Below the pieces are notes generated by a model. That model saw only the letters and a list, made by a program, of their open reading frames with translations, searched no databases and had not been told where the DNA came from. Of a DNA stretch of 52,080 nt, positions 1 through 52,080 are shown piece after piece. The translations under genes were made by a program, and so were the position numbers. The first letter of the stretch is position 1. Every line of letters begins with the position of its first letter. This DNA is from Nitrospinota bacterium (GTDB lineage: Bacteria; Nitrospinota_A; UBA7883). The stretch is taken from positions 1-52,080 of the forward strand of contig JAOUMU010000007.1 of the NCBI GenBank assembly GCA_029881335.1. Direction: 5' to 3'.

Positions 1-2
1 CC

Positions 3-341
3 GATCTGGCGAATGTCCGGGTGGAGAGGATGGATATACTGATGGACGAATTCAAGGAGTCATTTGACCTGGTGGCCGCTTCCGAGGTGCTCTATTACCT
101 GGAGCGGGACCAACTGCCCAAGGCTGTGGAAAAGGTGAAGAACCTGGTGAAACCGGGTGGTGCGCTGCTGCTGGCCCACGCCCGCGCCCAGGCGGACGAC
201 GACTCCGGCGTGGAGAAGAAAAGCTTCGGCGCAAAAACGATCCATCGGCTCTTTATTGCCGATCCAGACTTTCAGCTGTTGGAGGATGTCCCAGAGCCTG
301 GCTACCGCATAACCTTTCTGCGCAGAAAATCTGAGTCATGA
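3..341 (+). CDS. SAM-dependent methyltransferase, C-terminal part (5' end outside window)
   Basis: The reading frame is open to the left edge, so this is the 3' part of a longer gene. The visible part has the segment FDLVAASEVLYYL, which matches the post-motif-II region of class I (Rossmann) SAM-dependent methyltransferases of the NodS-like type. It is followed by LVKPGGALLLAHAR, the usual strand-turn before the fifth beta strand. The N-terminal glycine-rich SAM-binding loop must lie upstream of the window. The substrate cannot be told. The next gene begins 25 bases downstream on the same strand, so the two may be co-transcribed. Confidence 0.75.
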   Translation, partial: DLANVRVERMDILMDEFKESFDLVAASEVLYYLERDQLPKAVEKVKNLVKPGGALLLAHARAQADDDSGVEKKSFGAKTIHRLFIADPDFQLLEDVPEPGYRITFLRRKSES

Positions 342-366
342 TCCCCTTTGCCCAGGCGTCCCGGCA

Positions 367-1377
367 ATGAACGATAAAGAAAAGGAGGAGAAAGGGGGAG
401 GGCTCCCCAATTGGGCCAGGGTTACCATCTCTTTTGGCCTGCTCGGATTTATCATTTGGAAGGTGGATGTCCGTCCACTGATGGAGCTGGCGGCGGGGGC
501 CTCCATTCCGTTGGTGGCGCTGGCCTTCACCATGATATTTATCGATCAGGCGGTCACCGCCTTTGCGTGGGGCAGGATGCTGGCTGCCGGAGGATACGTC
601 ATCCCATATAAGGACACTCTGCGGGTGACCCTGGCCGCGGACTTTATCGGCCTTGCCATCCCCTCCGGAATGGGGGCGGACATGGTGAGGGTGGTGGGTC
701 TGTCCCGTTATATCAAAAGTTCCTCCCACGCCCTCTCATCACTCTTTGCGTTCCGGGTAATGGGCCTGGGGCAGACCATCACCATCGCGGCCATAGTGCT
801 GATGGTTTTCCCGGATGAACTGCCGGAGGACCCGATGTTCAGCCTTCTGAAGACCATCGTCATCAGCCTCTTCTTTTTGGGTGTATTGGGTCTGCTGTTC
901 ATGGGGAGAATAGAGCGGTTTTTGGAGGTGATCGCGCCGAGAACGCGGCTAGAGCCTCTGATGCTGAAGATTCGCGACCTCTACTCCACCTTTCTCTTCT
1001 ACCTCAGCCACAAGGACGCCCTCGCCGCTGCATTCATCGGGGATCTTTATGTCCAATTCGCGAAAATATTGAGCATCTACATAGTCGCCCTGGCGCTCGG
1101 TTTCGATGTCGGGCCCACCCCATTTTTCATACTGGTGCCGGTGGTGAACATACTGGTGCTGCTGCCGGTCTCCCTGGCTGGCCTGGGAGTGCGGGAGGGG
1201 ATGTATGTCATCCTCTTCGCCCATGTGGGGCTCAGCGCCGCCCAGTGCCTCACCATGTCGTTGCTCGGTTTCGGGGTGAACATGCTCATGGTGCTTGCCG
1301 GGGGAACCGTATACCTGCTATTTGGTTTTCCGGAAAGCGAAGGAATGAACAGAACCGGCGCCCCCAAGGCTCCATAA
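367..1377 (+). CDS. UPF0104 / lysylphosphatidylglycerol synthase TM-region family membrane protein
   Basis: This 336-residue polytopic inner-membrane protein has about eight hydrophobic segments. It fits the UPF0104/YbhN family, the flippase-like membrane half of MprF. Family features visible are the early FIIWKVDV-type segment, the central stretch ADFIGLAIPSGMGADMVRV, and the late VSLAGLGVREGMYV segment, which corresponds to the family's G-(L/I)-G-x-R-E motif. The cytosolic aminoacyl-transfer domain of MprF is absent, so it is not a full lipid aminoacylase. Members are often proposed to move lipids or lipid-linked sugars, but substrates are mostly unknown. The start ATG lies just upstream of a lysine/glutamate-rich cytosolic N-terminus. 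Confidence 0.8.
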   Translation: MNDKEKEEKGGGLPNWARVTISFGLLGFIIWKVDVRPLMELAAGASIPLVALAFTMIFIDQAVTAFAWGRMLAAGGYVIPYKDTLRVTLAADFIGLAIPSGMGADMVRVVGLSRYIKSSSHALSSLFAFRVMGLGQTITIAAIVLMVFPDELPEDPMFSLLKTIVISLFFLGVLGLLFMGRIERFLEVIAPRTRLEPLMLKIRDLYSTFLFYLSHKDALAAAFIGDLYVQFAKILSIYIVALALGFDVGPTPFFILVPVVNILVLLPVSLAGLGVREGMYVILFAHVGLSAAQCLTMSLLGFGVNMLMVLAGGTVYLLFGFPESEGMNRTGAPKAP

Positions 1378-1391
1378 AGGTATAATACCTC

Positions 1392-1904
1392 ATGGCTCCG
1401 GAAGTATACTTTTCCATCGGCTCCAACTCGGGTAACGCCAAGCGGATGGCGCAGAGGGCCATCGAACTGATCGTGGCCATCAGCGGGGCCAGCCTGATCG
1501 GGCGGGGAGGGCTTTATGAAACCGAGCCCCAGGGGAAGATCGACCAGCCATGGTTCGTGAACACCGCTCTGGCGGTGCGCCTGGAGATGGAACCGGAAAA
1601 AGTGCTGGAGGAGACCAGGCGGATAGAGGCCGAACTGGGGAGGACTCCTGGCGAGCGCTGGGGACCCAGGGAAATTGACATAGACATCATTTTTCATGAC
1701 GATACCGTAATGACCACCGAGGAGCTGACCATCCCCCACCCCCTTGCCCATATGCGCAGGTTCGTCCTGGCCCCCCTGGCCGATATTAACCCTGGCCTTG
1801 TTCACCCGGTTCTGGGAAAAACTGTGATCCAGTTGCTGGACGCACTCCCGGAAGAGGGGCAGACAACCCGGCTGATCGAACCAGCGCCGGAGGAGGGACC
1901 GTGA
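1392..1904 (+). CDS. folK: 2-amino-4-hydroxy-6-hydroxymethyldihydropteridine diphosphokinase
   Basis: HPPK transfers pyrophosphate from ATP to 6-hydroxymethyl-dihydropterin in folate synthesis. The 170 residues have the family layout: an SIGSNSGN start, the pterin-loop YETEPQG segment near residues 42-48, and the signature RWGPREIDIDIIF at about 89-101. Its two aspartates (about 96 and 98) would bind the two magnesium ions. IPHPLAHMRRFVLAPLADI closes the fold as in E. coli FolK. The stop overlaps the next gene by GTGA, which implies translational coupling with the nucleoside kinase. No folP or folB is visible nearby. Confidence 0.95.
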   Translation: MAPEVYFSIGSNSGNAKRMAQRAIELIVAISGASLIGRGGLYETEPQGKIDQPWFVNTALAVRLEMEPEKVLEETRRIEAELGRTPGERWGPREIDIDIIFHDDTVMTTEELTIPHPLAHMRRFVLAPLADINPGLVHPVLGKTVIQLLDALPEEGQTTRLIEPAPEEGP

Positions 1905-2539
1905 AAAAGTATATCGCCCTGGAAGGCCCCATCGGCGTGGGCAAGTCCAGCCTGGCATGCAAGCTGGCGGAAAAATTCGGTGTGGACCCGATCCTGGAAG
2001 AGGTGGGGGAAAACCCGTTTCTGGAAAGTTTTTATGATAACCGGGAGGCCAACGCTTTTCAGACTCAGCTTTTCTTTCTGGTGAGTCGGTACAAGCAGCT
2101 CTCCCGCCTGGCGCAGATGGAACTGTTTAACCAGGCGGTGCTGGTGGACTACATCATGGAAAGGGATATGATATTCGCCCAGTTGAACCTGGACGACCAT
2201 GAGTTCCGTCTCTATCTGGAGGTGTATAAGCAGCTGGTAAAGTCCGTACCGGAGCCGGACCTGACGGTCTATCTGCAGGCGGACACGGCCACGCTGATGC
2301 GCCGGGTCCACCGCCGCTCCAGAAGAGTGGAGCAAGCCATGACTGAGGATTATGTGGACCGGGTAAACCAGGCCTTCAACCAGTATTTTTTCCGCCACTG
2401 TACCGGGCCGTTGCTGATCGTCAACACGAACAACATCGACTTTGTGAACAACCAACAGGACTTCGAGACACTGGTGGCCAAGCTGGAGGGGGATATTCAG
2501 GGAAGAGAGTATTTCAATCCGCCAGGGAGCGTGTTCTAG
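1901..2539 (+). CDS. Deoxynucleoside kinase (dGK/dCK family)
   Basis: It phosphorylates deoxynucleosides in the salvage pathway. Visible features are the P-loop GPIGVGKS at residues 9-16, the YIMERD segment at about 84-89 (family E-R-D motif contacting substrate and magnesium), VYLQADTATLMRR as the strand before the LID, and an arginine-rich LID at about 134-143. The 212-residue length is normal. A GTG start overlaps the folK stop, an arrangement (folK-dNK) seen in several Gram-negative genomes. The last residues after GREYFNP are odd: an IS remnant begins at the stop codon, so the final five residues may derive from the element. Whether dG, dA, dC or dT is the substrate cannot be told. Confidence 0.88.
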   Translation: MKKYIALEGPIGVGKSSLACKLAEKFGVDPILEEVGENPFLESFYDNREANAFQTQLFFLVSRYKQLSRLAQMELFNQAVLVDYIMERDMIFAQLNLDDHEFRLYLEVYKQLVKSVPEPDLTVYLQADTATLMRRVHRRSRRVEQAMTEDYVDRVNQAFNQYFFRHCTGPLLIVNTNNIDFVNNQQDFETLVAKLEGDIQGREYFNPPGSVF

Positions 2540-2743
2540 CCGCCTGCAATACCGGGAAGCATTCGATCCTGGCTTGCGGGCAGGCGCCCTCTTTTTGGCG
2601 TTGAGGATCCGGATGGCGTATTTGCGGTGGTAGCCGCAAACGGCGCAGAATTCGGCGAGGATGGCGCCTTTTTCCTTGCGTCCGGCTTTGCGGTATCGGA
2701 CCCTGATCTTGGCAAGGCATTCTTTTCGCGAGTTTTTCCCCAT
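2540..2743 (-). pseudogene. Truncated integrase-type transposase (N-terminal remnant)
   Basis: Reading leftward from an ATG at 2743, about 60 residues resemble the N-terminus of IS-encoded integrase-core transposases: MGKNSRKECLAKIR, then RYRKAGRKEKGAILAEFCAV and GYHRKYAIRILN. This basic, HTH-like start normally precedes a DDE catalytic domain of 300 or more residues. Here the similarity ends around the stop codon of the kinase gene on the opposite strand, and the frame continues only as the kinase's shadow. The catalytic part is therefore lost and the remnant cannot move by itself. The element's repeated ends lie just to the right. Confidence 0.7.
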
Positions 2744-2755
2744 ATTCCACGCTCC

Positions 2756-2826
2756 CTTCGGTTACATGAAACATGAGGCACCGAATCATTTTCGCCCCTT
2801 ACTTCGGTTACATTTAATTTGAGGCA
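2756..2826. repeat. Two direct repeats at the end of the IS remnant
   Basis: CTTCGGTTACAT...GAGGCA occurs at 2756-2780 and again at 2802-2826, separated by 21 bases. The units share CTTCGGTTACAT at the left and TGAGGCA at the right, with differences between them. They lie directly upstream of the truncated transposase ATG (minus strand), where the terminal repeats of such an element would be. They are probably transposase-binding sites left at the IS end. Confidence 0.65.
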
Positions 2827-2934
2827 ATTCGCTGTGGTGGGAGTGCGTGGCGCCGGGGAGCATATTCGGGTACAATGATCAATTTGGCGGGGCCTATGTT
2901 TCGCCGGAATGATTTTTATCCAATGGAAAATGCG

Positions 2935-3327
2935 ATGGCAAAGAGAGTGATCCAGACCGACAAGGCGCCCAAGGCTGTGGGGCCATATTCCCAGGCTGTG
3001 AGGTACGGGCACCTGGTGTTCACCGCTGGCCAACTGGGGCTGGACCCGGTCACCGGCAAGCTTGTGGGCTCCGATGTTGGAAGCCAGACCCGGCAAGCCC
3101 TGGATAACCTGGAGGCGGTGCTGTGGGCCACAGGATTGTCACTGGCTCATGTTCTCAAAAGCACCATCTTCCTGGTGGATATGGATGATTATCAAACCGT
3201 AAACGCCATATACGCCGAGCGACTGGGCGTTGCCAATGCGCCCGCCCGTTCCGCGATGCAGGTGGCCAGGCTCCCCCTGGGGGCGCTGGTGGAGATAGAG
3301 ATGATCGCCGGTGGAGATGAGGGATAG
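2935..3327 (+). CDS. ridA: RidA family enamine/imine deaminase
   Basis: RidA hydrolyses reactive enamine/imine intermediates such as 2-aminoacrylate made by PLP enzymes. The 130-residue protein has the family opening TDKAPKAVGPYSQAV, GQLGLDPVTGKLVG in the middle, LDNLEAVLWATG, and the closing ARSAMQVARLPLGALVEIEM. The arginine in ARSAMQV corresponds to the catalytic Arg105 of characterised RidA. The start was put at the ATG giving MAKRVIQTDKAP because family members begin here. In-frame ATGs at 2923 and 2875 would add residues without family similarity, and no site has a strong Shine-Dalgarno. The IS remnant lies upstream and may have replaced the original promoter. Confidence 0.93.
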   Translation: MAKRVIQTDKAPKAVGPYSQAVRYGHLVFTAGQLGLDPVTGKLVGSDVGSQTRQALDNLEAVLWATGLSLAHVLKSTIFLVDMDDYQTVNAIYAERLGVANAPARSAMQVARLPLGALVEIEMIAGGDEG

Positions 3328-3336
3328 GCTGAGCGG

Positions 3337-4212
3337 ATGGTAAATTCGATGACCGGCTACGGTCTGGGTGAAAGCGAGATTGAGGGGCTGAAAGTGACTG
3401 TGGAGGCCAGGTCCGTGAACCATCGCTATATAGAAGTGGGCGTGAAAACGCCTTACAAGAATTTTGCGTTGGACGACCTGGTCCGTAAAAAGGTGAAGGG
3501 TATTTTCAACCGTGGCGCCTTCGAGGTGCTGGTGGCTCTGGACAATGCGGAAACAGCAGTCGAGGTGCGAATCAATGAGCCACTGCTGAAAGGGTATCTG
3601 AAGGTGGCCGGGGATATCTCCGAGAAGTATGGCATCCCTTATCCACCTTCTTTTGGTGAGCTGGTTCAGGTCCGTGACATGTTTCAGGTGGCGGGGGACG
3701 CCATGAATACCGATATGATGGCCAGGCCCCTGGAGGCTGCGCTTGATCAGGCCCTGGAGAAACTGGCCCTGATGCGGGGCGCCGAGGGGAAGCATATAGC
3801 CCTGGATCTTGCCGGGCGGTTTGCCAGAATCGGCCAATGGGCGTTGGTCATCAAGGAATTGAATGATGGCAGCGTCAAGGAGCGATTTGCGACGCTGAAG
3901 GAGAAGGTGGAAGCTCTGCTGGACGCCGTTGCGGTGGACGAGGGGCGATTGGCCCAGGAAGCGGCTCTGCTGGCGGATCGTAGCGATATAACTGAGGAAC
4001 TGACCCGCATAGAGAGCCATTTGCATAAAGCGGGGGATATCCTCGGCTCGGAGGGCCCGGTGGGGCGGCAATTGGAGTTTATGCTCCAGGAGCTGGGCCG
4101 GGAAACTAACACCATCGGCTCCAAAAGCTTTTCCACAGAGATCACGCGGCTGGCCCTGGAGATAAAGGGGGAGCTGGAAAAACTGCGCGAACAGGCGCAG
4201 AACCTGGAGTAG
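3337..4212 (+). CDS. yicC: YicC family endoribonuclease-like protein
   Basis: The 291-residue protein opens with VNSMTGYG, the YicC hallmark, followed by VEARSVNHRYIEV (family E-x-(K/R)-(S/T)-V-N-x-R). It ends with QLEFMLQELGRETNTIGSKS, the conserved DUF1732 C-terminus. YicC in E. coli has been linked to RNA turnover and the family is described as endoribonucleases. The gene sits two bases upstream of gmk, the usual yicC-gmk order of many bacteria, which supports the call. Nothing appears truncated. Confidence 0.93.
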   Translation: MVNSMTGYGLGESEIEGLKVTVEARSVNHRYIEVGVKTPYKNFALDDLVRKKVKGIFNRGAFEVLVALDNAETAVEVRINEPLLKGYLKVAGDISEKYGIPYPPSFGELVQVRDMFQVAGDAMNTDMMARPLEAALDQALEKLALMRGAEGKHIALDLAGRFARIGQWALVIKELNDGSVKERFATLKEKVEALLDAVAVDEGRLAQEAALLADRSDITEELTRIESHLHKAGDILGSEGPVGRQLEFMLQELGRETNTIGSKSFSTEITRLALEIKGELEKLREQAQNLE

Positions 4213-4214
4213 GA

Positions 4215-4814
4215 ATGAGCGAGCCAGGATCGAAAGGAATACTTTTCGTCATCTCCGCCCCTTCCGGCACGGGGAAGACCACCGTGGCCACCATGATCCT
4301 GAGCTTGGTGGATGATCTCCGTAAAACGGTTTCTCACACTACCAGGAAGATCAGAGATGGCGAGGAAAATGGGGTGGACTACCATTTTGTGGATGAGGAG
4401 CGTTTCCTGGGCATGATCGGGGAGGGTGACTTTATAGAGTGGGCGCAGGTGTTCGGCAATTATTACGGGACATCGGCCAGGGAGATCGAAAGCTCACTGG
4501 CCCTGGGCCATGACCTGCTGCTGGTGATAGACGTGCAGGGCGCGGCAAGCGTCCGTTCCACAAAATCGTTTTTCAGCAGAACGATATTCCTGCTGCCGCC
4601 GAGCATGGAGGAACTGGAAAGGCGGCTGGTGGGCCGGGGGCAGGATTCGCCAGAGAGTATCCGGATGCGGCTGGAATCGGCCGCTGGGGAAATGGGCCAC
4701 AGAAATGATTTCGACTACCAGGTGGTTAACGATAAACTGACCTCCACTGTGGAGGAAGTGCGGGATATTATCCTGGCCGAGCGGGAAAAACATCGCGGCG
4801 GGAAAGGGAGCTGA
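4215..4814 (+). CDS. gmk: Guanylate kinase
   Basis: It phosphorylates GMP to GDP with ATP. The P-loop SAPSGTGKTT lies at residues 14-23. The GMP-binding signature VSHTTRKIRDGEENGVDYHFV follows, then FIEWAQVFGNYYGTS, VIDVQGAASVR (the Walker B-like aspartate) and the LID region ERRLVGRGQDS with R-x-R-x-E-type arginines. The 199-residue length is typical. It follows yicC directly. rpoZ, often next in other genomes, is missing here, and a SCO gene comes after a 9-base gap. Confidence 0.96.
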   Translation: MSEPGSKGILFVISAPSGTGKTTVATMILSLVDDLRKTVSHTTRKIRDGEENGVDYHFVDEERFLGMIGEGDFIEWAQVFGNYYGTSAREIESSLALGHDLLLVIDVQGAASVRSTKSFFSRTIFLLPPSMEELERRLVGRGQDSPESIRMRLESAAGEMGHRNDFDYQVVNDKLTSTVEEVRDIILAEREKHRGGKGS

Positions 4815-4823
4815 GAAGTACAT

Positions 4824-5507
4824 ATGAGCAAGTCGTCTAATACAAGAGCGATTTTTCTGGTTTTATCGGTGAGTATCGCGGTTCTGGCTGCCGGGGAGCT
4901 GGTGAAGTCGAAGCTGGATGAGGATTCGGAAACGGGAAGTCGGATCCGAAAGATGGAATCGGAGATCGTGCAACCGCGGCCCTTTGAGAGGGCGGAGATG
5001 GCGGTGGGGGGCGCCCTGGAGGGGCCATACCCGTTTTTCGATCAGAATGGCAAACCTTTCGAGCTGACCTCCTGGCTGGACAAGCCATTGGTGATATCCT
5101 ACATTTTCACGGAGTGCCCAATGGTGTGCCCCACCATATCGGCCAGCCTGGCCGACTTTGTGAAAACCGGCTTCAAGGATATAGGTGTTGATTTTAGAAT
5201 CGTGACGGTGGGCTTCGACCCCGCATCCGACAAACCAGCGGCTATGCTGACTTTTGGGGAGAAATTCACCTCCGATTTTTCAAACTGGAGATTTGTCACC
5301 GGGTCTCCGGAGGTAGTCCGGAGGCTTTCCAATGATATCGGGGTCGTCTACGAACCGGACGATCAGGGATCCTGGAAGCACACGATGGGAATAACCATTG
5401 TCGCGCCGGGGGGGGTTGTGTCCAGCCAGCTTTTTGGCATGGCCTTCAACACGGAGGAGCTGGTGGCCGACATAGAGAAGGCTGCGGCCAGAGGGGAGAA
5501 AGGATGA
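4824..5507 (+). CDS. SCO1/SenC family copper chaperone
   Basis: The protein has 227 residues. One N-terminal hydrophobic segment (about 9-25) acts as signal anchor, then comes a periplasmic thioredoxin-like SCO domain. The copper site is complete: CPMVC (Cys98, Cys102) and a histidine in WKHTMG (about His186). SCO proteins deliver copper to the CuA centre of cytochrome oxidase subunit II or keep its cysteines reduced. It lies about 1.6 kb before the oxidase genes and is one of two SCO genes here. It is positioned behind gmk rather than behind the cox promoter, so it may be expressed separately. Confidence 0.92.
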   Translation: MSKSSNTRAIFLVLSVSIAVLAAGELVKSKLDEDSETGSRIRKMESEIVQPRPFERAEMAVGGALEGPYPFFDQNGKPFELTSWLDKPLVISYIFTECPMVCPTISASLADFVKTGFKDIGVDFRIVTVGFDPASDKPAAMLTFGEKFTSDFSNWRFVTGSPEVVRRLSNDIGVVYEPDDQGSWKHTMGITIVAPGGVVSSQLFGMAFNTEELVADIEKAAARGEKG

Positions 5508-5559
5508 CCGGGCCGTTGATGGTCGTCTTTCCCGACGCGCCAGAGGCAATGGAGGCTAC

Positions 5560-5943
5560 ATGCTTCTATATGTAGTCGAGGCAGTGGTGCCGATTCTGGC
5601 GATCCAGCTTGTTTGGGCCGGGAGGTTGGCGCTACGCAAAGAAAAAGAGAGGCACAAACGGATCGCCGCCATCCACGCCTCCAGCATGTGGGCCTCTTAT
5701 CTGTTGGTGTGGGGATTGATTATGCTCGGGCAGACAATGAAAGGGAACGCCGCTCGGTGGATTGTGGAGACCCACCTTGTAATAATCTACATAATCCCGG
5801 CGCTCCTGGTTTTCATGATGGCCACTGGTTTAAAAGGGATACGAAAGCCCCATATGGCCCTGGCTGCCCTATATGTGGTTCTATGGTCTGCGGCTCTGGT
5901 GACCGGGGCGATGATCTTCCTCTCGCATCGCGGATTCATTTAA
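5560..5943 (+). CDS. Small four-helix membrane protein (DUF420-like), oxidase-associated
   Basis: The 127-residue protein has about four hydrophobic helices and conserved-looking histidines (RIAAIHAS, VETHLVI, RKPHMAL, SHRG). The arrangement resembles DUF420-type membrane proteins that accompany SCO and cytochrome oxidase genes in many bacteria, but I rate the family match as moderate. A GGAGG Shine-Dalgarno precedes the ATG. It lies between a SCO gene and the cox operon, so a role in oxidase assembly or heme handling is an inference from context. Confidence 0.6.
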   Translation: MLLYVVEAVVPILAIQLVWAGRLALRKEKERHKRIAAIHASSMWASYLLVWGLIMLGQTMKGNAARWIVETHLVIIYIIPALLVFMMATGLKGIRKPHMALAALYVVLWSAALVTGAMIFLSHRGFI

Positions 5944-5947
5944 CCAG

Positions 5948-5987
5948 CCAGCGCCTTGGCGCTCCCCCCTTTGGCGCTTCGGCGCTC
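5948..5987. repeat. Tandem hairpin-forming GGCGCT repeats
   Basis: Just after the DUF420-like gene, AGCGCC-TT-GGCGCT forms a perfect 6-bp hairpin. A diverged second copy (GGCGCTTCGGCGCT) follows within 10 bases, each followed by a C-rich run. There is no T-run, so this is not a clear intrinsic terminator. The rest of the 480-base gap (5944-6423) holds the cox promoter and a possible 42-codon ORF. Confidence 0.4.
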
Positions 5988-6208
5988 CCTCCTATTTACA
6001 CCATGACGAGGCCAGAGGCGCCCTCTGCTCATCAGGTTAGACTGGATATAGCATGTGTAATCCTCACAGGGATGATTCCTGATATCGTTTCTTCCCTTGT
6101 CAAAACCAACCCGAATATAGTTAAAATACAGAAGCAAAGAGAGGAATAGGGGTGTTCAGATGAAATATGTGGATGTAATTTGACACACGTTTTTGTTTAT
6201 ACATGGTA

Positions 6209-6237
6209 TTGACACTATCCCGTGTATATTGGATAAT
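6209..6237 (+). promoter_or_regulatory. Sigma70-type promoter of the cox operon
   Basis: TTGACA (6209-6214) and GATAAT (6232-6237) are separated by exactly 17 bases, a near-consensus pair. A start would fall near 6244, giving a leader of about 180 bases before coxC. A housekeeping promoter of this strength suggests a well-expressed oxidase. Confidence 0.7.
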
Positions 6238-6272
6238 TGAGTTTCTGGAAATTTGGGTCGAGCCGGGATTTG

Positions 6273-6401
6273 ATGGCTGACTACACAGGTTTACCTTGGG
6301 AACGGATTGGGGGTTTTGCCTATCGGGGCTTGGATAGAGGAATAGGCCGACTGGTGGGCGTAAATCAACCGTTTGTAATACAGTATCTTGGTCAGGTTTA
6401 A
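6273..6401 (+). CDS. Possible 42-residue ORF in the cox leader (uncertain)
   Basis: An ATG at 6273 opens a frame of 42 codons ending with TAA at 6399-6401, inside the leader between the cox promoter and coxC. The product (begins MADYTGLPWERIGG, ends FVIQYLGQV) is glycine- and aromatic-rich, without a signal peptide or clear membrane helix. A weak purine stretch (CGGGA) precedes the ATG. I do not recognise it. It may be a small protein, a leader peptide, or chance. Confidence 0.25.
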   Translation: MADYTGLPWERIGGFAYRGLDRGIGRLVGVNQPFVIQYLGQV

Positions 6402-6423
6402 TTTATTTTTCAGGAGAAAGTCT

Positions 6424-7182
6424 ATGGATCATACTGCGGAGGGACATGCTGGCGGCCACCATTGGGAAGTCAGCATCTACCCATTCATTATTGCTTTGGG
6501 CATCTTCCTTCTGGCGCCGATGGCATTTGGGCTGATTTTCGAGTATAAAATGCTTGGAATCGGACTGGCCTTTTTCGTTGTCGGGCTGATATGCGTTTTT
6601 ATCGGGGTGCTGGGCTGGGTTAACGAGGCTATAGGGCAGAAAGAACTCGGTTATTCGCTGACAGGTCTTCCTATCTTCATCGTCTCGGAAACGATGATAT
6701 TTTTGAGCCTTTTCTCAGCATATTGGATGATGAGGCTGTCTGCGGACACATGGCCGCCGGAAGGCTCTCCGGAAATCGGCGTTGTCCTCCCTGTCTTCAT
6801 GACCATTATCCTTATCTCCTCCTCTGTCACCTTCCATATCGGCGAAGGGAAACTGGACGAAGGGGATAAGGCGGGCTTCAAAACCTGGCTGCTGATCACC
6901 ATGGCGCTGGGGCTTCTGTTCCTGGGCTGCACTATTTATGAGTATAACCACCTGATCCACGAAGGGTTCCGCTGGGGTACCAACGCCAAGAGCACGGCGT
7001 TTTATTCCATCACCGGCTTCCATGCCTCCCACGTTTTTATTGGGCTGGGGATCTTCCTGTTCCTTCTGATCCCGGCGCTCAGGGGAAAGACGAACATGAC
7101 CTTCACAATGGCCGCGGGGACATACTGGCATTTCGTGGATATCATCTGGTTCTTTGTCGTCAGTCAGATCTACTTCTGGTAG
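6424..7182 (+). CDS. coxC: Cytochrome c oxidase subunit III
   Basis: Subunit III is a seven-helix membrane protein that stabilises the catalytic subunits. The 252 residues show LPIFIVSETMIFLSLFSAYW (conserved glutamate in helix III), GFHASHVFIGL and the family-defining end TYWHFVDIIWFFV. The ATG at 6424 follows an AGGAGA Shine-Dalgarno and gives a His-rich N-terminus. A longer frame from 6388 has no such site. It is the first gene of coxC-sco-coxB-coxA; subunit III first is not the commonest order. Confidence 0.94.
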   Translation: MDHTAEGHAGGHHWEVSIYPFIIALGIFLLAPMAFGLIFEYKMLGIGLAFFVVGLICVFIGVLGWVNEAIGQKELGYSLTGLPIFIVSETMIFLSLFSAYWMMRLSADTWPPEGSPEIGVVLPVFMTIILISSSVTFHIGEGKLDEGDKAGFKTWLLITMALGLLFLGCTIYEYNHLIHEGFRWGTNAKSTAFYSITGFHASHVFIGLGIFLFLLIPALRGKTNMTFTMAAGTYWHFVDIIWFFVVSQIYFW

Positions 7183-7188
7183 ACGAAG

Positions 7189-8025
7189 ATGAAGACGATC
7201 ACGATATCGGTGTTGATGGCGGTGACGGCCCTGGTGGCCGTGTCGCCGGCGGGAGCTGCTTTCCGCCCCACCGATTCGGAAATCGATCCGGCGATGCTCC
7301 AGGTGGAGGAGAAAAAGGTCCTGGGCAACAAGATCGACGGCGATCTGGTGTTTGTGGATGAGACCGGCCGGGAGTTTACGTGGAAGGAGAAGGCGGATCG
7401 CGCTCATGTTCTCGTGATGTCGTACTACAGCTGTGAGGGCGCCTGTCCGGCGTTCTCCGCGGATCTGGCGGATATCCTGGGGAAGACCCAGGCGCTGGGC
7501 CGGGTGGTGGCGGGAAAGGATTATGACGTGATCACAGTATCTTTCGACAAGAACGACACTCCTATGGCGGCCGCCCATTTCAAGCATATGCTGGACCTGC
7601 CGGCGGAGCTTTCGGATAACTGGTCTTTCGCGTCGCTAAAGGACTCGATGCAGATAAAGAAGTTCGCGTCCGGATTGGATTTCCAGTATTTCTGGTCGTT
7701 TACAGACAGGATGTTTTATCACCCAAACGTTTATTATTTCATTTCGCCGGAAGGGCGGGTGGTTCGGGTGCTGCACAGCTCCAAAGTGGAGCCAAATGAT
7801 ATGCAACTTGCGTTGATAGACAGTTTTTTCAACAAGCTGCAGCCATCTCAAGTGATCACAATGGCGATAAGTTTTTGCTATAGCTACAACTATAAGGATG
7901 GGAAGTATGGAATCAACTACCCTCTTTTTTTCGCCATGGGATCTTTGTTTATCGGAATAGGAGCGTTCGGAGTGGGCGCTTTCATAGTTAGAAAAAGGGG
8001 CAAACCCAAGGAGAATAGGATATGA
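7189..8025 (+). CDS. SCO family copper protein with C-terminal membrane anchor
   Basis: The protein has 278 residues. A signal peptide of about 23 residues (ends SPAGAA) is followed by a SCO-like thioredoxin domain with CEGAC (Cys82, Cys86) and a histidine in FYHPN (about 178), then a C-terminal hydrophobic helix (about 247-267) before a basic tail. Both copper cysteines and the histidine are present, so it can bind copper. The C-terminal anchor distinguishes it from the first SCO protein. It lies between coxC and coxB, and its stop overlaps coxB by ATGA, which ties it to CuA assembly. Confidence 0.9.
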   Translation: MKTITISVLMAVTALVAVSPAGAAFRPTDSEIDPAMLQVEEKKVLGNKIDGDLVFVDETGREFTWKEKADRAHVLVMSYYSCEGACPAFSADLADILGKTQALGRVVAGKDYDVITVSFDKNDTPMAAAHFKHMLDLPAELSDNWSFASLKDSMQIKKFASGLDFQYFWSFTDRMFYHPNVYYFISPEGRVVRVLHSSKVEPNDMQLALIDSFFNKLQPSQVITMAISFCYSYNYKDGKYGINYPLFFAMGSLFIGIGAFGVGAFIVRKRGKPKENRI

Positions 8026-8765
8026 GAATTAAGGCTTTTTCGGTTATGGCCGGGGCGGTGGCCATGTTGGCGTTCGCCTTCCCGGGCGAGGCTCTGGCGT
8101 TGAACGACCACACGCCGGAATGGGATAAGGTGTGGATGCATCTGCTAATAGATGTGGGTGTCATCGGCGCTATATTTTTGGTTGTATCGATATATTTCCT
8201 GCTTTCGTACACTCGCAAAAGTGAGGGTGAGGTGGGGAAATTAAAGCAGATGTCTTTCGGCAATTCGCTGGCCTGGGCGTTAATCCCGGCGTTTATATTC
8301 ATGGCGGACGATTTCTACCTGGCGGCCCAGGGATGGAATCTGTGGAACAGCCAAAGACGAGTCCCGGAGGGAGCGTACGAGATTCAGGTCACTGGCCGCA
8401 TGTGGGGCTGGGACTTTGCGTATCCGAATGGCGCCATGAGCAGTTCCGATGTGGAATATGACGAAACGGGACTGGTCACTGGCATCGATGGCGACGGGTT
8501 GGTGGTGGCTCAAGGCACGCCTGTTGTGCTGCGCATGAGCAGCGCGGACGTAGTGCATTCGTTTTTTATCCCAGATTTTAGAATCAAGGAGGATCTGATG
8601 CCAGGAAGGATCACCTACCTCTGGTTCAATCCCAAGGATGCCGGGGAGCATGTCTATACTTGTACTGAGTTTTGCGGACTGGATCATTCCCGGATGTACG
8701 GCAAAGTGAAAATACTCCCTCAGCCGGAGTTTGACGCGTGGCTGGCGTCCAAGAGCGAGGAATAA
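8022..8765 (+). CDS. coxB: Cytochrome c oxidase subunit II (CuA)
   Basis: It accepts electrons from cytochrome c through the binuclear CuA site. An N-terminal hydrophobic segment (about 4-26) and two membrane helices (about 40-62, 80-97) precede a cupredoxin domain. All CuA ligands are visible: His179, Cys214, Glu216 (backbone), Cys218, His222 and Met225, in CTEFCGLDHSRM. The aromatic stretch MWGWDFAYPNG is the electron-entry patch. The protein stops soon after the CuA loop, so there is no fused cytochrome c domain (not caa3-type). The ATG has AAGGAG upstream and overlaps the sco stop. Confidence 0.96.
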   Translation: MRIKAFSVMAGAVAMLAFAFPGEALALNDHTPEWDKVWMHLLIDVGVIGAIFLVVSIYFLLSYTRKSEGEVGKLKQMSFGNSLAWALIPAFIFMADDFYLAAQGWNLWNSQRRVPEGAYEIQVTGRMWGWDFAYPNGAMSSSDVEYDETGLVTGIDGDGLVVAQGTPVVLRMSSADVVHSFFIPDFRIKEDLMPGRITYLWFNPKDAGEHVYTCTEFCGLDHSRMYGKVKILPQPEFDAWLASKSEE

Positions 8766-8819
8766 CCAGCCAGGCTGATTTGGCAGAAAAAACGAAAAAC
8801 CTAAAACAAGGCAGGAAAT

Positions 8820-10379
8820 ATGAAAGAATGGATTTTTACTACCGACCATAAAAGGGTCGGAATCCTCTACCTTATCGGCACTCTGGCCGCCTTCGCCGTG
8901 GCGGGGCTCATGGCGCTGGCGATAAGGTTGGAGTTGTGGGAAGTGGGACCTGGCATTTTAAGCCCTAACCAGTACAACGTGGCCCTATACTTCCATGGGG
9001 CCGCCATGATCCTGGGCTTTTTGATTCCGGGACTCACAGGCTTTCTGGCCAACTACCTGATCCCGATGATGATCGGGGCGCATGACGTCTCGTTTCCCAG
9101 GATCAATGCTCTTTCGGTGTGGCTATACTGGTTCGGCATCGTGCTGGCCCTTTTGACCTTCGTCATCCCGAACCCGCCGGATATTATGTGGACGGGCTAC
9201 GTGCCGTACGCCTCCCAGTACACCAGCGGTAACTCGGCGTTCTACGTCTTCACCGTCCACCTGATCGGATTCTCATCGATCCTGGGCTCGGTGAACTTTC
9301 TGTGCACCATCATATACATGCGCGCGCCTGGCATGGGGTGGAACCAGCTCAACTTCTTCGTCTGGACCATAGCAGGCGCTTTCGTGATTCAGCTTATCTT
9401 CGTTCCGGTTCTGGCCGCTGCGGTGACCCTGCTGCTGCTTGATAAGTATTTCGGAACAGCTTTCTTCGTCCCGGACAGTGGGGGCGACGTACTCTTGTAC
9501 CAGAACCTCTTCTGGTTCTACAGCCATCCGGCGGTTTACGTCATCCTGTTGCCGGCGGTGGGCGCGCTTATGGAGATCATCACCACCATGTCGCGCAACC
9601 AGGTGTTCAACTACAAGGTGGCGGTATACGGCGGAGTGTGGGGCGTGGTTCTGCTCGGCTCCGATGTATGGGTGCATCACCTATACACCTCTGGGCTTGC
9701 GGATTGGCTTCGCATAGGCATGATGGTCACCACTTTGATCATCTCGGTGCCCGTCGGCCTGCTCACCATCTCGCTGGTGGGGAGCCTATATAGGGGTTCC
9801 ATTCAGTATTCCACCGGAATGCTCTACGCGGCATCGTGCCTTTTCCTGATCCTCCTCGGCGGGCTCACCGGCATCCCGCTGGCCATGACCTCGCTGACGT
9901 TGCATCTGGCGGAGACATATTTCGTCATGGCGCATTTCCACTTCATCATGGGTATCACGGCCACTTTCGCCCTGTTCGGCGCTATCTACCACTGGTTCCC
10001 AAAGATGACCGGGAAAATGTACAGCGAGACCCTTGGCAAGATCAGCTTTGTGCTCAACTTCATTGGGGTGAACGTCACGTTCATTCCGCTGTTTGGTATC
10101 GGGGTCGAGGGGATGCCAAGACGTTATTACGACTACGCCATGTTCCCCCAGTTCCAGGGAGCGCAGCAGATCGCCACGGTGGGGGCGTTCATAATCGCCG
10201 TCGCCATGGCGCTGACTTTTGTGAACTGGATTCATGGCGCCATCGCCGGACCGCCTGCGGGAAAGAACCCTTGGGGTTCGGCGTCACTGGAGTGGACCCA
10301 TGCCGACTCCCCCCCGGGGCCGGGCAACTTTCCCACTCCTCCGACCGTTTCCGAGGATTGGACTCCGTACAATTACTAG
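8820..10379 (+). CDS. coxA: Cytochrome c oxidase subunit I, A2-type heme-copper oxidase
   Basis: The catalytic subunit has 519 residues and 12 predicted helices. Ligands seen are His59 and His374 (low-spin heme), His372 (high-spin heme), and His236, His286 and His287 (CuB), with Tyr240 four residues after His236 as the cross-linked tyrosine. The helix VI motif reads YSHPAVY. The glutamate of A1 oxidases (HPEVY) is replaced by alanine and the preceding Tyr-Ser is present, which is the A2-subfamily signature. Asp89 in GAHDVSFPRIN matches the D-channel entrance. The product should be a proton-pumping aa3-type enzyme. Confidence 0.96.
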   Translation: MKEWIFTTDHKRVGILYLIGTLAAFAVAGLMALAIRLELWEVGPGILSPNQYNVALYFHGAAMILGFLIPGLTGFLANYLIPMMIGAHDVSFPRINALSVWLYWFGIVLALLTFVIPNPPDIMWTGYVPYASQYTSGNSAFYVFTVHLIGFSSILGSVNFLCTIIYMRAPGMGWNQLNFFVWTIAGAFVIQLIFVPVLAAAVTLLLLDKYFGTAFFVPDSGGDVLLYQNLFWFYSHPAVYVILLPAVGALMEIITTMSRNQVFNYKVAVYGGVWGVVLLGSDVWVHHLYTSGLADWLRIGMMVTTLIISVPVGLLTISLVGSLYRGSIQYSTGMLYAASCLFLILLGGLTGIPLAMTSLTLHLAETYFVMAHFHFIMGITATFALFGAIYHWFPKMTGKMYSETLGKISFVLNFIGVNVTFIPLFGIGVEGMPRRYYDYAMFPQFQGAQQIATVGAFIIAVAMALTFVNWIHGAIAGPPAGKNPWGSASLEWTHADSPPGPGNFPTPPTVSEDWTPYNY

Positions 10380-10418
10380 AGGCTTGACTTTTTAAAGCCC
10401 GTAATGCGGTAATATATT

Positions 10419-10470
10419 GGCGGGTCTGGTATCGTCCCAGAAGAAGGGATGGCCGGACCCGCCTTTCTTT
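10419..10470 (+). terminator. Intrinsic terminator after coxA
   Basis: GGCGGGTCTGG (10420-10430 region) pairs with CCGGACCCGCC (10453-10463), with one G-T pair and further pairing inside the loop. TTTCTTT follows at 10464-10470. This separates the cox genes from ctaA, though read-through or attenuation is possible because ctaA starts only 54 bases later. Confidence 0.75.
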
Positions 10471-10523
10471 ATCATTTTTGAATTATATTTATCAGATTCC
10501 GGATTCAACCACGGGGGGAGAGC

Positions 10524-11399
10524 GTGATTAGGGTAGTAGTCGGTTTGGCCATAGCGGCCACATATATACTGATGGTGATGGGCAATGTGGTGACCACCTC
10601 AGGCTCCGGCCTGGCTTGCCCCGATTGGCCTCTGTGTCATGGCGCGGTGATTCCACCGCCACCATACAACAACTGGATAGAAATGGGCCACAGATTGATG
10701 GCCAGCCTCACCGGGACTCTGGTACTGCTATCCACCATACTGATATGGATGAAGGTCAAACGAGGAGTCCCCAAATGGTTCACTCTTGTGGCGCTGATCC
10801 TCACCGGCATAGTTGCGGGTCTGGGGGCTTTCGTGGTGCTCTCCGAGGCGCCGAACCTGGAGAGCCTGTTCGACGTGCTCCTGATCTCCACCCACATCAT
10901 CCTGGCCGCCACCATCTTCACCCTCATGATATTCACCTTCCGCATGCTTCCCCAGTCACCGGGAAAGAAGGTGGAGAAGTTTTATCTGCTGATGCTCGGG
11001 TTTGTGGTGCTGCAGGTGCTGTTGGGCATCCTGGTGCGCTATGGGCAGGCTTCCCTGGCCTGCCCCGATTTCCCCTATTGCAAGGGGGTGTGGATTCCTG
11101 ATTTTATCGATCTGAAGATCACTCTCCAGTTTATCCATCGCGTGAACGCACTGATTATATTCACGATTTCCCTGGCATATATGATAGACTGTCTCCGAAA
11201 AGGGCATGATCGGCTAAGCGCCTCGGTGACTTTTGTATTCATCCTGGCGCAGGCCACCATCGGGGCGTACATCATCTGGAGCAGCATGTATTTTCCATAT
11301 GTTGTTCTCCATGGCGCCAATGGCTTCGCCCTTTACGGGTGGCTTGTGTATAAGGCAGCGCCTCATTTCAAATCAGAGAATCTGACCGAGGGGGTTTAA
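10524..11399 (+). CDS. ctaA: Heme A synthase (COX15/CtaA)
   Basis: It oxidises the C8 methyl of heme O to a formyl group to give heme A. The 291-residue protein has eight helices in two related halves. Each half has a periplasmic Cys pair (SGLACPDWPLCHG near residue 30; ASLACPDFPYCKG in the second half) and heme-ligand histidines (MGHRLMA, STHIILA, FIHRVNA, VLHGANG). The GTG start has GGGGAG upstream. It is followed seven bases later by ctaB, completing the heme O/A branch next to the oxidase. Confidence 0.95.
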   Translation: MIRVVVGLAIAATYILMVMGNVVTTSGSGLACPDWPLCHGAVIPPPPYNNWIEMGHRLMASLTGTLVLLSTILIWMKVKRGVPKWFTLVALILTGIVAGLGAFVVLSEAPNLESLFDVLLISTHIILAATIFTLMIFTFRMLPQSPGKKVEKFYLLMLGFVVLQVLLGILVRYGQASLACPDFPYCKGVWIPDFIDLKITLQFIHRVNALIIFTISLAYMIDCLRKGHDRLSASVTFVFILAQATIGAYIIWSSMYFPYVVLHGANGFALYGWLVYKAAPHFKSENLTEGV

Positions 11400-11405
11400 G
11401 ACCGC

Positions 11406-12305
11406 ATGAACCGGGAGAACGTGACAGTGTACGTGGCCGACCAGGCTGAAGGATGGCTTCCCCCTTTCCTGGTGGTGATGAAGCCCGGAATTGTGGCCAT
11501 GGTCATCATCTCCGCCCTCTGCGGTATGTACGTGGCGGGTCCGGGATTGCCCACTTCCTCGGCGCTGGTGTTCTGGACAATGTTCTCCATTGGCCTGGCC
11601 AGTGCCGCCGCCGCCGCACTCAATAACTACATAGACAGGGATATTGACCTGATCATGAAGCGAACCAGCGGACGGCCTATTCCGGCCGGCTCCCTCTCTC
11701 CGGCCGGGGTGATGATTTTCGGTGTGACGGGAGCCGTGATCTCCGTCGCGGCCGCCTTCGAAGAGATAAACACCATGACGGCGGCGCTTCTGGCCGCATC
11801 AATTTTCATATATGTGGTGGTGTATACGCTGGTGATGAAACGCAGAACCCCATGGGCCACCTTCGTCGGAGGGATAGGTGGCGCCTTGCCGCCGGTAATC
11901 GGCTACACCGCCGTCCGCCCCGTTCTGGATCAATACGCTCTGGCCATGTTCCTAATTATTTTCACCTGGCAGCATCCCCATTTCTGGTCGCTGGCGCTCA
12001 AATATATCGAAGAATACAAGGCCGCCCGGGTGAATAACCATGCCGTGGTCGTGGGCGTGGAGGGGACCAAGCGCCGCATCGCTCTCTGGACATTCATTCT
12101 GGCTGTCGTCTCTGTGATGCCATGGTATATCGGTATGGCGGGGGGGATATATCTGGCGGGAGCGCTCATTTTCGGCATCGTCAACTTCGCCATGGCCATG
12201 GTTTTTCTTTTCTCCCAGGCCAGGCTGGCCATGAGGATTTTCTTTTTCTCCCTGATCCATCTGCCAGCGCTCTATCTTCTGCTTCTCCTGGATTTGACCA
12301 TATAA
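11406..12305 (+). CDS. ctaB: Protoheme IX farnesyltransferase (heme O synthase)
   Basis: A UbiA-superfamily prenyltransferase that converts heme B to heme O. The 299 residues contain nine hydrophobic helices and the signature NNYIDRDIDLIMKRTSGRP (first DxxxD), a second aspartate-poor loop, VVYTLVMKRRTPW, and the family TWQHPHFWSLAL. The N-terminus is longer than minimal (about 20 residues before LVVMKPGIV), as in many CtaB proteins. It directly follows ctaA and precedes a 40-residue membrane ORF. Confidence 0.95.
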   Translation: MNRENVTVYVADQAEGWLPPFLVVMKPGIVAMVIISALCGMYVAGPGLPTSSALVFWTMFSIGLASAAAAALNNYIDRDIDLIMKRTSGRPIPAGSLSPAGVMIFGVTGAVISVAAAFEEINTMTAALLAASIFIYVVVYTLVMKRRTPWATFVGGIGGALPPVIGYTAVRPVLDQYALAMFLIIFTWQHPHFWSLALKYIEEYKAARVNNHAVVVGVEGTKRRIALWTFILAVVSVMPWYIGMAGGIYLAGALIFGIVNFAMAMVFLFSQARLAMRIFFFSLIHLPALYLLLLLDLTI

Positions 12306-12320
12306 CGCAGGCCTATACCC

Positions 12321-12443
12321 ATGAGCGACGAGGAGGAAAAGTTTTTCATAAGCCAGCGGACACTGGTTATCATCCTCATTGTCTTCGTATTCCTGATGTT
12401 CTCTGGCATCATCATCAAATCCGTCATCTCGGGTCACGTATAA
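12321..12443 (+). CDS. 40-residue single-span membrane protein
   Basis: An ATG 16 bases after ctaB opens a 40-codon frame, MSDEEEKFFISQRT followed by a hydrophobic run of about 19 residues (LVIILIVFVFLMFSGIIIK) and a short polar tail. The acidic N-terminus, single helix and basic end look like a small inner-membrane subunit. I do not recognise the family. Tiny single-span proteins are common partners of terminal oxidases (CcoQ, CydX), so a role with the oxidase or heme A enzymes is a reasonable guess from position only. Confidence 0.55.
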   Translation: MSDEEEKFFISQRTLVIILIVFVFLMFSGIIIKSVISGHV

Positions 12444-12565
12444 ACTAACGCCAGGACAAGCTTTCAGGAAACTGTTTCCCTCGGTCAGGGATGTCTGTGA
12501 GGCTTTGGCGCGGATTAAGGTTCCGGGAATGATAAAATGACTCCCTAAACGGATATTGCCGACCT

Positions 12566-13900
12566 ATGGACCAAGAGGATAGAAGCCGGGATCTTTTCGG
12601 GGAAGACTCCGCCCCCCGTCCATTGGCGGACAGGATGCGCCCAGCCACCATGGAGGAGTTCCTGGGCCAGGAGCGGCTCACCGGGCCAGGGAGGCCTCTG
12701 CGCCAGCTTATTGACTCGGGCAGGATTCCATCCATTATCTTCTGGGGTCCTCCCGGCTCAGGAAAGACAACCCTGGCAAGGCTCATCGCCGCCAGCCAGG
12801 AGGCCAAGTTTGTGGAGATCTCCGCCGTGGCCGCCGGGGTGGCGGACCTTCGCGCGGCGGTGGATCTGGCGCTGCGGCAATGGCGTGGCTACAAACGAAA
12901 GACAATCCTGTTCATCGACGAGATCCACCGATTCAACAAGGCCCAACAGGACGCCATCCTCCCCCGCGTGGAGGATGGCACGGTGACCGTGATCGGCGCC
13001 ACCACAGAAAATCCCGCCTTCGAGGTGATCCCGGCGCTACGCTCCCGCATGAGAATCTTCAAGCTGGATCAGCTTGGCTTTCACGATACTAGGGAAATGG
13101 TACTGCGCGCAGCCCGCGATCCGGACCGGGGATTGGGAGCCCAAGGGTTGGCGGCCAAAGGGCTCCATATGGAGGTGGATGTGGTCGACAGGATAGCGCA
13201 AATCTCCGGTGGGGATGGCCGGGTGGCGCTAAACCTTCTGGAGGCGGCAGCCCATGCCACAGGCCAAGCGCCGATCACCATGGAGCTGGTGGATGAACTG
13301 GCCAGGGACACCGCCATACTGTTCGATAAAATGGGGCAGGAGCATTTCGACCACGCCTCGGCGTTCCAGAAGTCGTTACGCGGTTCCGATCCGGACGCAG
13401 CCATATACTGGCTTGCCAAGATGATCGCTGGGGGGGAAGATCCCCGATTCATCGCCCGCAGGTTGATGGTGACAGCGTCGGAGGATGTGGGACTGGCGGA
13501 TCCCACCGCGCTGATGGTGGCAGTGGCCGCGGCGGAGGCGGTGGAGCGGCTGGGGATGCCGGAGGGGAGGATACCATTGGCCCACGCTGTGATCCATGTG
13601 GCGACTGCGCCCAAGAGCAACTCGGCTTATCTTGCCATCGACGGTGCGTTGGCCGACATACAGAAAGAGGGGAGGGCGCTGCCTCCGCCGGACCACCTGA
13701 AGGATACCCATTATAAAGCGGCGAAAGGATTCGGCTTTGGCAAGGGGTACAAATATCCTCACGACTTTCCCGACGGATGGGAGGAGCAGGAGTATATGCC
13801 GGATGGATTGAAAGGCAAACGCTATTACACACCACTGGACCGGGGACGGGAAGCGGCCATTCGGGAGAGAATGGAGGGGAAGAAAAAAAGGGGGAGGTAG
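12566..13900 (+). CDS. rarA: Replication-associated recombination protein A (AAA+ ATPase)
   Basis: RarA/MgsA acts at stalled replication forks. The 444 residues start with the family stretch [20 protein letters not shown], then Walker [10 protein letters not shown] (61-69), Walker [18 protein letters not shown], sensor 1 [11 protein letters not shown], and the arginine-finger region ALRSRMRIF. The C-terminal tetramerisation part ([42 protein letters not shown]) is complete. An N-terminal [13 protein letters not shown] resembles the clamp/SSB-binding tip of other RarA proteins. It is on the plus strand, converging with the minus-strand gene beyond 14 kb. Confidence 0.95.
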
Positions 13901-14020
13901 AGCCCCTCCTAGGGTTCATCCGATTCCGGCCACTTTCAACAAGCGTGGAAGCCCTCTAACGCACAGAGCAAATACCACCCGCGATCAACCCCCAGGTTTC
14001 TGCGCAAAGCCCGGTTTCAG

Positions 14021-14848
14021 TCACACATCCAGCTTCAGAAGCTCGCTCATTTTCAGCAAATGCTTCCACTCCTCCGCCGCCAGCGCCCGAAAGAATCCTG
14101 CGGTTTTATCCTCCCTGGCTTCTCTGGCCAGCTTTGTATACAGGTCATAGGAGTTTGCCTCCACACCCATGGAGAACTCCAATATATCGTCCATGGTGGC
14201 GCTCCTGGCCCATTCCTTGGCGTCGGACAGCTTTACGCCCCCCTCCAGGCAGCATCCCTCCCCGCGATACCTGGAAGTGGCCCCGGCGATATCCTGGCCG
14301 ACCAGGCTTTTGTATATTTCCCGAATCGAGTCCATATGACCCTTTTCAGACCCTGCCAGCTCCTCCAGCAGCGCCCTGGCATCGCCAGGATCCAAATCAT
14401 CCAATATGAAGCGATAGAAAGCAGCCGACCCCTCCTCCATGGCCCAGGAGGCGGCCACCACTTCATCGAAAGGCGCTCCGGGCGAGAGGAACACCATCCC
14501 GGCGCCAAGGCCGCCCGTGGCCACCAACCCGTCCCAGGCGAACATTCCTCCATCCACATTGTAGACCTCCTTGAAGCCGGAGCTGAGCAGAATGCCCCCC
14601 GCGGCGGCGCTACGGTTTCCGGAGCGGCAATAGACATATATCTTTTTGGTCTTGTCCAGTTCGCCCATACGCTGCGGTATCTCCCCCAGGGGGATTAGGA
14701 CAGAGCCCGGGATTCGGGAGTGCTCGTTCTCCTCCGGCTGGCGCACGTCCAGCAGCAGGATTTCATCCCGCAAGGGGCCGTTCATCTCCTCGCGAAGTTT
14801 ATCCACCCGCACCGCCGGCGCCGGCTTGAAATATCCTTTCAAACTCAT
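14021..14848 (-). CDS. Rhodanese - ferritin-like (rubrerythrin) fusion protein
   Basis: The 275-residue protein has two domains. Residues 10-115 form a rhodanese domain with the active-site loop YCRSGNRS (Cys74), preceded by LLLDVRQPEE and RIPGSVLIPLGE. Residues about 125-275 form a ferritin-like four-helix region with carboxylate/histidine motifs: EEGSAAFYR, SEKGHMD, VEANSYDLY and EEWKHLLKM, the E...ExxH...E...ExxH pattern of a di-iron site. It is cytosolic, with no signal peptide. Function is inferred as sulfane-sulfur handling coupled to peroxide or oxygen reduction. A good AAGGAG lies before the ATG. It is downstream of, but separated by 229 bases from, the sulfur operon. Confidence 0.85.
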   Translation of the reverse strand: MSLKGYFKPAPAVRVDKLREEMNGPLRDEILLLDVRQPEENEHSRIPGSVLIPLGEIPQRMGELDKTKKIYVYCRSGNRSAAAGGILLSSGFKEVYNVDGGMFAWDGLVATGGLGAGMVFLSPGAPFDEVVAASWAMEEGSAAFYRFILDDLDPGDARALLEELAGSEKGHMDSIREIYKSLVGQDIAGATSRYRGEGCCLEGGVKLSDAKEWARSATMDDILEFSMGVEANSYDLYTKLAREAREDKTAGFFRALAAEEWKHLLKMSELLKLDV

Positions 14849-14924
14849 TATTTATCACTCCTTGCATTCATTATGTTGATCGGCGCCACCCGCCCATTCA
14901 CACCTTAGTAGAGATGATAGCGGC

Positions 14925-14950
14925 ATTATAATGATTCGGCGAATGTCGCC
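14925..14950 (-). promoter_or_regulatory. Possible promoter of the rhodanese-ferritin gene with a palindrome at the -35 side
   Basis: On the minus strand a perfect TATAAT lies at 14930-14925, about 75 bases before the ATG. No good -35 is seen. Instead the palindrome GGCGA-N3-TCGCC (14938-14950) lies just upstream of the -10, where an activator or repressor could bind. Confidence 0.35.
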
Positions 14951-15077
14951 TCTCTTGATGAAGATTTGCTAGCCGCTCATGGCGGCCACTACGACGGGCT
15001 GGCACGTGGAAATGTAAACTCAACAAACCGTGCAGGTATGTCGAAGTAATGCGTGCCGGGCTGTGGAATCTATCGCC

Positions 15078-15545
15078 TTAACCTGTCTGGCCCCGGAACG
15101 TCCGCACCGGGAATCCTCCCTCCATATCCACTCTACCCTCCACCACATCCTCTATGGAGATAGAGAAAAGAAGGTCGTTGAAATGCTGGCAAAGCTTGGC
15201 CCACAGCGCCTGGGTGACACAGTCCTTTGACTTGGAGCAAGGCTTTTCCAGCAGACTTCTTTCGTCGGCGCATTCGGTGATGATCAGGCTTTCGTCCACG
15301 GCGGCGAATATGTCGCCAATGGTTATGTCGGTGGGGCTTTTGGCCAGATAGTATCCCCCACCGGGGCCACGGACAGACTTGACCAGGTTGGCCTTTCTCA
15401 GTTTCACAAAAAGCTGCTCCAGGTAGTTCTGGCTCAGGCCCTGCCGCTCGGCTATCATCCCCAGCGGCACAGGCGCCTCTTTTTGACAGATTGTCATGTC
15501 CACCATGGCCTGCACTGCGTAATGGCCCTTGGTGGAAATCCTCAT
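15078..15545 (-). CDS. Rrf2 family transcriptional regulator (IscR/CymR-like)
   Basis: The 155-residue protein has the Rrf2 winged helix: MRISTKGHYAVQAM, a recognition helix in LSQNYLEQLFVKLRKANLVKSVRGPGGGYYLAK, and a dimer helix. Three cysteines in the effector loop (Cys92, Cys103, Cys109, in TEC...KPC...DCV) are in the region where IscR holds its Fe-S cluster. The first spacing is longer than in IscR. It is the last gene of the sulfur operon and may sense Fe-S or cysteine status and control it. A plausible operator overlaps the operon promoter at 20.9 kb. Confidence 0.9.
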   Translation of the reverse strand: MRISTKGHYAVQAMVDMTICQKEAPVPLGMIAERQGLSQNYLEQLFVKLRKANLVKSVRGPGGGYYLAKSPTDITIGDIFAAVDESLIITECADERSLLEKPCSKSKDCVTQALWAKLCQHFNDLLFSISIEDVVEGRVDMEGGFPVRTFRGQTG

Positions 15546-15552
15546 GTCGCTC

Positions 15553-16047
15553 TCACTCTATGACATCCCGTTCGATCGGATCCACGCGCATGCCATCATT
15601 TTTCATCGCGTCAATGGCCGCATCCACAGCTTCCAGCTCGCCGGAGATTTCCATCTCCACGGATCCCTGATCCCCGGTGATGCGAGCCTGGCGGATGTTC
15701 AACACAACGTCGTGACTTTTTATGATCCTGCTGTATATCGGCTCCGCTATTTTCTCCGGCGGTATGAGCACACGCACCCGAATGGAGGCGATCCTGTCCG
15801 GGCCTTCCGCGTCCAGCACTCCGCGATTCCCTTCGCGAATCAGGGCGCCGCGACACTTTAACTCCAGGATGGCCGCATCCACATTCTGGTCGGGACCGGT
15901 AAGGCTGAGAACCAGCCAACCGGCCGAGTGGGTCACCGAGGCCTTGTACACCACTGGCTCCAGGCCATGACGTTTCGACAGCGAATAAAGCACCGGTTCG
16001 CGGACCAGGTCTACTGGAAATGTAATGGAAAAATATCTGTCGCCCAT
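15553..16047 (-). CDS. NIL-domain protein (two NIL repeats)
   Basis: The protein has 164 residues. Two copies of the ferredoxin-like NIL domain are visible: residues 1-75 begin YFSITFPVDLVREPVLYSLS, and residues 88-160 contain IRVRVLIPPEKIAEPIYSRII. Each has the alternation of strands typical of NIL (GWLVLSLTG; SVEMEISG). NIL domains occur at the C-terminus of methionine transporters (ligand sensing) and in the NIL-ferredoxin partner of homocysteine synthesis in anaerobes. This protein lacks a ferredoxin domain or any CxxC motif. Its place between a TusA-like protein and Rrf2 suggests sensing or binding of a sulfur amino acid. Confidence 0.75.
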   Translation of the reverse strand: MGDRYFSITFPVDLVREPVLYSLSKRHGLEPVVYKASVTHSAGWLVLSLTGPDQNVDAAILELKCRGALIREGNRGVLDAEGPDRIASIRVRVLIPPEKIAEPIYSRIIKSHDVVLNIRQARITGDQGSVEMEISGELEAVDAAIDAMKNDGMRVDPIERDVIE

Positions 16048-16050
16048 CGT

Positions 16051-16290
16051 CTATTTCTTTTTGATGATAAATTCCCAGTCGGTCTTGTTGAACTTATGGG
16101 GCCAGAGGATCACCTCGTGCCCCTCGTTCTCCGCGCTGCGTGGCACGTTTTTGGTGGCCGGCTCATGGTCCACCACCACGCGCAACACCTCGCCGGACTC
16201 CATCGACTCAAGTTGCAGCTTGGTCTTCACGAAAGTGAAGGGGCACACTTCCCCCTTGATGTTCAGTTCCCGGTCAGGCTTGATGGACAT
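16051..16290 (-). CDS. TusA-like sulfur-carrier protein
   Basis: The 79-residue protein has the TusA/SirA fold: a beta strand leading to GEVCPFTFVKTK with the persulfide-carrying Cys16 in the CPxx helix cap, then ESMESGEVLRVVVDHEPATKNVP and the final VILWPHKFNKTDWEFIIKKK. TusA proteins pass sulfane sulfur between enzymes. The ATG at 16290 sits after GGAGG; the longer TTG frame starting at 16302 would include this ribosome site and is rejected. Its neighbours are a DsrH-like protein upstream and the NIL protein four bases downstream. Confidence 0.88.
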   Translation of the reverse strand: MSIKPDRELNIKGEVCPFTFVKTKLQLESMESGEVLRVVVDHEPATKNVPRSAENEGHEVILWPHKFNKTDWEFIIKKK

Positions 16291-16308
16291 GTTTTCCTCC
16301 AATTGCCC

Positions 16309-16644
16309 TCAAAGGGTTATTATTTTTTGATGGGCGGCCACCGCTTCCACCAGTTCTGCGTACCCGATAAGCTTTATCCCAGCCTTCCCTCCACGGATCA
16401 TGGCGTCCTCCTTCATGGCAAAGCAGTTCTCCGGCCAGTCTCCGATTTCGGTGTCGAGATCGTGGGCGGCCCTATGTCCGCCCGGTCCCCCGTAGTGGGA
16501 CATGTGTCCAAACAGCGAAGAGCCATTGAACACCCCATCCTGCATGAGAATCACCCGGTCCGCCGCCTTGAGAGCCAGCCTGGCCAATTCGCCAGGATTC
16601 TCGCCCAGGGGCCGGGTCACCAATACCAGAGTTTTCGCGCTCAT
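16309..16644 (-). CDS. DsrE-fold protein, DsrH/TusB-like
   Basis: The 111-residue protein is a small alpha/beta DsrE-fold protein: strand TLVLVTRPLGENPGELARLALKAADRVILMQDGVF is the beta-alpha-beta core in which VILMQDGV matches the DsrE/DsrH families. The C-terminal AELVEAVAAHQKIITL resembles TusB/DsrH ends. One cysteine (ENCFAMKED) is in the region where DsrE proteins carry their sulfur acceptor. The ATG overlaps the stop of the cysteine-synthase gene by four bases. It is probably a subunit of a TusBCD-like hexamer with the two DsrE-like proteins of this operon. Confidence 0.7.
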   Translation of the reverse strand: MSAKTLVLVTRPLGENPGELARLALKAADRVILMQDGVFNGSSLFGHMSHYGGPGGHRAAHDLDTEIGDWPENCFAMKEDAMIRGGKAGIKLIGYAELVEAVAAHQKIITL

Positions 16645-17600
16645 TTTTTTCTATTCCATGGAAAGTCGCCATGCACTACATCGCACTCGCACGTATCCGG
16701 CAGGACAGTGACGATGACTCCCTCGTTAAGGGTCTTGCCCAGTTCCACTGCGGCATGAACTGCGGCGCCGCCGGAGGAACCCACCAGAAGGTTCTCCTCC
16801 GCGGCCAGCCGATTAACCATATTGTAAGCGTCCTCGGTCCTTACCGATATCTTGCCGTCCAGCTCGTCCAGGTTGTATATGCCGGGTACCAGGGATGAGT
16901 CCATATGCTTGAGCCCCTCAATGCCATGCAGCGACTCCTCCGGCTCAACGGCGTAGCATTTTATATTCTGGTTGCGCAGCTTGAGCCCCCGGCTTGTTCC
17001 CATGATCGTGCCGGAAGTGCCTATCCCCGCCAAAAAATGGGTTACCTTTCCTTTGGTCTGTTCCCATATTTCAGGCGCGGTAGTGTACAGATGGGCCTTC
17101 CAGTTTTCTGGGTTGTTATACTGGTCCGGCCAGAAATATATTTCCGGATCCTGGTTGTATATCTCCCGGCAGAGTACTATGGCGCCATCGGAACTTTTGA
17201 ACGGGTCGGAGTAAACCACCTCTGCGTGGTAGGCCGCAGCCATCAGTTGTTTGCGTTCGTTGCACACGTTGCCGGGCATAACAAGCTTCACCTTGTATCC
17301 CTTGATAAGGCCTATGAGCGCGTAAGCCACGCCGGTGTTGCCGGATGTGGAGTCCAGAATGATCATGCCTGGGCGAAGCTTGCCCGAGCGTTCTCCCTCC
17401 TCGATCATCCGCAACGCGGCTCTGGCCTTCACAGACCCGGAGGCGTTGAGCCATTCCGCCTTGGCGAGTATCTTCACGCCGGGGCACTCTTTGCCCGCGA
17501 TTTTCGAAATGTTCAACAGCGGCGTATTGCCGATATGTTTGAGTATCTCCGGGGTTATTTCCTCTGGTTTGAAATACGCCGCCGCCGCCAGCTTGCTCAT
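16641..17600 (-). CDS. cysM: Cysteine synthase, M. tuberculosis CysM-like (PLP enzyme)
   Basis: The 319-residue fold-type II PLP enzyme has IGNTPLLNI, the lysine in ASGSVKARAA (Schiff base), STSGNTG (carboxylate loop), GIGTSGTIMGTSR (phosphate cup) and VGSSGGAA. The middle VEPEESLHGIEGLKHMDSSL and VPGIYNLDE resemble, from memory, the M. tuberculosis CysM stretch that reads phosphoserine, with lysine where that enzyme has arginine. This favours O-phosphoserine plus a thiocarboxylated carrier over O-acetylserine plus sulfide, but is inference. A MoaD/CysO-like carrier and a MoeB-like enzyme lie in the same operon. Confidence 0.85.
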   Translation of the reverse strand: MSKLAAAAYFKPEEITPEILKHIGNTPLLNISKIAGKECPGVKILAKAEWLNASGSVKARAALRMIEEGERSGKLRPGMIILDSTSGNTGVAYALIGLIKGYKVKLVMPGNVCNERKQLMAAAYHAEVVYSDPFKSSDGAIVLCREIYNQDPEIYFWPDQYNNPENWKAHLYTTAPEIWEQTKGKVTHFLAGIGTSGTIMGTSRGLKLRNQNIKCYAVEPEESLHGIEGLKHMDSSLVPGIYNLDELDGKISVRTEDAYNMVNRLAAEENLLVGSSGGAAVHAAVELGKTLNEGVIVTVLPDTCECDVVHGDFPWNRKK

Positions 17601-17613
17601 AACCTGCCTCGTC

Positions 17614-17961
17614 TTACGAAATAATCACATCCGACTCGTCGAGCATCTTTGCAGCGCCTTGCTCGTCGAGCGGAAGAACGTTGTATTTTGTCATTTCCAT
17701 GCCTGTCTTTTTCATGGATGGTGAATGGGAGTATAGCTTCACCCCCAGCATTCCCAAGGTCTCCAGGCTCTTGTTTATCTCCATGTTGGATGGATTCTTG
17801 CCCATTTCGACGCCATTCACCGAATACACCCCATCGTCGATGAACAGGAGGCTGATCTGGTTGTCATCCTCCAGTGTCATCCCCACAGCCATTCGCAGCT
17901 TCTCCGCTGTATAAAAGTTCGGCGGACAGTTCACCACCAGTGTCACTCTCTTTTGGGTCAT
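17614..17961 (-). CDS. DsrE-fold protein (DsrE/DsrF-like), second copy
   Basis: The 115-residue protein begins MTQKRVTLVVNCPP, with the DsrE core TLVVNCPPNFYTAEKLRMAVGMTLEDDNQISLLFIDDGVYSVN and a helix-strand end VLPLDEQGAAKMLDESDVIIS. VYSVNGVEM and LGVKLYSH match TusC/DsrF-like proteins. One cysteine is at position 12 only, so a typical central acceptor cysteine is missing. Its ATG overlaps the preceding stop (ATGA). A 154-residue upstream extension in the same frame lacks similarity and overlaps the neighbour, so it was cut. Confidence 0.72.
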   Translation of the reverse strand: MTQKRVTLVVNCPPNFYTAEKLRMAVGMTLEDDNQISLLFIDDGVYSVNGVEMGKNPSNMEINKSLETLGMLGVKLYSHSPSMKKTGMEMTKYNVLPLDEQGAAKMLDESDVIIS

Positions 17962-18263
17962 GTGAAACTTACCACCCTGTCGAAGTCCTGTATATATCCG
18001 GCCAGGTCGTATTGGCTGCCATACTTTACGCCCTCCACATTTTCCGGCGCCTTTAGCTGGGCGCGGTTGTGGTCGCACACGGTCACCGCTACGCCATGGC
18101 TTGTCAGCAGGAGAAAGTCCTCCCTGGCAAGCAGGGTCACGCCGTCGGCCATGGCGAAAACCTGGGTTTCGTGGCCGGCGTCCACTGCGGCCCGGGCGAT
18201 TTTCACCGCGCTCTCTGCCGAGGGGCTGGAAAAGCCCTTGTGCAAAAGCAGAAGTATTTTCAA
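17958..18263 (-). CDS. DsrE-family protein, first copy (TTG start)
   Basis: The product (101 residues) has a DsrE-like beta-alpha-beta start, LKILLLLHKGFSSPSAESAVKIARAAVDAGHETQVFAMADGV, followed by a single cysteine in VAVTVCDHNRAQ, the position of the DsrE/TusD acceptor cysteine. The frame has no ATG. TTG at 18263 overlaps the moeB stop (TTGA), which fits the chain of coupled genes here, so this start was chosen. With its two relatives it could make a TusBCD/DsrEFH-type complex that hands sulfur to TusA. Confidence 0.75.
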   Translation of the reverse strand: MKILLLLHKGFSSPSAESAVKIARAAVDAGHETQVFAMADGVTLLAREDFLLLTSHGVAVTVCDHNRAQLKAPENVEGVKYGSQYDLAGYIQDFDRVVSFT

Positions 18264-19066
18264 TGTTCGCCCATCCCGCAGAAGAGTTCGTAGTCTATAA
18301 GCTCCGTCACAGTGGGGTTGTCTCCACAGACAGGGCAGTCCAAATCCCGCCGCAGGTTCAGCTTTCGAAACTCCACCTTCAGCGCGTTGTACATCAAGAG
18401 TTTGCCCACCAGCGCGTCTCCCTTGCCGAGGATCTGCTTGATCACCTCCACGGCCTGCAGCGTCCCCACCACACCGGCCAGCACGCCCAACACGCCAGCT
18501 TCCTGGCAACTGGGCACCATCCCCGGTGGAGGGGGCTCCGGATAGAGGCAACGGTAGCAGGGGCCGGTTTTCGGCTTGAAAACCGTCACCTGGCCATCGA
18601 ACCGGAATATGGAGCCATGGATATTTGTCTTGCCCAGCATCACGCAGGCATCGTTGACAAGATATCTGGTAGGGAAGTTATCGGATCCATCCACAACGAT
18701 GGTGTAATCGGAGAAGATCTCCTTCACATTTTCGGCGGTCAGCCGGACGTTGTGGATCACCACTTTCACGTCAGGATTTAGGTTTTCGATAAACCTTTTG
18801 GCCGACTCGGTCTTGGCTATACCCAAGGTATCCTTGCTGTGGATCACCTGCCGCTGCAGGTTGGACATGTCCACGATGTCGAAGTCCAGCACACCAATGG
18901 TTCCCACCCCCGCGGCGGCCAGGTATTGCAAAATCGGGGAGCCGAGCCCTCCGGCGCCTAGGCAGAGAACCTTGGCGTCAAGAAGCTTGGCCTGCCCCAC
19001 GCCGCCCACCTCCGGCAGGATGATGTGGCGGCTGTACCGGTATATTTGATCTTCCGTAAAGTCCAT
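18260..19066 (-). CDS. moeB: ThiF/MoeB family adenylyltransferase (E1-like)
   Basis: It activates the C-terminal glycine of a ubiquitin-fold sulfur carrier with ATP. The 268 residues contain the nucleotide loop LGAGGLGSP, the basic/aromatic motif NLQRQVIH (R-finger), VVDGSDNFPTRYLVND and PSCQEAGVLGVLAGVVG, where the catalytic-type cysteine lies. Paired zinc cysteines are CYRC and CPVC. There is no rhodanese domain, so sulfur must come from another donor such as the DsrE/TusA set. It lies between the carrier and the DsrE genes and ends with TTGA overlap. Confidence 0.92.
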   Translation of the reverse strand: MDFTEDQIYRYSRHIILPEVGGVGQAKLLDAKVLCLGAGGLGSPILQYLAAAGVGTIGVLDFDIVDMSNLQRQVIHSKDTLGIAKTESAKRFIENLNPDVKVVIHNVRLTAENVKEIFSDYTIVVDGSDNFPTRYLVNDACVMLGKTNIHGSIFRFDGQVTVFKPKTGPCYRCLYPEPPPPGMVPSCQEAGVLGVLAGVVGTLQAVEVIKQILGKGDALVGKLLMYNALKVEFRKLNLRRDLDCPVCGDNPTVTELIDYELFCGMGEH

Positions 19067-19156
19067 GTGGTGTCTCCTTACACGAGGTCAGCGAATTGTC
19101 GGCAATGAGCCAAAGAGCCACCGATGGCGGTCTTGATGGCCATATCCCGCATCATG

Positions 19157-19441
19157 CTAGTCTCGGCCTCCGGCGATGGCGGGGATCACGGAGATGTCGT
19201 CCCCTTCGCTCAGTTTTGTGTTTTCCCCGTCCAGGAAGCGGATATCCTCCTCGTTGACGTAAATGTTGATAAACCTTCGCAGCTTGCCTTCTTCATCGTA
19301 CAGCCGCTCCTTGAAGCCTGGAAATTTCACCTCCAGAGCATCAATCACATCCTTGATTGTCTCCCCGGACCCGGCAATTTCGCTCTCCCCGCTGGTGAGC
19401 CGTTGCAGCGGCGTGGGGATGCGGACTTTAACATTCGCCAT
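19157..19441 (-). CDS. cysO: MoaD/ThiS/CysO-like sulfur-carrier protein ending GGRD
   Basis: The 94-residue protein has a ubiquitin fold: VKVRIPTPLQRLT, the helix TIKDVIDALEVKFPGFKERLY, then FINIYVNEEDIRFLDG and the end ISVIPAIAGGRD. The carrier family normally ends in GG, whose carboxylate is adenylated and thiocarboxylated. Here Arg-Asp follows the GG, so the tail would have to be removed first. The resemblance is to CysO (used by CysM) rather than to ThiS or MoaD of molybdopterin synthesis, because CysM and no moaE/thiG is present. An AGGAGAGAG site precedes the ATG. Confidence 0.82.
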   Translation of the reverse strand: MANVKVRIPTPLQRLTSGESEIAGSGETIKDVIDALEVKFPGFKERLYDEEGKLRRFINIYVNEEDIRFLDGENTKLSEGDDISVIPAIAGGRD

Positions 19442-19469
19442 CTCTCTCCTCGTTAATTTATCGTGCGCA

Positions 19470-20699
19470 TTACATACTTGATTGGATTTCCTTGAACACA
19501 GAGAGCTTCGGCTCTATCACCACCGGGCTGGGCAGATGGTTCTCCACCGCCTCAGTGGTTTTGAGCCCCTGTCCCGTGATGGAAATCACTGTTAATTCAT
19601 CCTTGCCGATCCTGCCCTGCTCGATCAGCTTTTTCGTCACACCAACGGCCACACCCCCGGCTGTTTCCGTGAATATCCCTTCCGTCCGGGCCAGAAGCTT
19701 TATGGCCTCCACGATCTCGGGATCGGATACATCCTCACCCCATCCACCGGTGCTGCGAGCCACTTTTATGCCGTAATATCCATCCGCAGGATTGCCGATG
19801 GCGATGCTCTTGGCGATGGTGTCCGGCTTCACAGGTTTGAAATCATCCATCCCTGCTTTGATGGCAGTGGTCACCGGGCTACACCCCGTGGCCTGGGCGG
19901 CGTAGATTTTGGTCTTCACCTCGCCGATGAGCCCCAGAGATTCGAACTCCTTTAAAGCTTTGTGAATCTTGGTGATCAGGCTCGAGCCGGCCACAGGGGT
20001 AATCACATTGTCGGGCGCCCGCCAGCCCAGCTGCTCGGCGATCTCATAGCCGAAAGTCTTGCTCCCATCGCCGTAAAAGGGGCGGATGTTTATGTTCACG
20101 AAGGCCCATGGAAATACCGTGGCCACTTCCGAACAGAACCGGTTCACATCATCATAGGAGCCCTTGATACTGATAATCTTCGTGTTGTATATGGAAGTGC
20201 CCAGAATCTTGGAGGACTCCAGGTCGCTGGGGATGAAGATATAGCTGTTCATTCCGGCGCTTGCGGCATGGGAGGCCACGGAGTTGGCAAGGTTACCTGT
20301 GGAGGCGCAGGCGATGGTGTCGTAGCCGAACTCCAGCGCCTTGTTCACCGCTGCGGCCACCACCCTGTCCTTGAAGGACAACGTGGGGTGGCATACCGAA
20401 TCATTTTTCAGATAAAGATTGCTCACTCCCAGGGCATCGCCCAGGTTTTTGGCACGGACCAGGGGGGTGAATCCGTTGTCCAGCCCCACGAGAGGGTCCC
20501 CATCGATGGGAATCAGCTCCCGGTAGCGCCACATGTTGGCCGGGCGGGACTCTATCACTTCCCTTGTCAGGGCGCGTTTGATTCCCTCGTAGTCATAGCG
20601 AACCTCCAGCGGTCCGAAGCAAAACTCACATACATGAATAGGCTCTGTGGGATACTCCCTTGCGCATTCCCTGCACTTAAGCCCCTGCACAAAACTCAT
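19470..20699 (-). CDS. thrC: Threonine synthase-like PLP enzyme
   Basis: Threonine synthase makes threonine from O-phosphohomoserine. The 409-residue protein begins MSFVQGLKCRECAREYPTE with a CxxC...CEFC zinc-ribbon-like head, as in many long ThrC proteins. It has LKNDSVCHPTLSFKDR with the PLP lysine, ASTGNLANS, VAGSSLI and a late GITGQGLKT-like end (SITGQGLKTTEA). It is first in the sulfur operon. The ATG at 20699 was chosen because family members start near here; an upstream in-frame ATG at 20849 gives a Trp/Cys-rich extension without ribosome site. Its job in a sulfur operon is unclear. Confidence 0.88.
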   Translation of the reverse strand: MSFVQGLKCRECAREYPTEPIHVCEFCFGPLEVRYDYEGIKRALTREVIESRPANMWRYRELIPIDGDPLVGLDNGFTPLVRAKNLGDALGVSNLYLKNDSVCHPTLSFKDRVVAAAVNKALEFGYDTIACASTGNLANSVASHAASAGMNSYIFIPSDLESSKILGTSIYNTKIISIKGSYDDVNRFCSEVATVFPWAFVNINIRPFYGDGSKTFGYEIAEQLGWRAPDNVITPVAGSSLITKIHKALKEFESLGLIGEVKTKIYAAQATGCSPVTTAIKAGMDDFKPVKPDTIAKSIAIGNPADGYYGIKVARSTGGWGEDVSDPEIVEAIKLLARTEGIFTETAGGVAVGVTKKLIEQGRIGKDELTVISITGQGLKTTEAVENHLPSPVVIEPKLSVFKEIQSSM

Positions 20700-20739
20700 A
20701 TACTCAAATAACCTTTCCTGTCGGAGAATCAGGTCCGGT

Positions 20740-20762
20740 CCGCCATGGCGTCGGCATGGCGG
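20740..20762 (-). promoter_or_regulatory. Hairpin in the leader of the sulfur operon
   Basis: CCGCCATG (20740-20747) pairs perfectly with CATGGCGG (20755-20762). It lies in the roughly 190-base leader between the promoter and thrC. A second stem, CCAAGT-N5-ACTTGG, lies near the transcription start (about 20880-20896). No known riboswitch was recognised. Confidence 0.35.
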
Positions 20763-20898
20763 AAGACCATCACAATGCAATACCAGTCGCTTCCCCGTCG
20801 TTGGGTGAACGCATTTACATACAACGACGTACCACCACCACGGGCGCATATGGAAGCGCGCCTGGCCCCTGGGAAATACCCAAGTATCTTACTTGGAT

Positions 20899-20936
20899 AT
20901 TAGACGATACCTTATTGTTCTTGTCAAGTATAAGGT
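20899..20936 (-). promoter_or_regulatory. Sulfur-operon promoter with overlapping inverted repeat (candidate Rrf2 operator)
   Basis: On the minus strand TTGACA (20927-20922) and TCTAAT (20904-20899) are 17 bases apart. An inverted repeat ACCTTAT (20909-20915) / ATAAGGT (20930-20936), 14 bases between arms, covers the -35 box and most of the spacer, so a dimer bound there would block RNA polymerase. The Rrf2 gene at the operon's end is the obvious candidate to bind it. Confidence 0.55.
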
Positions 20937-21064
20937 TCGGAGCGGCTGACCATTGTGCATAGTCATGCTCCTTGCCCCCCCCTATCCCCCCTATGCCGGC
21001 GGTGGATAGCTTTAAGAGTGTGGGGAACCGAGCTCAGGATAGGGATGGTGTAAAGATGGATGGC

Positions 21065-21159
21065 GCGCGCGAAACGTCTTTCTCCTCCAGGTGGAGGAAA
21101 AGACGCTCGCGCAACCAGGATCTGGGCATCGTAGCGACACGCAAGGGGCGTGCGCCCCT
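21065..21159. repeat. Two hairpins beyond the secreted-protein gene
   Basis: A long imperfect hairpin (21065-21112) pairs GCGCGA..CGTCTTT with AAAGACG..TCGCGC around a CCTCC/GGAGG inner stem. A second, perfect one is AGGGGCG-TG-CGCCCCT at 21144-21159. They follow the minus-strand stop at 21185. Neither has a T-run, so they may be 3' RNA-protecting structures or REP-like sequence. Apart from these hairpins, the operon leader and its promoter, the gap 20700-21184 has only a C-rich run near 20970-20995; no gene is seen. Confidence 0.4.
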
Positions 21160-21184
21160 GGCGCTCCCTGTGGTATTCGAGGCC

Positions 21185-21625
21185 TTATTGCGCCCTGAAC
21201 TGGCCAGATTTTGCAACAAATCTGACATTTAGGGTGTAGCCAGAAGGTATGGCCACCATGATTTCCTCTGCTCCGGTGACGGACTCATTAAGCAAGCTGG
21301 ACCAGCCACGCTGGCAATTCTTTATCTCGCCGGAAGCCTGATGTCTTCTGCCATCCGCCGATGTCATGAAAATCTTGGAGCCTATAGTGTTCCCGTCTTC
21401 CACAAAACAAAGCTCCACCTGGTAGGAACATTGGGATGACTTGCCGGGGAAACCGTTTATCCAGTATTGCGATCTTTTCTTGCCAGCGCCACCTTCCTTG
21501 AAATCCGCAACCCCGATAATCGTGCCGCATCCCTGCTGGGCGAGGGCGTCCCCGCTTTGGAGGAATAAAAAAGCCATCAACATCAGGCTCATGCCAAGAC
21601 CAGATTTCCACATAAACTTACTCAT
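21185..21625 (-). CDS. Secreted hypothetical protein with four cysteines
   Basis: This 146-residue protein has a signal peptide (about residues 1-30; basic start SKFMWKS, hydrophobic MSLMLMAFLFL, end GDALA before QQGCG). The mature part is about 115 residues, probably beta-rich, with four cysteines (QGCGT, SSQCSY, ELCFVED, KNCQRG) that could form two disulfides in the periplasm or outside the cell. An AGGAG precedes the ATG at 21625; the longer frame from 21667 lacks one. I do not recognise the family. It is alone on the minus strand between the sulfur operon and rsmD. Confidence 0.65.
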   Translation of the reverse strand: MSKFMWKSGLGMSLMLMAFLFLQSGDALAQQGCGTIIGVADFKEGGAGKKRSQYWINGFPGKSSQCSYQVELCFVEDGNTIGSKIFMTSADGRRHQASGEIKNCQRGWSSLLNESVTGAEEIMVAIPSGYTLNVRFVAKSGQFRAQ

Positions 21626-21794
21626 AAAAAACTCCTTTGTGTATATGCGTCTTGCGGATTTTATCACAGACGGATAAACAACGCGTTCAACAATATGTTC
21701 GCCCCTGTTTGGCGGTTATCCATATTGGAACGGACATCAATGCTTATCTTTATTTCAATCGGATGGCAAGCGGGCGCACCTTCTACTTTTGCGG

Positions 21795-22346
21795 TTATCT
21801 GGAATCCAAATAGAATCGGAACACCGCCTCGCCGTACCGGCGTGCGTCCACCAGGCAAAGACCATGCGCCGCTCTGTCGGGTGGCGCCGTCCGCTTATTC
21901 AGCTCAAGGATCAGCATCCCTCCGCCAGCCAGCAACGGCGCGGCCGCTTCCAGGATATCCTCCTCCAGCCCCGCCTTCCATGGCGGATCGGCGAACACAT
22001 ATCCGAACGGGGCTCCAGGGTCACATATTCTCCGCGCTTCGGTGAATACATCACCGCGAATGAGGGTATAACCACAGTCAGGTCCGGCGCCTAGTTTCTT
22101 CGCGTTCCTTTGAGTGATTTCCGGCGCGTCCCGTTCCACCGCTGTAACCATGGCCGCTCCCCGGGAGAGGGCCTCCAGCCCCACGGCGCCGGTCCCTGCA
22201 AAAAGGTCCAAAAACGCCGAACCCGCGATGGAGGCGCCGATGATGTTGAACAGGGCGCCCCTGGCTTTGTCGGACGTAGGGCGGATATCCCTTCCGCGCG
22301 GGCAGTACAGGGCGTGGCCTTTGTACTTCCCGGCGATGATCCTCAC
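21795..22346 (-). CDS. rsmD: 16S rRNA (guanine(966)-N2)-methyltransferase
   Basis: RsmD methylates G966 of 16S rRNA using SAM. The 183-residue protein begins VRIIAGKYKG with PRGRDIRPTSDKARGALFNII (family RPT-x-D-x-x-R-E/G-x-x-F-N), then DLFAGTGAVGLEALSRGA (SAM motif I) and FADPPW, the N6/N2-methyltransferase DPPY-type motif with Trp in the last place. A GTG start overlaps the previous stop (GTGA) and follows GGAGG. It is the last gene of a run ahbA-ahbB-pfkB-TM protein-rsmD; coaD, often its neighbour, is absent. Confidence 0.92.
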   Translation of the reverse strand: MRIIAGKYKGHALYCPRGRDIRPTSDKARGALFNIIGASIAGSAFLDLFAGTGAVGLEALSRGAAMVTAVERDAPEITQRNAKKLGAGPDCGYTLIRGDVFTEARRICDPGAPFGYVFADPPWKAGLEEDILEAAAPLLAGGGMLILELNKRTAPPDRAAHGLCLVDARRYGEAVFRFYLDSR

Positions 22347-22765
22347 TTGGAGGCGTCCTCCTCCCGCTGCTTGATTAGCCTTTGCCCCACCAGGATCGTA
22401 TCCACCAGCGCGGCAGCCCAAATCAGAAGGGCTATGCCCAGCAGCGGGAACAAGGACATGAGTACCTTGAACGCGTCATCAGTCACAAACAGCGGCTCCC
22501 CGGCCATCACCGGGGCGAAAACCATCTGCGCCATGATAAAAGTCCGGACGGTGATATCCACGAACAGGATGGCCGAGGGGATCACGAAGAGCAGCCCCTT
22601 GCCGCGCTGACCATTGGCGAACTGCCCCGCGCCGGGCAGAAACGCGGAAAGAAGCACAAGCTCCCACATTGTTTGCGGTTTCACCGGGGCATTGCCTCTG
22701 CCAGGGGGGCTGGCCCCCTTGGGTCTCACGCTCCCGGCGCCTGTGTCTCTTTCTGCCATGGTCAC
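22343..22765 (-). CDS. Small membrane protein, TM2/DUF5683-like
   Basis: The 140-residue protein has a disordered, Pro/Gly-rich N-terminus of about 30 residues. It is followed by LSAFLPGAGQFANGQRGKGLLF, which resembles the TM2-type motif (P-G-x-G-(H/Q)-F-Y-x-G-x-x-x-x-G), and two to three hydrophobic helices. It ends with a basic/acidic tail REEDASK. Function is unknown. Its ATG overlaps the pfkB stop and its stop overlaps rsmD, so it is translated in coupling with both. Confidence 0.6.
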   Translation of the reverse strand: MTMAERDTGAGSVRPKGASPPGRGNAPVKPQTMWELVLLSAFLPGAGQFANGQRGKGLLFVIPSAILFVDITVRTFIMAQMVFAPVMAGEPLFVTDDAFKVLMSLFPLLGIALLIWAAALVDTILVGQRLIKQREEDASK

Positions 22766-23688
22766 ACTACCTCTAGAAGATCCTCGAAATGTGTAAAACT
22801 TTTAAGGAAACGGAACCTGTCGGCTATCTCGATTCTCTGCAGCTTGCGCAGCCGGTCTATGGAAAAATCCTCCACGGTAAACGAGGCCATCACCGAGCCC
22901 ATGACGATGGCCTGGCGGAGTATGGTATCGTTCAGCTCCGGCTTGTTCATCCGGGCAATGTGACCCATGAATCCACCGGCAAAAGTGTCTCCCGCCCCGG
23001 TGGGGTCGAAAACATCCTCCAGGGGGTATGCGGGGGCGGAGAATATATCGCCTTTATGGAACAATAGGGCGCCATACTCTCCGCGCTTGATGATCACGGT
23101 GGAAGGACCCATATCCCGGATGGAACTGGCCGCCTTCTGCAGGTTGTTTGCGCCAGCCAGCATCCTGGCTTCACCCTCGTTGATTATCAGTATATCCACC
23201 CTGGCCAGCGTCTTTTTCAGCTCGGCCAACGCGCCATCTATCCAGAAGTTCATGGTATCGCACGCCACCAGACGAGGCTTCTCCATCTGGTCCAGCACCC
23301 TTTGTTGCAGCTTTGGGTCGATGTTGGCCAGGAACAGGTAGTCGCTGTCGCGATAACTCTCCGGCAACTTCGGGTCGAAACCCATCAGGACATTTAGTTG
23401 GGTGTCCAGGGTTTTGGCTTCGTTCAGGTCATAGCCGTACTCACCCTTCCAGTGGAACGACTTACCTTCAGCGCGCTCCACTCCAGAGGTGTCAACGCCG
23501 CGCTCTTCCAGTGTCTCCATGTCGATATCGTCGAAGTCCTGCCCCACCACGGCCACCAGGTTCACCCGGGTGAAGAAGCTTGCGCACATTGAAAAATATG
23601 TCGCCGAGCCACCCAGGGCGCGGTCCCTCTCTCCGAAGGGTGTTTTAACCGAATCGTAGGCCATGGTGCCCACCACAACAAGACTCAT
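22762..23688 (-). CDS. PfkB family sugar/nucleoside kinase
   Basis: A ribokinase-fold kinase of 308 residues. It starts MSLVVVGTMAYDSVKTPFG and GGSATYFSMCAS, the N-terminal PfkB signature region (G-G-S/A). ILIINEGEARML and VIIKRGEYGALL precede the C-terminal signature DPTGAGDTFAGGFMGHI, where the aspartate is the catalytic base. The substrate is not evident; such PfkB proteins are often annotated as sugar or adenosine-like kinases. It lies 46 bases after ahbB and 4 bases overlapping the TM2-like gene. Confidence 0.88.
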   Translation of the reverse strand: MSLVVVGTMAYDSVKTPFGERDRALGGSATYFSMCASFFTRVNLVAVVGQDFDDIDMETLEERGVDTSGVERAEGKSFHWKGEYGYDLNEAKTLDTQLNVLMGFDPKLPESYRDSDYLFLANIDPKLQQRVLDQMEKPRLVACDTMNFWIDGALAELKKTLARVDILIINEGEARMLAGANNLQKAASSIRDMGPSTVIIKRGEYGALLFHKGDIFSAPAYPLEDVFDPTGAGDTFAGGFMGHIARMNKPELNDTILRQAIVMGSVMASFTVEDFSIDRLRKLQRIEIADRFRFLKSFTHFEDLLEVV

Positions 23689-23734
23689 TATTCTCTCCTA
23701 TTCTATAACTTACGAAATATTATATGGCGCAAGG

Positions 23735-24238
23735 CTATTTCCCCTCCCGACCTGGCCAATGGTCGAAGTACTGCATGCTTGTTTTCTTGAATTCACGGAT
23801 GGAGAAAAGCACATCATACTTGTCTATCCCCACCGCCTCCGACATGCGCCTGGCGATGTCTCGCACCTCCTGCTCCGTCTGGCCATGGATCATGGTGAAC
23901 AGGTGGTATGGCCACCCCTCGAATGAAGGCCGCTCATACGCATGGCTCACCTCGATAAAGGAGGCCAGCTTCTCGCCTATCTCCTTGCGGCTAGCCTGGT
24001 CCGGCACGCTCCATATCCCCATGCCGTTGGCGCGGAATCCGGCCTTCTGGTGACGCAAGGTGGCGCCGAATCTCCTGTAGTATTTCTTTTCGCCGTAATC
24101 GCGTACTTTGGCGATCACCTCCTCCTCGGTCAACCCCACTTTGGTGGCGATGTCGGCAAAGGGAGTGAGCGTCATCGGCAATGTACCCTGCAGATGAGCC
24201 ATTATATCCGCGTCCCGCGGCGTTATCTCCTTTTTCAT
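23735..24238 (-). CDS. ahbB: Siroheme decarboxylase, subunit beta-like (AhbB)
   Basis: With AhbA it removes two acetate carboxyls from siroheme to give 12,18-didecarboxysiroheme, on the route to heme b (alternative pathway) or heme d1. The 167-residue Lrp/AsnC-like protein has an N-terminal winged-helix region (IATKVGLTEEEVIAKVRDY), YYRRFGATLRHQKAGFRANGM and SHAYERPSFEGWPYHLFTMIHG, characteristic of AhbB/NirD-H proteins. The conserved histidines (RHQKAG, SHAYER) are the ones implicated in siroheme binding. ATG 24238 follows GAGG closely; a TTG at 24247 would overlap ahbA. Confidence 0.9.
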   Translation of the reverse strand: MKKEITPRDADIMAHLQGTLPMTLTPFADIATKVGLTEEEVIAKVRDYGEKKYYRRFGATLRHQKAGFRANGMGIWSVPDQASRKEIGEKLASFIEVSHAYERPSFEGWPYHLFTMIHGQTEQEVRDIARRMSEAVGIDKYDVLFSIREFKKTSMQYFDHWPGREGK

Positions 24239-24243
24239 ATTCC

Positions 24244-24708
24244 TCAATCCCCTCCCGCTTCCTTGAACTGGAAGTCAACCTTGATCTTGAACTTCTGGAT
24301 CATCGGCATGTTATACACCGGCCCCATCCCGCATCGGCTTTCGATCTCACCCAGAGTGGCGGACACCGTCTCTTCGTCCGGGGCGATGAGGGTGAACCAT
24401 AAGTTGAACTCATGCGCCCGTTCATAGTTGTGGGTCACTCCAGGGTACTCCCCCACCACTGCGGCTGCCTCCTCGATCCTGCCAGAAGGGACCTTCATCG
24501 CGCACAAGGTTGAAGTCCACCCCAGCCCACGGGAATCAAAGCTGGCCCCCAGCCTGCGTATCACGCCGGAATCCACCATCGCCTTCACGCGGTTGAACGC
24601 GTCCTCTTCGGACAAGCCCACCACCGCGCCGATGGACTGGTATGGGTGGCTCTCCACGGGAAAACCGGTCTGTATCATATTCAGGATTTTTTTGTCAACA
24701 TCATCCAT
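24244..24708 (-). CDS. ahbA: Siroheme decarboxylase, subunit alpha-like (AhbA)
   Basis: The 154-residue partner of AhbB begins DDVDKKILNMIQTGFPVESHPYQSIGAVVGLSEEDAFNRVKAM, an Lrp-type helix-turn-helix without evident DNA role. SGVIRRLGASFDSRGLGWTSTLCAMKVP and VTHNYERAHEFNLWFTLIAP follow, the AhbA heme-pocket signatures. Together the two subunits mean this organism makes didecarboxysiroheme. No ahbC/ahbD radical SAM genes are nearby. It starts the ahbA-ahbB-pfkB-TM-rsmD run; a GGCGGC-N7-GCCGCC stem lies just upstream (24743-24761). Confidence 0.9.
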   Translation of the reverse strand: MDDVDKKILNMIQTGFPVESHPYQSIGAVVGLSEEDAFNRVKAMVDSGVIRRLGASFDSRGLGWTSTLCAMKVPSGRIEEAAAVVGEYPGVTHNYERAHEFNLWFTLIAPDEETVSATLGEIESRCGMGPVYNMPMIQKFKIKVDFQFKEAGGD

Positions 24709-24811
24709 GGTCTATTGCCTTGAGTTATGGAAAATACTCCATGGCGGCAGTAAAAGCCGCCGGATCGAACAATAAACTTACACTTTGTGAAGGGGCGCCG
24801 TCTAGTCATAA

Positions 24812-27800
24812 GTGTGCCAGCAAAGCCATATTCCCCCTTCATGCTCCATTGCCCGTCTGGTATCATGGGCCGATCAGTTCCTTCTCCAGGTGACAGTCCT
24901 TTTGAATAAAGCGCATCTCTCCGGTATTGTGGCGGCGTTGACCGCGATCCATGTACTCGCCGCATGGGTTATTCCATTGCGCTATCCGGCATACTCCCCA
25001 TCGGACGATCCAGCCACGTACTGGGTCGGAAAAAGCGCGGCTCACGCCAAGGCTGTCCTCCCCCTGGTTCCAGACAGGCTGCCTGGCCCGCTGGACGCAT
25101 GGGCCGGTGGTGAGGGCAAGCGCATCGTCATGGAAGCGCCATCCTCGGGGGCGGTGATGGAGATAGCTTTCGCGGATACTCATGAGACGCAGCCGCCTCT
25201 GATCAGGGTATCGGCAGGTGAAGTGATCCTGGCCGAGTTCCGGCCGCCGAAAGGATCCGGTGGGGGAAAGGAAGATATATCCGATCCCTTCTTCACGCAA
25301 AAGGTCTCCGTCTCCTCCGCCCAACTGGCGTCCTCTGGAGGAGAGGTAACCATCTTTACAATGGATGGATCATGGGCCAGGCTCCATTCCGTCACTTTCC
25401 GGGCCATGCCGCCGATATGGGAGGCGCTCATCGCCATCATGGCCCTGGGCCTTTTCTTCTTCTTCAATACTCGCCCAGGCCCGGTGAAGGAGCGGGAAGA
25501 AGAGGCGCCGGCCAGCAGCCCTGCGGTCATTGCCGCATCCGCCATCGGTTCACTGGTAGTGGCCATTGTGCTGCCTGGGCCGCATTTCGGCCTATTGGAT
25601 GGGCTTCCCCTCTCCACCCTGGAGGAGACCGTGGCGCTGATGGTGGCCATACCCGCGCTGGCTATTCTTGGCCCAAGGTTCTTCCGGTTGCGGTTGCCCG
25701 CCGCCGCCGCTTTCTTCTTGCTGGCGATTAAGTTGGGGCTCTGGATGGGCGCGCCGGTGGGAGGGATGGGATTGAAAATATTCGACACTCCTGTGGAAGC
25801 TGATCGCGGTGAATACAAACGCACATACGACACACTTGTCAACCCTGGCATGTCCGCCAGGATCACAGCTCCTCTTCTCGAAGGAAGCCAGTTTCCAGTA
25901 GACTGGTTGTGGCGGCGCGACTCCCGGTTCACTCTCATCTCCTACCCCTTCAAAAGAGAAGCCAGGGAATCCCATCAGGGGGGGCACTGGATCGCCGCGC
26001 GCGTAGAGGCATGGGTGGATGTGCCGCCCGGACAGAAGCTGGCCTTCATAACGGTGGGAGCGGAGAAGGGGACGATTTCCGTACTCACATCCGGCGCAGG
26101 GGAGAGAGAATACATATCCTCAACCGTAGGTGAGGAGCCCCTTGCGCCGGATCGGCTGATCCCCTCCGGTGTGTCACACATCTCTGGTGACTTTGTCTTC
26201 ACCCTTGACGTGGCCAGGCACTACGCGCTGGCCCAGGCGCTGGTGGGTCCGGATGGAGATATGGCGGATGCCATAGAGGCTGGCGCCGTGTGGATGGACG
26301 AGGACTCCGCCCGCTCTTCTTCCCTCCGGCGATGGATGGCCCGGATAGGCGCGGCATTTTTGGATTGGGGTATGGCGGCGCTGCTGGCGTGGTGGGGGAT
26401 CTGGACCCTCTCGTATATGCGTAGCCGGGGCGAGGCCAGTCCTGCCCTTCTGGTGGCAGGGATATTGGCGGCTGTCGCTCCCTTTGCCCTGGCGGGGGTG
26501 GACCTCTCTTCGGGCAGCGTGGCCTCAATGTGGATCATTCCTCTGATGGTGGCGGGCGCGATGGCGTACTGGGCGTGGGCGATGGCCACAGAAGTCGACG
26601 CGGCCCGAAACCAGGCGTTGACAGCCGCCGCGGCTGGGGGTTTGGCGGGTGTGGGGTTATGGCCGATTCTGGTCAACGATTGCGGCGGCGGCGCATGGAC
26701 TCCCGTGGGATTGAGCACGCTGGTGGCGGGAGTGTTGTACGTCCACTGGCTCAAGGTCCGCCCATCGGGGCAGAATGATAAGGGAGGCGACCGACCTTCC
26801 TTCACCCTATTCACGGGGATGTTGATCTTTCCCTGGTTCATCTGGAAATGGCACGATAAGACTGGGAAGTTTTTCCCCTATGACGATTTGTCCGACTTCC
26901 TTACCTACCAGGTTTTCGCCCGGGAAATTTGGGTGGAGGGGGACTGGTGGCACGCCGCCGGGGAGCCGGTATTTTTCTACCAACCCGGCTACCGCTACAT
27001 CGCCGGAGCGCTTCATGCCATGTTCGGCCAGTCGTTTCTGGCCCAGAGTATTCTGGAGCTTTGGGCGATCCTGCTGACATGCGCGGCGTTGGGCGTCATC
27101 GGGCGATGGGGGGGGCTTGGCGCCAGGACATCGGCGGTCGCCCAGTTCGCATATATCGCGTTGCTGTTTGGTCCCCACTTCATGACCCATGTGGGGCTTG
27201 GCATGCAGGAGCTGACCGCCAACCTGTTTCTCTTCGCCGTGATAATCCTGGTCGCCCGCTCCGGCGCCGATCCATGGCCAATGGCGGTGGCGGGGCTTGT
27301 GGCGGTATTGGCGTTCTGGCTACGCTTCGACAGGCTGGGAGTATTGGCGGCGGCGGTAATTTTCTGCATGGCCCCAGCGGGGGGAAGCGCCCGGCAGGCG
27401 TGGGGAACATTGTATGGCGAATTTCGCGCCAGGTGGAAACCGGTGGGCATATACCTTTCCATCCTGGCGGCGGGAGTGGCGGCGGTGGCTTTGCGGAATC
27501 TTGTATTCGGTGGTGATCCGGCCCTGCTCTATCGGGAGAATATGGATCTTCTGACGTGCAAGGATATGGCTTGCTCCCTGCGCGGATATCGCCAGATACT
27601 TGCCGGATCGATCACCTGCCTGGATCGGGCGGGAGTGGTGATGATAGCCGGGGTGGTGGGCGCCATCGCCGCCATGGTTATAAGACCATCATGGCTGCGT
27701 GGAGTCCCGGTCTCCATGGGGCTTCTTATCCTGGGGTTGCTGGCCCCCTATTGGGTGGGAGGGCCCACCAATTTCGAGCCGAAGTTTAGCATGCATCTTT

Positions 27801-27865
27801 TGCCGATAGCCGCCATATGCCTCGTCCTGACGTTTCACTCCATCCTGACCAGAAGGAGGATTTAG
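24812..27865 (+). CDS. Large polytopic membrane protein, GT-C glycosyltransferase-like
   Basis: The protein has up to 1017 residues and about 20 hydrophobic segments. The N-terminal part has one helix and a periplasmic beta domain (about 60-190), then helices, a second soluble domain (about 330-480), and a large membrane domain. In the C-terminal half, DDLSDFLTYQVFAREI followed by GEPVFFYQPGYRYIAGALH resembles the first extracytoplasmic loop of GT-C enzymes such as PMT and ArnT, where acidic residues are catalytic. Transfer of a lipid-linked sugar is inferred. The start is uncertain: GTG at 24812 as given, or GTG at 24890. Confidence 0.6.
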   Translation: MCQQSHIPPSCSIARLVSWADQFLLQVTVLLNKAHLSGIVAALTAIHVLAAWVIPLRYPAYSPSDDPATYWVGKSAAHAKAVLPLVPDRLPGPLDAWAGGEGKRIVMEAPSSGAVMEIAFADTHETQPPLIRVSAGEVILAEFRPPKGSGGGKEDISDPFFTQKVSVSSAQLASSGGEVTIFTMDGSWARLHSVTFRAMPPIWEALIAIMALGLFFFFNTRPGPVKEREEEAPASSPAVIAASAIGSLVVAIVLPGPHFGLLDGLPLSTLEETVALMVAIPALAILGPRFFRLRLPAAAAFFLLAIKLGLWMGAPVGGMGLKIFDTPVEADRGEYKRTYDTLVNPGMSARITAPLLEGSQFPVDWLWRRDSRFTLISYPFKREARESHQGGHWIAARVEAWVDVPPGQKLAFITVGAEKGTISVLTSGAGEREYISSTVGEEPLAPDRLIPSGVSHISGDFVFTLDVARHYALAQALVGPDGDMADAIEAGAVWMDEDSARSSSLRRWMARIGAAFLDWGMAALLAWWGIWTLSYMRSRGEASPALLVAGILAAVAPFALAGVDLSSGSVASMWIIPLMVAGAMAYWAWAMATEVDAARNQALTAAAAGGLAGVGLWPILVNDCGGGAWTPVGLSTLVAGVLYVHWLKVRPSGQNDKGGDRPSFTLFTGMLIFPWFIWKWHDKTGKFFPYDDLSDFLTYQVFAREIWVEGDWWHAAGEPVFFYQPGYRYIAGALHAMFGQSFLAQSILELWAILLTCAALGVIGRWGGLGARTSAVAQFAYIALLFGPHFMTHVGLGMQELTANLFLFAVIILVARSGADPWPMAVAGLVAVLAFWLRFDRLGVLAAAVIFCMAPAGGSARQAWGTLYGEFRARWKPVGIYLSILAAGVAAVALRNLVFGGDPALLYRENMDLLTCKDMACSLRGYRQILAGSITCLDRAGVVMIAGVVGAIAAMVIRPSWLRGVPVSMGLLILGLLAPYWVGGPTNFEPKFSMHLLPIAAICLVLTFHSILTRRRI

Positions 27866-28482
27866 CCAGACCGCCTGGTTTCCTCCCTGGCTCCAGGCCA
27901 CCGAAGCGGCAGAAAAGCAGACACCCCGCTTTTATATTTGACATACTCATCGCCGAACCTGGAGGTCAACCGCTCCTCCTCCAGCCTGGCGCCGAGGAGG
28001 ATGTATATGGAGAGGATCAGATTGGTGACCAGCGCCGCATCGGTGAGCGGCCTGCTCCATAGCAGAATGAAAGCCAAGCTGTAGAGAGGGTGGCGCACAT
28101 AGCGAAGGGGGCCGCCGGTCCTGAACTCTCCATCCACAGGAGGAGCGGAGGGCCCATGAGAAGGGGAGAGACCGGAGATGTTGGTCCCCCGATAGTGAAA
28201 GATCGCCCATATGAACGCCGCGACTACGGAATAGAAAATGGCCTGGCGCGCCATGTCCCATGACCCAAGGCGCAGCAGCGTCTCCCCTGCCCATCGTTTT
28301 TCCATAAGGACCGGCGGAAGGACCGTCACTATGGCGAAGATGTTGTACATCAGGCGATACCATGGGGCCAACCGGCCCATGACTCGCCGAAGGGCGCTCT
28401 CCACCGCTGTTGCGGCCAGGAGAGAGTGGAACAGGCAGAACAGCGCCCACGCCGCCGCCAATAAAGCGTATTGACTGGTCAT
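27862..28482 (-). CDS. Isoprenylcysteine methyltransferase-like / NnrU-like membrane protein
   Basis: The 206-residue protein has five or six hydrophobic helices. The C-terminal motif GPLRYVRHPLYSLAFILLW and RLEEERLTSRFGDEYVKYKSGV is the SAM-binding signature of the ICMT/PEMT family of membrane methyltransferases, to which NnrU and methanethiol S-methyltransferases are also related. The substrate cannot be read from sequence. It faces the GT-C-like gene tail to tail with a 4-base overlap, so the two mRNAs are complementary at their ends. Confidence 0.8.
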   Translation of the reverse strand: MTSQYALLAAAWALFCLFHSLLAATAVESALRRVMGRLAPWYRLMYNIFAIVTVLPPVLMEKRWAGETLLRLGSWDMARQAIFYSVVAAFIWAIFHYRGTNISGLSPSHGPSAPPVDGEFRTGGPLRYVRHPLYSLAFILLWSRPLTDAALVTNLILSIYILLGARLEEERLTSRFGDEYVKYKSGVSAFLPLRWPGAREETRRSG

Positions 28483-28519
28483 CTTCAGCGGAGTTTAACT
28501 GCAAATCTTTCTGAACCGG

Positions 28520-28849
28520 TCAATCGGTTTCCGGCGGAGGCGGAGTGGCTTCCCTGGTTGACAGCTTGGCTTCCAGATCCTCTATTTTTTTCTTCAGCTC
28601 ATCCATTTCGCTCTTGCGGGCCAGCCCCGCCTCGTCGAGGGCTTTTTTCACCCCATCCTCCACGGTCTTTTCCAGTTTTTCCTTGTACTCCGCCTGGTTC
28701 TTTTCAAATTCCTCGAAAAGCCGTTCACCCTCCTCCTTGCTGGCTTTGCTGATATCCGCCAGATCCTCGGAAAGTTTTTTCAGGTTCTCCTTGGACAGCC
28801 ATATGGCGCCCATGCCAATCTTGGCTATATCCTTGAAAGCATCAAACAT
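28520..28849 (-). CDS. Phasin-like coiled-coil protein
   Basis: The 109-residue protein is mostly helical: MFDAFKDIAKIGMGAIWLSKENLKKLSEDLADISK, then a charged coiled coil, and ARKSEMDELKKKIEDLEAKL, the hallmark end of phasin/PhaF-PhaI-like proteins, followed by a Pro-rich tail. It has no signal peptide. Phasins coat polyhydroxyalkanoate granules, but similar proteins beside UbiB-type genes are common without PHA genes, so the role is open. ATG 28849 follows GGAGG; the longer frame overlaps ubiB. Confidence 0.75.
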   Translation of the reverse strand: MFDAFKDIAKIGMGAIWLSKENLKKLSEDLADISKASKEEGERLFEEFEKNQAEYKEKLEKTVEDGVKKALDEAGLARKSEMDELKKKIEDLEAKLSTREATPPPPETD

Positions 28850-28887
28850 TTTCACACCTCCTGTTAATTGGTTGACTCCATTATTAT

Positions 28888-30543
28888 TCACTCCAGCCTG
28901 CCGGATATGGTGATGGCCCACATAATCCTGATCCCCATCAGCAGCGACACTATAAATCCGGCCATTCCCAGCGCCGAATATCCGTAAATCACCGGAGGCG
29001 CCTGGGAGCTGAGCAACATGGCCGAGCCCACGAAAAGCGCCGCGTTGAGTATCCCGAACACCAGCCGGTTGGCCGAATGTTCCAGCCCCCTGTGCTCCAT
29101 ATGGATCTCCAAGGACCCAGCCCGGAACCGCTCCAGGATATCCGCCAGCGACGCCGGCGCCGTCTCCATAAAGCTTTCCATCTCGTCATAAAAGCGTCCC
29201 AGCTTTATCATCCTGCGTCCCACGGAGTATTTCATGACGTTCATTTTGGTCTGGTATGGGGCCACCAGGGAGATGAGGCTAAACTCCGCGGATAGGCACC
29301 TGGCCGAGCCCTCCAGCGTGACCAGAGTCTTTATCAGCAGCATGATTTCCACCGGCAGGACGATGTGGTGGCGGTGGATGACGGACACCATCTCGTTGAG
29401 CGCCTCAAAAAGGCGCAGTTTGGAGATGGGAAGCCCGCCGTAATAGGCGACAAAATCCGCTACATCGGCGCCCAGAGCGGAGTAGTCCAGGGCCGGCGGG
29501 GTGGAGCCGGCGCGGGTGATTATCCTGGCCAGTTTGTCGCTGTCCTTTTCGATGGCCGCGGAAGCCATGTCTTCTATATGTTCTCGCATCCTGGGGGAGA
29601 GCCTCCCCATCATTCCGAAATCGATCAGGCCCACCGTCTCCCCCTCGCACATCATCAGGTTGCCCGGATGCGGGTCCGCATGATAGAAGCCATTGATGAA
29701 GATCATTTTCAGGAATATTTCGGCGCCCTTCTGTGCCAGCTTTTGCCTGTTCACCCCCGCCACCGGCTGCTTGGCGATTTCACCAAAGGGAACGCCCTCC
29801 ATCCACTCCATGATCAGAACCCGGCTGGTGGTGATGTCCTCCCTTACGTAGGGTATCTTCACGGATGGCTCCTCCTCAAAGTCCTCATACAGACTCATGA
29901 TGTTGCGCGCTTCCCGGTTGTAGTCCATCTCCCGGGTAATGGTCCTGGCAAAGCTTTCCACCGTCTCCCTGGGACGGTAGTAGCGCGACTCGTCCACATA
30001 ATCCTCCAGCAGCCCCGCCAGGTCCGCCAGGATTTCCACATCGGTCTCCACCATATCGCGGATCCCCTTCCGCTGCACCTTCACGGCCACCTTCTCGCCG
30101 CCGGGCAAAACAGCCATATGCACCTGCCCGATAGATGCGGACGCCACTGGCTCCCTCTCGAACTCCTGAAACACTTCCTCCGGGGGGGCGCCAAGTTCCT
30201 TGCCCAGGGTGCGCTCGATAGACTCGTAAGGCTCCGGACGGACGTTGGATTGCAGTTTTTTCAGTTCGTCAGACATGGGGATACCCACCAAGTCTGGACG
30301 GACAGAGAGAACCTGGCCGAACTTGACGAATGTGGGGCCAAGGTCCGTGAGTGCCCGGCGCACCCGCTCCTCGGTGGAGGCTTCCATCAGCTCCATGGAG
30401 GTCTGGCGGCCAAGGATCTCTTTTGCGAAATCCAGGTCCAGACGGTGGGCCCAGTCCGCCAGGCCGTACTTCACCAGTACGGAAAATATCTCCCGATACC
30501 GCGTGATATAGCGGCTCGCCTTGCGAAGTTTACCTAAGGCCAT
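28888..30543 (-). CDS. ubiB: ABC1/AarF/UbiB family atypical kinase
   Basis: UbiB-type proteins are ATPases needed for ubiquinone synthesis or distribution. The 551 residues include TDLGPTFVKFGQVLSVRPDLVG (family KxGQ motif region), EPVASASIGQVHMAVL (alanine-rich loop in place of a P-loop), VAVKVQRKG (lysine), ADPHPGN (catalytic loop) and IDFGMMGRL (metal-binding DFG). Two helices at the C-terminus (about 495-545) anchor it in the membrane. It is 34 bases after udk and upstream of the phasin-like gene. Its presence fits a quinone-dependent respiratory chain. Confidence 0.93.
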   Translation of the reverse strand: MALGKLRKASRYITRYREIFSVLVKYGLADWAHRLDLDFAKEILGRQTSMELMEASTEERVRRALTDLGPTFVKFGQVLSVRPDLVGIPMSDELKKLQSNVRPEPYESIERTLGKELGAPPEEVFQEFEREPVASASIGQVHMAVLPGGEKVAVKVQRKGIRDMVETDVEILADLAGLLEDYVDESRYYRPRETVESFARTITREMDYNREARNIMSLYEDFEEEPSVKIPYVREDITTSRVLIMEWMEGVPFGEIAKQPVAGVNRQKLAQKGAEIFLKMIFINGFYHADPHPGNLMMCEGETVGLIDFGMMGRLSPRMREHIEDMASAAIEKDSDKLARIITRAGSTPPALDYSALGADVADFVAYYGGLPISKLRLFEALNEMVSVIHRHHIVLPVEIMLLIKTLVTLEGSARCLSAEFSLISLVAPYQTKMNVMKYSVGRRMIKLGRFYDEMESFMETAPASLADILERFRAGSLEIHMEHRGLEHSANRLVFGILNAALFVGSAMLLSSQAPPVIYGYSALGMAGFIVSLLMGIRIMWAITISGRLE

Positions 30544-30577
30544 GATTCATCAGTTGTTTGTCCCTTATAAGGTAATT

Positions 30578-31201
30578 TTACACCAACAAACCGTTTAATC
30601 GATCAGCAATCGCGTCCAGGTCGGCGTAATTCATGGCGTTCCAGTCCAATGTGGTGTCCGCCTCGGCGCGAGAGGGGGCGGTGAATTCCAGATATGCCGG
30701 CTCCACGGTTTCGTTAAACTGGCGGATCACCGATTCCCGGGTACGGCCCCTGTAGGCCACATCCCGCTCTATCCTGCGGCGCAGACGCTCCTCCCGTTGA
30801 GCTTCTACAAATATTCTGTACCCGAGAAGCGGCGAAACGGCGGGAGAGTGAAATAGCAATATTCCCTCCACTATCACCACCCCGGAAGGCTGGATCAACG
30901 TGGCTTTCGGACGGCTGGAGTGGTTGGCGTAATCATATTCCGGGACCGGTACTGCGCGGCCCAGTTTAAGGCTGGCCAGATCCTGGGCCAACTGGTCGAA
31001 GTCCAGCGCCTCCGGCACATCGTAATTCAGGCGGATTCGCTGATTCTCCGGGATATCGCTGTGGTCGATGAAGTATCGATCCACCTCAAGGACAACAGGG
31101 CGGTGGGAACCCAGCCTTTGGGCCAGCAGCCGCGCCACAGTGGTCTTCCCTGCGGCAGACCCGCCGGAGATTCCCACAATCAAACACTCTTTCGCTCTCA
31201 T
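30578..31201 (-). CDS. udk: Uridine kinase family protein
   Basis: It phosphorylates uridine or cytidine with ATP or GTP. The 207 residues include the P-loop GISGGSAAGKTT, LEVDRYFIDHSDIP (DxYY-like substrate motif), YDVPEALDFDQLAQDL, PVPEYDYANHSR-like segment and VVIVEGILLFHSP, then RRIERDVAYRGRTRESV forming the LID. All are standard for the Udk/PRK family; phosphoribulokinase is excluded by length and the usual uridine-kinase motifs. ATG 31201 follows GAGG; a GTG three codons earlier is less likely. It heads the udk-ubiB-phasin run. Confidence 0.9.
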   Translation of the reverse strand: MRAKECLIVGISGGSAAGKTTVARLLAQRLGSHRPVVLEVDRYFIDHSDIPENQRIRLNYDVPEALDFDQLAQDLASLKLGRAVPVPEYDYANHSSRPKATLIQPSGVVIVEGILLFHSPAVSPLLGYRIFVEAQREERLRRRIERDVAYRGRTRESVIRQFNETVEPAYLEFTAPSRAEADTTLDWNAMNYADLDAIADRLNGLLV

Positions 31202-31397
31202 ATCCCTCACATATCCGATTAGCCAGGAAGCGTGTTTTCAAAGTATAATGCCAGATGTGATCGATTTGGGAGGATTGTTGCCCGCCGGGCATTAATTGGG
31301 ATGTAAAGGCGATCCGGGGCCTTTTACCTGCCAGAGTATCTTAGACCTTGAGGGCGGGGCTCTGCCCGTTTTGTTTTTCGCCATTTGATTTCTAATT

Positions 31398-32777
31398 ATG
31401 ATTGAACCGAGAGTCTACATTATATCGAGAAAGGATCCGGCCCACATAGCGCTGGCGGAAGCCTTGAGGGTGGAGGGCTATGGGGTAACCATGGCTCCCC
31501 CCGGACCGGAGGCGCTCGAATCCATCTCCAGCGCCCTTCCGGAGATCGCCATCATAGACATGGAAGGGACGGATGGCGGCAGGTTGAAGCTTTGCAGGGA
31601 GCTGAAAACCAACGAGGCGACCAGGGGGATATCGCTTCTGATCGCCTCGGAGACAGATGTGGGGCGGAGCGTGTGGGAAGGGGTGAACCAGTGGGCCGAC
31701 GACTTTTTGAAAAAACCGCTGGATCATCATGAGCTTTTCGCCCGATTGAGAATCCACCTGCGGATGCACCAGTATCACATGAAGCTCGAAAAGCTGGTTT
31801 TCTTCGCCAGAAAGATCTACGCCAGGGACCTGGATGGGATAGCCCAGGCGATGCGGGAGGAATTTACATCTTTTGTGAGGGCGGACAGGTATTCGCTCTT
31901 CGTGGTGGATGATGACGGAAGGAAGATGAGGCTTCTGGTGCATAATCACATAGAAGCCGCCATGGATCACATGGAAGTGTCGCTGGAAAACTCCCCCATC
32001 ATGGCCGAAGCGCGGCGGAGGCTGACCGCGGTGCTGGAGACAAACTATACCGAATCCTCCTATTTTTCGGGGGCTACCAGGGAAAAGTATTCCGATGACT
32101 TTGCGCTCTGCGTCCCCCTGCATGTGGGGGAAGAATTCCTGGGGGCGCTAAACCTAAACGGAAACCAGGCCGGGTTTTTCAACCGGCTGAACATGGACCT
32201 GCTGGCGCTGATCGGCGAGATCCTCTCCGCCGGAATAAACAATGCCCTGCGCCTGGAGACCCTACGGCGGCTGGCCATTACCGATGGGCTGACCGGGCTT
32301 TTGAACCATAGAAGCTTCCACGAGCGGCTATCCTCCGAATTCGAGCGAAGCCGCAGGTTTTCCACCCCCCTGACATGCGTAATGGTGGATATCGATTTCT
32401 TTAAAAAGATAAACGACAAACATGGCCACCAGTCCGGCGACACGATCCTCGCCCGGCTGGCGGACCGGCTGAAAGGGCACCTTCGCAAGATAGATATCGC
32501 CGCCCGCTACGGCGGCGAGGAATTCGCCCTTCTGCTGCCCCAGACCTCGGCCAGGGACGCCATGGTTGTGGCGGAAAGAATCCGGGAGGATGTGGCGGCT
32601 TCCAGGATCGATACCATGGGGGGCAAAATAAAAGTGACTATCTCCCTGGGGATAGCCGATTCCGACGGGGAGAACATTTACACTGGAGCGGAGCTTTTGC
32701 ATCGTTCGGACAAAGCGCTGTATGCGGCGAAAAGGGGAGGCCGAAATAAATCCGTGATCTTTGGAGTGGATGAATAA
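31398..32777 (+). CDS. REC-GAF-GGDEF diguanylate cyclase
   Basis: The 459-residue signalling enzyme makes cyclic di-GMP from GTP. Residues 1-125 form a response-receiver domain (PEIAIIDMEG, phosphoacceptor aspartate; FLKKPLD, conserved lysine). Residues about 140-290 form a GAF-like domain (LFVVDDDGRKMRLLV, VLETNYTESSYF). Residues 300-455 form GGDEF with RYGGEEFALLLP, the active GGEEF variant. The inhibitory I-site RKID lies five residues before the motif, so product inhibition is likely. No kinase is adjacent. The stop is two bases before plsY, so the two may be co-transcribed. Confidence 0.93.
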   Translation: MIEPRVYIISRKDPAHIALAEALRVEGYGVTMAPPGPEALESISSALPEIAIIDMEGTDGGRLKLCRELKTNEATRGISLLIASETDVGRSVWEGVNQWADDFLKKPLDHHELFARLRIHLRMHQYHMKLEKLVFFARKIYARDLDGIAQAMREEFTSFVRADRYSLFVVDDDGRKMRLLVHNHIEAAMDHMEVSLENSPIMAEARRRLTAVLETNYTESSYFSGATREKYSDDFALCVPLHVGEEFLGALNLNGNQAGFFNRLNMDLLALIGEILSAGINNALRLETLRRLAITDGLTGLLNHRSFHERLSSEFERSRRFSTPLTCVMVDIDFFKKINDKHGHQSGDTILARLADRLKGHLRKIDIAARYGGEEFALLLPQTSARDAMVVAERIREDVAASRIDTMGGKIKVTISLGIADSDGENIYTGAELLHRSDKALYAAKRGGRNKSVIFGVDE

Positions 32778-32779
32778 CC

Positions 32780-33415
32780 ATGGGACAACTGGCTGGAGTA
32801 TTGTCCGCAAGCTACCTTCTTGGCGCCATCCCCATGGCCATCATAGTGGGTCGAATTGTGGGGGGGATCGATATCAGAACCGCCGGTAGCGGCAATGCGG
32901 GGGCCACAAACGTATACCGCCTCTTTGGTCTGAAGCCATACCTGATTGTTCTTGGTTTCGACATGTTCAAGGGATGGGCGGCGGTGGCCCTGGTGGCGCC
33001 GATCGGGGTTGGGGCCATGACCCCGGGGCGGACCGCTGTTTACTGCGGAGTGGCGGCGGTGACCGGGCATGTGTGGACAGTCTTCGCGGGCTTTCGCGGC
33101 GGCAAGGGGGTGGCCACGGCGGGCGGGGCCATGCTGGGGCTGGCGCCGATTGTGGCGCTGGTGGCTGTGGGAGTGTACCTGGCGGTGACGCTGACGACCC
33201 AATACGTGGCGCTCGGCTCCATGGCGGCGGCGGTCATCTCTCCGCTGCTTGTATACCTGCTGGTTCCCGGCGCTCCGCCGGAGCTTTACATCCTCTGCTT
33301 CGGGCTGGCGGTTTTTATCATATTCACTCACCGGGTGAATATCCGGCGCCTTATGGCTGGCGAGGAGGGGAAAACCGATTTTTTGTCCAAGTTGCGCCGT
33401 CAGAAGAAGGAGTAG
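32780..33415 (+). CDS. plsY: Acyl-phosphate glycerol-3-phosphate acyltransferase
   Basis: PlsY acylates glycerol-3-phosphate with acyl-phosphate in the inner membrane, the first step of phospholipid synthesis. The 211 residues have five to seven hydrophobic helices and the three family motifs: SYLLGAIPMAI with the early serine, GSGNAGATNVYR (G-S-G-N-x-G-x-T-N), and HVWTVFAGFRGGKGVAT (catalytic histidine and GGKG loop). A charged tail follows. A PlsX gene, the source of acyl-phosphate, is not in the window. Confidence 0.95.
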   Translation: MGQLAGVLSASYLLGAIPMAIIVGRIVGGIDIRTAGSGNAGATNVYRLFGLKPYLIVLGFDMFKGWAAVALVAPIGVGAMTPGRTAVYCGVAAVTGHVWTVFAGFRGGKGVATAGGAMLGLAPIVALVAVGVYLAVTLTTQYVALGSMAAAVISPLLVYLLVPGAPPELYILCFGLAVFIIFTHRVNIRRLMAGEEGKTDFLSKLRRQKKE

Positions 33416-33531
33416 AGGACAATTTCAACCGCGCGGTTTGCTGGTCCTGATTCCGGTTTTTGTTGCGGCGCCTGAAATACCCCACACCGTCGGCCGCCAT
33501 GTTGTGTAAAATCATCTAAAGGTGGTGCTTT

Positions 33532-34740
33532 ATGGATGAATTCCCCCGCGTTCGAAGCGTACAGGCGATGTCCTATGAGGAGGAGGGCGGCCAGATGGTT
33601 GCGCTTAACGCCAATGACGGTCTGGCCGACCAGGCTGTGGTGGTGTCGCTTCCAGCTTTCTACCTTATCACCCTGATGGACGGGAGCCGTGACATCAACC
33701 GCATATGCGGGGAGTTCCAGCTCCAGTTCCAGAGGGAAGTGGCTCCGGCCGATGTGGAAAACCTTGTGAATCAGCTCGATAAGGCGCTGATGCTTGACAA
33801 TGACCGGTATCGCCAGGCGGCTAAAAGAGCTCTGGATGAATTCCTCGTCGCGCCGGTCCGGGCGCCGGTCCACGCAGGCAAAAGCTATCCCGATCAGGAG
33901 GAAGCCCTTTCGTCGATCATAGAAAAGGAGCTTGCCGACCACCCTGCGGCAGGCGCCGATTCAGCCGAGTCGGTAATCGTGCCGCATATCGATTTTCGGG
34001 TTGGCGCGGCGATGATGGCAGAGGGGTGGCGCGAGATTCCTTCCGGTCCAGACAATGTGATAGTGATACTCGGGACAGGGCACTACCTGGCGGATGATTT
34101 TTTTGCCTGTATCGACAAGGACTTCGAAACCCCCCTGGGGCCTATGGAGGTGGACAGGGAATTCCTGGCGGCGTTGGGGGGCAATTTCGGAGAGGATCTA
34201 TTTAAAAACCGCATATCTCACAAGGCGGAGCATTCTATCGAATTTCAGGCCCTCTTTATGGCCTCCAGAGCCAGGAAAGGCTCTGCCGCCAAAGCGGTTC
34301 CCATCCTTCTCTCCTTTCCGGAGAACATATGGGAGATGGACCACCTTTTGTTCAATGGATCCAGAGTGGATCGATTCGTGGCGTCTCTGGTCAAGACTGC
34401 CGCTGAGTGCGGGCGAAAGGTCCGTTATGTGGCCAGTGTGGATTTTTCCCATGTAGGCGCCAGATTCGGCGACGAGGAGCCCTTGACCGATCATAGGCTC
34501 CGGATCATTGAAAGGGAGGATCGGGAATTGATGGAAGCGGTGAAAAATATCGACGCCAAACGATTTTTGTCCCGAATTCGCGAATTTAACCCAAAAAACC
34601 GCATTTGCGGTTTTCCACCATTGTATGTTCTGTTGAATTTGACCAAAGCCAAACGAGGCAAGATATTGGATTATAGGCAGAACCTGGAAGGAGAGATGGA
34701 AAGCGTTGTCAGCTTCGCATCCATGGCGCTTTACGAATAA
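33532..34740 (+). CDS. PqqD-like domain fused to Memo (AmmeMemoRadiSam system protein B)
   Basis: The protein has 402 residues. The first ~105 form a small winged-helix-like domain (VSLPAFYLITLMDGSRDINRIC, then DVENLVNQLDKALML) resembling PqqD-type peptide-binding domains. Residues ~110-402 are a Memo domain: VPHIDFRVGAAMM, VILGTGHYL, SHKAEHSIEFQ, VASVDFSHVGARFG and the end VVSFASMALYE, with histidines and an aspartate for a metal site like that of aromatic-ring dioxygenase relatives. Memo proteins occur with AMMECR1 and a radical SAM enzyme, but neither partner is beside it. A strong AAGGTGG precedes the ATG. Confidence 0.85.
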   Translation: MDEFPRVRSVQAMSYEEEGGQMVALNANDGLADQAVVVSLPAFYLITLMDGSRDINRICGEFQLQFQREVAPADVENLVNQLDKALMLDNDRYRQAAKRALDEFLVAPVRAPVHAGKSYPDQEEALSSIIEKELADHPAAGADSAESVIVPHIDFRVGAAMMAEGWREIPSGPDNVIVILGTGHYLADDFFACIDKDFETPLGPMEVDREFLAALGGNFGEDLFKNRISHKAEHSIEFQALFMASRARKGSAAKAVPILLSFPENIWEMDHLLFNGSRVDRFVASLVKTAAECGRKVRYVASVDFSHVGARFGDEEPLTDHRLRIIEREDRELMEAVKNIDAKRFLSRIREFNPKNRICGFPPLYVLLNLTKAKRGKILDYRQNLEGEMESVVSFASMALYE

Positions 34741-34955
34741 ATAAACAAGTTGAATTATCGATCTGGAACATAAATAAGATTTAAATTGCAATTACCGCTG
34801 TAAAAACGTTACTCTATATTCCAAATGGCAAGTTGCTGGCAAGGATATTGCCGTGTGACATTATAGGCTGGGGAGATGTGGTGTTCCATGGCAGCGTGTT
34901 GTTTTTCTCAAAGAATTGGTTATTAAGCATTGGCGGGGTGGAAAGAGAAGTTAAT

Positions 34956-35393
34956 ATGATGAAGATCGATCCCGGTATCAGTGACGGCTCATTAAATCTA
35001 TTAAATCCGTGGAGAGCTCCGACCCGCAGAAGGGACGGATTTACATTAGTGGAATTGCTGATTACTAGTACAATCATCGCCATTCTGGCCGTGATAGCGG
35101 TACCCCAGTTCGCCGCGTATCGTTCCAGGGCCCTGTGCGGCAAGGCTATGTCGGACCTGACGAACCTTGCCATTTCCCAGGAGTCTTATTTTGTTTTCGC
35201 GCAGACATATGTTGCCGCTACTCAGAATCCAGATAACACCAGCAATATGCCGGGGCATATGTGGACTCCCGGAGTAACGCTCATCTCCTCCACAGCCACT
35301 AACGCATATTGGGAGGCGGTGACGGATCATGTCGCTTGCAACGATGGCCCATTCACATACAGTAGCGACAAGGGCGGTCTGCGGAGGAACTAA
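34956..35393 (+). CDS. Orphan type IV prepilin-like protein
   Basis: The 145-residue product from ATG 34956 has a 32-residue polar leader ending RRRDG, then FTLVELLITSTIIAILAVIAVPQFAAYRSRA. This is the class III prepilin signature with Glu at +5 and an N-terminal helix. The rest is a short, serine/threonine-rich globular part with two cysteines (ALCGKA, HVACNDG). Prepilin peptidase would cut after the glycine. No pilus assembly or type II secretion gene is nearby. Leaders of this length are unusual (usually 5-10 residues, longer in some pseudopilins). Confidence 0.75.
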   Translation: MMKIDPGISDGSLNLLNPWRAPTRRRDGFTLVELLITSTIIAILAVIAVPQFAAYRSRALCGKAMSDLTNLAISQESYFVFAQTYVAATQNPDNTSNMPGHMWTPGVTLISSTATNAYWEAVTDHVACNDGPFTYSSDKGGLRRN

Positions 35394-35483
35394 ATATTCT
35401 CAGGTATTTCTCTCCGCCTGGCTTGACTTAGGTGGCAGGCGCGGTGTATCGTTTTTTCATAATCAGACTACTGGGGGAAACCG

Positions 35484-35978
35484 ATGTCAATCTCTGCTGA
35501 GCAAGTGATAAACTCCGCTATCTATAACGAGAAACTGGCCATGGAGCATTACGCTTCTCTGGCGGAGGTCTTGAAAAAAGCCGGAGACGCCAGCGCCGCC
35601 CGATTCTTCGAGGAACAGGGGAAAAGGGAAAAGGGTCATTTTAACAGCCTGATGAAATATAAGGAAAAAATGTTTCCAGATTCCAAGGTCGCCGTGGGTG
35701 AGACCATTAGCTGGATTACCCGAGAGGTGACCGACGAAGTGGGAAGCTTGGCCGGCCTGGACGATGCCCTGAAGGTGGTGGAAGAATCGGAAAAAGCGGC
35801 CGAAAAATTCTATCGCGGCGCCATCGACGGGGCGGAGGAGCAGGAGGCCAGGATACTTTTCGAAAAGCTGGCCGATGATGAGGCCAGGCACGGCAGAATC
35901 ATGGGTCGGCTGCGGGCTCGGCTGGAGGAGAAGGGGAGCATAGAGCCGCCCGATTTCGCCGACTTGGGAATGGACTGA
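35484..35978 (+). CDS. Ferritin-like (rubrerythrin-type) protein without rubredoxin domain
   Basis: The 164-residue four-helix protein has AIYNEKLAMEHYASLAE, GKREKGHFNSL, EESEKAAEKFYRG and ADDEARHGRIMG, the E...ExxH...E...ExxH pattern of a di-iron site. The C-terminus ends with an acidic tail and lacks the CxxC pairs of the rubrerythrin rubredoxin domain. A likely role is peroxide reduction or iron handling in the cytoplasm. A possible promoter, TTGACT...TATCGT with 18-base spacing (35423-35452), lies upstream. It is related in fold to the C-terminal half of the rhodanese fusion at 14.0 kb. Confidence 0.82.
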   Translation: MSISAEQVINSAIYNEKLAMEHYASLAEVLKKAGDASAARFFEEQGKREKGHFNSLMKYKEKMFPDSKVAVGETISWITREVTDEVGSLAGLDDALKVVEESEKAAEKFYRGAIDGAEEQEARILFEKLADDEARHGRIMGRLRARLEEKGSIEPPDFADLGMD

Positions 35979-36042
35979 CACACCCGGCAATGCCCTCGCC
36001 AAAACCGGGATTTGACCGGCAACTGTGATTGACCTCGCAGGT

Positions 36043-36303
36043 CTATTTTTCAGCAGGGCCGAATGGCCCGATCATCGGATTTGAAAAGGGTCCTTTGATG
36101 TCAGAGGACTTGACAGTGGCGCCCCCCAGCTTTTCCATGGCGGTCTGCTCTATCATGACACAATACAGGTTCTCCCATGGATCTATGGAAATCACGCCGA
36201 AAGAAGAATCAAGGTCTTCAAGCGACAGCCCGTACCTCTCGCACACGCTTTCGATAGAAGGTGTCCCTTCCTCCCAGGTGATTTCGTACAACAACCTTGC
36301 CAT
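36043..36303 (-). CDS. Small protein resembling the subtilase prodomain of its neighbour
   Basis: The 86-residue protein begins MARLLYEITWEEGTPSIES and ends KGPFSNPMIGPFGPAEK. I know no named family. By eye, FGVISIDPWENLYCVMIEQTAMEKL and GPFSNPMIG match the layout of the prodomain of the neighbouring subtilase (STYIVRGEVEKGDIDEL, then VGVFADPQIQ): two strands, a helix and a G-x-F-(S/A)-(N/D)-P-x-I turn. Chopped prodomain-like proteins often act as subtilisin inhibitors (I9/SPI). A GGGAG precedes the ATG; its own extended -10 promoter lies at 36334-36342. Confidence 0.6.
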   Translation of the reverse strand: MARLLYEITWEEGTPSIESVCERYGLSLEDLDSSFGVISIDPWENLYCVMIEQTAMEKLGGATVKSSDIKGPFSNPMIGPFGPAEK

Positions 36304-36333
36304 GTCTCTACTCCCGGATGCCTTGCCACCCTC

Positions 36334-36342
36334 ATTATACCA
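36334..36342 (-). promoter_or_regulatory. Extended -10 promoter of the small prodomain-like gene
   Basis: On the minus strand TGGTATAAT (36342-36334) is a perfect extended -10 (TG-N-TATAAT), 31 bases before the ATG. No good -35 is seen, as expected for this type. Confidence 0.5.
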
Positions 36343-36368
36343 CTCACGGCGTTGAAAATGGTATTGGG

Positions 36369-36412
36369 CAAGCCGCCGGGCCCGGAGATTTCTCCTAAGA
36401 TCCGGCGGCTTG
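36369..36412 (-). terminator. 11-bp hairpin between the subtilase and the small gene
   Basis: CAAGCCGCCGG (36369-36379) pairs perfectly with CCGGCGGCTTG (36402-36412) around an inner GGAGA/TCTCC stem. It follows the subtilase stop and could end its transcript or protect its 3' end, but no T-run follows, so an intrinsic terminator is not certain. Confidence 0.45.
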
Positions 36413-36430
36413 ACATGTACTAGTATGTTG

Positions 36431-38122
36431 TCACTTCTCCTCCCAACCGCCACTCTCCATCTTTCCCATGAGCCCCTTCAGGTATCCCAGCTGGAAAATG
36501 GCCTCAGGTGATGAATCCTCAATCACATAGCGCAAAGCTTCCCAGCTTGCGTCCTCCTCGCCAGGCGCCACTTCATCTTCGGCGTAGGGAAATCCGGCGC
36601 CCTCCATGCCAGCTGTGGAAAGTGGATTCGCAGGCCTGGGCAGAGGAGGCCGGCCCACTGGGAATTTGGGTAGAGGAGGGCGGGGAAACGGTGGCTTTAT
36701 TGGAAAACACAATTTTGGAAATCGTTCGCATAAGTCAAGCCTGGTCTTCGGAAAGAGTTTTTTGACGATCCCGCATCCATTGACCACACCATACCCATGC
36801 AGGTAGTCATATCCTGCCGATCCCAGATCCGTGGCCGTGCTGGTCAGAAGATTCCGAATGGCCGAAGGGGCTGTATTCGCCTGGGAGGGATTGTATGGCC
36901 TTGCGGACCGTACCGCCGCCACCACTCCTGATACCACGGGGCATGCGGCGGAAGTCCCTCCATCCGCCGCGTAGACCCCGGAGCCTTTGAAGTGTGTGTA
37001 TCCACAAATATCCGGCTTCATTATTGTCAGGCGGCCGGGCCCGATGGCTGAGTATCCAACGCGGGTTTTGGTGGTGTCCACTCCCGCCACGCAAAGCACT
37101 GAACTTGAGGAATTGGCGCCGTAAATTGATCTATCCGTCACATTTTGGCAGCGCCCATCCGGGCAATCCTTTCCGCAGTTTCCCGCTGCGAAAACTATGT
37201 CGGCCCCCAGTTTTTCAACTGTGGCCACCAGCTTGTTGAATGGATGGTTTGGATTGTCGCTATAGTTGCCCGGAGCGCCCACCGGCCAGTCCCAGCTAGG
37301 GTGGAACATCCCCCAGCTGTTGCTGATAACCATGGTCTGAGGCTTTCCGTATTTCAATCCCGCCTGTAGTATAGAGGAAAGATGCCCGTATGCCCTGATG
37401 GCGTCAGACAGAAAGCTGTCCATCAGCACGCCCCCTGGTGGCGCCAATAGCCCGTGCAGCAAGGCAATGTCCAAAATCGTCGCCTTCGGAGCTGCTATGC
37501 ACACGTCATATGCGCACATGGTCCCATGGCCCACCGGGGCGTTACCTGGCGTGACCACCGATGGATCCCAGGACCAGCTTCTGGCCGCGTCGAAGGATGG
37601 GGTTTTTCCCTTGCTGTTCAGGAAGGTCATGTTCACTCCTGTGTCCACCACGGCCACCATCACTCCAGAGCCGTCCATGCCCTTGGCGCGCATGCTATCG
37701 ACGCATAAAAGCTTTTCCACCAGCAGATGGTCTCCCACCGGCCCTGCGCCAGGGCAAACCTGCATTGATTGAATCTGAGGATCGGCGAAAACTCCAACAA
37801 GCTGGCCACTTTTTGCCGCCTCATTCGTTAATTCATCAATATCCCCTTTCTCCACTTCACCCCTGACAATGTAGGTTGACGCCTCCATGCTGGTGTCGAT
37901 CGAAAACGCCTCCGATGTGTCGTAAAGGTTGTTCGGGTCAAACTCAATCCGGGTCGTGCCAGGCAGGGCCACCGGCCCAAAGGATTCGTCATACTGCAAA
38001 AGTTTTAGCTCGGGAACCGCTTTTTTGTCCAGCCTTGGCGCCGCCTCGGACATCATTGCGGACATGTTGGATTCCAACTTCTTGTTGTGCGATAACTCGA
38101 TGATAACCCTGATTTTCCCCAC
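36431..38122 (-). CDS. Subtilisin-like serine protease (S8), no signal peptide
   Basis: The protein has 563 residues. Catalytic triad: Asp160 in VMVAVVDTGVN, His199 in VGHGTMC and Ser390 in GGTSAACPVVSG, with oxyanion Asn314 in FAAGNCG. Residues about 50-120 form a prodomain-like region ending VGVFADPQIQ. Extra cysteines appear around the catalytic domain. A proline-rich linker (PPFPRPPLPKFPVGRPPLPRP) at about 475-510 leads to an acidic tail. There is no signal peptide, so it is probably cytosolic unless exported otherwise. The GTG at 38122 follows GGAGG; a TTG at 38155 is less likely. Confidence 0.9.
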   Translation of the reverse strand: MGKIRVIIELSHNKKLESNMSAMMSEAAPRLDKKAVPELKLLQYDESFGPVALPGTTRIEFDPNNLYDTSEAFSIDTSMEASTYIVRGEVEKGDIDELTNEAAKSGQLVGVFADPQIQSMQVCPGAGPVGDHLLVEKLLCVDSMRAKGMDGSGVMVAVVDTGVNMTFLNSKGKTPSFDAARSWSWDPSVVTPGNAPVGHGTMCAYDVCIAAPKATILDIALLHGLLAPPGGVLMDSFLSDAIRAYGHLSSILQAGLKYGKPQTMVISNSWGMFHPSWDWPVGAPGNYSDNPNHPFNKLVATVEKLGADIVFAAGNCGKDCPDGRCQNVTDRSIYGANSSSSVLCVAGVDTTKTRVGYSAIGPGRLTIMKPDICGYTHFKGSGVYAADGGTSAACPVVSGVVAAVRSARPYNPSQANTAPSAIRNLLTSTATDLGSAGYDYLHGYGVVNGCGIVKKLFPKTRLDLCERFPKLCFPIKPPFPRPPLPKFPVGRPPLPRPANPLSTAGMEGAGFPYAEDEVAPGEEDASWEALRYVIEDSSPEAIFQLGYLKGLMGKMESGGWEEK

Positions 38123-38207
38123 GATTTCCTCCGTTTCAAGTTGGGCCTGTCTCAAGCGTCTCTGGCGAAATACCGCTGCGCCGCCGCGCCCTGGGAAAGG
38201 CGATATA

Positions 38208-38235
38208 ATTATAAACAGTAGTCAAACTATAACAA
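38208..38235 (-). promoter_or_regulatory. Promoter of the subtilase gene
   Basis: On the minus strand TTGTTA (38235-38230) and TATAAT (38213-38208) are 16 bases apart, in an AT-rich stretch about 80 bases upstream of the GTG start. Confidence 0.5.
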
Positions 38236-38367
38236 CAGTATCGTGAAGTCAATAATATTATAGACCTGGTCATATACAGGATTCCGCGTCGGGCCACGGC
38301 GCGCGTCACGATTGTCCAGATCCGAGGCTAACATCGTGTCGTTTTACAGGATGCCAGCCGGCCACGA

Positions 38368-39411
38368 ATGCAGTATCATGGCGCCATGCGTGAAACGATA
38401 TTCAATGGCGACTCCTCCCTCATGGCGGGTCAACTGCTCGTCGTCGGATTCGAGGGGATGAAATACACCCGTGAGCTGGGGACATTTTTCCAAAAGGTCC
38501 AGCCAGGTGGCGCCATTCTCTTCTCCCGCAATATCAGGGATACCACCCAGACCCGGATCCTCGTGGGGGACATCGCCAGACTGATCGAGGATACAACAGG
38601 CGCCAGGGCGTTCATTTGCCTGGACCAGGAGGGAGGACGTGTCAGCCGGTTGCCGGGTGAAAGTTTCCCCACAGCCAGGCAGCTTTGCCAAAAGGGGGGC
38701 GAGGAGGCGGTGGAAGCGAGTTACCGGGCGATGGGGGAGAAGATGGCGGGGCTTGGATTCAATGTGAATTTCGCCCCCGTGCTGGATCTGGACACTAATC
38801 CGATAAATCCCATAATCGGAGACCGAGCTTTCGGGCCGGATGTGGAGACGGTCATGGTCATGGCGGCCGCCGCCAAACGGGGGCTGGACGCGGCCGGGGT
38901 GCTTTCGTGCGGGAAGCACTTCCCCGGGCACGGTGGCGCGGATAAGGACAGCCATATGGAATTGCCGTTGGACATGCGTCCGCTGGAGCGTCTTCTGGAG
39001 CGGGAAGTGGCCCCATTCGCCGCGTGGTCAAAGGCCCGGGGCCCCTTTATCATGACAGCCCATGTGGCATACCCGGCCCTGGACAATACCATGCTCCCTG
39101 CCACGCTTTCCAAGCCGATGATCACCGGCCTGCTTCGTGAGCGGCTGGAATATCAAGGGATCGTGATAACCGACGATATGGACATGAAGGCGCTGACGGA
39201 TAACCATGACGACAGAGAAGCGGCGTTGATGGCTCTTGGCGCCGGATGCGATATTCTGCTCTCCTGTCACGACCCGAGTCGGATCACCGCTATCCATGAA
39301 ACAATCAGAGGAGCCTTTGATGGCGGCTTGCCCGAGGAGGAAATGATCGCAAAGCTTGGGCGGGTTATGAATATAAAAGACAACGATGGTATCATGCGGG
39401 ATGTTCGATAA
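38368..39411 (+). CDS. nagZ: Beta-N-acetylhexosaminidase (GH3)
   Basis: NagZ removes GlcNAc from muropeptides during peptidoglycan recycling in the cytosol. The 347-residue single GH3 N-terminal domain has PGGAILFSRNI, ICLDQEGGRVSRL, NVNFAPVLDL, KHFPGHGGADKDSHMELP (acid/base His-Asp loop of NagZ), MTAHVAYPALD and VITDDMDMKAL (nucleophile aspartate). Start is uncertain between ATG 38368 and 38386. It lies 30 bases before the protoglobin gene. No other recycling genes are in the window. Confidence 0.93.
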   Translation: MQYHGAMRETIFNGDSSLMAGQLLVVGFEGMKYTRELGTFFQKVQPGGAILFSRNIRDTTQTRILVGDIARLIEDTTGARAFICLDQEGGRVSRLPGESFPTARQLCQKGGEEAVEASYRAMGEKMAGLGFNVNFAPVLDLDTNPINPIIGDRAFGPDVETVMVMAAAAKRGLDAAGVLSCGKHFPGHGGADKDSHMELPLDMRPLERLLEREVAPFAAWSKARGPFIMTAHVAYPALDNTMLPATLSKPMITGLLRERLEYQGIVITDDMDMKALTDNHDDREAALMALGAGCDILLSCHDPSRITAIHETIRGAFDGGLPEEEMIAKLGRVMNIKDNDGIMRDVR

Positions 39412-39441
39412 CCTTTCGCCGCGGATATAAGGAGAAAATGG

Positions 39442-40335
39442 ATGCAAGAGATGAAGTCCGTTTTGGACGAGTACAAGATCACTGCGGCTGATATGGAGAA
39501 CATGAGGGCCGTGGCGCCGCATGTTGCCCAGGCTCGGGAGTCGATAGCCGATTTCCATTATCAGTGGCTCCTCTCCAATAGCCAGACGGCCAAGTTCTTC
39601 CCGGACGAGTTTACTCTAAAAAAGGCTCGGGGGGCCTTCCTCGGCTGGCTGGATGATCTATTTTCCGGTCAGTACGATATAGGCTACTACACCAAGCTTA
39701 ATAAAATCGGCGCCACCCATGTACGCATCGGTTTGCCGGCCTATCTGGTGAACGTCCAGATGTCTCATATCCGCGGTTATCTGTGCGACTTCATCGCCGG
39801 CAAGCTGAAGGAGGATCCGGATTTGACCACAAGGGTGTTGGGCTCGCTAAACCAGATGATCGACATGAACATGGACCTGATGACCCGCTCCTATCGTGAG
39901 GAGGAGATGAAAACCCATTTTCTATCCTACGGGCTGGACAGCTTCATCATGACGGTGGCGAAGTGGTTCGTCAGCGGATTCAACATGGTGCTGGTGCTGG
40001 GGCTGGTGATCACCGGGGCGCTGGCGCTGGCCATGGCGGTGAACGAGGCTATCCACACCGCCTCCATGGGGCTGGAGCGTGTGGTGCTGGGGCTGCTGGG
40101 GACGCTATTGATACTGTGGGTGGTCATCGAGCTGCTCGACACGCAGATCGGACATATCAGAGGGCGCGCTTTCGCCATAAAGGTGTTCGTCTCCGTCGCG
40201 CTGGTGGCGGAGCTTCGGAAGATTCTCACTTCATCAATCAGCCACGCCACTTGGGAGGATCAGGCGGCGCTGGCAGGCTCTGTGATGATACTGGGACTTA
40301 TTTATTGGCTGATATCGAAAACGGAGAGGGCGTAA
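39442..40335 (+). CDS. Protoglobin - PsiE-like membrane fusion
   Basis: The protein has 297 residues. Residues 1-160 form a globin-coupled-sensor-type protoglobin domain (SIADFHYQWLLSN, FFPDEFTLKKARGAFLGWLDDLFSGQYD) with a probable proximal heme ligand His93 in GATHVRIGLP. Residues about 168-295 have four membrane helices and IELLDTQIGHIRGRAFAIKVFVSVALVAELRKIL, the PsiE family signature. It should bind O2, NO or CO in the cytosol and pass a signal to the membrane part, but no output domain is seen. A GGAGAA precedes the ATG. It follows nagZ closely. Confidence 0.8.
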   Translation: MQEMKSVLDEYKITAADMENMRAVAPHVAQARESIADFHYQWLLSNSQTAKFFPDEFTLKKARGAFLGWLDDLFSGQYDIGYYTKLNKIGATHVRIGLPAYLVNVQMSHIRGYLCDFIAGKLKEDPDLTTRVLGSLNQMIDMNMDLMTRSYREEEMKTHFLSYGLDSFIMTVAKWFVSGFNMVLVLGLVITGALALAMAVNEAIHTASMGLERVVLGLLGTLLILWVVIELLDTQIGHIRGRAFAIKVFVSVALVAELRKILTSSISHATWEDQAALAGSVMILGLIYWLISKTERA

Positions 40336-40496
40336 TGGGGGACGCCGATCCCAAAGGCCTGTTTGTGGCTTGAGACTAAACCGAATATATGAATCTTCAA
40401 ATTCAGGAGAGATATTTACGGGCATGGGATTTAACCACAACGCTGAAATTTATTTTGGCCAGAAGAGTTTTTATATGCTCGTAAATTCGATTCGCC

Positions 40497-42089
40497 ATGC
40501 TGTTTAACTCCTATTCCTTCATATTCCTCTATCTGCCAATCGTTTTCATTGGCATGTTCTGGCTGGGGCGCCACAGTCACCGTCTGGCGGCGCTATGGTT
40601 GGGGGTCGGCTCGCTTACCTTCTATGCGGTATGGGATGCGCGTTTTGTCCTGCTGTTGCTGGCTTCTGTCGTCTTCAACTATGGAGCCGGCTACTGGATC
40701 AGCGTCAATCGAGGTTCAGATAAAATCGGACGATCATATCATTCACTGGTTGCGGCAATATCGGCAAACCTTATTCTGCTGGGTTACTTCAAATACTCCA
40801 ATTTTTTTGTCCTTTCAATTAACCAGATCTTCGAGAGCCAATTTCAGGGGGCCAGTCTAATCCTTCCCTTGGGAATTTCATTTTTCACGTTTACGCAAAT
40901 TGCGTTTCTGGTGGACGCCTATCGTGGTATTGCCCGGGAATACAATTTCACAAGCTACCTGTTGTTTGTCACTTATTTTCCGCACCTAATCGCCGGGCCG
41001 GTACTGCATCACAAGCAGATGATGCCGCAATTTTCTGATCCTAAAACATATCTCATTAATACAGAAAACGTCTCAGCGGGATTGGCAATCTTTGTTTTAG
41101 GATTGTCAAAAAAAGTATTGATAGCGGACAGGCTGGCGGGATACGCCTCACCAGTATTCAAAGCTGCGAGCCATGGAGCGGAATTGATGTTTGCTGAAGC
41201 CTGGATCGGCGCACTGGCATACACGCTTCAATTATATTTCGATTTTTCAGGCTATTCCGATATGGCCATCGGACTGTCTCTGCTTTTTAACGTGCGAATG
41301 CCATTGAATTTTGACTCTCCATACAAGGCGACTAACATAATCGACTTCTGGCGCCGCTGGCATATGACTCTTTCCGCCTTTTTGCGGGACTATTTGTATT
41401 TCACGCTAGGTGGCAACCGAAAAGGAAAGGCGCGTAGATACGTAAACTTAATGGCCACCATGCTTCTGGGTGGTTTATGGCATGGCGCCGGGTGGACGTT
41501 CGTAGTCTGGGGCGGGCTGCATGGAGTCTACCTTATGATTAACCACGGATGGCGAAGCTTTAAGGCACGTATGGGGCTGGGGGAAGGTGGCGGTTTGGCT
41601 CGCCTGGGCTCTGCCGCTCTCACCTTTTTTGCCGTGGTGATAGCTTGGGTTTTTTTTAGGGCCGATAGTTTCAAATCCGCTTGGGTCATTCTGTCTGGCA
41701 TGGCGGGCTTCAATGGGTTATCACTGCCCCCCTTTACGCATGCCCGGCTAGGGCCCCTGGTGGAAGGCTTGCCAGCTTTGAAAATCACATTCGGAGGGAT
41801 GGCGCCGATCACAGGGGTAGGGGCCATCTCCGCCATAATTGCAATAACTTTTGGTTTGGCTGTAGTGTGGCTATTGCCGAATGTACGGCAAATGCTAGTG
41901 GCCCACAAGCCAACCTGGGACGACATAGCGGGTAAAACCTCGGCCGAGCCGATATCCATAGGTTATATGAGTCAGATGCTTTCCTGGAGACCTGACAGTA
42001 GGTTGTGGCGTATTGTCTTGGGTATATTATTTGGTTTGTCGCTGGCCAGGCTTCACAATGCCAGCGAATTTCTCTATTTTCAGTTTTAG
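40497..42089 (+). CDS. MBOAT family membrane O-acyltransferase (AlgI-like)
   Basis: MBOAT proteins move acyl groups across the membrane for polysaccharide O-acetylation. The 530-residue protein has about eleven helices and the AlgI/DltB-type motifs: GISFFTFTQIAFLVDAY, FPHLIAGPVLHH, YFDFSGYSDMAIGLSLLF, FWRRWHMTLSAFLRDYLY, and GGLWHGAGWTFVVWGGLHG with the catalytic histidine. Base composition is AT-richer than the neighbours. It is ten bases before a SGNH-like gene, the usual MBOAT/SGNH pair. The polysaccharide target is not known. Confidence 0.9.
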   Translation: MLFNSYSFIFLYLPIVFIGMFWLGRHSHRLAALWLGVGSLTFYAVWDARFVLLLLASVVFNYGAGYWISVNRGSDKIGRSYHSLVAAISANLILLGYFKYSNFFVLSINQIFESQFQGASLILPLGISFFTFTQIAFLVDAYRGIAREYNFTSYLLFVTYFPHLIAGPVLHHKQMMPQFSDPKTYLINTENVSAGLAIFVLGLSKKVLIADRLAGYASPVFKAASHGAELMFAEAWIGALAYTLQLYFDFSGYSDMAIGLSLLFNVRMPLNFDSPYKATNIIDFWRRWHMTLSAFLRDYLYFTLGGNRKGKARRYVNLMATMLLGGLWHGAGWTFVVWGGLHGVYLMINHGWRSFKARMGLGEGGGLARLGSAALTFFAVVIAWVFFRADSFKSAWVILSGMAGFNGLSLPPFTHARLGPLVEGLPALKITFGGMAPITGVGAISAIIAITFGLAVVWLLPNVRQMLVAHKPTWDDIAGKTSAEPISIGYMSQMLSWRPDSRLWRIVLGILFGLSLARLHNASEFLYFQF

Positions 42090-42098
42090 TGGGCCGCC

Positions 42099-43073
42099 AT
42101 GGAATATAGAAAACATATATATGCCGTGATTCTGATAGGGCTGCTTAGCGCGCCGCTGTTCTATATCTTCCCGTCGGCTTCCAACGTTACGCTATATCTC
42201 CGTGCGCTAGCAGGGGCGCCAGAAACAGCCATAGTAGGCAACTCAGTTATCAGGGCAGTTTCGAAATGCGATAAGGACAAACGTTCACTGGTGGGGCTGT
42301 TGCGAAGCGGAAATAGCAGTATCCTGGATATGAGTTTCGGTGGGCAATCAATAGAATACACTGCCAATATGGCCGCTCTGGTGGCAAAGAACAGCAATGT
42401 GAAGAATATAATTATTGGTCTCTCCATGCCTTCGTTCAGCTCTTTTGATAACATGCCTCTGCGCGATCTGATCTTTTTTGGATTATCAAACCCAAGCCTA
42501 TTAAATTCAACCGTTAGAAAACGAATCGAAGAAAAAACGGGCGTATTTGCTGGAAGGATGGCTTTCGGGCAAAAATCATTTGAGTATAAGGGAACTCGAT
42601 ATCCCAGCTATGAAGGACTCAAATACAGGTACTTTATAAAAGAAAAGGAAGCAATGCCGTGCCCGGAAAATGATGGATATGATATGGAGTTTGTCGAGGC
42701 GTATTACCACCGGGTGTACAGCTATGATATCACTGACAGGGCAGTAGCCGAGAACGTGGCGTTGCTGGCAAGTTTGAATTCGTCAATTGATAGCCATTCA
42801 AAAAGGCTTACTTTTGTGTTTATGCCTGTAAACCATCAATTGATCGAAAAAATGTCTCCTGCCACTGTTGAATCTATTAAGCATAATAGCAAGGCTGTCG
42901 CCGCGCTTCTGGAAGGCCAAGGAATAAAAACCCTGGATCTTTCTTACATGCTTCCTAACGAGGATTTTTGTGATCGCTGGTGCGCGTGTGGGCATCTGTG
43001 CTATACAGGGCGACAAAAAGTCGCGTCTCGGATTTATGAGTATATTTCAGAAAATAACGATATAGGAAACTAA
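42099..43073 (+). CDS. SGNH/DltD-like O-acetyltransferase partner
   Basis: The 324-residue protein has an N-terminal hydrophobic anchor (about 8-25) and an extracytoplasmic domain. AIVGNSVIRAVS carries a possible block-I Ser (in GNS), LDMSFGGQSIEYTAN has a glycine in block II, and DRWCACGHL near the end has the Asp-x-x-His arrangement (block V) of SGNH acetyltransferases. The family match is moderate, but its position ten bases after the MBOAT gene supports the role of final acetyl acceptor and donor to a glycan. Codon use is AT-richer than elsewhere. Confidence 0.65.
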   Translation: MEYRKHIYAVILIGLLSAPLFYIFPSASNVTLYLRALAGAPETAIVGNSVIRAVSKCDKDKRSLVGLLRSGNSSILDMSFGGQSIEYTANMAALVAKNSNVKNIIIGLSMPSFSSFDNMPLRDLIFFGLSNPSLLNSTVRKRIEEKTGVFAGRMAFGQKSFEYKGTRYPSYEGLKYRYFIKEKEAMPCPENDGYDMEFVEAYYHRVYSYDITDRAVAENVALLASLNSSIDSHSKRLTFVFMPVNHQLIEKMSPATVESIKHNSKAVAALLEGQGIKTLDLSYMLPNEDFCDRWCACGHLCYTGRQKVASRIYEYISENNDIGN

Positions 43074-43193
43074 CTTTTCAGCTTTCAGTGGCGAAGCGTA
43101 TCCTTGCTCAAAGCTTCTGGCGCCCTGAATGACAAATGACTCTTTCCGAATTCGTGTTCCGTAAAGCCAGAAAATATCGCCTTGCCTACACAA

Positions 43194-43326
43194 TCAAAAG
43201 TTGACCTTATAGGCGTTCACCGGAGCGCTGAACCCTTTCAGATCCATAGCGCCAGCTTCGTCGAAAATAATCTCCTCACCGCACCCTTCCCGGACCATTT
43301 CGGATACTAGGATAGAATCTGGCTGG
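43194..43326 (-). pseudogene. C-terminal fragment of an adenylate/guanylate cyclase gene
   Basis: On the minus strand a short frame ending TGA at 43196-43194 reads SILVSEMVREG and then FDEAGAMDLKGFSAPVNAYKV, which is the typical end of class III adenylate/guanylate cyclase domains (LKGF-x-x-P-V-x-x-Y). The catalytic centre is missing because the IS3 fragment begins at about 43325. It is therefore a relic of a cyclase gene cut by an insertion. The rest of 43074-43193 shows no gene. Confidence 0.6.
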
Positions 43327-43494
43327 GCGATGGCGCATGGATCCATCGTGAATCTGCCTGCGCCAGCGGTCGATCAGTGTGGGAGCTACGCCGTTTTCCC
43401 GAGCCGCTTGCGCCTTGGTCAAGCTCCCGCCATCAATCTGGGCGATCAGACCGCGCTTGAACTCCTCGTCGTAACGCTGATACTGTTTCTTCAT
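43325..43494 (-). pseudogene. Truncated IS3-family transposase OrfA
   Basis: Minus-strand ATG 43494 begins MKKQYQRYDEEFKRGLI, then GGSLTKAQAARENGVAPTLIDRWRRQI, the helix-turn-helix of IS3-family OrfA. The homology ends after HDGSMRHRP, and no OrfB follows. A large inverted repeat (CTGTCCGA 43495-43502 / TCGGACAG 43529-43536) directly upstream is probably the element's end. The element is deleted and inactive. Confidence 0.75.
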
Positions 43495-43742
43495 CTGTCC
43501 GATTCCTTTCCGGGGATTTTCCCCATTATCGGACAGGCGCACTAATTCCGGGTTAAAAACCCTCCAGTTTCAGGGGTGCAGTTCAGGCATCTTCTAAAGT
43601 CCTAATCCGCTTTTGGATGTCGATGAGCGACTTTCAATGGGTTCGGAAATCATTAGATATGTTTTTCTACTGATTACACTGTGATTACATATTGGAGTGT
43701 CAAAATCAGATGGGATTAAAAGTATGGCTAACTTATTGAATA

Positions 43743-43830
43743 ATGGTGCCGAAGGGGGGATTCGAACCCCCACACCCGTAAGGACACATGACCCTGAATC
43801 ATGCGCGTCTACCAATTCCGCCACTTCGGC
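43743..43830 (-). tRNA. tRNA-Leu (anticodon CAG)
   Basis: On the minus strand a cloverleaf starts GCCGAAGTGGCGGAATTGG and ends with the acceptor 3' strand CTTCGGC, discriminator A and an encoded CCA (43745-43743). The anticodon stem CATGA/TCATG frames the loop TTCAGGG, so the anticodon is CAG. A long variable arm (TGTCCTTACGGGTG) is as expected for Leu. T-arm GGGGGTTCGAATCCCCC is normal. Its 3' side faces the IS3/cyclase debris. Confidence 0.95.
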
Positions 43831-43845
43831 TAAATGGAAAGATCG

Positions 43846-43873
43846 ATTATAAACCTGTTTTTAAAAAATGCAA
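43846..43873 (-). promoter_or_regulatory. Promoter of tRNA-Leu
   Basis: On the minus strand TTGCAT (43873-43868) and TATAAT (43851-43846) are 16 bases apart, with transcription start expected about 9 bases before the tRNA. Confidence 0.55.
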
Positions 43874-43881
43874 TGGGCTTG

Positions 43882-43910
43882 TTGCCGTTGGCGGTGTTAT
43901 AAAGTAGAAT
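43882..43910 (+). promoter_or_regulatory. Promoter of the glycosyltransferase gene
   Basis: TTGCCG (43882-43887) and TAGAAT (43905-43910) with a 17-base spacer lie 24 bases before the ATG at 43935. It is divergent from the tRNA promoter in the same 100-base gap. Confidence 0.5.
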
Positions 43911-43934
43911 TATTAATTTCCTTTCTGGCGAAAT

Positions 43935-44885
43935 ATGTCTGAAAATCCGAAATTTTCTATGGTCGTCCCCATCTTCAACGAGGCGGACAACGTGGATAGG
44001 CTGATAGACGAGGTGATCCCCGTGATGGAGAGGCTCAACGGCCCTTTCGAGGTGATCGCCGTGGACGATGGGTCCACCGACACCACTCACGAAAAACTGG
44101 AAGCGCTTCGCCTCAAGGAGCCAAGGCTGAAGATTATCCGGTTTCGAGGAAACTTTGGCCAGACGGCCGCCTTCTCCGCCGGATTCGCCCAGGCGCAGGG
44201 GGAGATCATCATCACCATCGACGCCGACCTGCAGAACGACCCGGCGGATATCCCCGCCCTGATCGCAAAAATGGAAGAGGGCTACGACATAGTATCCGGC
44301 TGGCGATTCGACCGGCAGGACAAGTTCGTCTCCCGCAAGCTGCCTTCCATGATCGCAAACAAAATCATCTCCTGGACCACCAAGGTCCACCTCCACGACT
44401 ACGGCTGCTCTCTAAAGGTGTTCCACAGGGATGTGGTGAAAAACATAGACTTGTACGGGGAGATGCACCGGTTCATCCCCGCTGTCGCCTCCTGGATGGG
44501 AGTGAAGGTGGCGGAGGTGAAGGTGAACCATCGGCCCAGGATCGCCGGTGTCTCCAAATACGGCATAGACCGCACGATCCGCGTGATCCTGGACCTGATC
44601 ACGGTCAAGTTCCTCTTGTCATATTCCACCAGCCCGATCCAGATCTTTGGCCTGCTGGGGCTGTTTAGCGGCAGCTCCGGCTTCCTGCTGGCGTTGTGGC
44701 TGTCGTTCCAGAAAGTTTTCATGGACACTCCCCTCTCCAACCGGCCGGCGCTTCTTCTGGCGGTGTTGCTGATCCTGGTGGGAGTGCAGCTTATCTCTAT
44801 CGGCCTGCTGGCGGAGATGATGAGCCGGACCTATCATGAATCCCAGGGCAAGCCTATTTACGTGATCAAGGATATCCTGGAATGA
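43935..44885 (+). CDS. Family 2 glycosyltransferase, DPM1/GtrB/ArnC-like
   Basis: The protein has 316 residues. The GT-A domain has SMVVPIFNEADNVDRL, VDDGSTDTTHEKL (first Asp pair), ITIDADLQNDPADIPAL (DxD) and KVNHRPRIAGVSKYG. Two C-terminal helices (about 235-300) anchor it in the membrane, as in transferases that load undecaprenyl phosphate (ArnC, GtrB). It heads a run of three same-strand genes with a phospholipase D and a sialidase. Confidence 0.92.
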   Translation: MSENPKFSMVVPIFNEADNVDRLIDEVIPVMERLNGPFEVIAVDDGSTDTTHEKLEALRLKEPRLKIIRFRGNFGQTAAFSAGFAQAQGEIIITIDADLQNDPADIPALIAKMEEGYDIVSGWRFDRQDKFVSRKLPSMIANKIISWTTKVHLHDYGCSLKVFHRDVVKNIDLYGEMHRFIPAVASWMGVKVAEVKVNHRPRIAGVSKYGIDRTIRVILDLITVKFLLSYSTSPIQIFGLLGLFSGSSGFLLALWLSFQKVFMDTPLSNRPALLLAVLLILVGVQLISIGLLAEMMSRTYHESQGKPIYVIKDILE

Positions 44886-44928
44886 CCAGGATGATCCCAT
44901 TGCCTATGGGTCGGCATATCCCGGCGGA

Positions 44929-46089
44929 ATGATGTATATGGTCGTGATCGGCATCCTGGCGCTGTTGGACATCGCCATTGTCGCTCTGTTGGCGCACCTC
45001 TTTTTCCTGCCGTTCCGCCTCGGCCCCGCTCCCCCCCGGTTGCTGGACGATGGCTTTTTCGCCGGTCCGGGGGCCATGCCGCAGATGCGCCTCTACATCG
45101 ACGGTGAGGAGGCGTTTGAAGCGGTGTTTCAGGCCATCGAAGGAGCCCGCCAGAGCGTTCATGTGCAGACATTCATATGGAAGGACGATTCACTGGGCTC
45201 TCGGATGGTGGAGTCCCTTCTCGCCGCGGCGGACAGGGGGGCCCGCATGACCTTATCCAAAGATATTTTGGGGACATTTTTCGAGGTGCTTGGAAAAAAA
45301 GGCAGCCTGGGCCCCGCCTTCAAGGACTCCCGGTTGCGGAGCAACAAAAACATATCTGTGGAGATAAACCCGCTCAAACCCGTGGATCACAGCAAGTACT
45401 ACATCATCGACGGCAGGGAGGTCATCTTCGGCGGGATGAACGTGGCGGATGAATATCATGATCAATGGCACGACTATATGGTGGGATTGCATGATGAAAG
45501 GCTGGCCGGGCTTATGAATAAAAAGCTTTTGAGTCATGACCACTGGCCGGAGGACGCCCCCTTCGTCATCGCCACAAACACGAAAAAGGAAGCGCAAATA
45601 AGAACCGGGATTGTTCAACTGATCGACGCTGCGAAGAAGAGGCTTGTTTTCGAGCATGCCTATTTCTCCGCCGATATCATCCTGGAGGGCATCCAGCGGG
45701 CTCTGGCGCGGGGAGTGGATGTGGACCTGATCCTGCCGAAGAATCCCTCCACCCACGGCCCGGCCAACCGAGCAACGGTGAACCGCCTGCTAGCCTCCCT
45801 CCACGCGGAACGGCTCCGTGTATTTTTCTACCCAACCATGACTCATGCCAAGGCCATGGTGGCTGATGGGCGGATAGTGGCCATAGGATCGGCCAACATG
45901 ACCCCCCGCAGCCTATATGTGAGCGGGGAGACCGTGATGTTCGCCCACTTCGAGCCGGATCATTCCTTCCTCACCAGGCTCAACGCGCGGCTGGAAAGCG
46001 ATATTCTGAAGAGCGAACGAATACGTGATCCGTTCGACATGGGGCCCTGGGAAGAAGCAAAGGCGCTGGCGGGAAAATATATATGGTGA
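44929..46089 (+). CDS. Phospholipase D family protein (cardiolipin synthase-like)
   Basis: The 386-residue protein has an N-terminal membrane helix (about 3-30) and two HxKx4D motifs: HSKYYIIDG with GGMN after it, and HAKAMVADG followed by GSANM. These form the PLD active site. The length and single anchor fit bacterial cardiolipin synthases (ClsB/C type) that join phosphatidylglycerol with another lipid, but the substrate could differ. It is 43 bases after the glycosyltransferase and its stop overlaps the sialidase start region. Confidence 0.88.
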   Translation: MMYMVVIGILALLDIAIVALLAHLFFLPFRLGPAPPRLLDDGFFAGPGAMPQMRLYIDGEEAFEAVFQAIEGARQSVHVQTFIWKDDSLGSRMVESLLAAADRGARMTLSKDILGTFFEVLGKKGSLGPAFKDSRLRSNKNISVEINPLKPVDHSKYYIIDGREVIFGGMNVADEYHDQWHDYMVGLHDERLAGLMNKKLLSHDHWPEDAPFVIATNTKKEAQIRTGIVQLIDAAKKRLVFEHAYFSADIILEGIQRALARGVDVDLILPKNPSTHGPANRATVNRLLASLHAERLRVFFYPTMTHAKAMVADGRIVAIGSANMTPRSLYVSGETVMFAHFEPDHSFLTRLNARLESDILKSERIRDPFDMGPWEEAKALAGKYIW

Positions 46090-47198
46090 CCGGCAAATCA
46101 GCTTCCATAACCGCCGCCATTTTAATGGTAGCGCTGCTTTGGGCCCAGTCGGCCTGGTCGGCCCGGGGGGTGTCCTATTACAAATGGAGTAATCTCTACT
46201 CACCGAAAAGCGAGGGTAAACCCCACGGATCCTCCATGGTGGAGCTTCCAGGGGGGGACATCCTGGCCACTTGGTATGCGGCCACGGAGGAGACAAACAG
46301 CGAGGCCCAGATATTCGGCGCAGTATGGAGCAGAAAAAAATGGGCGTGGGGGAAGCCGTATGTGATCATTCCCAGGGGATACTCCAAGTCCGTTGGAAAC
46401 ACATCGCTGTATATGGACGATGAGGGAATTATATGGCTCTTTTTCGCAGCCGTCAGAATCGGCGGATGGAGCGGGTCTAACATCGACTATGTCCAGTCCC
46501 GCGATGGAGGGAAAACCTGGACCGAGGGGGAGACCCTGGTCAGCAGCCTGGGCCACCTGCCGCGGAACAGGCCTGTTCGGCTCTCCAAAGGGAGAATGCT
46601 GGCGCCCTTTTTTATCGATTTCTGGTACGAGGCCAACATGGTGGGAAGTTATACCATGATCATCGACCACCATGACGGGAAAATAAGAAAGACCCACTCC
46701 TTCCATCTGGACGACCATGACGCCATACAGCCGACTCTTGCCCAACTGCCGGATGGAATGATCCTTATGCTTGCCCGGGATAAAAGCAACAGGTTCATCC
46801 GCCGCTCATACTCCGAGGACGGAGGTCGTACATGGGCGCCCATGACGATGACCGATATTCCCAATCCCGGCTCGGCGGTGGACGCCATATACGTCAAAGA
46901 GCTGGATATAGTGTTGCTGGTCTACAATCCCTCACACCTGGCCAGCAATCCGCTCACATTGGCTTTCTCCAAAGATGGTGGTCGGGTGTTTGAAAAGATA
47001 GTGGATCTGGCCGGCGACCGTTGGGGCAAACTGGTGGCCTACAACTATCCCACGATTCTCCAGACCAGGGAAGGCCTGTTCCATATCCTCTGGTCCAACA
47101 AGAACCGTGAATCGCTCAAGCATGCGGTCTTCGACATACAATGGCTGAAGGACTCTATCCAAAACGCCAGGCTAAGCGGTAATAACGCCAGAAGATAG
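46083..47198 (+). CDS. Exported sialidase-like (BNR repeat) protein
   Basis: The 371-residue protein has a signal peptide (residues ~1-27, ITAAILMVALLWAQSAWSA). The mature part is a six-bladed beta-propeller of the sialidase/BNR class with Asp-boxes SRDGGKTW, SEDGGRTW and SKDGGRVF. Arginines in PRNRPVRL and DGMILMLARDKSN could be part of an active-site triad as in GH33. Whether it cleaves sialic acid or another sugar, or has lost activity, cannot be told. It overlaps the end of the PLD gene by 7 bases. Confidence 0.78.
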   Translation: MVTGKSASITAAILMVALLWAQSAWSARGVSYYKWSNLYSPKSEGKPHGSSMVELPGGDILATWYAATEETNSEAQIFGAVWSRKKWAWGKPYVIIPRGYSKSVGNTSLYMDDEGIIWLFFAAVRIGGWSGSNIDYVQSRDGGKTWTEGETLVSSLGHLPRNRPVRLSKGRMLAPFFIDFWYEANMVGSYTMIIDHHDGKIRKTHSFHLDDHDAIQPTLAQLPDGMILMLARDKSNRFIRRSYSEDGGRTWAPMTMTDIPNPGSAVDAIYVKELDIVLLVYNPSHLASNPLTLAFSKDGGRVFEKIVDLAGDRWGKLVAYNYPTILQTREGLFHILWSNKNRESLKHAVFDIQWLKDSIQNARLSGNNARR

Positions 47199-47342
47199 CT
47201 AGCCGCAAATGGAAAGCCGCCATGACCTGTGATGGAAGTTTACCAGGCTGAAATCCCTGTCTCCCAAAGCGCCCTGCCCACGACCTGTCTGCAGAATAAG
47301 CTGCCCGGCTAAAACAACCTGACATACCACGATTTTTGACTA

Positions 47343-47426
47343 TCATTCCGAGTCAGGCGAAGAATATGTCCCATAGACATTATTGGCGCTATTAGATTCT
47401 TAGTCGCCTTCGGCTCCTCGGAATGA
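47343..47426. repeat. MITE/REP-like element with TCATTCCGAG inverted ends
   Basis: TCATTCCGAG at 47343-47352 and CTCGGAATGA at 47417-47426 are inverted copies bracketing 64 bases that themselves contain AAGAAT / ATTCTTAG pairing. This is like the CATTCC...GGAATG dispersed repeats of many bacterial genomes. It lies in the 460-base gap 47199-47658 between the sialidase and outer-membrane genes, which otherwise holds two diverged GCTGCCCG...CTAAA copies (near 47297 and 47500) and no gene. Confidence 0.5.
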
Positions 47427-47658
47427 CAAGTTAAATGACTTTTTGATAACCCGCCAGAGATCGATCCAGCCTGCCTGCTTAATGGGCAGAAAGAGGTATG
47501 CTGCCCGCTAAACAGGCGGCAAGCGGGCTGGCCAATTCGTATATCGTTGTATTTATTGAACATGCAATTTGGCCCGCAATTTGCCTTAACCAGTGTTCAA
47601 AACGACACCGTAATATCGCGGATGTCGCGCTAACGGGCTATTGGCTCGCAGGAGGTAA

Positions 47659-48411
47659 ATGATGAAAAAGTTTCGATTCAGAACATTCAGCGCATTGTTG
47701 CTAGCCTATGCAGTGACGGTCTTTTCCAGTGGAGCGGCCCACGCCACTCCTTCCACCACGTTGTGGATTCCCTCGGTGGACATCCAGTCATATGGCGTGT
47801 GGCATTTTGGCGTGGATACATACACCTCCGTCGCCACAAAAGCAGAGGATGGCGGCAGAATGTTTCCCGTGGACTACGGCCTGACCGTGGGCGTGGCGCC
47901 CTTTGAGAAATGGGGCGTGGAAGTGGGAATCGACATGTTCGAATATTCCGACTATCCATGGTACCTCAACGCAAAAGCGGCCCTGTATGAAGGCGCCCTG
48001 GGGGACTGGTCGCCCGCGCTGGCGGTGGGTGGATACACCTTCGGAACCGAGGCGGACGCCACCGACTACAACATCGTGTACGTGGTGGCGGCAAAGACAT
48101 TCGGCGCCATGGGCCGGATCACTGTGGGATATTTCAGCGGAAACGAAAAGCTGCTGGTGGACAAGGATGGGAAGAAGGATAACACCGGATTGCTGGCCTC
48201 GTGGGACCTGCAGATGACGGACAAATGGTGGCTGGCGTTGGATTACATGGGCGGCAAGAGCGCCTTTGGGGCCACCAGCGTCGGATTCGCCTACGCCGCG
48301 TCGGATAACGTGGGGCTGCTGTTCGGGTACAACATCTACGCGGACAACGACATCGGCGGGGAGAAGATGAACTCGAACACGCTGGAGTTCAACCTGGACG
48401 TGAATTTTTAA
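47659..48411 (+). CDS. Outer-membrane beta-barrel protein of unknown function
   Basis: The 250-residue protein has a signal peptide (ends SSGAAHA) and alternating amphipathic strands, for example YGLTVGVAPFEKWGVEVGIDMFEY and KWWLALDYMGGKSAFGATSVGFAYAA. It ends in Phe (LEFNLDVNF), the outer-membrane sorting signal read by BamA. About ten to twelve strands are likely. I recognise no specific porin family. A strong GGAGG precedes two adjacent ATGs; the second (47662) has better spacing. Confidence 0.75.
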   Translation: MMKKFRFRTFSALLLAYAVTVFSSGAAHATPSTTLWIPSVDIQSYGVWHFGVDTYTSVATKAEDGGRMFPVDYGLTVGVAPFEKWGVEVGIDMFEYSDYPWYLNAKAALYEGALGDWSPALAVGGYTFGTEADATDYNIVYVVAAKTFGAMGRITVGYFSGNEKLLVDKDGKKDNTGLLASWDLQMTDKWWLALDYMGGKSAFGATSVGFAYAASDNVGLLFGYNIYADNDIGGEKMNSNTLEFNLDVNF

Positions 48412-48449
48412 CTGGACGCGAGTCATTGGCCGGGCTGATCGATGCCAAT

Positions 48450-48478
48450 CGGGGGCGAGCAAACGCCCCCTTTCTTAT
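48450..48478 (+). terminator. Intrinsic terminator after the outer-membrane protein gene
   Basis: GGGGGCG (48451-48457) and CGCCCCC (48464-48470) form a perfect 7-bp stem with loop AGCAAA, followed by TTTCTTATT. Confidence 0.9.
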
Positions 48479-48664
48479 TCGCATACCGTTGGCAGGAGTC
48501 TGGTTTGCTTGAAGTATCGCGCCCGGCATTCAATTACCGTGAGGGCCGATACGGTTTTATGAAATCGATCATGATGTCATCCCCCTTGCCAAAGCGCTGT
48601 TATGGATATATCATGGCGCTTTACACAGGGGAGAGCGTGCAGCAATGGAAACCATGAGGGGCTT

Positions 48665-49147
48665 ATGCTGAATAAACCAGCTTTCATATCTCTTTTCACG
48701 TTTGCGCTTTGCGCCTTCATCGGTGTGGCCCACGCCAGCATAGACAATACCGCCGCGGCGAGCGGGAGCGGGGATCCCAGAGAGTATACGGAAGACTCAA
48801 TCCTTTACTCCAGCCGCTGGGAAGTGAGCGCCGACGCCCTGGCCTTGCGAAAGGCGAAGAAAAATTACATGCTCCATTGCGCCACGTGCCATGGCCCGAA
48901 TGGAGAAGGCGATGGAGAGCTGGCCGAGTTGCTGGGTGAAGGGATAACACCCAGAAACCATACGGACGCCAAGATCATGAGCCAGCGCGCCGACGAGGAT
49001 CTCCGCAAGGTGATCGCAGATGGCGGAGACAGCATGGGATTTAACGCGGCCATGCCTCCATTCTCCACTCTGCTTCAGGAAGAAGAAATTCTGGGGCTGG
49101 TGAAGTATCTGCGCCTCCTTTGCAAGTGCAAAGGCAAAGATAGCTAA
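48665..49147 (+). CDS. Exported monoheme c-type cytochrome
   Basis: The 160-residue protein has a signal peptide (LFTFALCAFIGVAHA) and one CATCH heme-attachment motif in YMLHCATCHGPNGEGDG. The axial methionine is probably in AAMPPFSTLL, and the end KYLRLLCKCKGKD has two extra cysteines. This is the fold of small class I cytochromes c that donate to oxidases. The gene could supply electrons to the aa3 oxidase of this window, but it is 38 kb away. The ATG at 48665 with GAGGGG is better than the upstream frame starting at 48602. Confidence 0.9.
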   Translation: MLNKPAFISLFTFALCAFIGVAHASIDNTAAASGSGDPREYTEDSILYSSRWEVSADALALRKAKKNYMLHCATCHGPNGEGDGELAELLGEGITPRNHTDAKIMSQRADEDLRKVIADGGDSMGFNAAMPPFSTLLQEEEILGLVKYLRLLCKCKGKDS

Positions 49148-49210
49148 ATCAGCCACCCCTTCCCAGCTTCCGGAGTTGAGGCATGCCGGCTTACCAATTT
49201 TCCCCGGCTA

Positions 49211-49239
49211 TTGACCCATCCTTTGTCCGGTGATATATT
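49211..49239 (+). promoter_or_regulatory. Promoter of zapB-zapA-glcF-like genes
   Basis: TTGACC (49211-49216) and TATATT (49234-49239) are 17 bases apart, near consensus, about 70 bases ahead of the first ATG. Confidence 0.65.
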
Positions 49240-49310
49240 ACGGACACAATATCAATTAGATAACAGCGCTTTGTGAAGTAGCGCCTCAACTGGTTTTCGG
49301 GTTGGCCCGG

Positions 49311-49595
49311 ATGGATTTATCTCTTGTCGACGAGGTTGAGCAGAAGCTGGGATTGCTGTTTGAGAGGATAAACACTCTCAAGACAGAAAACCGCAGCCTG
49401 AAACAACAAATATACTCGTTAAAGACCAACCTGGAGCAGGCCAGGGCCACCACCACCGGCGGCGATGATATGCATAATAAATTCAAGCAGATGGTGGAGG
49501 AGCGGGAGCGCCTGATCATGGAACGGGAAGTAGTGCTCCACAAGGTGCGGGCGGCAATGGAGAAGCTGGACGAATTGTCCGAAGAGGAGGATTGA
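49311..49595 (+). CDS. zapB: ZapB-like coiled-coil cell-division protein
   Basis: The 94-residue protein is almost wholly coiled coil: DLSLVDEVEQKLGLLFERINTLKTENRSLKQQIYSLKTNLEQ, then MVEERERLIMEREVVLHKVRAAMEKLDELSEEED. Size and position one base before zapA agree with a ZapB-type partner linking ZapA to the Z-ring, though such short coils are hard to assign. ATG 49311 is preferred over a TTG at 49302. The stop overlaps the zapA ATG (TGATG). Confidence 0.75.
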   Translation: MDLSLVDEVEQKLGLLFERINTLKTENRSLKQQIYSLKTNLEQARATTTGGDDMHNKFKQMVEERERLIMEREVVLHKVRAAMEKLDELSEEED

Positions 49596-49930
49596 TGGCG
49601 CAAGAGGGAAAACGGGTCAGCGTCACTGTCTATGGGATGGAGCTTTCCATCGTCAGCTCCGAAGATCCCGCCAAGACCCGGCAATACGCCGAATATGTGG
49701 ACACGATGATGCGCCAGATCGCCTCCAGGATCGGGGGGCACACGGACCTTAGCCGCGTGGCGGTGCTGGCCTTGCTGCAGATGGCCCATGAGCTTTTCTC
49801 TCTGCGGGAAAAAACTGAACTGAGCGGAAAGGCTTATGACGCGAAGATGAAAAAGCTGCTGCGGGAGATGGACGCCGCCGTCAGCCTCAGTGGCGTGCAG
49901 ACCAGGATTGACAATACAGACCAGGAATGA
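49595..49930 (+). CDS. zapA: Cell division protein ZapA
   Basis: ZapA bundles FtsZ filaments. The 111-residue protein has the N-terminal domain VSVTVYGMELSIVSSEDPAKTRQYAEYVDTMMRQIA (family G-x-x-(Y/F)-x-(I/L) region) and a C-terminal helix LSRVAVLALLQMAHELFSLREK as dimer coil. ATG 49595 lies after GAGGAGG and overlaps the ZapB stop. In many bacteria zapA is followed by 6S RNA, but only 55 bases separate it from the next gene here, so no 6S RNA is present. Confidence 0.9.
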   Translation: MAQEGKRVSVTVYGMELSIVSSEDPAKTRQYAEYVDTMMRQIASRIGGHTDLSRVAVLALLQMAHELFSLREKTELSGKAYDAKMKKLLREMDAAVSLSGVQTRIDNTDQE

Positions 49931-49985
49931 CCTTCCAGGTCAATCGAAAGCTACCCTCAATTACCACGCCGTCTATAATTAAGGC

Positions 49986-51296
49986 ATGGAATATAAAAAT
50001 CTTCTCGCGCTGAAAAGGGAGATGGAGAAGTGCGTGCGATGCGCCGCCTGCCAGGCGGGATGCCCCACTTATGAAATATCGTTTTCAGAGACCTTGTCCG
50101 CCAGGGGGAGGATAAGGATAGCCAGGGCGTTGTTGTCCGGTGAACTGAAGCAGTCACCCAGAATAGCCGCTGACTTTGAGATGTGCCTCTCCTGCCTCAA
50201 ATGCGCGGAGGCCTGCCCGGCGAAGATAGACACAGTGGCGCTGTTCCAGGCGGCGCGGGCCGACCTGGCGGCGGCAGGCGGGATGGGCATCGTCAAAAAG
50301 CTGATCCTAAGACACGTATTGCCTTTTCCGAAGAGGCTCGATTTCATGGCAAAGCTGACCGGGCTGGCCGCTCTTTTTTATGCTACTGCGCCAAACGCCC
50401 TGGCGCGATTTCTACCATATTCGAGCCAGGGGCGCCGCAGGACCACTCCCCGCCTTTTGCGTGGGAACCTGCGCGGTCTGGTCCAACAGCGTCACCACCA
50501 GGGCCCGGCCAGGGGGGGAGCCTTAAGGAGGGTGGCGTATTTCAGCGGCTGCATGACAGACCTGGCTTATCCGGATACAGGGCTGAATGTCATGAGCCAG
50601 CTGGAAAAGGCTGGAGTGGAGGTGGTCTATCCGCAGGAGCAGGTGTGCTGCGGGGCGCCGGCATGGTTTGCTGGGGATAACGAGACTTCGCGCGAGCTGG
50701 CGGAGAAAAACGTGGAGGCGTTTTGTGATCTGGATGTGGACGCGATAGTGGTCTCCTGCGCCACTTGCGGTTCCATGCTCAGCCATGCGCTGCCGATGAT
50801 AATGGAGGGGGATAAACGCGCCGAGACTTTGGCGGTAAAGGTAATCGATTTCCAGAAGCTGCTGGTGGAGCTTGGAGCGGAAAAGGAGTTTGAAAAGTCC
50901 CCTGGTGGCGGAAAGCTGCGGGTGACCTACCATGACCCGTGCCACCTGAAGAGGGGGATGGGCGTGAGCGCCGAACCGAGAATATTGATAAAGAGCCTGC
51001 CGAATGTGGAATTCGTGGAAATGGCTGGCGCCGATGTCTGCTGTGGCGGGGCGGGGGCGTTCACGCTGGATCACCCGGAGCAATCGGCCCGGTTTGGACA
51101 GTTCAAGGCAAGGGCGGTGGAAGAGAGCGGGGTGGATATCGTGGTCACCGCCTGCCCCTCATGCCAGCTGCAATTAGCCGACGCATTGGCCAGGGCTGGG
51201 CTGGATACGCCGGTGATGAGTACGGCGGACCTGGTGGCCATGGTCACAAGTGACGGCGCCATGGTGGATGGTATGCATGGAGATAGTGATGATTAA
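49986..51296 (+). CDS. GlcF/LldF-like iron-sulfur and CCG-domain protein
   Basis: The 436-residue protein has two 4Fe-4S motifs at the N-terminus (CVRCAACQAGCP, CLSCLKCAEACP). Two CCG (heterodisulfide-reductase-like) domains follow: VCCGAPAW with CATCGSM, and CCGGAGAF with CPSC and HDPCHLKRG. This is the layout of the iron-sulfur subunit of glycolate oxidase (GlcF) or lactate dehydrogenases. No flavin subunit (GlcD) is in the window, so the substrate is open. It starts 55 bases after zapA. Confidence 0.88.
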   Translation: MEYKNLLALKREMEKCVRCAACQAGCPTYEISFSETLSARGRIRIARALLSGELKQSPRIAADFEMCLSCLKCAEACPAKIDTVALFQAARADLAAAGGMGIVKKLILRHVLPFPKRLDFMAKLTGLAALFYATAPNALARFLPYSSQGRRRTTPRLLRGNLRGLVQQRHHQGPARGGALRRVAYFSGCMTDLAYPDTGLNVMSQLEKAGVEVVYPQEQVCCGAPAWFAGDNETSRELAEKNVEAFCDLDVDAIVVSCATCGSMLSHALPMIMEGDKRAETLAVKVIDFQKLLVELGAEKEFEKSPGGGKLRVTYHDPCHLKRGMGVSAEPRILIKSLPNVEFVEMAGADVCCGGAGAFTLDHPEQSARFGQFKARAVEESGVDIVVTACPSCQLQLADALARAGLDTPVMSTADLVAMVTSDGAMVDGMHGDSDD

Positions 51297-51372
51297 CATA
51301 GGATAGGAATTGTTGCCATGGTTGTTTCGTTATTGATATTCCTGCTTTCGTAGCGTAGCGAGAAATATAAGA

Positions 51373-51884
51373 ATGACAGTCAGTTCGCGTCCGGAGGCCG
51401 TGGTCAGCCGCATGGAGCCCGGCCATTGGGAATCGGACGCGATGGTTTGCCTGGCCAGCAAGGCTGCGTTATACGCGCTGGTGGAGAGGAGTAGCAGGAT
51501 GACGTTCCTGACAAAGCTACCGGGAAAAACCGCCAGCCAGACCTCCAAATCGATCATTGAGCGCCTTAAGCCGCTTGACCCCAAGCTACGAAGGCGATTA
51601 CCTATGACAGCGGATCGGAGAACGCCAATCACCAGAAGGTGAACAAGGCGCTGGGGACGGACTCGTACTTCTGCGCCCCATATCATAGCTGGGAGAAGGG
51701 AACGGTGGAGAACACCATAGGCCTGGTGAGAAGATGGCTTCCGAAGAAAACAAACTTAACTCAGGTTGCCGATGATATGATCGTGAAGATTGAGGACTGG
51801 CTAAACCACAGGCCAAGAAAATGCCTGGGCTACAAAACGCCAGCGGAAGTATTCAATGAAACAAGCGTTGCCATTGCCGGTTGA
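51373..51884 (+). pseudogene. IS30-family transposase remnant with a frameshift
   Basis: The first part, RPEAVVSRMEPGHWESDAMVCL and ALVERSSRMTFLTKLPGKT, is the DDE integrase core of IS30 transposases. It lacks the N-terminal helix-turn-helix. At about 51591 the sequence CGAAGGCG should read CGAAAGGCG: one missing A shifts the frame. The other frame continues with AITYDSGSENANHQKV, FCAPYHSWEKGTVENTIG, and RKCLGYKTPAEVF up to the stop at 51884. It is thus a truncated and broken copy. Confidence 0.88.
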
Positions 51885-51910
51885 ATCCACGCGTGGGGTC
51901 CGGAACGAAA

Positions 51911-51940
51911 GACATGAACCTGTAAATAATTCTGTGTAAC
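51911..51940. repeat. Probable terminal inverted repeat of an IS256-family element
   Basis: GAACCTGTAAATAATTCTGTGTAAC next to the 3' end of an IS256-type transposase (minus strand) matches the ACACAGAATTATTTACA-type ends of that family. The other end lies outside the window. Confidence 0.45.
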
Positions 51941-51947
51941 TGCCCGA

Positions 51948-52080
51948 TTACACTTTTTGCGGCATCCTGTCGGCGAACTCGATCATGAATCTGTTCAGCG
52001 CAGGTTTCCAGTTTCTGATAGGCATCGTCCACCTCCTCGCCGCAGCGTTGATAGCCAAGTATACAACTTTCAGCGCAGAC
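51948..52080 (-). mobile_element. IS256-family transposase, C-terminal end (continues outside window)
   Basis: The minus-strand frame runs from the right edge to TAA at 51950-51948 and gives 43 residues: ALKVVYLAINAAARRWTM, then PIRNWKPALNRFMIEFADRM. This is the characteristic end of IS256 transposases (W-T-M-P-I-x-x-W-x-x-A-L-N-x-F). The rest of the gene lies to the right. Whether the copy is intact cannot be judged. Confidence 0.85.

What the first reader, a model, noticed from the sequence alone, without database searches (positions are those of the whole stretch)
36043..38122. Subtilase without signal peptide paired with a stand-alone prodomain-like small protein
The 86-residue protein has a strand-helix-strand and G-x-F-S-N-P-x-I end that looks like the prodomain part of the neighbouring 563-residue protease (G-V-F-A-D-P-Q-I). 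It has its own extended -10 promoter and a hairpin separates it from the protease gene. This can be a protease/inhibitor (immunity-like) pair, or a chaperone for folding in trans. A cytosolic subtilase needing an inhibitor would resemble a toxin/antidote or regulated-proteolysis system, which I have not seen described in this form.
Basis: inference. Interest (0 to 1): 0.6.

Follow-up and report, generated by a model that had tools for sequence, protein, structure and literature searches.

The report
Protease with stand-alone prodomain-copy inhibitor
A bacterial protease that lacks an export signal sits beside a gene for a tiny protein that is a free-standing copy of the protease's own safety-catch domain, and this two-gene pair recurs in about ten bacterial and archaeal phyla, so it is probably a widespread, unnamed protease-plus-inhibitor system.

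Summary
The 563-aa protein (36431-38122, minus) is an intact S8 subtilase (D160, H199, N315, S391) with its own N-terminal prodomain and no signal peptide. The 86-aa protein (36043-36303, minus) matches that prodomain full-length as a family (profile-profile P = 1.7e-10; reversed or catalytic controls P >= 0.009) and is predicted to have the same b-a-b-b-a-b fold. A scan keyed only on the subtilase brought in 80 relatives in about ten phyla. Sixty-nine carry the small gene, 68 of them within 700 bp, in either gene order; 10 of the 11 others are Nonomuraea and the last is cut by its contig end. In 351 Sphingomonadales genomes the same three hold both genes. No other neighbour recurs. The small protein ends in [FYW][SA][DN]Px-I-E-P-[FY]-G-P. 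Its spacing fits the helix-cap residue, P4 site and P1 site of the subtilisin prodomain, followed by Gly-Pro. Most likely it is a trans-acting, prodomain-derived inhibitor that holds a cytosolic subtilase in check. That function is inferred, not shown. No Pfam or NCBIfam model matches it. Functional precedents exist (PopC/PopD, ASP/ORF2, SUB1-ProM, POIA1), so it is a new variant of a known kind.

The parts
36431..38122 (-). S8 subtilase gene (563 aa, GTG start), no signal peptide, catalytic D160/H199/S391 and oxyanion N315
   Evidence: PF00082 E=1e-24; triad and N315 in 83 of 83 relatives; AF2 pLDDT 82.7, top PDB match pro-subtilisin E 3whi
37763..38122 (-). N-terminal prodomain of the subtilase (residues 1-120), ending G-V-F-A-D114-P-Q-I-Q
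   Evidence: AF2 secondary structure b-a-b-b-a-b over residues 3-113; D114 in 83 of 83; homologous to the small protein
36950..36952 (-). codon of the catalytic serine S391 (GTSAAC)
   Evidence: invariant in alignments A6 and A8 and in 83 of 83
36043..36303 (-). 86-aa stand-alone prodomain-like protein, proposed trans-acting inhibitor
   Evidence: family HMM and synteny; AF2 pLDDT 88.5, b-a-b-b-a-b; Foldseek ranks 1, 3, 5, 7, 10, 11 and 12 are prodomain-bearing subtilases EpiP and pro-subtilisin E, all at weak E-values
36055..36093 (-). G-P-F-S-N75-P-M-I78-G-P-F81-G-P tail: proposed helix-cap (N75), P4 (I78), P1 (F81) and Gly-Pro after it
   Evidence: column statistics over 72 small proteins and 83 prodomains; BPN' propeptide Asp71 caps catalytic-domain helices (PMC6993865) and the prosegment is 77 residues
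36369..36412 (-). hairpin between the two genes, perfect 11-bp stem, 22-nt loop
   Evidence: unique in the genome; no T-run, so not a standard intrinsic terminator
36334..36342 (-). extended -10-like element TGGTATAAT, 30 bp upstream of the small gene
   Evidence: a consensus match only, no -35 partner found
38128..38132 (-). Shine-Dalgarno GGAGG of the subtilase gene
   Evidence: read directly from the sequence

Best explanation
The two genes form a protease/inhibitor module. The subtilase is made in the cytoplasm without a signal peptide and carries its own prodomain. The small protein is an ancient stand-alone copy of that prodomain. It binds the mature catalytic domain in trans: its four-stranded sheet packs on the catalytic-domain helices, which Asp/Asn75 caps, and its C-terminal tail Ile78-Gly-Pro-Phe81-Gly-Pro lies in the active-site groove as a product-like ligand (P4 Ile, P1 Phe). 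It thereby keeps the protease silent inside the producing cell until the inhibitor is removed, degraded, or left behind when the protease is released. Shown here: prodomain homology, predicted fold, conserved pairing, intact catalytic residues and absence of a signal peptide. Inferred: binding, inhibition, the tail's role, and regulation by inhibitor removal.
For: Family-level prodomain homology over the full length, with negative controls. Predicted b-a-b-b-a-b fold, with prodomain-bearing subtilases as the top PDB matches. In the 80 relatives found through the subtilase alone, 69 have the small gene, 68 of them within 700 bp, in both gene orders. Co-occurrence in Sphingomonadales: the same 3 of 351 genomes hold both. 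Small-protein and catalytic-domain distances correlate, r = 0.65, 0 of 2000 permutations as high. The cap-to-P4-to-P1 spacing (+3, +6) equals that of the BPN' prosegment: position 75 is D or N in 72 of 72, +3 is Ile in 65 of 72, +5 is Pro in 67, +6 is Phe or Tyr in 49, +7 is Gly in 54, +8 is Pro in 51. Catalytic residues are intact in 83 of 83. Distant pairs keep the arrangement, e.g. L099.
Against: No binding or inhibition was measured and no complex model could be made. Single-model Foldseek E-values are weak (0.06 at best, none under 0.001) because ferredoxin-like folds are common. No Pfam I9 or NCBIfam model matches. Ten Nonomuraea subtilases, and the more distant Sinorhizobium homologue, lack an adjacent small gene, so the inhibitor is dispensable in some lineages. 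Where the protease acts is unknown.
Confidence: 0.66

Rival explanations
1. External folding chaperone: the small protein mainly assists folding of the subtilase in trans (as ORF2 does for Aeromonas ASP), with inhibition only transient.
For: Prodomains are foldases, the small protein has the prodomain fold, and ASP/ORF2 has the same gene arrangement (PMC5638518).
Against: The subtilase already has its own prodomain, unlike propeptide-deficient ASP. Subtilases without the small gene keep all catalytic residues. The tail ends in a conserved substrate-like IEP[FY]GP.
Confidence: 0.17
2. Toxin/antidote or immunity pair: the protease is deployed against competitors or kills the host cell when the antidote is lost; the small protein is the immunity or addiction partner.
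For: Patchy distribution: 1 of 24 genomes in the window's phylum and 3 of 351 Sphingomonadales. One pair is on a Streptomyces plasmid near IS genes.
Against: Ten Nonomuraea loci keep the protease without the small gene. No secretion, toxin-delivery or defence gene recurs next to it. PADLOC gives only weak generic subtilase hits.
Confidence: 0.09
3. The small protein recognises substrate or acts as an adaptor, guiding the protease to targets rather than inhibiting it.
For: It is short, co-evolves with the protease, and its N-terminal half has drifted more than its tail.
Against: Its most conserved part is the stretch expected to occupy the active-site groove, which points to competition with substrate.
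Confidence: 0.05

Closest known systems
PopC/PopD of Myxococcus xanthus (PMC6434023; PMC4320627)
   Same: Subtilisin-like protease without signal peptide (50.8 kDa, N-terminal part with no recognisable domain plus C-terminal subtilisin domain), and a partner that forms a complex with it, encoded just 3' of it (the two offsets given for popD put its start near +1437 from the popC start).
   Different: Sequence relationship could not be tested (PopC and PopD sequences not held). Profile searches of 379 Myxococcota genomes found only 3 to 4 relatives. PopD has not, to my knowledge, been described as a prodomain homologue.
Aeromonas sobria ASP/ORF2 (PMC5638518)
   Same: Small gene just downstream of a subtilase gene; the C-terminal end of ORF2 lies at the catalytic site; ORF2 inhibits (IC50 84 nM) and is needed for maturation; conserved operon in five genera.
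   Different: ASP is described as propeptide-deficient; here the protease has its own prodomain and the small protein is homologous to it. ASP is an extracellular enzyme. No PDB entry, ORF2 included, matched the small-protein profile.
Stand-alone subtilisin propeptide-like inhibitors: POIA1, yeast proteinase B inhibitor, Arabidopsis SPI-1, TgMIC5, Plasmodium SUB1-ProM (PMC6993865)
   Same: Separate small protein with the b-a-b-b-a-b propeptide fold, an Asp/Asn cap residue and a C-terminal tail for the active site; SUB1-ProM also lies beside subtilase genes.
   Different: All are eukaryotic; this family is bacterial and archaeal, sits next to its cognate protease and matches no Pfam model.

Membership tests
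Stand-alone propeptide-like inhibitors (MEROPS I9 type) | small separate protein with propeptide b-a-b-b-a-b fold | tested here: met
   AF2 pLDDT 88.5, E3-9 H17-24 E38-41 E46-52 H53-59 E69-73; subtilase prodomains lead the PDB list, at weak E-values
Stand-alone propeptide-like inhibitors (MEROPS I9 type) | cap residue and C-terminal tail with propeptide spacing | tested here: met
   D/N75 in 72 of 72, Ile at +3 in 65, Phe/Tyr at +6 in 49
Stand-alone propeptide-like inhibitors (MEROPS I9 type) | matches the Pfam I9 model (not required: known members lack significant sequence similarity, PMC6993865) | tested here: not met
   no I9 hit in any of 51 members at E <= 1
Stand-alone propeptide-like inhibitors (MEROPS I9 type) | inhibits a subtilase | not testable with these tools
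   needs an enzyme assay
PopC/PopD | subtilisin-like protease without signal peptide | tested here: met
   no hydrophobic N-terminus; PF00082
PopC/PopD | partner gene immediately 3' of the protease gene | tested here: met
   36303 start, 127 bp after the subtilase stop; 63 loci with the small gene 3' on the same strand, 62 of them within 250 bp
PopC/PopD | sequence homology to PopC and PopD | not testable with these tools
   sequences not held; 379 unnamed Myxococcota genomes gave few relatives
PopC/PopD | inhibitor degraded on a signal, protease then secreted (FtsH-D, Oar) | not testable with these tools
   needs experiments
ASP/ORF2 | protease lacks its own propeptide | tested here: not met
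   own prodomain residues 1-120
ASP/ORF2 | small protein homologous to ORF2 | tested here: inconclusive
   no ORF2 chain among matches of the profile against PDB sequences; fold not compared directly
Toxin-antitoxin pair | antidote always accompanies the toxin | tested here: not met
   10 Nonomuraea loci without the small gene; 8 of those genomes have none at E <= 0.01

The most novel reading that the evidence does not exclude
A general regulated-release protease system across bacteria and archaea: a leaderless subtilase stored in the cytoplasm under a trans-acting copy of its own prodomain, then freed by loss of that copy and exported by a signal-peptide-independent route. This would generalise the PopC/PopD principle from one myxobacterium to about ten phyla.
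Probability: 0.27. Interest if true: 0.75.

Novelty: new variant of a known kind. Interest (0 to 1): 0.55.

Why it matters
It gives an unannotated small-protein family a testable function and a named partner, and shows that the prodomain-turned-separate-inhibitor arrangement, known from eukaryotes, is widespread in bacteria and present in archaea. It also poses a clear question: why leaderless subtilases with PPC or peptidoglycan-binding tails in some members, usually a mark of extracellular proteins, need a second prodomain in trans.

Tried and rejected
Direct pairwise BLASTP of the two proteins: no signal. Pfam, NCBIfam and PADLOC on the small protein: nothing. Phages: only a chance hit; viral contigs: none. 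Close relatives inside the window's phylum: none in 23 other genomes. PopC membership: attempted through three Myxococcota searches, not resolvable. Third conserved gene: none found; the recurrent clusters are mostly the small protein itself, local synteny of Erythrobacter relatives, or common families. Hairpin as a repeat element: unique in the genome. Repeated local duplication of each prodomain: rejected, since small proteins resemble each other far more (mean score 121) than their own prodomain (41), and own and foreign prodomains score alike (41 and 41; shuffled 30).

Full report
What is there. On the minus strand, a 563-codon GTG-started gene (stop at 36431, start at 38122, good Shine-Dalgarno) is followed 127 bp later by an 86-codon ATG-started gene (36303 to 36043). 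The large protein is an S8 subtilase by Pfam (E = 1e-24), with D160, H199, N315 and S391 present in all 83 aligned relatives. No hydrophobic N-terminus is present. The small protein has no match in Pfam, NCBIfam or PADLOC, nor have the 50 other family members scanned with it against Pfam and NCBIfam.

Is the resemblance real? A direct pairwise comparison shows nothing. Translated searches of plasmids first showed a Streptomyces and a Nonomuraea relative of the subtilase, each followed within 25 bp by a relative of the small protein. A genome-collection scan keyed only on subtilase motifs then gave 80 loci. An iterated HMM of the small protein found it in 69 of those 80, and in 72 of 84 loci when the window and the three plasmid-collection loci are counted. 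Of the 11 others, one contig (L029) ends 146 bp after the subtilase and holds the start of a small gene. The remaining ten are all Nonomuraea. Two of those genomes carry a second subtilase with the small gene beside it, and eight have no small protein at E <= 0.01. Organisms include Acidobacteriota, Nitrospirota, Chloroflexota, Bacteroidota, Gemmatimonadota, Planctomycetota, Cyanobacteriota, Myxococcota, Actinomycetota, Alpha- and Gammaproteobacteria, and Methanophagales and Methanosarcinales archaea (record titles).

The profile of 51 small proteins against 45 subtilase prodomains gives P = 1.7e-10, probability 96.9%, co-linear from end to end. Reversed-prodomain and catalytic-domain controls gave P between 0.009 and 0.98. 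AlphaFold2 predicts b-a-b-b-a-b for the small protein (pLDDT 88.5) and the same order within residues 3-113 of the subtilase. The closest PDB matches of the small protein are the prodomain-bearing subtilases EpiP and pro-subtilisin E, with the BPN' prosegment lower down. All have weak E-values, because ferredoxin-like folds are abundant.

Pairing. In 351 Sphingomonadales genomes the small protein and the subtilase occur in the same three genomes. Leaving out the one that seeded the search, the same two of 350 (chance 1.6e-5, my calculation). The first-look filter scores only a limited number of candidates per genome, so misses are possible. Distances of small proteins and catalytic domains correlate (r = 0.65, 0 of 2000 permutations); shared organism phylogeny contributes to this. 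The gene order is not fixed: downstream on the same strand in 63 loci, upstream in 8, and on the opposite strand in one. Five of the upstream cases are the members with PPC tails. No other neighbour recurs across distant hosts. The split between prodomain and small protein is ancient and single: small proteins resemble each other much more than their own prodomains, and own and foreign prodomains score alike.

How it probably works. In subtilisin BPN' the 77-residue prosegment caps catalytic-domain helices with Glu69 and Asp71 and lays its C-terminal tail in the active-site groove (PMC6993865; prosegment length). Here the equivalent Asp is invariant in 83 of 83 prodomains, and is Asp or Asn in 72 of 72 small proteins. 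Three residues on (P4) both families have Ile (79 of 83 and 65 of 72). At +5 the small proteins have Pro (67 of 72). At +6 (P1) they have Phe or Tyr in 49 of 72, then Gly (54) and Pro (51). So the small protein presents a substrate-like I-E-P-F with Gly-Pro after it, more uniform than the prodomain's own end. This points to a product-like, tight-binding inhibitor acting in trans. Binding, inhibition and the way the brake is released are inferred, not shown. The separate -10-like element and the hairpin between the genes would allow the inhibitor to be made independently, but both are sequence features only.

Compared with what is known. Functionally the nearest cases are PopC/PopD (leaderless subtilase, complex-forming partner encoded just 3', PMC6434023 and PMC4320627), ASP/ORF2 (adjacent inhibitor/chaperone, but for a propeptide-deficient protease, PMC5638518) and the eukaryotic stand-alone propeptide-like inhibitors (PMC6993865). 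Membership in PopC/PopD could not be tested, because those sequences are not held. ASP/ORF2 is not the same arrangement, since the protease here has its own prodomain. The literature library held no description of this bacterial family in the searches made, but most subscription papers are not in it.

Verdict. A real, conserved and previously unmodelled two-gene module; a new variant of a known kind; inhibitor function likely but untested.

Noticed in passing
window 36431-38122, residues C123, C316, C320, C325 of the subtilase: Four cysteines are invariant in all 83 subtilases (C123 just after the prodomain, and C-x3-C-x4-C at the oxyanion Asn: GNCGxDCPDGRC). They could form disulfides or a metal site; unexplained for a leaderless protein.
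   Followed up: partly
L102:3638-5089 and the following 75 codons: A more distant myxobacterial subtilase is followed directly by a very divergent small ORF of similar strand-helix pattern without the DPxIEP motif, then by an ORF that looks like a CHAT-domain/ATPase protein. It may extend the pairing to a further branch.
   Followed up: partly
L027, L028, L030, L032, L035: Members with the small gene upstream of the subtilase in archaea, Kuenenia and cyanobacteria all carry a C-terminal PPC domain, and L038 has a peptidoglycan-binding domain, which hints at action outside the cytoplasm despite the missing signal peptide.
   Followed up: partly
L046, L058, L062, L069, L070, L072, L074, L076, L082, L084: Ten Nonomuraea loci keep the subtilase with intact catalytic residues but have no small gene next to it; how these proteases are controlled is unknown.
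   Followed up: partly
window 34833-35393: An ORF with a type IV pilin-like N-terminus (GFTLVELLITSTIIAILAVIAVPQF) lies just before the rubrerythrin-like gene.
   Followed up: no
G000:C15:274-1068 (L086): A second, unrelated subtilase in the same genome, near a contig end; no match to this subfamily (E = 0.03).
   Followed up: partly
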